Source: Nocardioides sp.
GTDB taxonomy: Bacteria > Actinomycetota > Actinomycetes > Propionibacteriales > Nocardioidaceae
Reading direction: 5' to 3'
Length of the DNA stretch: 32,816 nt
Assembly: GCA_025936915.1 (NCBI GenBank)
Contig: JAICSK010000009.1
Location: forward strand, 1 to 32,816
Both the position numbers and the translations under genes were made by a program. Positions 1 through 32,816 of this stretch are shown in pieces. The notes beneath the pieces are model-generated. The model saw nothing but the letters and a program-made list of their open reading frames with translations. It was not told the DNA's origin and did no database searches. Numbering within the stretch: the first letter of the stretch is position 1; each line of letters opens with the position of its first letter.

Positions 1-2
1 AG

Positions 3-998
3 GAGCTGGTGCTGGTCAAGAACCCGTACTGGGACCCCAACACCGACCCGGCTCGCACGCAGTACCCCGACGGGTACGACTTCAAGCTGCAGCAGCAGTC
101 GGAGAAGATCGACCAGATCATGCTCGCCGACGCGGGTTCCGGTCAGACCACGTTGACCTACGACGACCTGCTCGCGCCGGACTTCCAGCAGATGAAGCAG
201 AAGGCGGCCGACCGCCTGACGCTGGGTGGCTCGCCGTGCACCTACTACTGGGCTCCCGACAACCGGAAGATCACCAACAAGAAGGTGCGCCTGGCTCTGT
301 CGTGGGCCTACCCGTACAAGAACGCGATCCTGGCAGCAGGCCTGATCCCCGGGGTGAACGCGATCCCGGCGACCAACCTGATGCCTCCGGGCGTCCCCGG
401 CCGTACGCCGTACAACGTCACCGGCCGGAAGGACTTCGACACCAACGCCGCGAAGGCGCGGGCACTGCTGAAGTCGGCCAACGCTCTGGGTTACGAGATC
501 AAGTTCCTGTTCCGCACCGACGACCCCGTGTCGGTGAAGACCAAGGACGCCATCGTCAAGGGCCTGACCGAGGCCGGCTTCAAGGCCACCCCGGTGCCGA
601 CGACCACGGCGAACTACCCCGCGGCGCGCGACAACACCAGCGAGGACATCAACGTGCGTTCGGCCGGTTGGTGCTCCGACTGGCCGTCGGGCTCCACGTG
701 GCTGCCTCCGGTGCTGGGGTCGACGGACCCGAACAAGACCCACTCCTTCGGGTCCAACTACTCGGCCTTCAGCAACAAGTCGGCCGACCAGCGGATGGCC
801 GCCATCCAGAAGATGCCACTGGCCGACCAGGCCAGTGCCTGGGACCAGCTGGACCAGCAGATCGCCAAGAAGTACTTCCCGCTGTTCCCGACGTACTACA
901 CCGGCATCGCGCAGGCCCACGGGTCGAAGATCAACGGCGACTCCGACGACAACACGCTCGGCATGCCGACGTGGAAGGACATCTGGGTCACTCCGTGA
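3..998 (+). CDS. ABC transporter substrate-binding protein, family 5 (peptide/nickel type), 5' truncated by window edge
   Basis: Open frame runs in from the window start (E-L-V-L-V-K-N-P-Y-W-D...), with a typical SBP_bac_5 C-terminal half (LVKNPYWDP, VRLALSWAYPYKNAI, WCSDWPSGSTWLPP); stop at 998. Confidence 0.88.
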   Translation, partial: ELVLVKNPYWDPNTDPARTQYPDGYDFKLQQQSEKIDQIMLADAGSGQTTLTYDDLLAPDFQQMKQKAADRLTLGGSPCTYYWAPDNRKITNKKVRLALSWAYPYKNAILAAGLIPGVNAIPATNLMPPGVPGRTPYNVTGRKDFDTNAAKARALLKSANALGYEIKFLFRTDDPVSVKTKDAIVKGLTEAGFKATPVPTTTANYPAARDNTSEDINVRSAGWCSDWPSGSTWLPPVLGSTDPNKTHSFGSNYSAFSNKSADQRMAAIQKMPLADQASAWDQLDQQIAKKYFPLFPTYYTGIAQAHGSKINGDSDDNTLGMPTWKDIWVTP

Positions 999-1031
999 TC
1001 GGCTGACGTCACCACAACCGAAGATCAAGAA

Positions 1032-1068
1032 GGATGGCGGGGCACGGACATTCCGTGCCCCGCCATCC
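1032..1068 (+). terminator. Strong hairpin, probable terminator (possibly bidirectional)
   Basis: Perfect 17-bp inverted repeat GGATGGCGGGGCACGGA-cat-TCCGTGCCCCGCCATCC starting 34 bp after the SBP stop; no clear U-tract. Confidence 0.8.
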
Positions 1069-1164
1069 GCCTGCGTGCAGCGCGTATTGATCGAGGATTC
1101 TCGGTTCTTTTCCAGCGCATTCCCGAGAGCATTTCCGCACCGATCTCCTCGGTCGGCCGTCCCC

Positions 1165-1539
1165 TCAGGGCTGCGTCGGCTCGAACGACACCAGACCCAA
1201 CATGTTTCCCTCCGAGTCGGTGACGAACGCCTGCCACTCCGTCGTCCCGGCCGGGCCGAGGGCGTCGTCCTCGTGGGTGAAGATCGCGTGCGGCTCGGTG
1301 ACGATCTCCGCCCGGCCGCGCAGGTCCTCGACGGCTCGCCGTACGTCGGGAACCTCGAGGTAGAGCATCGAGGACGGCGCGTTCCCGTCCAGCAGCAGGC
1401 GCGTGCCCTCGAGGTCGAAGAAGAGCAGGCCCGGCGGCTCGAACCGTCCGGTGGGCTCCGCGCCCAACAGACGGGCGTAGAACGCCGCGGCCCGGTCGAG
1501 ATCGGTGGCGTGCAGTGCCACCTGGACGAGTCTGGTCAC
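1165..1539 (-). CDS. VOC family protein (glyoxalase/bleomycin-resistance-like)
   Basis: VTRLVQVALHATDLDRAAAFYARLLGAEPTGRFEPPGLLFFDLEGTRLLL...FVTDSEGNMLGLVSFEP; GTG start at 1539 fits the domain better than the longer ORF. Confidence 0.85.
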   Translation of the reverse strand: MTRLVQVALHATDLDRAAAFYARLLGAEPTGRFEPPGLLFFDLEGTRLLLDGNAPSSMLYLEVPDVRRAVEDLRGRAEIVTEPHAIFTHEDDALGPAGTTEWQAFVTDSEGNMLGLVSFEPTQP

Positions 1540-1702
1540 GCCGCCTCCCCGGTCTTCTGCCGGTCTTCCTGCCGGTCTCCCGCCATGCTGGCACCGCCTC
1601 GACTTCGTGACCACCTTGTGACCTCCTACGACGCCGTACGCCCGGCGCCGGCCCCTACCCTGTCCCGGGCAGCACGGCAGTTCTGGCGTGAAGGGAGTGT
1701 CG

Positions 1703-2713
1703 ATGACTGGCTTCGTCGTGCGTCGGCTCCTCAGCTCGATCCTGGTCATCCTGCTGACCTCGATCTTCGTGTTCGTCCTCTTCTTCAAAGGGCTCGGGGA
1801 CAGCCCGGCCCGCAACTACTGCGACACCCTGCGGAACGGCCGGTGCCCGCCCGCGGTCCTGGCGTCGATCGAGCACGAGATGGGCATGGACCGCTCCGTC
1901 GCCAGCAACTACGCCACCTGGGCCAAAGGCATCTTCGTCGGCCGCAGGAACGTCTACCTCGACGGCAAGAAGTACGACTGCCCTGCGCCCTGCCTCGGCA
2001 TCTCCGAGATGACCGGAGACACCGTCTGGCAGGACCTCAAGCAGAAGTACCCGGCGACGGTGACCGTGGCCGTCGGCGGCTCGATGCTGTACCTGACCTT
2101 CGGCGTGATCATGGGCGCGTTCGCCGCGCGATGGCGCGGCACCGCGATAGACCGGTTCCTGGTCGGTGGCTCGCTGGTGGTCTCGGCGATCCCGGACTAC
2201 CTGATCATCCTGATCGCGTGGATCTACTTCACCCTGCGATGGCACATCTTCCCCGACACCGGCTACTACCCGATCACGCAGAACCCGGCGAAGACGATCG
2301 CCTGGATGATGCTCCCGTGGCTGGTGCTCGCCGCGACCAGCCTCACCGACTACGCCCGGTTCACCCGCGGTCAGATGGTGGAGACCCTGGGTGAGGACTT
2401 CATCCGGACCGCGCAGGCGAACGGCGTTCGGCCGACGACGGTGCTGTTCCGGCACGCGTTGCGGGCGGCGATCGTCCCGGTGATCACGATCTTCGGGCTC
2501 GACTTCGCGGGTCTGATGTCGGGAACGATCTTCATCGAGCAGATCTTCGGCATCGACGGCATCGGACACTGGGGCCTGCTGGCCTTGAAACCTCCGATGG
2601 ACCTGAGCGTGGTCAGTGCGACTGTGCTGATCGGGGCCGTCCTGGTCGTCGTCGCCAACCTGGTGGTCGACATCGTCTACGGGTTCCTCGACCCCCGCGT
2701 CTCCATCGCCTGA
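1703..2713 (+). CDS. ABC transporter permease (DppB/OppB type)
   Basis: MTGFVVRRLLSSILVILLTSIFVFVLFF N-terminus and EALGEDFIRTAQANGVRPTTVLFRHALRAAIVPVIT-type EAA loop; ATG 1703 preceded by AAGGGAG. Confidence 0.9.
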   Translation: MTGFVVRRLLSSILVILLTSIFVFVLFFKGLGDSPARNYCDTLRNGRCPPAVLASIEHEMGMDRSVASNYATWAKGIFVGRRNVYLDGKKYDCPAPCLGISEMTGDTVWQDLKQKYPATVTVAVGGSMLYLTFGVIMGAFAARWRGTAIDRFLVGGSLVVSAIPDYLIILIAWIYFTLRWHIFPDTGYYPITQNPAKTIAWMMLPWLVLAATSLTDYARFTRGQMVETLGEDFIRTAQANGVRPTTVLFRHALRAAIVPVITIFGLDFAGLMSGTIFIEQIFGIDGIGHWGLLALKPPMDLSVVSATVLIGAVLVVVANLVVDIVYGFLDPRVSIA

Positions 2714-2770
2714 CCTGCCTCCCTCGCCGTGGACGATCTGTGGTCGTGACCGCGCCGATACCGTCTGGTC

Positions 2771-3235
2771 ATGGACATCGAGATCCAGGAGTACGCCGCG
2801 TCGCACCGCGACCTGGCGTGGTCGTTCCGCGAGGCGGAGGACTCTGAGCAGCTCCTCGAGTCCTACATCGACCTGGGCCGGGTGTGGGTCGCCCGTGTCG
2901 ACGGAGAGATCGTCGGTCATCTCCAGGCAGTGGTGCGCAACGCCGACACCTGGGAGGTCACCAACACCGCCGTCGCCGAGCGGGTGCGTGGCCGCGGCGT
3001 CGGGCGGGCGTTGCTGGAGGGGGCGGTCGCCGAGGCACGGGCGACGGGGGCGACGCGGGTCATTCTGGCGACCGCCACCGCCGACGTCGGGAACCTCCGG
3101 TTCTACCAGCGCTGCGGTTTCCGGATGACCCACGTCGTGCAGGACGCGTTCGCGACGTACCGCGGTTACCCGCCCGGGATCGAGGTCGATGGCATCCCGA
3201 TGCTCGACCAGGTCTGGTTCGAACGGATCCTGTGA
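2771..3235 (+). CDS. GNAT family N-acetyltransferase
   Basis: VAERVRGRGVGRALLEGAVAEARATGATRVILATATADVGNLRFYQRCGFRM acetyl-CoA binding motif. Confidence 0.88.
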   Translation: MDIEIQEYAASHRDLAWSFREAEDSEQLLESYIDLGRVWVARVDGEIVGHLQAVVRNADTWEVTNTAVAERVRGRGVGRALLEGAVAEARATGATRVILATATADVGNLRFYQRCGFRMTHVVQDAFATYRGYPPGIEVDGIPMLDQVWFERIL

Positions 3236-3294
3236 CCGACGGCCCCGACTCTGCCCGAGCGGTGCCTCCGCCACCGTGTCCCCACACCGGACGG

Positions 3295-3343
3295 TGGACT
3301 CCCCACCGCCACCCCGGCCACGCGGTCCGCCGTGGGGAGTCCA
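3295..3343. terminator. Candidate terminator hairpin
   Basis: 12-bp inverted repeat TGGACTCCCCAC ... GTGGGGAGTCCA in the GNAT / metallophosphoesterase gap. Confidence 0.5.
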
Positions 3344-3503
3344 GGGCGGGGCTGCGTGGGCGCCGGTCTGTCCGCGCGTACGCGCGTGAGTCGAATTCGC
3401 CAGCCTCCGAGGCCGCCCCGATACGATCGAAGATCCCGGGACGGTCCCGGGCGAAGGGCTCCGGGAGTCGATCGCCTCGCTCGTACAGGTGGACAAGGCC
3501 ACG

Positions 3504-5048
3504 ATGCGGACCGCGCTCCGGGCGCTCCGCAGGATCGCGGTCGGGCTGCTGTTCGTGAGCGTCCCCTTCGCTGCCGCGCTGGTCGCCGTCCGGGTGGCGC
3601 CCGCGACGCACGTGGACATTGCGGGCCAGCCGGTCGCGGTGAAGCCGGTCCTCGGGCAGGACACCAGCCGGCTGCAGGACGGCGCGCTGATCCGGCCCGA
3701 GCACGCGCATCTCGGCCTGCTGGACACCGATGTCGGGGTCGACATCTCAGCAGACTGGAACCGCCTCATCCCGAGCGACAAGCAGACGCGGCAGTACCTC
3801 CAGGCCCTGTGGGACGACCCGAAGCCCGAGATCGTCCGGATCCAGCAGGCGGCACGCCACTACATGATCGGCTGGAGCCTGACCGGGTTCCTGGCGGGTG
3901 CGGTTCTCTCCGGCGGCGTGGCCGTGCTGCTGCGCGAACGCCGGCGCCGGCTCGCGGCGTACCCACCCGACCAGGCCGAGCTGATCGCCTCCTACAACCG
4001 GCGCCTCCGCACCGGGATGGTCGCCAGCGGAGTCGCCGGCGCGCTCCTTCTCGACGCCGCCGGGCTCGCGACGTATCTGCACCGCGACCACCACGTGGTC
4101 GCCAGCAGCCCGGTCTTCGCCGGTACGACCCTCGAGGGCACCGAGGTCAACGGGCTGATGGCAGAGGTGCTGCCGTTCCTGTCGATCCTGCGCCCCCGGG
4201 ACACGTTCTACGAGACGGTGGCCGACAATCTCACGGCGGCACTCGCCCATCGCGAGGACCTCCGGCCCCGGGGCGACCGGATGACCTTCGTGGTCGCCGA
4301 GGACTTCGAGGACGTCAACGGGATGGCCCGGCAGGTGGGGCTGGCCGCCAAGACCCTGGGCGCCGACTTCGTCGCCCTCACCGGCGACCTGACCTTCGCC
4401 GGCAAGCCGGTGGAGAGCTACATCATCGACACCGTCAACTACTACTCCGGCAACCTGCCGGTCTACTTCGCGCCGGGCCTGCACGACACCGAGGCGATCG
4501 TGCAGGCGGCTCGCGCCCGTGGATGGCACATCGCCGACGGACAGACCAGCACGGTCGACGGCCTGACCCTGCTCGCCGCCGCCGACCCCCGGATCTCGCG
4601 GGTGGGCGACTTCGGCGTCGGTGACGTCCTGCGCGACCGGAACGTCGACATCGGCACGTTCGTGCAGCAGACGGTCGAGGAGGCGTGCGCGACCCACCCG
4701 GACTTCGTGCTCCTGCACGACCATCTGCTCGGCCAGCAGATCGCGGCGTCCGGGTGCCAGCAGGTCGCGGTGATCGACGGCCGCTCCTACCAGTTCCTCG
4801 GTCCGCGCCAGGTCAGGACCAGCGCCGGAGGCGTGGCCTACGAGCTCACCAACGGCAGCGCGGGGGGGCACACCACCACCGAACCCGACCCCGGCAACGT
4901 CCAGCACCCCGCCCGGTTCGCGATCATCACCTACTCACCGCGGCACCAGCGCACGGAGTACGCCGTCGTGACGGTCTACCCGGATGCGTCGGTGACCGTC
5001 TCGCACCGGGCCGGTCTCGACGTGCCGTTCGCCGCGGCCGGGGGCTGA
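3504..5048 (+). CDS. Membrane-anchored metallophosphoesterase-like protein
   Basis: N-terminal TM segments, then VAEDFEDVNG...DFVALTGDLTFAGKP...VYFAPGLHDTE...LLHDHLLG, a calcineurin-like phosphoesterase pattern. GTG at 3489 is an alternative start. Confidence 0.72.
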   Translation: MRTALRALRRIAVGLLFVSVPFAAALVAVRVAPATHVDIAGQPVAVKPVLGQDTSRLQDGALIRPEHAHLGLLDTDVGVDISADWNRLIPSDKQTRQYLQALWDDPKPEIVRIQQAARHYMIGWSLTGFLAGAVLSGGVAVLLRERRRRLAAYPPDQAELIASYNRRLRTGMVASGVAGALLLDAAGLATYLHRDHHVVASSPVFAGTTLEGTEVNGLMAEVLPFLSILRPRDTFYETVADNLTAALAHREDLRPRGDRMTFVVAEDFEDVNGMARQVGLAAKTLGADFVALTGDLTFAGKPVESYIIDTVNYYSGNLPVYFAPGLHDTEAIVQAARARGWHIADGQTSTVDGLTLLAAADPRISRVGDFGVGDVLRDRNVDIGTFVQQTVEEACATHPDFVLLHDHLLGQQIAASGCQQVAVIDGRSYQFLGPRQVRTSAGGVAYELTNGSAGGHTTTEPDPGNVQHPARFAIITYSPRHQRTEYAVVTVYPDASVTVSHRAGLDVPFAAAGG

Positions 5049-5066
5049 CCGCTGCTTCGGCAGTAC

Positions 5067-6509
5067 TCAGTAGGACTGTCCGGGGTGGTAGGCGCACGCG
5101 TCGGTGTCGTCCTGGGCCGGAGACGACGTGTGCCGCCGGTGCTTGACCGGCGGAGCCAGCGCCTTCTGCACGACCTGGTGCATGTAGTCGAAGTCGGGGT
5201 CGTTCGGGTTGAACTGGTCGCTGATCCGGAACAGCACCGACTTCGCCCGGTGGTCCTTGGCCTTGAGCGCGAGCTTGACGAAAGCCGGCAGCAGCTCCTT
5301 GGGGATGTCGGTCTTCACCACCTCGCTGCCGGCGGCGGCGAGGGCGTTGTAGCGGCGGAGCAGGTTCACCGGGTTGGCCTGGTCGATGATCGCGTTGACC
5401 ACGCAGCGCTGGCGGGCCATCCGCTGGTAGTCGTCGGCGCCGTACCGTCCCCGCGCGTACCAGAGTGCGTGGAAGCCGTCCAGGTGCTCGTTCGGCCCCG
5501 GCTCGATGTAGGCGGTCGGTGGGATGTGGGCGTCGGTCTGGCCGTTGATCGCCACCGGGATGTTCACGTTGACCGTGACGCCGCCCATGGCGTCGACGAG
5601 CCGGCGGAACCCGTCGAAGTCGACGAGCACGTAGTAGTCGACCTTGAGCCCGGTCGCGCCCTCGACCGCCTGCTTGATCGCGTCGGCGCCCTCGTCGGCG
5701 GACGTGCCGAGGATGTGGGGATGCAGGATCGGCACCTCGCGGTAGACCGCGTTGAGCATCCAGGAGGCCGGGTCGCCGGGACCGGTGAACCCGTCGGGGT
5801 ACGCCGCGTGGAGCGGGCTCGAGTCCGGGAACGGCACGTCGGCCAGGTTGCGCGGCAGGCCGAAGGTCACGGTGCGGCCGGTCCTGGTGTCGAGCGAGGC
5901 CAGGATCATCGTGTCGGTGCGGGTGCCCTCGCGATAGGGACCGGAGTCGCCGCCGAGCAGGAGGACGTTGACCCGGGTGCGTCCGTGCCAGGGGTCCTCG
6001 GGGGTCACCGACGGGCGGGTCGCCGTCGCGTTGTGGGTGAAGACCTTGTTCACGACGTGCACCTGGGCGAAGGCGTCCCGGACGAGGAGCCCGACCGGCG
6101 CGACCACGACCAGGCACAGCGCGCAGACGAAGGCGCTCCCGCCCAGCACGTGCGACCGGCGCGGTGCGGGTTTCGGGCACAGTGCGACGAACGTGCCCAC
6201 GACCACCGCCACCCACAGCGCCAGGCACACCGTCGTGAGCACCGCGGCGCGGGCGAGCCCGGACGGGTCGACCGCCAGGTCGATCGCGGACCTCAGGTTG
6301 TGCGGAGCGGCGATCGCCAACCACACCAGGCCGAGGACGGTGGCCAGCAGGACGACGCCGCCGAGGCGCCGCCTGCGGTTGTGCAAGAACCCGGCCCCCG
6401 GGACAAGCGCCGACAGCGCGGTCCATCCGACCGCCTTGAGCACCGACGAGCAACGGTGCGGACCCGCCTTGCGGCGCCCGGGCTTGACGCCGTACGGCGG
6501 CAGCGACAT
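5067..6509 (-). CDS. LCP (LytR-CpsA-Psr) family protein with multi-TM N-terminus
   Basis: NVLLLGGDSGPYREGTRTDTMILASLDTRTGRTVTFGLPRNLADVP...GFRRLVDAMGGVTVNV...GFHALWYARGRYGADDYQRMARQRCVV are LCP-domain motifs; ATG at 6509. Confidence 0.92.
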   Translation of the reverse strand: MSLPPYGVKPGRRKAGPHRCSSVLKAVGWTALSALVPGAGFLHNRRRRLGGVVLLATVLGLVWLAIAAPHNLRSAIDLAVDPSGLARAAVLTTVCLALWVAVVVGTFVALCPKPAPRRSHVLGGSAFVCALCLVVVAPVGLLVRDAFAQVHVVNKVFTHNATATRPSVTPEDPWHGRTRVNVLLLGGDSGPYREGTRTDTMILASLDTRTGRTVTFGLPRNLADVPFPDSSPLHAAYPDGFTGPGDPASWMLNAVYREVPILHPHILGTSADEGADAIKQAVEGATGLKVDYYVLVDFDGFRRLVDAMGGVTVNVNIPVAINGQTDAHIPPTAYIEPGPNEHLDGFHALWYARGRYGADDYQRMARQRCVVNAIIDQANPVNLLRRYNALAAAGSEVVKTDIPKELLPAFVKLALKAKDHRAKSVLFRISDQFNPNDPDFDYMHQVVQKALAPPVKHRRHTSSPAQDDTDACAYHPGQSY

Positions 6510-6605
6510 GCGGGCTCCTCGGGGGCGCGTCCGAGACGGCGATCGGTGGGCAGGGACATTGAACCGGATCGCGGCGACCCGTGGGGGCAACCGCGTCGGC
6601 CGCGC

Positions 6606-7442
6606 TCAGCCCGAAGGGTCTTGCGAGGCGTGGAGGTAGAGGATCCCGTGCAGCTCGGTGCGGCCGGCCTGCTTGAACCGCTCGGTCGCGTCGTCGCAGT
6701 AGTCGATGATCCCCTGGCCGCTGACGTCGACGGGCGACTCGATCACCAGGTCGTGCGCGGTGGTGGTGTAGCCGAGTCCGTCGAACAGGTCGAGCACGTC
6801 CTTCGGGTCGTGCCCGTTGGCGCGGATCCCTGCGGGCCAGTACTCCAGCCAGATCGCCGGCCGGGCCTGCTCGAGCACCTGCTTGGCGCCCTGCAGGACC
6901 GCCCACTCCCAACCTTCGACGTCGACCTTCAGGACGGTCGGCAGCCGGCCCGCGAGGCGGGTGGCGCAGAGCTCGTCGACGGTGACGACGTCGACCTCGA
7001 CCGAGTCGCGGACGTTCGGGACGAGGCCGCCGTTCAGGGAGTGGTTGGCGAAGTTCGTCGCACTGCGGAACAGCGAGACCGTGCCGGTGCGGTCACCGGC
7101 CGCGGCCGCGACGATGTCGACGTTGGCGTGTCCGTTCGAGCGCACGTTGTGCTCGAGCAACGCCCGGGTGTCCGGCTCGGGCTCGAGCGAGATCACGTAG
7201 CCGTCCGGGCCCACCTCGGAGGCGAAGTACGTCGTCGTGTAGCCGTAGTTGGCGCCGACGTCGACGACCACGTCGCCCGGCTCGACGTACGGCTCGAGGT
7301 ACTGCGTCTCGTACGCCCAGCTGATCCCCGACTCGAGGACGTCGCCGTAGTGGCTCGCGTCCTCACGGAGCACGGTCAGCTCGTCGCCCCACGGCGTCCG
7401 GATCGTGACCGGCGTACCGCCGAACGCCTGCTCCCCCACCAT
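6606..7442 (-). CDS. FkbM family methyltransferase
   Basis: VVVDVGANYGYTTTYFASEVGPDGYVISLEPEPDTRALLEHNV...VTVDELC...VLKVDVEGWEWAVLQGAKQVLEQARPAIWLE. Confidence 0.9.
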   Translation of the reverse strand: MVGEQAFGGTPVTIRTPWGDELTVLREDASHYGDVLESGISWAYETQYLEPYVEPGDVVVDVGANYGYTTTYFASEVGPDGYVISLEPEPDTRALLEHNVRSNGHANVDIVAAAAGDRTGTVSLFRSATNFANHSLNGGLVPNVRDSVEVDVVTVDELCATRLAGRLPTVLKVDVEGWEWAVLQGAKQVLEQARPAIWLEYWPAGIRANGHDPKDVLDLFDGLGYTTTAHDLVIESPVDVSGQGIIDYCDDATERFKQAGRTELHGILYLHASQDPSG

Positions 7443-7529
7443 CGCGTCCTCCCGTGTCCGCGCGTGTCGTCAGGGTCTCACGAGCCGACGGACGGCGACA
7501 GGTGCGGCCGGTCCGGCGCATGCCGCGCG

Positions 7530-7646
7530 TCAGAGCAACGGCGGCTCGAGGAACGTGACGGTCCGGGCCTCGGCGTCCAGACGTGCGCGTACGCCGACCG
7601 GCCAGGTCTGCACGTGGCCGCCATGTCCCAGACGGTCGGTGTGAGA
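7530..7646 (-). pseudogene. C-terminal remnant of an S66-family LD-carboxypeptidase-like protein
   Basis: Minus-frame tail GHGGHVQTWPVGVRARLDAEARTVTFLEPPLL* matches the S66 C-terminal pattern (GH...T.P.GVRA.LD...TLT..EP); no upstream domain remains. Confidence 0.55.
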
Positions 7647-7739
7647 TCCGGTCGGACAGTGGCTGCTCCGCCGGCCGGCTTCGCGAACTCGGTTGCCAGC
7701 GGGACATGAGCCCTGAGCCGACTGCGTGGCGAGATCCAA

Positions 7740-8803
7740 TTGAGCCCCGTCGGGGGGTGACCACCCAGATCTTCGGGGAGGGCGAGTCCATGGGTCCGGT
7801 GCCACCGACCGCGCGAGCCGCGCTCGTGCGGGACGCCGCGGCGTACGGCGTCGAGGTGACCCGGACCCGGCTGTCGGGGTACCTCGACACGGTCGAGCGG
7901 GCCGGCTGCACCCAGAACCTCGCGTCCCTGATCGGGGCCGAGACGTTGCGCATCCACGGGGTCGGGTACGACGACCGCCCGGCCACCGACGCCGAGCTCG
8001 ACACGATGCGGGAGCTGGTCGCCGAGGAGATGGCCGACGGCGCCCTGGGTATCGGGTCGTCGCTGATATACGCCCCGGGCAGCTACGCGGGAACCGAGGA
8101 GCTGGTGGCGCTGTGCGAGGTCGCGGCGACCTACGGCGGCACCTACGCCTCGCACGTGCGCGACGAGGGCGCCGGGCTGCTCGGCGCGATCGACGAGCTG
8201 CTCGAGATCGTGCGCCGGTCGGGCGTGACCGGCGAGATGTGGCACCTCAAGGCAGCCGGCCAGCCGCAGTGGCCGCTGATGGAGCACGCCCTGGCGAAGC
8301 TGCAGACGGCCCGCGACGACGGCGTACCCATCGGCGCCGACGTCGACCCCTACACCCGCAGCGTACCGGACTCGCCTCGACCGTCCCTCCGCGATGGCAC
8401 GAGGGAGGGGCCGACGCGCTCTACGGACCGATTGGCCGATCGCGACAGCGTCTTCACGGCGTTCCACTCCATGAGCGAGGACAACCTGCGGCAGGAGCTC
8501 ACGGTGCCGTGGGTGGGCGTCTGCTCCGACGCGGCATCCATCGCACCCGTCGGCCGCAGTCTCGACTCCCCCACGCATCCGCGCGCGTACGGCTCGTTCG
8601 CGCGGGTGCTCGGCCACTACACCCGTGACCTCGGGGTGCTGACCCTGCCCGACGCCGTACGCCGGATGACCTCGCTGCCGGCCTCGACGTTCGGACTCAC
8701 CGACCGCGGGGTCCTCGAGCCGGGGTACGCCGCCGACCTCGTCGTCCTCGACCCGGACGTCGTCGCCGACCGCGCGACGTTCGCCGACCCCCGACGTTCC
8801 TGA
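7740..8803 (+). pseudogene. Decayed N-acyl-D-amino-acid deacylase (amidohydrolase family)
   Basis: Homology begins abruptly at GVTTQIFGEGESMGP, continues through GALGIGSSLIYAPGSYAGTEELVALCEVAATYGGTYASHVRDEG, shifts frame near 8365-8372 (TGLASTVPPRWHEGGADALY is in the other frame), then resumes at MSEDNLRQELTVPWVGVCSDAASIAP...THPRAYGSFARVLG. N-terminal metal-binding HxH part, a central segment and the C-terminal end are missing. Confidence 0.8.
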
Positions 8804-8842
8804 CCCGAACCGGGCGTGACCGCCACCCACGAGAGCGCGGCG

Positions 8843-8872
8843 GGGCGGCCCCCACGTGGGTGGGAGCCGCCC
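8843..8872. terminator. Candidate bidirectional terminator hairpin
   Basis: GGGCGGC-(cCCCACGTGGGtggga)-GCCGCCC between the pseudogene and the convergent small ORF. Confidence 0.5.
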
Positions 8873-8893
8873 GTGTGGATGGTGTGCTACCGG

Positions 8894-9130
8894 TTACGTG
8901 ACGCGAGCGCGGGCGACGCGTGCCTGACGTTGCGCGAGGGCCGCCTGGCGGCTCAGGCGCTCGGCCCGGATCGAGGCCCTTGCCGCTCTGCGGCTCAGAC
9001 GACGAGCACGGACCAGGTGACGTCCCGTCCGCCGGCGCTCCGCCGCGGCGAGACGGTCGGCGATCAGGGCATGGGCGAAGCTGTCGAGCTGTGAGTTCAA
9101 ACGTTTCCTCTCGTCGGATGGGTGGGTCAC
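8894..9130 (-). CDS. Small Arg/Ala-rich hypothetical protein
   Basis: MTHPSDERKRLNSQLDSFAHALIADRLAAAERRRTGRHLVRARRLSRRAARASIRAERLSRQAALAQRQARVARARVT; start uncertain (GTG 9130, or a TTG about 30 nt downstream preceded by GAGAGGAAA). Confidence 0.5.
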   Translation of the reverse strand: MTHPSDERKRLNSQLDSFAHALIADRLAAAERRRTGRHLVRARRLSRRAARASIRAERLSRQAALAQRQARVARARVT

Positions 9131-9430
9131 GGCTGCCTCGGCAGCCGTCGTGAGGGCACGCCGGAGCGTGCCCCACGTCGAGGAGGGCGGATCGGCTACG
9201 GCGATACCTGCCCCGGGCGAGGGTCAGTTCTCGCGATGGCGACGGCGAAGGGATTTGAGTTCTGAATCGATATCTGATATACTGGGCAAAGCGAGTTGCT
9301 ATTCCACTCGGATATCACTCTCGAATGCTACCGATATTCGATTCTCCCGTCCACGATGTCCGGCGAATCTCCGCGACGATTTCCACCGCCACGATGAATC
9401 CATCCGGCGCGGGCGGGTACCCCAAACGGC

Positions 9431-10141
9431 ATGACGTCGTTCCCGCTCCGCGTCGACACCGTCGTGCTCGACGTCGACGGCACCCTGGTCGACTCCAACT
9501 ATCACCACACGATGGCCTGGTGGCAGTCGTTCCACGAGCAGGGGCGTTCCGTGCCCGCCTGGCGGATCCACCGGGCGATCGGGATGGGTGGCGACCGGCT
9601 GGTGGCCGCGGTCGCCGACGAGCAGACCGAGCACGAGGTCGGCGACGACGTGCGAGCGGGCTGGGAGCGGCACTACGACGAGCGCCTGGACGACATCCTC
9701 CCGCTGCCGGGAGCGCGCGAGCTCCTGGCCGCCCTCGACACCCGGGGCTTCCGCGTCGCCCTCGCCAGCTCCGGCATCCCGCGGCACACCGCGCACGCGC
9801 AGGAGGTGCTGCGGGCCGGCGGCCGGGTCGATACGACGACCACCAGCGAGGACGCCTCCGAGTCGAAGCCCCATCCCGAGCTGCTCGAGGTCGCGCTGGA
9901 CCGGGTCGACGCCACCCACGCCGTCCTGGTCGGCGACTCCGTCTGGGACGTGCGGTCCGGATGCAGGGCCGGGCTCCCCGTGGTGGCCCTCCTCTGCGGC
10001 GGGTTCGGGCGGGCCGAGCTCGAGGACGAGGGCGCGATGACGGTGCTCGAGGATCTCACGGAGCTGCGTACGAAGCTCGACGACCTCGTCGAGTGGAACA
10101 GCACCCCGAGGGGTGTCCCGGGCGCGGCGCCGGCGGGCTAG
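9431..10141 (+). CDS. HAD family hydrolase
   Basis: VDTVVLDVDGTLVDSNYHHTMAW ... VALASSGIPRHT ... SKPHPELLEVALDRV...AVLVGDSVWDV: HAD motifs I-IV. Confidence 0.93.
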   Translation: MTSFPLRVDTVVLDVDGTLVDSNYHHTMAWWQSFHEQGRSVPAWRIHRAIGMGGDRLVAAVADEQTEHEVGDDVRAGWERHYDERLDDILPLPGARELLAALDTRGFRVALASSGIPRHTAHAQEVLRAGGRVDTTTTSEDASESKPHPELLEVALDRVDATHAVLVGDSVWDVRSGCRAGLPVVALLCGGFGRAELEDEGAMTVLEDLTELRTKLDDLVEWNSTPRGVPGAAPAG

Positions 10142-10261
10142 CCTGTCACCAGGCGCGCATCTGCGCCCGCGGTGTTCGGGCCCCCGCGCTGAAGCCAACG
10201 GCGAACCCCGGTTCAGTCTGCTGGAGACCACGGCAGTCCTTCCCGACTCGAGAGGACGGAC

Positions 10262-11134
10262 GTGGCCGTCGCTGCCCCACCCCGGACCCGCGCTCGTGAG
10301 CGAGCGGACCGGGCCGAACGCACGCAGGACGTGCTCGACCGGATGGAGCGGGCCGGCGTCCGGGCCAAGGACCGGCTCGTCGACGAGCTGATCGACGTCA
10401 ACATGCCGGTCGCGGAGTCCATCGCCGCGCGCTACCGCCGCCGCGGGATCGCTGACGAGGACCTCCGCCAGGTGGCCTACCTCGCGCTCGTCCGGGTCGC
10501 GCACAGCTTCGACCCGACGCGCGGGCACGACTTCCTGTCTTACGCCGTGCCCTCGATCCGGGGCGAGGTACGCCGCTACTTCCGCGACCAGGGGTGGATG
10601 GTGCGCCCGCCCCGTGGGATCCAGGAGATGCAGGCCCGCATCGCCGCCGTCGAGTCCGACCTGTCCACCCGCCTCGGACATCCGCCGTGCGCCGACGAGA
10701 TCGCCCAGGAGTTGGGCGAGCCGGTCAGCGACGTCCTGGAGGCGATGGCGGCCAACGGCTGCTTCACGCCGACGTCGCTCGACCAGGCCACCCCGTCCGA
10801 GACGTCGTCGATCCTCGACCAGCTCGGCGAGGAGGAGGCGGGTCTGGACGCCGCAGAGGCGCGGGTCCTGCTGACTCCCCTCGTACGGCGGCTGAGCGAG
10901 CGTGATCGCAAGATCCTGGAGATGCGCTTCTTCGCGCAGTGCACGCAGCAGGAGATCGCGGACGAGATCGGTGTCACCCAGATGCAGGTGTCACGACTGC
11001 TGAGCGGGCTCCTCCTTCGGCTCCGGGCCGATCTCGAGGCTGCCGACGTACCGCCTGGGGAGGACCCTCGGGCGGAGAGGGTCATCGGGGGGCCGATGAC
11101 CGGCTCGGATGGACCTCCACCCGACCAGGCGTGA
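10262..11134 (+). CDS. SigB/SigF/SigG family RNA polymerase sigma factor
   Basis: Sigma-70 region 2 (RRRGIADEDLRQVAYLALVRVAHSFDPTRGHDFLSYAVPSIRGEVRRYFRDQGWMVRPPRGIQEMQ), region 3 and region 4 (RDRKILEMRFFAQCTQQEIADEIGVTQMQVSRLLSGLLLRLR); GTG start with GAGAGGAC upstream. Confidence 0.93.
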   Translation: MAVAAPPRTRARERADRAERTQDVLDRMERAGVRAKDRLVDELIDVNMPVAESIAARYRRRGIADEDLRQVAYLALVRVAHSFDPTRGHDFLSYAVPSIRGEVRRYFRDQGWMVRPPRGIQEMQARIAAVESDLSTRLGHPPCADEIAQELGEPVSDVLEAMAANGCFTPTSLDQATPSETSSILDQLGEEEAGLDAAEARVLLTPLVRRLSERDRKILEMRFFAQCTQQEIADEIGVTQMQVSRLLSGLLLRLRADLEAADVPPGEDPRAERVIGGPMTGSDGPPPDQA

Positions 11135-11289
11135 CAACCCACCCTTGAGTGTGAATCGCGGATGGGGCGGGCCGCGACACGATGGACCGGACGACGTCGG
11201 GACCCGTGCCGAAACCGCATCATGAGCGCAGCGACCGAGCTCGAGAACGCGGGCATCCCGGGTCGCAGCTCGGTCGATGCCTGGGAGCA

Positions 11290-12111
11290 ATGGACTACGA
11301 CTTCAACCGACTCCTGGCCGATGCGGCCCGGGAGCTGGCGCCCCAGCCGTCGGTGGTCACCACGTTGGAGCGCCTCGTCGCCCTGTGCACCGAGTCCGTG
11401 GCCGGTTGTGACCACGCGGCGATCACGGTCGCGGAGAACGGCGACATCCGCACCCTCGCGGCGACGGACCCATCGCTCCTCACCTTGGATCTGCTCCAGG
11501 TCGAGCTCGGCGAGGGTCCGTGCTTGGAGGCGCTCACCAAGAACGAAGCCGTGGTCTGCCAGGACCTGCGACACGACCAGCGGTGGCCGGCGTGGAGCGC
11601 TCGCGCGGTCGCTGACGCCGACCTGCGATCGTTGATGAGCTTCTGCCTGTTCTCCAGTGGCGGGTCGGCGGGAACGTTGATCCTCTACTCGCGCTCCGAC
11701 ACCGGCTTCGACCACGACGACCTGCTCGAGGCGCAGGTGATGGCGGCCCACGCCTCGGTGGCGCTCGCCACGCAGTTCAAGGAGCAACAGCTGCACCAGG
11801 CGCTGGAGACGCGCACCGTCATCGGCCAGGCGACGGGGATCCTGATCGAGCGGTTCGGCCTGACTGCCGACCAGGCGTTCGCGGTGATGCGCCGCGTCTC
11901 CCAGCACCACAACATCAAGCTGCACGTCCTCGCCGAGCACCTCGTCGAGACCGGTGTCCTGCTCGACCCGGGCAGCAGGGACGATCCGGCGGCTGGGAGA
12001 GGCGAAGGAGAAGGGGGGAGCGCGCAGGAACGGTACGGCGGACACGACGGGCACCGGCTGGACGGCGCCACCTTGAGACCGGCCGAGACGGACGATCCCG
12101 CCCCGGCCTGA
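11290..12111 (+). CDS. GAF and ANTAR domain-containing protein
   Basis: GAF-like N-terminus (LVALCTESVAGCDHAAITVAENG...LDLLQVELGEGPCLEAL) and ANTAR-like C-terminus (ALETRTVIGQATGILIERFGLTADQAFAVMRRVSQHHNIKLHVLAEHLVETG). Confidence 0.9.
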   Translation: MDYDFNRLLADAARELAPQPSVVTTLERLVALCTESVAGCDHAAITVAENGDIRTLAATDPSLLTLDLLQVELGEGPCLEALTKNEAVVCQDLRHDQRWPAWSARAVADADLRSLMSFCLFSSGGSAGTLILYSRSDTGFDHDDLLEAQVMAAHASVALATQFKEQQLHQALETRTVIGQATGILIERFGLTADQAFAVMRRVSQHHNIKLHVLAEHLVETGVLLDPGSRDDPAAGRGEGEGGSAQERYGGHDGHRLDGATLRPAETDDPAPA

Positions 12112-12132
12112 GGATCACCGCAGGCCGGGCGG

Positions 12133-13077
12133 TCACACCTTCGGCAGAACCTCCGCCGCGTAGAAGGCGATCATCTCCCGGTAGTGGGGTCCCATGTTGG
12201 CGACGTACAGCTCGTCGTACCCGGCGTCGGCGTAGGAGCGGATCTGTTCCAGGTGCGGCTCGGGATCGGGGCCGGCGACCACGGAGTCACGGGTCGCCTC
12301 CAGGGTGACCAGGCTGCTGGCCTGCTCGAAGTGTTCCGGCGTGGGCAGCACCTGGGCGAGCTCCCCCGGGAGACCGGCGTTCGCCCAGAGCCGCCTGGCG
12401 TGCTGCCAGCCCTCCTCGGCGGTCGGCGCGTAGGCGACCTTGGCGCCGGCGTGAGCCGGCTTACCGCCCGAGCCCTGCTTGAAGCGGCGCACCAGGTCTG
12501 GCTCGGGCGCGGTGTTGACGTAGCCGTCGCCGATCCTGGCCGCCACGTCGGCTGCCTTGGGCCCGAACCCCGAGACGAAGATCTCCGGGGGCGGGTCGGG
12601 GAGGGTGTAGATCCGGGCATGGTCGACCCGATAGTGCGCGCCCTCCCAGGAGACGACCTCACCGGTCCACAGCTCTCGGATCAACGCCACGGCCTCCTCG
12701 AGCATCTCCAGGCGACGGTCCGCCGTCGGCCACGGATCGCCGAGGATGTGCTCGTTCAGGGCCTCGCCGCTGCCGACCCCGAGGGTGAACCGGCCGTCGA
12801 GCAGGACGCCCGCGGTAGCGGCCGCCTGGGCGACGACGGCGGGATGGAGACGGACGGTGGGGCAGGTCACCGCCGTGGTCACCGGAAGCGAGCACACCTG
12901 GCTGATCGCGCCGATCACCGCCCAGACGAACGGGCTGTTCCCCTGCTCGTCGTTCCACGGATGGAAGTGGTCGCTGATCCAGAGCGCGTGGAAACCCGCC
13001 TCCTCCGCCGCTCGGGCCTGCTCCAGCAGCTCCGCGGGCGCGTACTCCTCGGTGGACAGGAAGTAGCCGATCCTCAT
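12133..13077 (-). CDS. F420-dependent LLM class oxidoreductase (TIGR03557-like)
   Basis: MRIGYFLSTEEYAPAELLEQARAAEEAGFHALWISDHFHPWNDEQGNSPFVWAVIGAIS...RFTLGVGSGEALNEHILGDPWPTADRRLEMLEEAVALIRELWTGE. Confidence 0.92.
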   Translation of the reverse strand: MRIGYFLSTEEYAPAELLEQARAAEEAGFHALWISDHFHPWNDEQGNSPFVWAVIGAISQVCSLPVTTAVTCPTVRLHPAVVAQAAATAGVLLDGRFTLGVGSGEALNEHILGDPWPTADRRLEMLEEAVALIRELWTGEVVSWEGAHYRVDHARIYTLPDPPPEIFVSGFGPKAADVAARIGDGYVNTAPEPDLVRRFKQGSGGKPAHAGAKVAYAPTAEEGWQHARRLWANAGLPGELAQVLPTPEHFEQASSLVTLEATRDSVVAGPDPEPHLEQIRSYADAGYDELYVANMGPHYREMIAFYAAEVLPKV

Positions 13078-13145
13078 GGGAGCGAGGTACCCCGCCGGCC
13101 GCGCCGACATGTGCCGCTGACTTCTTCCAGGGGGCGGACACCTCG

Positions 13146-13171
13146 GGTTGTACGACGCGACCGCCTGGGTA
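13146..13171 (+). promoter_or_regulatory. Candidate SigB/SigF-type promoter
   Basis: GGTTG-N16-GGGTA, about 50 nt upstream of the GTG start at 13222. Confidence 0.5.
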
Positions 13172-13221
13172 CGGAGAGGGCGTCAGAGCGTCACACCCGC
13201 CGTCCGAAGGGGGTCAGCGAA

Positions 13222-13446
13222 GTGCCGAGCAAGTCCGCGAACGTCAAGAACGAGAAGCAGTACGAGGCCCTCAAGGACAAGGGCATGTCGAAGGAGCGGG
13301 CCGCCAAGATCGCCAACAGCCCCGGCGCCTCCCATCGCGGAGGCAAGCAGAGCGGCAAGGGCGGTGACAGCTCGCAGGGGGGCACCACCGCGCAGAAGAA
13401 GAAGGCCGGGAGCAAGGGCGGCAAGGCCGCCGCGAAGAAGAGCTGA
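13222..13446 (+). CDS. Small basic DUF7218-like protein
   Basis: VPSKSANVKNEKQYEALKDKGMSKERAAKIANSPGASHRGGKQSGKGG...GGTTAQKKKAGSKGGKAAAKKS, a recognisable actinobacterial small protein family; GTG start. Confidence 0.82.
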   Translation: MPSKSANVKNEKQYEALKDKGMSKERAAKIANSPGASHRGGKQSGKGGDSSQGGTTAQKKKAGSKGGKAAAKKS

Positions 13447-13462
13447 AGCGGCCCGGTCGCCG

Positions 13463-14281
13463 GTGGACGTCTCGGCTGGGGCGGTCGAGCGGTCGGTACG
13501 CCGGAGCACGGCCTTCGACCGGCTCGTCCGGTGGGGGCTGGTCGGCTACGGGCTGGTCCACCTCGGGGTCGGTGCGGTCGCCGTGTCGCTGGTCGTGGGC
13601 GGGGATCGGACCAGCAGCCAGGGAGCACTCGCTCACCTCGCGGCCGCGCCGTCCGGAGTGCCCGTCCTGGTCGCCCTCGCCGTCGGCTTCGCCGTGCTGG
13701 CCGTCTGGCAGGCGATCGCGGGCCTGGTGGGCTATCGGCACCTCGACGATCCACGACGCGCGGTGATGCGGTTGGGAGCCGGCTGTCGCGCACTCACCTA
13801 CGGCTACCTCGCCATCGCCCTCGTGCGCCTGCTCGTAGGTGGATCGGGAGGCTCCTCGCCACGGCAGACCTCGGCCGGCCTTCTGGCCGAGCCGTTCGGG
13901 CGCCTCCTCCTCGGCGCCGGTGGTCTGGTCGTGGCGGGCATCGGCGTCGGCCTCGTGGTGTTCGGCGTTCGGCGGGAGTTCCTCGACCAGCTCGACGCGG
14001 AGGCCCGCACCCGTGCCCGGCGGGTCCCGATCGTGGCGCTCGGGCAGGCGGGGTACGTCGCGAAGGGGCTGGCCTATCTGCTGATCGGCGCCCTGGTCTG
14101 CTGGGCGGCGGCGACCGACGATCCGCGCCGGGCCGGCGGCCTGGACCGCTCGCTGGAACGGTTGGTGCGGGTGCCGATGGGCGCGGTCGCGGTCGTCGCC
14201 ATCGGCATCGGGATCGCCTGCTTCGGCGGCTACCTCTTCGCCCGCGCGCGGCACTTCGCGCCCCGGACCCTGACCTCCTGA
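13463..14281 (+). CDS. DUF1206-like integral membrane protein
   Basis: Three repeated two-TM units (FDRLVRWGLVGYGLVHLGVGAVAVSL; LGAGCRALTYGYLAIALVRLL; LGQAGYVAKGLAYLLIGALVCWA) typical of DUF1206. Confidence 0.82.
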   Translation: MDVSAGAVERSVRRSTAFDRLVRWGLVGYGLVHLGVGAVAVSLVVGGDRTSSQGALAHLAAAPSGVPVLVALAVGFAVLAVWQAIAGLVGYRHLDDPRRAVMRLGAGCRALTYGYLAIALVRLLVGGSGGSSPRQTSAGLLAEPFGRLLLGAGGLVVAGIGVGLVVFGVRREFLDQLDAEARTRARRVPIVALGQAGYVAKGLAYLLIGALVCWAAATDDPRRAGGLDRSLERLVRVPMGAVAVVAIGIGIACFGGYLFARARHFAPRTLTS

Positions 14282-14294
14282 GCGCGGCGGTCGA

Positions 14295-14612
14295 TCAGGA
14301 GCGCGACGGGTCGCCGAGCAGACTGCCCAGCGGCCCGAGATCGAGGTTGAGGTCCTCCTGGGTCAATCCGAACCGCTCTCGGAGGTCACGCATCGCCTCG
14401 GCCAGGTGCATCAGGCCCGAGCCCAGGGCCTCGATCTGGTCGTCGGTCAGGTCGCCGTCGTCCAGTCGGCGCAGGGCCTGCTTCTCCATCAGCTGACGGA
14501 CCAGCTCCACGATCGTGAGCACCAGCCGCATCAGGTCGCGCTGCAGGTGCTCCGGGTCGGTCTCGAGCCGCTCGGGCAGCCCGCGCACGCGCACCAGCGG
14601 ATCGTCGTTCAC
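14295..14612 (-). CDS. gvpK: Gas vesicle protein GvpK
   Basis: RLETDPEHLQRDLMRLVLTIVELVRQLMEKQALRRLDDGDLTDDQIEALGSGLMHLAEAMRDLRERFGLTQEDLNLDLGPLGSLL is a GvpK signature; GTG start overlaps the upstream stop. Confidence 0.95.
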   Translation of the reverse strand: MNDDPLVRVRGLPERLETDPEHLQRDLMRLVLTIVELVRQLMEKQALRRLDDGDLTDDQIEALGSGLMHLAEAMRDLRERFGLTQEDLNLDLGPLGSLLGDPSRS

Positions 14613-14815
14613 GACCGGTCCCCCTCGTCTCGCACCGTCCGGATCAGCGCGCGGAGGCGGACCTCCACCAGGTCGACGCCGGACAGCGAGATCAGGATGT
14701 CGCCGGAGAGCACCACGCCGGTCCCCAGCAGGCGGTCCAGCAGGTCGACCAGGGCTATCGGCGGCCCTGGGGGTGGCGAGGCGCGTTCGACGGTCGCCGC
14801 GGACGAGATCGTCAC
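14609..14815 (-). CDS. gvpS: Gas vesicle protein GvpS (GvpA/J family paralogue)
   Basis: IALVDLLDRLLGTGVVLSGDILISLSGVDLVEVRLRALIRTV is the GvpA-family core; GTGA overlap with gvpL. Confidence 0.85.
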   Translation of the reverse strand: MTISSAATVERASPPPGPPIALVDLLDRLLGTGVVLSGDILISLSGVDLVEVRLRALIRTVRDEGDRS

Positions 14816-15612
14816 GGTTCCTCCAGGATCGCGAACGAGTACGGCGGCCACGGTCCGCGCGCGTCGATCAGCACCTCACGGTGGTCGCCGGTCAGGTCCC
14901 CCACCGCGGCGGCGAACGCGTCGGACAGGTCCCGCGGCACCAGGTAGGCCACGTTGTGCACCATGGTCCCGGCGTGTCCGGTCAGGCGGGGATCCTGAGG
15001 TGGGAGCCGACGGCTCGCCGCCGCGAGCCCGACGAGGGCGTCGTGCACCTGCTCGGCGGCGACGTGCGCGTCCCGCTGGTCGTCGTCCCGGGCCTGTCGT
15101 GCCTCCTGGCGGCGTCGCAGGTACTCGGCCCCCGAGCTCGCCGGAGTCGTCGGCGGCTCGTCGTGGGTCCGGGTGAGCACCTTGACGCTCCACTCCTCGT
15201 GGCCCTCGACCCGGTCGAGGACCGCGGAGATCCGATCGTGCTGCTCGGCCAGCGTGCGTCGTACACCGTCGTCGTCGCGAAAGACCGTGGCCAGCCGCAT
15301 CGGCGCGGTCGGAGCAACCGCGGCGGCGGCCTGTACGACGGCGTCGTGGCCCCGGGCGGCCGTCTCGAGCCAGTCGAGACGCTCGAGGTTGTGCCGCAGG
15401 CCCTCCTCGCCGTACTCGTCGAGGTCGACCGAGCTGACCAGCCCGACGAGACCGTCGACCTCCACCGCCTCCACGTCTGCGTCGCCGAGACCGAGCAGCC
15501 CGCCGAGCGCGTCGAGGTCGAGGCCCCGGGACACGGCGTACAGGTAGCGGCCTCGGGAGGCCGGCGTCTCGGCCGGAGCCCCGGTCGTCTGCTGGGCCGT
15601 CTGCTCAGCCAC
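14812..15612 (-). CDS. gvpL: GvpL/GvpF family gas vesicle protein
   Basis: GRYLYAVSRGLDL...VSSVDLDEYGEEGLRHNLERLDWLETAARGHDAVVQAAAAVAPTAPMRLATVFRDDDGVRRTL...GPWPPYSFAILEEP. Confidence 0.93.
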   Translation of the reverse strand: MAEQTAQQTTGAPAETPASRGRYLYAVSRGLDLDALGGLLGLGDADVEAVEVDGLVGLVSSVDLDEYGEEGLRHNLERLDWLETAARGHDAVVQAAAAVAPTAPMRLATVFRDDDGVRRTLAEQHDRISAVLDRVEGHEEWSVKVLTRTHDEPPTTPASSGAEYLRRRQEARQARDDDQRDAHVAAEQVHDALVGLAAASRRLPPQDPRLTGHAGTMVHNVAYLVPRDLSDAFAAAVGDLTGDHREVLIDARGPWPPYSFAILEEP

Positions 15613-15940
15613 CGCCCGAGCCTCCTCCCGCCTCGAGCTCCTCCACCCGCTGCCGCAGCTCGTCGTTCTCCTCGGCCAGGCCGCGTTCCCTGACGGTCAG
15701 CATCGGGTCGTGCCGCCACCAGTCGATGCCCATCTCCTCGGCCTTGTCGACCGAGACCACGAGCAGGCGGATCTTCACCGTCAGCAGCTCGATGTCGAGC
15801 AGGTTCACCCGGATGTCACCGGCGATGATGATGCCCTTGTCGAGCACCCGCTCCAGGATGTCGGCGAGGCTGGCCGGGTTCGGCCGGTCCTGGTACGCCA
15901 TGACTCCCGCTGCCGGGTGGGAGAGGCCGGACTCGCTCAT
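15605..15940 (-). CDS. gvpJ: Gas vesicle protein GvpJ (GvpA family)
   Basis: ASLADILERVLDKGIIIAGDIRVNLLDIELLTVKIRLLVVSVDKAEEMGIDWWRHDPML is the GvpJ form of the GvpA fold. Confidence 0.92.
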   Translation of the reverse strand: MSESGLSHPAAGVMAYQDRPNPASLADILERVLDKGIIIAGDIRVNLLDIELLTVKIRLLVVSVDKAEEMGIDWWRHDPMLTVRERGLAEENDELRQRVEELEAGGGSGGG

Positions 15941-15942
15941 GA

Positions 15943-16470
15943 CTACTCGTCTCCGGGCGACCCACGCAGGTACCGGTGCACCCGGCGATACCCCTGGAGC
16001 TCGCCCTGCTCGTCGAGGCGTACCTCGTAGGTCGCCATCACGTCCGTGGTGCTCGGGATGCGCTCGAGCTCGAGCACCTCGACCGCGACCCGCCAGCCGT
16101 CCTCAGACCGCTCGAGGGCGGTGACCGACTCCGGCACCCGGCCGGTCAGGCCGAGGACGATCTCTCGGGCGGCACCCGCCATCTGCCCACCACTCGACGG
16201 CGGACGCTGTGATCCGGACCCGGAGTCATGTCGCGTCCGGGACGTCTTCCGGGCCGGGGCCGCCTTCGCGGCGGCGGTCTTCCTGCCCGGCGAGCTCGTG
16301 GCAGCGGAGCTCTCCGTCGCAGGGCGCGTTCCCGTCCTCTTCGTCGGCGAGCTCGTCGACGACTTCTTGGTCGCCTTCTTCGTGGACTTCCTGGTCGCCT
16401 TCTTCGAGGTGGACCGCGTGGAGGCGGTCTTCTTCGAGGCCCCGCTCTTCGAGGCGGTGGTGTCAGCCAT
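15943..16470 (-). CDS. gvpO: Gas vesicle protein GvpO with long basic low-complexity N-terminus
   Basis: C-terminus AREIVLGLTGRVPESVTALERSEDGWRVAVEVLELERIPSTTDVMATYEVRLDEQGELQGYRRVHRYLRGS is GvpO; N-terminus is K/S/T/A-rich. Confidence 0.93.
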   Translation of the reverse strand: MADTTASKSGASKKTASTRSTSKKATRKSTKKATKKSSTSSPTKRTGTRPATESSAATSSPGRKTAAAKAAPARKTSRTRHDSGSGSQRPPSSGGQMAGAAREIVLGLTGRVPESVTALERSEDGWRVAVEVLELERIPSTTDVMATYEVRLDEQGELQGYRRVHRYLRGSPGDE

Positions 16471-16714
16471 GACGCTCCTCTCGCAACTGCCGACCGAGCA
16501 GCAGCCGCTCGACCAGCGCATCCTCACGCGCGGTGGCCTCGTGCTCGCTGAGGTCGCCGGCGGCCCGCCTGGCGTCGATCGCCTCGAGCTCAGCGCGGAT
16601 CGTCACCGGGTCGTAGAACTGCTCCTCGGCCTGCTTGCGTATCTGCTCCGCGATCGCCACGACCCCCCGCAACGGCGCGACCGGTGCGGTGAGGATTCCC
16701 GTCAGCAGACCCAT
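16463..16714 (-). CDS. gvpG: Gas vesicle protein GvpG
   Basis: [76 protein letters not shown] overlap with gvpF. Confidence 0.93.
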   Translation of the reverse strand: MGLLTGILTAPVAPLRGVVAIAEQIRKQAEEQFYDPVTIRAELEAIDARRAAGDLSEHEATAREDALVERLLLGRQLREERHG

Positions 16715-17460
16715 CAACCGGTCCCGACGAAGTCGTAGGGGGCCATCGGTCCGGCCAGCCGGAAGTGGAGACGTCCGGCCGATTCCGCGGCCATGTGCTC
16801 GAGCCGGTCCTCGACCTCCTGGGACCGTTCGGATTCCACGAGCAGGGCGAGGTCCAGCACCGAGCCGAGCCCCGGCTCGCGGCGCACCCGGTGGGTGGTG
16901 AGCATCGGTACCAGCTCGGCCAGGATGCGATCGGCGTCGGCCCGCGCCCAGCGTTCCCACGACTGCGTGACGAGCTCGCCCAGCCGGATCCGGTCGCCGA
17001 CCAGGGCGTCCTCCGGCAGGTCGCGGGTGGCGGCCCGCAGCTCCCGCACCCGAGGGTCGGCCTCGGCAATCTCGGTGAGGACGGTCTCCTCGACGAAGGT
17101 CACCCGCAGGTGGTACTGCCGGCGTCCCTCCACCTCCCCGAGCTGCCGCGCCAGGTCGTCGGCGTACGGCGCCAGCAGGTCGTGGACGAGGACGTCGTCG
17201 TCGGGCACGACCGTGCCGAACCGCATCGGCGCCACGGCCCCGCCCGGCACGAGCGCCTCGACCACCGTGCTGTACGCCGTGAGGTCGGCGCGCCGACCGT
17301 TCGGCCGGTCGTCCGACACCCGGCCGACGACCGCCGCCACGGGCCCGTGGACCACGAGCTCGAGCGGACCGTCGTCGACCCCGGTCACGTCGGGCAGCTC
17401 GTGGTCCGGCCGGACCACGGCGTACACGAACGTCGCGGTGTCCTGCTGCGGTGGGGTCAT
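16714..17460 (-). CDS. gvpF: GvpF (GvpL/GvpF family)
   Basis: [21 protein letters not shown]...[34 protein letters not shown]...[18 protein letters not shown] overlap with gvpA. Confidence 0.93.
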
Positions 17461-17900
17461 CGGCTGGAGCTACGCCGTCGGGAGGACGATGATGAGGAGG
17501 ACGACCGGCGCCGGCGCGGACGCTCGTCGTCGTCGTTGTCCTCGTCCTCGTCGTCGTCGCCACCGCCGGTCAGCGCCTTCTTGGCTCCCTTGACCGCGCC
17601 GCCGACCTTGCCCGCGGCACCGCTCTGCTGCATGTCGTGGATGAAGTCGGGCAGCTCCCTGCCGCCACCGTGCTCGACGAGGTCGAGCCGGTTGGTGGCC
17701 TCCGCGAACCGGAGGTAGGTGTCGACGCTGGCGATCACGATCCGGGCGTCGATGGTCAGCAACTCGATGCCGACGAGCGACACTCGCACGTAGGCATCGA
17801 TCACGATGCCCTTGTCGAGGATGATCTCGACCACATCGGCGAGGCTGCTGGGCGCGGGGCGATCGAGGTAGCCGCCACCTCGATGGGCTTGCACGGTCAT
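17457..17900 (-). CDS. gvpA: Gas vesicle structural protein GvpA with acidic then Arg/Ser C-terminal tail
   Basis: [50 protein letters not shown] is the canonical GvpA core; tail [33 protein letters not shown]. Confidence 0.93.
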
Positions 17901-17924
17901 GGTGCTTCTCCTCTTCGGGTGGGG

Positions 17925-19076
17925 TCAGCTCGCACGACGGCGGGTCCGGGGCTCTTCCTCGTCCTCGGGCTCGTCCTCGTACTCGTCCTCGGGCTCGTCC
18001 TCTTCCTCGTACTCGTCCTCCGGCTCGTCCTCCGGCTCGTCCTCCGGCTCGTCGTACTCCTCCTCGGCCTCATCCTCCGGTTCGTCGTACTCGTCCTCGG
18101 GCTCGTCCTCGGACTCGTCCTCCGGCTCGTCCTCTTCCTCGTACTCGTCCTCGGGCTCGTCCTCTTCCTCGGGCTCGTCCTCGGCCTCGTCCTCGAAGTC
18201 CTCGTCGGCCTCGTCGCGGGGCTCGTCGTCGCCCTGCTCCTCGTCGTCCTGGGCCTCGTCCTCCTCCGCCTGGGCCTCTTCCTCCTCGACGACCTCGTCG
18301 TGGGTCTTGACCACCTCGCCGTCCTCGATGACTCCGCGCCAGCCCTCGATCTCGTCGGCCTCGAGGATCGCCCGCGTCATCACGTGACGCTTGAAGTGGC
18401 GGAGGTCGGCGCGGGCGCGACGTCCCTGCGCCCGCCAGAGGTTGCCGGTCTTCTCGAACAGCCCCTGTGGGTAGTACTCGAGCACGACCATGATCCGGGT
18501 CAGGTTCGGTCCGATCTCGTGGAACGTGACCGCTCCGTCGACGTGCCCCTTCTCGCCCTTGGACCGCCACACGATCCGCTCGTTGGGGATCTGCTCGAGG
18601 ATCGTGGCCTCCCAGGTGCGGTGGGAGAGGAAGATCTGCGCCTTCCACTCGATCGTGGTCTCGTCCTCGGCCTCGGCCTTCTCGACCTTCTTCATGAACG
18701 ACGGGAACTCGCCGAACTCGGTCCAGGTGTTGTAGGCGACGTCGATCGGGACACCGACGTCGATGGTCTCCAGGATGTTGGTGGACTTCGTCGCCTTGGA
18801 GCCGCCGCCACCGCCGCCCTTGCCGGTCACGGCGTCCTTGACGCCCGAGCCCAGGCCCTTGAGCGCGCCCATCACGGGCGAGCCGCCGTCCTTCTTGGCC
18901 TTGGCGCCCTTGACGGCGGCCTGGGTGAGCGGCCCGCCGTCGGCGATGCCCTCGAGCCGGTCGGTGAGCCCACCGAGCCGCTCGCCCGCGGTGTCCATCA
19001 CCTTCTCGCCGGCGGCCTTCAGCAGGCCACTGCCGGCAGCCTTGAGACGATCCATCGCTTCGGAGTTGGCAGCCAT
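17925..19076 (-). CDS. SRPBCC (cyclase/dehydrase-like) protein with long D/E-rich tail; gas-vesicle-operon accessory
   Basis: STNILETIDVGVPIDVAYNTWTEFGEFPSFMKKVEKAEAEDETTIEWKAQIFLSHRTWEATILEQIPNERIVWRSKGEKGHVDGAVTFHEIGPNLTRIMVVLEYYPQGLFEK is an SRPBCC domain; then over 100 residues dominated by EDEPEDE repeats. May correspond to the accessory gvpY/gvpZ genes of Streptomyces-type clusters (from memory, unverified). Confidence 0.88.
   Translation of the reverse strand: MAANSEAMDRLKAAGSGLLKAAGEKVMDTAGERLGGLTDRLEGIADGGPLTQAAVKGAKAKKDGGSPVMGALKGLGSGVKDAVTGKGGGGGGSKATKSTNILETIDVGVPIDVAYNTWTEFGEFPSFMKKVEKAEAEDETTIEWKAQIFLSHRTWEATILEQIPNERIVWRSKGEKGHVDGAVTFHEIGPNLTRIMVVLEYYPQGLFEKTGNLWRAQGRRARADLRHFKRHVMTRAILEADEIEGWRGVIEDGEVVKTHDEVVEEEEAQAEEDEAQDDEEQGDDEPRDEADEDFEDEAEDEPEEEDEPEDEYEEEDEPEDESEDEPEDEYDEPEDEAEEEYDEPEDEPEDEPEDEYEEEDEPEDEYEDEPEDEEEPRTRRRAS
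17940..18300. repeat. Degenerate short tandem repeat encoding E/D/P/Y-rich tail
   Basis: Iterated CTCGTC/CTCGGGCTCGTC/GTACTCGTC blocks on the + strand. Confidence 0.8.
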
Positions 19077-19080
19077 GTCG

Positions 19081-19932
19081 TCACTTCCTCGCGCTACTGG
19101 TCTTCTTGGTGCTCCGTCGGCCGGAAGACTTCTTGGCCGCGGACTTGGTGGCGGGTGCCTTCTTGGCGGTCTTCTTCGCCGTCGAGCCCGTCTTCTTCGC
19201 GGTCGAGCCGGTCTTCCGGGCGGTCGAGCCCGTCTTCCTCGCGGCAGAGCCCGTCTTCTTGGCCGCCGAGGCCGTCTTCTTCGCGGTCGAGCCGGCCTTC
19301 TTCGTCGCAGAGCCCGTCTTCTTGGCCGTCGAGCTCGTCTTCTTCGCGGTCGAGCCGGCCTTCTTCGCGGTCCGGCGCCCGGTGGAGGACCCCGCGCTCG
19401 CGGACTTCCTGGCCGTGCGCTTGGTCGCGCGCTCTGACGCCCGGCCGCTGCTGGCGGCGCGGCGCCGCGGCGAGGAGGCTGCGGCCGTACGCCGCCGTCG
19501 TCGAGGCGCCCGGTCCTCCTCGGCTTCCTCGTCCGCTTCCTCGTCCGCTTCCTCGTCCGCTTCCTCGTCGTCGTCCGCGCCCTCGTCGGCCTCGTCGTCG
19601 TACTCGTCCTCGTCCTCGTCGTCGTACTCGTCGTCGGCGCCGGGCAGCGCGGAGAGCGAGTCCGTCATCGATTCCAGGCGTGAGGTGGCCGTCATGATCG
19701 CTGCGTCGCGCGCGGCGTCCAGGAGTCGGCCGGTGATCTGGCCCTTGAGCTTGCTCAGCTCGGGGTTGGCGTCGACGAGCTTGTTGCCCTGCGCGAGCAG
19801 GGCCTGGGGGTTCGTCGCGATGCGCTGCCCGGCGAGCAGGCCACCCACCGTGACGGCGAGGCGCAGCTTCTTCATGCGACCGAGCAGGTATCCCGCTGTC
19901 ACACCCAGAGCGATCTTGGTGGTTGCTGACAT
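19081..19932 (-). CDS. Gas-vesicle-operon accessory protein with acidic tract and histone-H1-like AKKTGST repeats
   Basis: MSATTKIALGVTAGYLLGRMKKLRLAVTVGGLLAGQRIATNPQALLAQG N-terminus, then DDEYDDEDEDEYDDEADEGADDDEEADEEADEEADEEAEED, then about ten AKKTGST-type heptads; start ATG 19932 rather than 20007. Confidence 0.82.
   Translation of the reverse strand: MSATTKIALGVTAGYLLGRMKKLRLAVTVGGLLAGQRIATNPQALLAQGNKLVDANPELSKLKGQITGRLLDAARDAAIMTATSRLESMTDSLSALPGADDEYDDEDEDEYDDEADEGADDDEEADEEADEEADEEAEEDRAPRRRRRTAAASSPRRRAASSGRASERATKRTARKSASAGSSTGRRTAKKAGSTAKKTSSTAKKTGSATKKAGSTAKKTASAAKKTGSAARKTGSTARKTGSTAKKTGSTAKKTAKKAPATKSAAKKSSGRRSTKKTSSARK
19163..19374. repeat. About ten 21-bp tandem repeats (AKKTGST heptads)
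   Basis: Repeated GTCTTCTTCGCGGTCGAGCCC-like units on the + strand, translated on the minus strand as AKKTGST/ARKTGSA/TKKAGST. Confidence 0.85.
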
Positions 19933-20000
19933 GTCGGTGACAAGCTGCCCTGGCCCCGACAGGCACGAGTGGAGCAGCTCCCTCCCTTCGAGACATGCCG

Positions 20001-20025
20001 TACCCACTCCCTACGACCTTGAACG
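20001..20025 (-). promoter_or_regulatory. Candidate SigB/SigF-type promoter of the gas vesicle operon
   Basis: Minus strand reads CGTTC-N15-GGGTA, the -10 element about 69 nt upstream of the ATG at 19932. Confidence 0.5.
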
Positions 20026-20068
20026 CACCTCGGCGATCGTTCGGGCGTGTCGCGGGTGGCCGTCCCAG

Positions 20069-20398
20069 TCAGCGACCGGGCCAGAGGTCCAGCGCCGCGA
20101 TCCCGCCGGCCACGATCGCGCTGACCAGTGCGGTACGACGATGGCTGGGCCAGTGGGCGGCCACCGGCAGCATGCTGGCGGCATGGGTGAGCTCGACGAC
20201 CACATCCAGTGCGCGGGTGCGCCGACCCACGACGAGGTCGGCGGTTGCCTGGAGGACCAGGCGTACTCCCAGCAACCGGGTGACGACCTGGGTCGCCGGG
20301 TCGTCCCGGTCCGGGCTGCCGACCGCGGCCAGGACGCCGCGCGGACTCGTCAGGCAACCGACGCCGAGTCCGAGCCGGGCGCCCGGCGCGGCTCTCAC
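20069..20398 (-). CDS. Hypothetical small membrane-associated protein
   Basis: LLGVRLVLQATADLVVGRRTRALDVVVELTHAASMLPVAAHWPSHRRTALVSAIVAGGIAALDLW; hydrophobic segments, GTG start. Confidence 0.65.
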   Translation of the reverse strand: MRAAPGARLGLGVGCLTSPRGVLAAVGSPDRDDPATQVVTRLLGVRLVLQATADLVVGRRTRALDVVVELTHAASMLPVAAHWPSHRRTALVSAIVAGGIAALDLWPGR

Positions 20399-20419
20399 GT
20401 CGGCGTCCTCATGGACGAC

Positions 20420-21439
20420 TCATCGACGCAGGACACGAGCAACCACGGCCGCACCGGCAAGCAGCCCGACTCCTGCTCCCACGAGGCCGTGGTGCTGCGA
20501 GGCCCAGACCTGCAAGGACCGGGGGTGTGACCGGTCGTCGAACAGCCCGTGTGCCCCGAAGTCACGTCCACCCGCGCCGTCGGCCGGTTCCCAGAGGTTG
20601 GCCGGCTGGTCGGGCGGTTTCGGGGAATCGGTCTGCTGCCCGTCGAAACCGGTGCGCGCGAGGTAGCGATCGAGCAGCCCGGGAGCCACCGCGTTGGCGA
20701 GCAGCGTCGCTGCCGTCGTACCGCCGACCCAGTACTCGCGGCGCTCCGGGTGGTCCGCGGCGTACACCACGGCTCCGGCAGCGACCTCCGGCTGGTAGAT
20801 CGGCGGCACCGGCTGCGCCTGGCGTGGGAGTCGAGAGAGCACCCAGGAGAACTGCGGCGTGTTCACCGCCGGCATCTGCACCATCGTCACCTGCACCCGG
20901 CTCCCGTCGTGGAGGAGCTCGGTGCGCAGCGACTCGTGGAAGCCCTGCGTCGCGTGCTTGGCGCCGCAGTAGGCGCTCTGCAGCGGGATGCCGCGATAGG
21001 CCAGGGTCGACCCGACCTGAACGATCGTGCCGCGATCGCGCGGGAGCATGCGGCGCAGCGCGGCCCGGGTGCCGTTCACGAAGCCGAGGTAGGTGACCTG
21101 GGTGACCCGCTCGAACTCCTCGGGCTCGATGTCGACGAACCGCGCGAACACCGACGTGAAGGCGACGTTGACCCACGTCCCGATCTCGCCGAGCTCGTCC
21201 TCGATCTGGTCGGCGACCTTCTCCACCGCGGACGCGTCGGCGGTGTCGACCGGGTAGACGCCGGCCGTCCCGCCCAGCGCCTCCACGTCGGCGCGTGCTC
21301 CGGCCAGGCCCTCCTCGCCGCGCGCGAGCAGCGCGACCGTGGCACCGCGCTCGGCGAACAGCTTCGCGGTCGCCCTGCCGATGCCTCCCGACGCCCCGGT
21401 CACCACGACGACGCCGGGGACCTGCGAACCGCCGCTCAT
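20420..21439 (-). CDS. SDR family oxidoreductase with C-terminal hydrophobic segment
   Basis: VVVTGASGGIGRATAKLFAERGATVALLARG...STLAYRGIPLQSAYCGAKHATQGFHESLRTEL; C-terminus GLVGAGVGLLAGAAVVARVLRR. Confidence 0.93.
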   Translation of the reverse strand: MSGGSQVPGVVVVTGASGGIGRATAKLFAERGATVALLARGEEGLAGARADVEALGGTAGVYPVDTADASAVEKVADQIEDELGEIGTWVNVAFTSVFARFVDIEPEEFERVTQVTYLGFVNGTRAALRRMLPRDRGTIVQVGSTLAYRGIPLQSAYCGAKHATQGFHESLRTELLHDGSRVQVTMVQMPAVNTPQFSWVLSRLPRQAQPVPPIYQPEVAAGAVVYAADHPERREYWVGGTTAATLLANAVAPGLLDRYLARTGFDGQQTDSPKPPDQPANLWEPADGAGGRDFGAHGLFDDRSHPRSLQVWASQHHGLVGAGVGLLAGAAVVARVLRR

Positions 21440-21786
21440 CGCGCCTCCCCCTCGTCGCCCAGCCAGCGCCGGTGGACGTCCTGCTTGACCTCGGCCTCGG
21501 ATCGCGTGGTGGCGGCGCCCGGGAACTCGTACTCCTCACCCGTGACGACCTCGTGCAGCTGGGCCCTCGCCGAGGAGCCGCCGTGCACGTTGTAGAAGAA
21601 GCCGCCGTACAACCCGGCGATGCCGCCGACGACGAGGAGCACGAGCCCGACGATCGCCCACGCCCACGACGGCACGACGATGCCGATCCCGATCAGCACC
21701 AGGCCCGCGACCATCACCAGCAGGGCGATCCAGGTCCACCGGGGTCGGACGGTGTGCGTGTGCTCGTGGCTCTCGGTGCCGCTCAT
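21436..21786 (-). CDS. Small two-TM membrane protein
   Basis: RPRWTWIALLVMVAGLVLIGIGIVVPSWAWAIVGLVLLVVGGIAGLYGGFFYN; its stop overlaps the SDR start. Confidence 0.75.
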   Translation of the reverse strand: MSGTESHEHTHTVRPRWTWIALLVMVAGLVLIGIGIVVPSWAWAIVGLVLLVVGGIAGLYGGFFYNVHGGSSARAQLHEVVTGEEYEFPGAATTRSEAEVKQDVHRRWLGDEGEAR

Positions 21787-21815
21787 CACTCCTCCTCTGC
21801 TCCTTCTGCGTCCGG

Positions 21816-22946
21816 TCAGGCGACTCGGTACGACGCGAGGTCGCCCTCACGGAGGGCCAGCCCGTTGCCGGGCGCCTCTTCCGGTACGACGTACCCGTCT
21901 CGTGGGTCGGGGAACCCGTCGAGGAAGCGACTCTCGATGCGGACGTGGTCGACGAACCACTCCAGGTGTCGCAGGTTGGGCGTCGCCATGGCGACCGACA
22001 TGTGCAGCGCGGGCGCGCAGTGTCCGGACACCTCGAGCCCGTACGACTGGGCCAGCGCGATGATCCGCCGCCACTCCGTGTAGCCACCGCAGCGCGTCAC
22101 GTCGACCTGCACGCAGTCGACGGTGTCGGCGGCCAGGAGGTGGGCGAAGTAGGCCAGGCTGTCGCCGTACTCCCCGGCCGTGACGTCGGCGGCCACCGCG
22201 CCTCGCACCCGGCGTAGGCCGACGTGGTCGTCGGAGCTCACCGGCTCCTCGAACCAGATGACCCCCTGCTCGTCCATTCGGCGGGCCAGCCTGACCGCCT
22301 GCTGGGCGTCGTACCCGCCGTTGGCGTCCACGAAGAGCTCGACGTCCGGCCCGACGGTCCGGCGGGACAGGTCGACCCGCGCGAGGTCACGTGGCTCGCA
22401 GGTGCCCCACGACTCCCCGATCTTGATCTTGACCCGGGGGATGCCCTGCTCGACCCAGCCCGACAGCTGGTCACGCAGCTCGTCGTCGGTCTCGCTGGTG
22501 AACCCACCGCTGCCGTAGACCGGAACGTCGGCTCGCACCGCACCGAGCAGCCGGTGCAGGGGCAGGTCGAGCAGGCGCGCCGTGAGATCCCACAGCGCGG
22601 TGTCGACGGCCGAGATCGCCATCGACATCATCCCGGGCCTCCCGGCGTTGCGCACCGTGTGCGCCATCGCCTCCCACGCCGCGACGACGTCCAGCGCACT
22701 GCGGCCGACCACGACCGGGGCCAGGAGCTCGGTGATCGCCGGCACGACCGCGGCCGGGGCGTACGTCCACCCGAGGCCCGACGGCAGCGCCGGGTCGTCG
22801 GTGGCGACCCGCACGACCACCCACGTGGTCGAGTCCCAGTCGAGCGTGCCGTCGCTCTCCGGGCGCTCGGTCGGGATCGTGTACGCCGACGCCTCGACCG
22901 CTCGGATGGGCAGATCCACGCGGGTGCGCGTCTCAGTTGTCGTCAT
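21816..22946 (-). CDS. Enolase superfamily protein (mandelate racemase/muconate lactonizing enzyme-like)
   Basis: RVKIKIGESWG...VELFVDANGGYDAQQAVRLARRMDEQGVIWFEEPVSSDDHVGLRRVR...VQVDVTRCGGYTEWRRI: KxK, D, E and D metal/catalytic motifs. Confidence 0.92.
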   Translation of the reverse strand: MTTTETRTRVDLPIRAVEASAYTIPTERPESDGTLDWDSTTWVVVRVATDDPALPSGLGWTYAPAAVVPAITELLAPVVVGRSALDVVAAWEAMAHTVRNAGRPGMMSMAISAVDTALWDLTARLLDLPLHRLLGAVRADVPVYGSGGFTSETDDELRDQLSGWVEQGIPRVKIKIGESWGTCEPRDLARVDLSRRTVGPDVELFVDANGGYDAQQAVRLARRMDEQGVIWFEEPVSSDDHVGLRRVRGAVAADVTAGEYGDSLAYFAHLLAADTVDCVQVDVTRCGGYTEWRRIIALAQSYGLEVSGHCAPALHMSVAMATPNLRHLEWFVDHVRIESRFLDGFPDPRDGYVVPEEAPGNGLALREGDLASYRVA

Positions 22947-24729
22947 CGGAATGAGGGAGGAACTCCTGGGCCTTGGTCTTGATCCCCTCCTTGATCACGC
23001 CCCAGCGTGAGGTGTCGCCCTTGATCAGGGCCTCGGCCATGTCGGTCATCTGCTCGAGCGTGGCGTGCGGCGGGATCGGCGGGATGTCCGGGTCGCAGTG
23101 GATGTCGAGGACGGAGGGCCGGTCGGCCGCCAGGGCTTCGCGCCAGGCGTCCTCGAGGTGCTCGGGATCGGTGACGGTCTTCGCCTCGAGACCGATCGAG
23201 GCCGCGAAGTCGGCGTACGACGTGTCCGGCAGTGCCTGCGACTCCACGAACCTCGGAGTGCCACCCATCGCCCGCAGCTCCCACGTGACCTGGTTGAGGT
23301 CGTTGTTGTGCAGCACCGCGACGATCAGCCGCGGGTCGCTCCAGTCGCGCCAGTAGCGGGCGATGGTCAGGAGCTCGGCGAGGCCGTTCATCTGCATCGC
23401 ACCGTCGCCCTCGAAGGCGATCGCCGGACGGTCGGGGTGGGCGAACTTCGCGCCGATCGCGTACGGCACGCCCGGCCCCATCGTCGCCAGGTTGCCCGAC
23501 AACGAGCCGCGCATCTGACCACGGAACCGGATGTTGCGGGCGTACCAGTTCGCCGCCGAGCCGCTGTCCGCCGCGATGATGCAGTTCTGCGGCGCCTGCT
23601 TGGAGAACTCGTGGAAGATCCGCATCGGGTTGATCGGCTTCGCCGCGACGTGCGCCTCGGCGTCGACGACCTCCCACCAGCGCGCGACGTTCTTCTCGAT
23701 GCCCTCGCGCCAGCTCCGGTCCTGCTTGTGCTCCAGCAGCGGGATCAGCGCCTGCAGAGTGCGGCGCGAGTCCCCGACCAGGTTCACCTCGTACGGGTAG
23801 CGCATCCCGATCATGCTGCCGTCGACGTCGATCTGGACGCCGCGGGCCTGGCCGAGCTCGGGCATGAACTGGGTGTAGGGGAAGCTGGACCCGATCGTCA
23901 GCAGGGTGTCGCAGTCCATCATCATCTCGTAGCTCGCCTTGGTGCCGAGCAGGCCGATCGAGCCGGTGACGAACGGCAGGTCGTCGGAGAGGACGTCCTT
24001 GCCGAGCAGGGCCTTGGCGACTCCGGCACCGAGCAGGTCGGCGACCTGCTCGACCTCTGGGGCGGCACCACGGGCGCCCTGGCCGACGAGCATCGCCACC
24101 TTCTTCCCCGAGTTGAGCAGGTCGGCGGCCGCCCGGACCGCGTCGTCGTCGGCGGAGACAGCGGGCCAGCTCATGCTCAGGCTGGACGGCACCATCTTGA
24201 ACTCGTGGGTCGGCGGCTCGTACTTCAGCTCCTGTACGTCGTTCGGGATGATGATCGCGGTAGGCGCACGCCGGCTCATCGCGATCCGCAGCGCCCGGTC
24301 GAGCACGTTGGGGAGCTGCTCGGGCACGGTGACCATCTGGACGTACTCGCTCGCGACGTCCTTGAAGAGACTGATCAGGTCGACCTCTTGCTGGTAGTTG
24401 CCACCCATCGCGGTGCGGTTGGTCTGGCCGACGATGGCCACCACCGGCACATGGTCGAGCTTGGCGTCGTACAGGCCGTTGAGCAGGTGGATCGCGCCGG
24501 GGCCGGAGGTGGCCATGCAGACGGCCGGCTTGTCGCCGAACTTGGCGTAGCCGACAGCCTCGAACGCGGCCATCTCCTCGTGCCGGGCCTGGATGAACCG
24601 CGGCTGGTCGTCGGCGCGGGAGAACGCGCCGAGGATGCCGTTGATCCCGTCGCCGGGGTAGCCGAAGACCTGCTCGACCCCCCACTCGCGGAGGCGCTCC
24701 AGAAGGCGGTCGGCAACGGTGGTGCTCAT
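22933..24729 (-). CDS. Thiamine pyrophosphate-requiring enzyme (pyruvate oxidase/acetolactate synthase-like)
   Basis: VEQVFGYPGDGINGILGAFSRADDQPRFIQARHEEMAAFEAVGYAKFGDKPAVCMATSGPGAIHLLNGLYDAKLDHVPVVAI...PAIAFEGDGAMQMNGLAELLTIARYWRDWSDPRLIVAVLHNNDLNQVTWE (GDG-x-NN TPP motif). Confidence 0.93.
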   Translation of the reverse strand: MSTTVADRLLERLREWGVEQVFGYPGDGINGILGAFSRADDQPRFIQARHEEMAAFEAVGYAKFGDKPAVCMATSGPGAIHLLNGLYDAKLDHVPVVAIVGQTNRTAMGGNYQQEVDLISLFKDVASEYVQMVTVPEQLPNVLDRALRIAMSRRAPTAIIIPNDVQELKYEPPTHEFKMVPSSLSMSWPAVSADDDAVRAAADLLNSGKKVAMLVGQGARGAAPEVEQVADLLGAGVAKALLGKDVLSDDLPFVTGSIGLLGTKASYEMMMDCDTLLTIGSSFPYTQFMPELGQARGVQIDVDGSMIGMRYPYEVNLVGDSRRTLQALIPLLEHKQDRSWREGIEKNVARWWEVVDAEAHVAAKPINPMRIFHEFSKQAPQNCIIAADSGSAANWYARNIRFRGQMRGSLSGNLATMGPGVPYAIGAKFAHPDRPAIAFEGDGAMQMNGLAELLTIARYWRDWSDPRLIVAVLHNNDLNQVTWELRAMGGTPRFVESQALPDTSYADFAASIGLEAKTVTDPEHLEDAWREALAADRPSVLDIHCDPDIPPIPPHATLEQMTDMAEALIKGDTSRWGVIKEGIKTKAQEFLPHSDDDN

Positions 24730-27700
24730 GGTTTCTCTCCTCGGGTCGCGGACATCTGTTCGCTCGTGCTGGGATCGGTGTGCAGCAGACCGGCCAGGAG
24801 CTCGGCGAGGTGCCGGGCCTCGTGGCCGCCGCTGTCGAGGTCGTGGATCTGCGTACGGCAGGAGAAGCCGTCGGCGAGGGCGACGACGCTCGGCTCCGCC
24901 TCGCGAAGTCGCGGGAGCAGGGTCTGCTCGGCCAGTGCGCGGCTGACCTCGCCGTGCCCGGCGGTGAAGCCGAAGTTGCCTGCGAGGCCGCAGCACCCGG
25001 AGTCGAGGTGCTCGACGTCGACACCGACACTCTCGAGCAGCTGCTGGTCGGCGTCCCAGCCCATGATCGCGTGCTGGTGACAGTGCACCTGGGCCAGCGC
25101 CTTCACGCCGCGCGCGGCCGTCGGGGGCTCCCAGCCGTCGGTGTGCTCGGTCAGCAGCTCGGCGAGCGTGACCACGTGGTCCTTGAGCCGGTTGGCGTCC
25201 TGGTCGTCCGGGAAGAGCTCGTGCATGTCGGAGCGGAAGACCGCCGTACAGCTCGGCTCGAGACCGAGCACGAGGCCACCGCTGCGGACGTGCGGCGCCA
25301 GGCGCCGGATCGTACGACGGAGCACGCGGCGCGCGATGTTCAGCTGACCGGTGGAGATCCACGTCAGCCCGCAGCACAGCGCCCCGCTGGGAACGACGAC
25401 GTCCCAGCCCGCGGCCTCCAGCACCTCGACCGCAGCCCGCCCGATCTGAGGATGGAACGCGTTGGTGAACGTGTCGGGCCAGAGCAGCACGGTTCCCCGG
25501 GTGGCCGGCCGGTGTGCGTCCTCGGCGTCGACCACCCGCCTGCTCCACCACTGCTGCAGCGTCTCGGGGGCGAACTGCGGGATCGGCCGGTCCTCGAGCC
25601 CCGCCGCCTTGGTGGCGAGCTTCGAGACGCGCCGGCGCCGGGTCATCGCGTTCAACGCGCGGGCCGTGCCGGTGCGGGCCACGGCGGCGGCACCCAGGGG
25701 GAGCCACCCGGTGGCGTAGTCGGCACGCGGCCGCAGCCGGTGGCGGTAGTGCTGTGCCAGGAACTCCGCCTTGTACGTCGCCATGTCGACGTTCGCCGGG
25801 CAGTCGGTCTTGCAGCCCTTGCACGCCAGGCACAGGTCCAACGCGTCCTTGACGGCCTCCGACCGCCAGCCGTCCGCGATCGTGCCGTCGGGGTGACCGT
25901 CGAGCATCTCGAACAGCAATCGCGCCCGGCCTCGCGTGGAGTGCTCCTCCTCGCCCGTCACCTGGTACGACGGGCACATCACCGTGCCGCCCTCGTTCTC
26001 GTGCTTGCGGCACTTGCCGACGCCCACGCAGCGGTTGGCCGCCTGCCGGAAGGAGTGCCCGTCGTCGGGGTAGCCGAAGAAGAGCGGCTTCATGTCCTTC
26101 GGAGACCACTGGCCGCCGATCCGGAGGTGGGCGTCCAGGGGTGCGGGGTGCACGACCTTGCCGGGGTTCATCCGGTCCTGGGGGTCGAACAGCGCCTTCA
26201 CGTCCTGGAACAGCCCGACGACCTCTTCGCCGAACATCCGCGTCAGCAGCTCGCCGCGGGTCTGGCCGTCGCCGTGCTCGCCCGACAGCGACCCGCCGTA
26301 CGACGAGACCAGGTCGGCGGCTCGCTCGAGGAACCGACGATAGGTCGCGACGCCCTCGGTGCTGTAGAGGTCGAACGGGATCCGGGTGTGCACGCACCCC
26401 TGGCCGAAGTGGCCGTAGAGGCTCGGCCCGGTGTCGGAGGCGTAGCCGAACTCCTCGTAGAGGCGGCGCAGGTCGCGCAGGTAGTCGCCGAGCCGCTCGA
26501 CCGGGACCGCGGAGTCCTCCCAGCCCTCCCAGGTGTCGGGCCGGCCCGGGATGTGCGCGGTGGCGCCGAGCCCCGCCTCGCGCACCTGCCACAGCTCGTC
26601 CTCGCGCTCCGGGTCGTCCATGAACGCGACGTCGGCGTCGTGCTCCGACTCCCCCAGCGCCCGCAACATCGTGTGCGCGCGTTCGTCCGCCTCCTCGGTG
26701 GTGTCGCCGCCGAACTGCACCATCAGGAAGCCGGTGCCGTGCGGCAGCTCCTCGAGCGCCTGCTTGTTCATCCCCTTGATCTGCTCGTCGTGGATCAGGT
26801 AGTGGTCCACCCCTTCCAGCGCGATCGGCTCGTGCTCGACGATCGCCGGCACGGCGTCGGCGGCCGCGGCGATGTTCTCGAACCCCAGGACGACCAGCGT
26901 CCGCTTCTTCACCACGGGCACCAGCTCGAGCTCGGCCTGCAGCACGGTCACCAGCGTCGACTCGCTGCCGACCAGGAAGCCCGCGAGGTCGAACCCGTGC
27001 TCGGGCAGAAGGGAGTCGAGGTTGTATCCGGAGACGCGCCGCGGGATGTCGGGGTAACGCTTGCGAATGAGGTCGGCATGGTCGTTCTGGAGGCGTCGTA
27101 GGGACCGGTAGATCTGGGAGCGCCGGTCGCCCATGCGCTCGACCACGGCGTACTCCCGGTCGTCGGTCCGCCGGGCGGTGAACCGGGTGCCGTCGTACAG
27201 CAGGACGTCGAGGGACACGACGTTGTCGACGACCTTGCCGGTGCGCTGCGCGGTCGCGCCGCACGAGTTGTTGCCGATCATGCCGCCGAGGGTGCAGTTC
27301 TGGTGGGTCGCCGGCTCCGGCCCGAACCGGAGACCGGTCGGGGCGAGCTCACGGTTGAGGACGTCGAGGACGATGCCGGGCTCGACAACGCACCGCCGCC
27401 GCTCCTCGTCGACCGAGACCAGCCGGTGGCAGTACTTGGTGAAGTCGATGACGACGGCCTCGTTGGTGCACTGCCCGGCCAGGCTCGTGCCACCGCCACG
27501 GTTGACGATCGGCAGGTCGTGCTCGTGGCAGACCGCGACGGCCTCGGCGGCCGCCTCGATCGTGCGGGGTACGACGACCCCGATCGGCACCTGCCGGAAG
27601 TTCGAGGCGTCGGTGGAGTACGCCGCCCGCGAGCCGTCGTCGAACCGCACCTCGCCGTCCACGCGGTCACGCAGCGCGGCGACGGCGTCGTCGAGGGCCG

Positions 27701-27731
27701 CCGACGGTGAGCCGAGGACGGTCTGGGCCAT
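24726..27731 (-). CDS. FAD-binding and (Fe-S)-binding oxidoreductase (D-lactate/2-hydroxyacid dehydrogenase-like fusion)
   Basis: FAD_binding_4 (IVNRGGGTSLAGQCTNEAVVIDF; GGMIGNNSCGA), then LDLCLACKGCKTDCPANVDMATYKAEF and C-terminal cysteine-rich CCG-type segments (LDSGCCGLAGNFGF); ATG 27731. Confidence 0.93.
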   Translation of the reverse strand: MAQTVLGSPSAALDDAVAALRDRVDGEVRFDDGSRAAYSTDASNFRQVPIGVVVPRTIEAAAEAVAVCHEHDLPIVNRGGGTSLAGQCTNEAVVIDFTKYCHRLVSVDEERRRCVVEPGIVLDVLNRELAPTGLRFGPEPATHQNCTLGGMIGNNSCGATAQRTGKVVDNVVSLDVLLYDGTRFTARRTDDREYAVVERMGDRRSQIYRSLRRLQNDHADLIRKRYPDIPRRVSGYNLDSLLPEHGFDLAGFLVGSESTLVTVLQAELELVPVVKKRTLVVLGFENIAAAADAVPAIVEHEPIALEGVDHYLIHDEQIKGMNKQALEELPHGTGFLMVQFGGDTTEEADERAHTMLRALGESEHDADVAFMDDPEREDELWQVREAGLGATAHIPGRPDTWEGWEDSAVPVERLGDYLRDLRRLYEEFGYASDTGPSLYGHFGQGCVHTRIPFDLYSTEGVATYRRFLERAADLVSSYGGSLSGEHGDGQTRGELLTRMFGEEVVGLFQDVKALFDPQDRMNPGKVVHPAPLDAHLRIGGQWSPKDMKPLFFGYPDDGHSFRQAANRCVGVGKCRKHENEGGTVMCPSYQVTGEEEHSTRGRARLLFEMLDGHPDGTIADGWRSEAVKDALDLCLACKGCKTDCPANVDMATYKAEFLAQHYRHRLRPRADYATGWLPLGAAAVARTGTARALNAMTRRRRVSKLATKAAGLEDRPIPQFAPETLQQWWSRRVVDAEDAHRPATRGTVLLWPDTFTNAFHPQIGRAAVEVLEAAGWDVVVPSGALCCGLTWISTGQLNIARRVLRRTIRRLAPHVRSGGLVLGLEPSCTAVFRSDMHELFPDDQDANRLKDHVVTLAELLTEHTDGWEPPTAARGVKALAQVHCHQHAIMGWDADQQLLESVGVDVEHLDSGCCGLAGNFGFTAGHGEVSRALAEQTLLPRLREAEPSVVALADGFSCRTQIHDLDSGGHEARHLAELLAGLLHTDPSTSEQMSATRGEKP

Positions 27732-27801
27732 GGCTGTGCACCTCCGAGCGCTCGTGGACGACTGGTACCCGAACAGTCGCGTCGTACCCGCGCCGCACCG
27801 A

Positions 27802-27821
27802 TACATGCGACAATGCATGTA
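27802..27821. promoter_or_regulatory. Candidate MarR operator
   Basis: Perfect 7-bp inverted repeat TACATGC-gacaat-GCATGTA in the divergent intergenic region, 11 bp upstream of the MarR ATG. Confidence 0.7.
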
Positions 27822-27832
27822 GTGTTCGGCGC

Positions 27833-28273
27833 ATGCCCACCACGGCCGACGAGCTCGCCGACTCGCTCCTCGCGGCCACTCGGTCGCTGATGGCGATGGC
27901 GATCCGCACCGTGGGCGTCGGGACGGCGCCGGTGACCGTGGTCCAGCACCGGGTGCTCCTCCTGCTGGAGGAGCACGGCACGCTGTCGGTGAACGACGTG
28001 GCGGCCCGGCTGGGTGTCGACCAGTCCACCGCGAGCCGCCACTGCACCCGCCTGGAGCAGCTCGGCCTGGTCCGCCGGACGACTGCCGCCCACGACCGGC
28101 GCGCCCGCGACCTGGGTCTCACCGGTGCCGGACGCAGCCAGGTGCTCGCCGTCCGCGAGGCCCGACATCGATGGGCCGAGCAGGTGCTGGCGCGGCTGTC
28201 GGACGAGGACGCCCGGACCGCCGTGCGCGGCTTCGCGGTGTTCGCCACCGCTGCCGAGTCGTTGGGCGAGTAG
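27833..28273 (+). CDS. MarR family transcriptional regulator
   Basis: VTVVQHRVLLLLEEHGTLSVNDVAARLGVDQSTASRHCTRLEQLGLVRRTTAAHDRRARDLGLTGAGRSQVLAV winged HTH. Confidence 0.9.
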   Translation: MPTTADELADSLLAATRSLMAMAIRTVGVGTAPVTVVQHRVLLLLEEHGTLSVNDVAARLGVDQSTASRHCTRLEQLGLVRRTTAAHDRRARDLGLTGAGRSQVLAVREARHRWAEQVLARLSDEDARTAVRGFAVFATAAESLGE

Positions 28274-28344
28274 GCCCCACGTCGAAGCTCCCCGGTCGCT
28301 CCTCAGGGGATCTCCGCCGCCGAGAAGTCCCCGGCCATCTCAGC

Positions 28345-28668
28345 TCACCCGCTGAGCGTCCGCTGTTTCTCCCGGGCCTTCCCCCAGGACTGGCCGCGCG
28401 GGAGATCCGCCCAGCGGTCCCCGCCTCGGGCGAGCCGACGGCCGATGGTGCGGATGGTGTGCTGGTCCGGCTCGACTCGGCTCAGCTCGCCCCAGGTGAT
28501 CGGGGTCGAGACCGGGGCGCCAGGCCGACCGCGCACGGCGTACGGAGGCACCGCCGTCTGACCGTCTCCGTTGCGCTGCACGTCGACCAGCACCCGGTCG
28601 CCCCGCTTGGCCTTGCGCGCCTCGAGGGTGAGCAGGTCGGGTGCCCGATCGACCAGCGGGGGTCAACC
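28345..28668 (-). pseudogene. Remnant of LigD-type primase/polymerase domain (C-terminal part)
   Basis: Minus frame PLVDRAPDLLTLEARKAKRGDRVLVDVQRNGDGQTAVPPYAVRGRPGAPVSTPITWGELSRVEPDQHTIRTIGRRLARGGDRWADL; an in-frame TGA lies just upstream and there is no N-terminal domain. Confidence 0.72.
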
Positions 28669-28782
28669 ACTCCCTCGGGCGACGGGTATCTCCGCATCCG
28701 CGTGCGCGCTCCTCTTCCCGACGCGGCAGTCCACCGAGGGTCGGCGGCCCGCGGCAGCGCGGACGAACGGGGAGCGTGCACC

Positions 28783-29799
28783 ATGTGGCTGGAGCTCAAG
28801 ATCGTGGACGGGTCGGCCGTGGCCCGGGCCCGCAAGCACGACCGCACCGGCCTCTCGCCGGACCAGCGTGCCGACGAGGAAGCCGCCGACGAGGCGGCGT
28901 ACTACTTCACCGAGTCCTATCACGGGATGCGGTTCGCGATCGGCCTGCTGGCCTTCGCCTTGCCCTGGCTGCTGATCGTCATCGACCGCTGGCTGATCAC
29001 CGGCGCGCCACAGATCCGGGGCTCGATGAGTGCCTACTACCACTCCTCGGCCCGCGACGTGTTCGTCGGCGGGCTGATCGCGACCGGCGGATTCCTGATC
29101 AGCTACATGACCGGCAAGATGCGCACCTTCGACTACGTGTTCTCCTCCCTGGCCGGGGTGCTGGTGATCATCGTGGCCCTGGTACCGACCGGCCGCGGCC
29201 TGGACACCGAAAACTTCACGGTCGGACCGCACAGCTGCGACGACTTCCCCGGACCGCCGGCCTGCAACGGCATCCAGCAGCACCTCGGCGAGAACGTCGC
29301 CCAGGTGATCCACCGCAGCTGTGCCAGTGTGTTCGTCGTCCTCCTGGTCGCCCTGTGCGTCGTGTTCGCCCTGCGCGAGTTCGGGTACGGCCCGGCCGCC
29401 GAGCAGCTCTGCGGCCGCTCTCGCGACGTCCCCACGGTGTGGCGGAAGGTCAAGGACAGCCCCTTCGGGCTGTGGCACTACCTGGTCCACGGCATGCCTG
29501 ACGGCGAGGAGACCGAGCGCGTCGACGCACCACGGCACCGAACCCTGCTCTACCTCGGCATGGCCGGGTTGATCGTGGCGGCCATCGTCTGGGCTCTCGT
29601 CGGCGTCGACATCACCCTGCCGGGAGCGGGCTACGTGCTCGACCCGACGTACGTCACCGAGTTCGTCGCGTTCAACGCGTTCGGTGTGGCCTGGATGGCG
29701 TCGAGCAAGGACCTGGTGATCTTCCACAAGGTGCGGGTCCGGATCCAGCAGGTCGCTGCCGCGGTCACGCCGTCCGGTCACCCGGCCGGTCACGGCTAG
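28783..29799 (+). CDS. Hypothetical polytopic membrane protein
   Basis: ATG in GTGCACCATGTGG; several TM helices (IGLLAFALPWLLIVIDRW; DVFVGGLIATGGFLISYM; YVFSSLAGVLVIIVALVP; ASVFVVLLVALCVVFAL; LGMAGLIVAAIVWALVGV). Confidence 0.82.
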   Translation: MWLELKIVDGSAVARARKHDRTGLSPDQRADEEAADEAAYYFTESYHGMRFAIGLLAFALPWLLIVIDRWLITGAPQIRGSMSAYYHSSARDVFVGGLIATGGFLISYMTGKMRTFDYVFSSLAGVLVIIVALVPTGRGLDTENFTVGPHSCDDFPGPPACNGIQQHLGENVAQVIHRSCASVFVVLLVALCVVFALREFGYGPAAEQLCGRSRDVPTVWRKVKDSPFGLWHYLVHGMPDGEETERVDAPRHRTLLYLGMAGLIVAAIVWALVGVDITLPGAGYVLDPTYVTEFVAFNAFGVAWMASSKDLVIFHKVRVRIQQVAAAVTPSGHPAGHG

Positions 29800-29864
29800 G
29801 GCGTTCGCGCGGGTCCCGGACCCGGCCCAGGCGTAGACCTCGCCGTCCGGGGTACCGAAGACCC

Positions 29865-30038
29865 ATGGACAACCCGCTGGTAGGCCTGTTGATCGCCCTG
29901 ACGTTCCCCGTCGTCGTCCTGCTGGCGGTGGTGCTGCTGGCCCGGTTGGAGCGACCGATGCATGGGCCGGGACTCACCGGGCATCGGCGATCGCCCACTG
30001 CGGTACCGGTGTCGACGTCGCGCCGAGTGGGATCCTGA
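29865..30038 (+). CDS. Possible 57-aa single-TM protein
   Basis: MDNPLVGLLIALTFPVVVLLAVVLLARLERPMHGPGLTGHRRSPTAVPVSTSRRVGS*; below the ORF-track length cutoff; 3' end overlaps the convergent peptidase gene. Confidence 0.4.
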   Translation: MDNPLVGLLIALTFPVVVLLAVVLLARLERPMHGPGLTGHRRSPTAVPVSTSRRVGS

Positions 30039-31557
30039 CGACTGCCTCGCCACCGTCGCGGAGGACGGTGACCTCCAGCTCGTCGTCGATGTCGAGGAGG
30101 GCAACCTCGGAGTAACCGGGCAGCTCGATCGGCTCGCCCTCGACCAGTCCCGCCCGTGCCGCCGGGCCGTCCGGGACGAGGCCGCGGACGTGGCGGGTGA
30201 CAAAGGCGTCGAGACCCAGGTCGAGCACGGGTGCGTCGATCACTGCCATATCGAGGTGGGAGCCGAACGAGCCGGGTCCCGGGCGCCCGTCGCCGGCGAA
30301 CACGAAGCTCTCCAGGGTCGGACGCTCGTCGGCTCGGAGCATCTCGCCGACGCGGTCGCACCACTCGTCGAGCCCGACACGCTCCCCTTCTCGTCGTCGT
30401 CGTACGACGTCGACGACCACGTCGTCCAGGGACCTGCGGCCGTCGGTCGCCCGTCGCAGCCGGACGTCGAGGTCGGCGAGGTAGAACATCCCCCGGGCGT
30501 ATGGCAGTCGGTGGGCGCGGAAGTCGGACCAGTACGACGCCGACGCCTCTGCCAGGGTCAGGTGCCGTAGTGGGCTGGCGTAGGCCATCCGGGCGGCCAG
30601 GTTGAGCTCGCGCACGACGCTGTCGCCGTCGAGGAGACCCGCCCGGAAAGGAAGGACGAGCGAGTAGTAGTCGGCCGCCCCCTCGACGAACCAGGTGATC
30701 TCGCCGGGCGTGCCGTCGAGGCGCAACCACTCGTGGACCAGCTCGTGGGCGACGGTCACGAACAGCTGACGGTCGTCCGCGGGGTGCTCGGGGTCCATGG
30801 CCAGCACGAACGATGCCGGGTGCGCGGAGCCGTTGGTGCCTCGGTGCGCATGGGCGCGCAGGAACACCCGGTAGGGAGTCGCCGGGGCGTCGAACGCTTG
30901 CGCGAGCAGGTCGTAGGTCGAGCCCACGGACTCGGTGAACGCGACGACGTCGAAGCCGGGCTCCGTCAGCCACCACGTGGACACGTCGCCGTCACGATGA
31001 TGGCTCCGAGCGAGGTCGCCACAGATCACGTAGGTGTCGAGCAGGCACTCCCGACCGGCACCGTGCAGATCGCCGAGTCCTTCACCGACGCTGGTGGCCA
31101 CCGTCCATCCGTCGCCTGCGCCCTCGGGTGCCACCCAGCGGAGGTCGAAGGTGAGGTCCTCCGGGCCCGGCGGAAGCACGGCGAAGCACTTCACCGCGCC
31201 CGACATCCCGGGCCCCTCGCGACGCAGCTCCAGGGGTGGCGTCGCCGCGCGGCGTTCCCCCTCGCTGGGCATCGCGCGATGGCTGAGCTCCACCGAGCCC
31301 GTGGTGGCCCGCGCGGCGACCCAGCGTCGTACCTCGACACCCTCGTCGTCCGTCGAGGTCCCGACCACCAGCGGCACCGGGCCCTCGTCGTCCTCGACCG
31401 TCACGGCGTCGTCGGCCAGGTCGAGGGTCGGGACCCCGGCGATCGTGCGGGGCAGCTCGCCGACAGCCTCGCCGGTGGCGAAGGCCGCACCGTCGAGCCG
31501 CCAGGCGACGGCGATGCCGCGCGGCTCGACCCCGAGTGTGAGTCGCAGATGTGTCAT
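29974..31557 (-). CDS. M61-like metallopeptidase with C-terminal PDZ-like region
   Basis: LFVTVAHELVHEWLRLDGTPGEITWFVEGAADYYSLVLPFRAGLL (HExxH plus downstream E); RGLVPDGPAARAGLVEGEPIELPG PDZ-like. Confidence 0.8.
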   Translation of the reverse strand: MTHLRLTLGVEPRGIAVAWRLDGAAFATGEAVGELPRTIAGVPTLDLADDAVTVEDDEGPVPLVVGTSTDDEGVEVRRWVAARATTGSVELSHRAMPSEGERRAATPPLELRREGPGMSGAVKCFAVLPPGPEDLTFDLRWVAPEGAGDGWTVATSVGEGLGDLHGAGRECLLDTYVICGDLARSHHRDGDVSTWWLTEPGFDVVAFTESVGSTYDLLAQAFDAPATPYRVFLRAHAHRGTNGSAHPASFVLAMDPEHPADDRQLFVTVAHELVHEWLRLDGTPGEITWFVEGAADYYSLVLPFRAGLLDGDSVVRELNLAARMAYASPLRHLTLAEASASYWSDFRAHRLPYARGMFYLADLDVRLRRATDGRRSLDDVVVDVVRRRREGERVGLDEWCDRVGEMLRADERPTLESFVFAGDGRPGPGSFGSHLDMAVIDAPVLDLGLDAFVTRHVRGLVPDGPAARAGLVEGEPIELPGYSEVALLDIDDELEVTVLRDGGEAVVRIPLGATSTPVPQWAIADAR

Positions 31558-32816
31558 CGACCCGCGGCGATCTCCCGGCGCAGCGCCTTGACGCCGTCGA
31601 GGTAGATCTCCGAGAACGTCGGGAACGGCTGGATCGTGTCGGCCAGCACGTCGAGCGGGACCCTCGCCCGGATCGCCAGCGTCGCCTGCTGCAGCCACTC
31701 CCCCGCCTCGGGCCCGAGCGCGTAGGCGCCGGTCAGTCGCTCACCGTCGCTGAGCAGCGTGAGGAAGCCGTTGTGGTCGGCGTACTGCCTGGTGTAGGTC
31801 GCGGTCTTGGCGACGCCCGAGATCGGCACGGTGGAGCTGAACGCGCCCTCGAGCACTCCCACGGCCGCGGCCTGCGGGTCGGTGTAGACGACCCGGGGCA
31901 CGGCCTCGTAGTGGGCGGTGCGCGGCTCGCCGAGGATGTTGGCCGCCGCGACCCGGGCTTGGTACTTCCCGACGTGGGTCAGCGGCCAGATCCCGGTCAC
32001 GTCGCCGACCGCCCAGAGCCCGTCGGCCACCCGGAGCCGATCGTCGACCGGTACGCCGTGCGGGTCGGGCTCGATCCCGACGCTCTCGAGCCCGATGGCG
32101 TGGACGCGGGGACGCCGGCCGGTGGCGACCAGCAGCTTGTCTCCGCGCCGCTCGGTGCCGTCGTCGAGGTCGAGGACGTAGTCGTCGCCGTCGCGGCGGG
32201 CTGCGGTGACCTTCGCACCGAGCACGAGCTCGATCCCGTCACGGCGGAGCACCTCTCCGAGCGCGTCACCCAGCGGCTTGGGCTCGCGGGCGAGCACGTG
32301 GTCGCTGCCCTCGAGGAGCACGGCCTCGCCGCCGAGCCGGCGTACGGCCTGGGCGAGCTCGACTCCCACCGGACCGCCGCCGAGCACGAGCAGGCGCCTC
32401 GGCACGGCCTTCATCGCGGTCGCCTCGCGGTTGGTCCACACGCCCTCCAGCTCGCGCAGCCCGGGGATCGGCGGGATGAACGCGTCGGCACCGCAGGCCA
32501 GGACGACGTGGTCGGCGGTGTGCTGTGTGCCGTCGACCTCGACCGCCCCGGCGCCGGCCAGCCGGCCGGTGCCGCGCAGCAACGCGATCCCTTGGCCGTC
32601 GAGCCACTGCTCCTGGCCCGCGTCGGAGTAGTCCGAGACCATGAAGTCACGCCAGGCCAGCGCCGCCTCGACGTGGACCTCGGCCCTCGCTGTCGCCTCG
32701 CGCGCGTCGTGCACGGCCTCGCCCGGGCGGAGCAGCGTCTTGGACGGGATGCACGCGTAGTAGGAGCACTCGCCCCCGACCAGCTCGCGCTCCACGAGCG
32801 CCACCCGCAGCCCGCC
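31554..32816 (-). CDS. NAD(P)/FAD-dependent oxidoreductase, pyridine nucleotide-disulfide (class I) family, 5' truncated by window edge
   Basis: VALVERELVGGECSYYACIPSKTLLRP (CxxxxC active site), RLLVLGGGPVGVELAQAVRRLGGEAVLLE, LWAVGDVTGIWPLTHVGKYQARVAAANI; open at the right edge. Confidence 0.92.
   Translation of the reverse strand, partial: GGLRVALVERELVGGECSYYACIPSKTLLRPGEAVHDAREATARAEVHVEAALAWRDFMVSDYSDAGQEQWLDGQGIALLRGTGRLAGAGAVEVDGTQHTADHVVLACGADAFIPPIPGLRELEGVWTNREATAMKAVPRRLLVLGGGPVGVELAQAVRRLGGEAVLLEGSDHVLAREPKPLGDALGEVLRRDGIELVLGAKVTAARRDGDDYVLDLDDGTERRGDKLLVATGRRPRVHAIGLESVGIEPDPHGVPVDDRLRVADGLWAVGDVTGIWPLTHVGKYQARVAAANILGEPRTAHYEAVPRVVYTDPQAAAVGVLEGAFSSTVPISGVAKTATYTRQYADHNGFLTLLSDGERLTGAYALGPEAGEWLQQATLAIRARVPLDVLADTIQPFPTFSEIYLDGVKALRREIAAGR

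Follow-up and report, generated by a model that had tools for sequence, protein, structure and literature searches.

The window, by which we mean the whole stretch of 32,816 nucleotides of DNA of a soil Nocardioides sp. that was analysed, carries a series of closely spaced genes on the minus strand that opens with the ATG at 19932 and consists of a gvpT-like gene, an SRPBCC gene and gvpA, F, G, O, J, L and K (Table 1). The original prediction had assumed a gas vesicle operon at this place, and the Pfam matches confirm it: homologues of gvpA, F, G, O, J, L and K lie in one co-directional run, as is characteristic of an actinobacterial gvp operon. The gvpT-like gene itself has no Pfam match. Relatives begin at the codon equivalent to ATG 19932 (ATGTCAGCA in L107, L108 and L163), which supports this start; an alternative GTG start at 20007, with which the -10 element would fall inside the coding sequence, was rejected for the same reason.

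Table 1. Features of the window that are discussed in the text
Feature	Position	Strand	Basis or remark
gvpK	14295..14612	-	Pfam
gvpL (GvpL_GvpF family)	14812..15612	-	Pfam
gvpJ/gvpA-like	15605..15940	-	Pfam
gvpO	15943..16470	-	Pfam
gvpG	16463..16714	-	Pfam; domain at residues 290-354 of a longer ORF
gvpF (GvpL_GvpF family)	16714..17460	-	Pfam
gvpA, structural shell protein	17457..17900	-	Pfam
SRPBCC (Polyketide_cyc) protein, gvpZ-like, acidic tail	17925..19076	-	Pfam
gvpT-like, first operon gene; N-terminal hydrophobic segment, Lys/Ala-rich tail	19081..19932	-	orthologue in the equivalent position in relatives
Predicted gvp mRNA 5' leader, with potential hairpin GAGCTGC .. GCAGCTT	19933..19992	-	sequence, folding; nearly identical in L163
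Predicted transcription start	19988..19995	-	from spacing only, 5-12 nt 3' of the -10
Putative -10 element GGGTAC	20000..20005	-	sequence; matrix score; kept in relatives including the closest relative L163
Putative -35 element GTTCAA (core GTTC 20021-20024)	20019..20024	-	sequence; matrix score; columns G-T-T-T-G in 26 Nocardioidaceae promoters
Upstream reading frames	20069-20398, 20420-21439	-	same strand as the gvp operon
Probable SigB/SigF-type sigma factor (the genome has three)	10262..11134	+	regions 2, 3 and 4; TIGR02980

The site ahead of the operon

On the minus strand, positions 20025-20001 read C GTTC AAGGTCGTAGGGAGT GGGTA, and the next base, at 20000, is a C. A spacer of 15 nt separates GTTC (20024-20021) from GGGTA (20005-20001), and the distance from the start of the -10 element to ATG 19932 is 73 nt, so the motif that had been claimed at about 70 nt before the first ATG is indeed there. 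GGGTAC fits the -10 consensus GGGTA(C/T) of the SigB/SigF family, and the spacer is within the 14-16 nt range of the GTTT/GGGTA promoters of this family. In the -35 element, for which the family has GTTT or GNNT, GTTC agrees with GTTT in three of four bases and fits less well than the GTTT that most relatives have.

To avoid circularity, the scoring matrix was derived only from 24 promoters of the S. coelicolor SigB family in Table 2 of PMC8346170. With this matrix the site reaches 13.2 bits, the highest score of all positions on both strands of the 32.8-kb window, and a p-value of 0.004, where p-values were calculated for each locus against 1000 random windows of the same length from the same locus. 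We were not able to find a sigma-70-type promoter or a terminator in the region 19850-20420.

A motif scan of the genome had been proposed as a check, and its outcome did not favour the prediction. GTTY-N14-17-GGGTA occurs 43 times in the 3.4-Mb genome, no more often than the same boxes at the wrong spacings N21-24 (49) and N7-10 (42). Since right and wrong spacings are equally frequent, a single site of this form is non-significant by itself, and we discarded the genome-wide count as a proof of a promoter. GTTC is frequent in the G+C-rich coding DNA of this genome, and across the genome the GTTC form is no commoner than expected by chance. In the same lists, the GTTT form alone is found 10 times at the right spacing versus 1 (N21-24) and 5 (N7-10). 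For example, on contig C240 a hemerythrin gene lies about 50 nt 3' of a perfect GTTT-N15-GGGTAC site. A hemerythrin gene is also on the list of the M. smegmatis SigF regulon (PMC4694148); this common element is suggestive, no more.

The GTTY counts speak for the alternative that the motif matches by chance only, in DNA rich in G+C. The operon would then be read from another promoter or by read-through from upstream, and two reading frames on the same strand do precede it (Table 1). What bears on this alternative is the occurrence of the site in other genomes.

Conservation ahead of gvp operons

We located the same operon in relatives and searched 200 nt of sequence upstream of the gvpT-like start. 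Of the 17 upstream regions of the first set (Nocardioidaceae and two Jiangella), 9 contain the strict motif G[AT]T[TC]-N14-16-GGGTA, compared with a mean of 0.09 for dinucleotide shuffles and none on the reverse strand. In a second set of 16 new Nocardioidaceae loci we found the strict motif in two (0.07 expected) and a relaxed pattern, which had been defined after inspection of the first set, in six (0.65 expected). Not every gvp locus of Nocardioidaceae thus has the strict motif; most of the second-set loci that lack it show, by reading, a GNNT-type -35 together with GGGTAC. Using the S. coelicolor matrix, the operon start has p < 0.05 in all 15 Nocardioidaceae loci of the first set and in 11 of the 16 loci of the second, and no other position of the locus outscores the upstream site in 7/15 loci (0.10 expected) and 4/16 loci (0.13 expected), respectively.

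When 26 Nocardioidaceae promoters are anchored on the -10, the information is concentrated in GTTTG and GGGTAC, and there is almost none in the spacer and the flanks; note that most rows were selected by the matrix, so that the conservation of the boxes is partly built in, while the flat spacer is unaffected by this. In L163, the closest relative, GGGTACGG is retained, yet the -35 is poor (GGAT at N15; p = 0.14), and at two further loci, L166 and L168, we found nothing convincing upstream of the operon. The upstream sequences of L111, a relative from the same genus, and of Nocardioides sp. CER19 (L056) are the same.

Some loci have GGGCAT or GGGCAC instead of GGGTAC as the -10, both among the Nocardioidaceae (L113, L115, L117, L170) and in Microbispora (L055, L061, L066, L070-L072, L084, L087, L101, L103). 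These variants of the -10, as well as GTGT and GTTC in the -35 of relatives, have precedents among published SigB/SigF-family promoters (PMC8346170, PMC4694148); GGGCA and GTGT, for instance, are both found among the M. smegmatis SigF promoters in Table 1 of PMC4694148.

Beyond the Nocardioidaceae, 24 of 35 other actinobacterial gvp loci have p < 0.05 with the S. coelicolor matrix against random windows, and in 10 of the 35 the upstream site tops the whole locus (0.27 expected); some of the sets include closely related genomes (Microbispora, Nocardia, Rhodococcus), whose loci are not fully independent. Equivalent sites are found in Jiangella, Microbispora, Rhodococcus, Actinoallomurus and others. 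In one neighbouring family (f3) the motif is absent from the 200 nt ahead of gvpT. Eight of its nine loci have extra genes before gvpT, and GTTT-N15/16-GGGTAC stands ahead of these added genes. In the ninth, L188, no ORF of at least 40 codons intervenes, and the distance from the site to gvpT is about 200 nt. The site is thus present in 9/9 loci of this family, as the best score of a 1.5-kb upstream scan whose range was set after the matches had been seen, and it is the top of the locus in 8/9. In a further family (f4), which has a different gene order, we found no motif at gvpT, nor ahead of gvpO where this was scanned.

As to the added genes, a gene for a small helical protein lies between the SigB-type promoter and gvpT in L180-L187, and a gene for a DUF6458-type membrane protein does so in seven of these eight loci, L180 being the one in which it was not seen. 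A similar small protein precedes gvpT in L110 and apparently also in the Jiangella loci L049 and L102.

The two boxes are conserved at matched spacing ahead of orthologous gvp operons. Since many related bacteria have this motif ahead of this gene cluster, it is very probably a real promoter of a stress sigma factor. We regard a chance match combined with another promoter or with read-through as very improbable: the site recurs at the 5' end of the operon in dozens of genomes whose spacers are unlike each other, it stands ahead of the added genes in family f3, and there is no sigma-70-type match nearby.

We are thus rather confident that positions 20024-20000 of the minus strand are the promoter of a gvpT-Z-A-F-G-O-J-L-K operon, read by a sigma factor of the SigB/SigF family and triggered by stress; that the operon is transcribed from this site, where transcription starts, which sigma family is involved and what the trigger is are all inferred from the sequence. 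Under stress, such a sigma factor would be freed from its anti-sigma factor, RNA polymerase with the freed sigma would read the promoter, and transcription would begin near 19990 and continue through the tightly spaced genes.

The leader and the choice of sigma factor

Potentially, the promoter could be real and the main control could still be post-transcriptional, acting through the leader between promoter and ATG with its GAGGGAG and hairpin. GAGGGAG followed by a hairpin is common in the gvp leaders of Nocardioidaceae, those of the window and of L172, L173, L174, L109, L114, L164 and L167 being examples. Several leaders are more stable than their shuffles (L172, z = -2.8; L173, z = -3.4), we noticed, by inspection, compensatory base changes in the hairpin among L172, L173 and L174, and the leader is nearly identical in the window and in L163. 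On the other hand, the leader of the window itself folds no more stably than its shuffles (z = 0.01), and no Rfam family is above the gathering score in the gvp leader. The leader is a possible cis-regulatory RNA, and we find it improbable that it exerts the main control. With support that is partial, we set it aside as a main finding.

If the operon is controlled at the promoter, the next question is which sigma factor reads it. The gene at 10262-11134 had been taken for a SigB-family sigma gene, and this assignment is probable: regions 2, 3 and 4 are all found in its product, which scores 221 bits with TIGR02980, just under the cut-off of 234 bits. It is flanked by genes for a HAD hydrolase and a GAF-ANTAR protein, and a matrix scan of the window found no SigB-type site ahead of it. 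A search of the organism's own genome yields three sigma factors of the SigB/F/G type; the one in the window is about 58-59% identical to that on contig C149 and about 38-40% identical to that on contig C40. Just upstream of the SigF-type sigma gene on contig C40 there is a HATPase_c_2 (RsbW-like) gene. A HATPase_c_2 protein is the usual partner of a SigB/F sigma factor. The region upstream of this sigma gene, the best SigF-type one, also contains a nickel superoxide dismutase-like frame (L130, 1464-2475, with the RsbW-like gene).

The original prediction had implied that the sigma factor encoded in the window and the gvp promoter belong together. Such a dedicated pair would agree with the distance of only 9 kb between sigma gene and promoter, and with the SigB-type genes near the gvp operon in two other loci, about 0.5 kb ahead of it on the same strand in L110 (about 5030-5864; Nocardioidaceae) and about 5 kb ahead in Jiangella L049. 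Among the other gvp loci examined for linkage these are the only two, and with three cases in all we rejected linkage as a rule. Most of the other gvp loci lack a linked SigB-type gene, the genome has two other sigma factors of this type, one of them beside an RsbW-like gene, and the SigB homologues of S. coelicolor overlap widely in promoter recognition (PMC8346170). A specific pairing is therefore unlikely in our view, and the sigma factor of the window is a possible reader of the promoter that we do not favour. Because the S. coelicolor homologues cross-recognise many promoters (PMC8346170), the sequence cannot choose among the sigma factors; the most likely candidates are the SigF-type factor of contig C40, whose gene has a HATPase_c_2 gene beside it, or several SigB homologues that overlap in the promoters they recognise.

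Relation to known promoters and stress physiology

The gvp operon of S. coelicolor (SCO6499-6508) is described as SigB-dependent and salt-induced in passages of PMC6629963 and PMC5733086 that cite Lee et al. 2005. The present operon is similar in that a gas vesicle operon is linked to SigB, the dependence being here only predicted. It differs in gene order: the S. coelicolor operon starts with gvpO-gvpA (PMC5839063), whereas here gvpT-Z precede gvpA, and it belongs to another family. The promoter itself is close to those of the S. coelicolor SigB homologues (GTTT/GNNT ... GGGTAY), since GTTCAA, a 13-nt spacer between the hexamers and GGGTAC are all within Table 2 of PMC8346170. It also resembles the M. 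smegmatis SigF promoters (GTTT-N14-19-GGGTA), one of which, that of MSMEG_2958, is exactly GTTC-N15-GGGTA, and the expression of this gene falls in a sigF mutant (Table 1 of PMC4694148). Unlike here, the SigF regulon genes noted in that table are not gas vesicle genes. The promoter class and the stress output that had been predicted are well supported by the conservation across species and by the SigB dependence stated in those passages of PMC5733086 and PMC6629963, with the reservation that the -35 is a weaker match than GTTT.

In the papers searched, all outside subscription journals, we found no earlier report of this promoter in Nocardioidaceae. As the S. coelicolor operon is already stated to be SigB-dependent in the passages cited above, the predicted promoters extend a known link from Streptomyces to further families. 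On balance, we think it probable that in many actinobacterial families the gvp operons form a conserved component of the SigB/SigF general stress regulon, with the promoter kept at the 5' end even where extra genes precede gvpT.

With a SigB-type promoter kept before the gvp operons of several families, an observation in one genus becomes a general rule that can be tested, and experimenters are pointed to conditions that should switch the gvp genes on. According to one paper (PMC6629963), gvp genes are widespread in actinobacteria, yet functional gas vesicles have not been reported from them, and a part in the general stress response has been suggested. If the operons do belong to the stress regulon, the gas vesicle proteins of actinobacteria would act in stress physiology and not in buoyancy.
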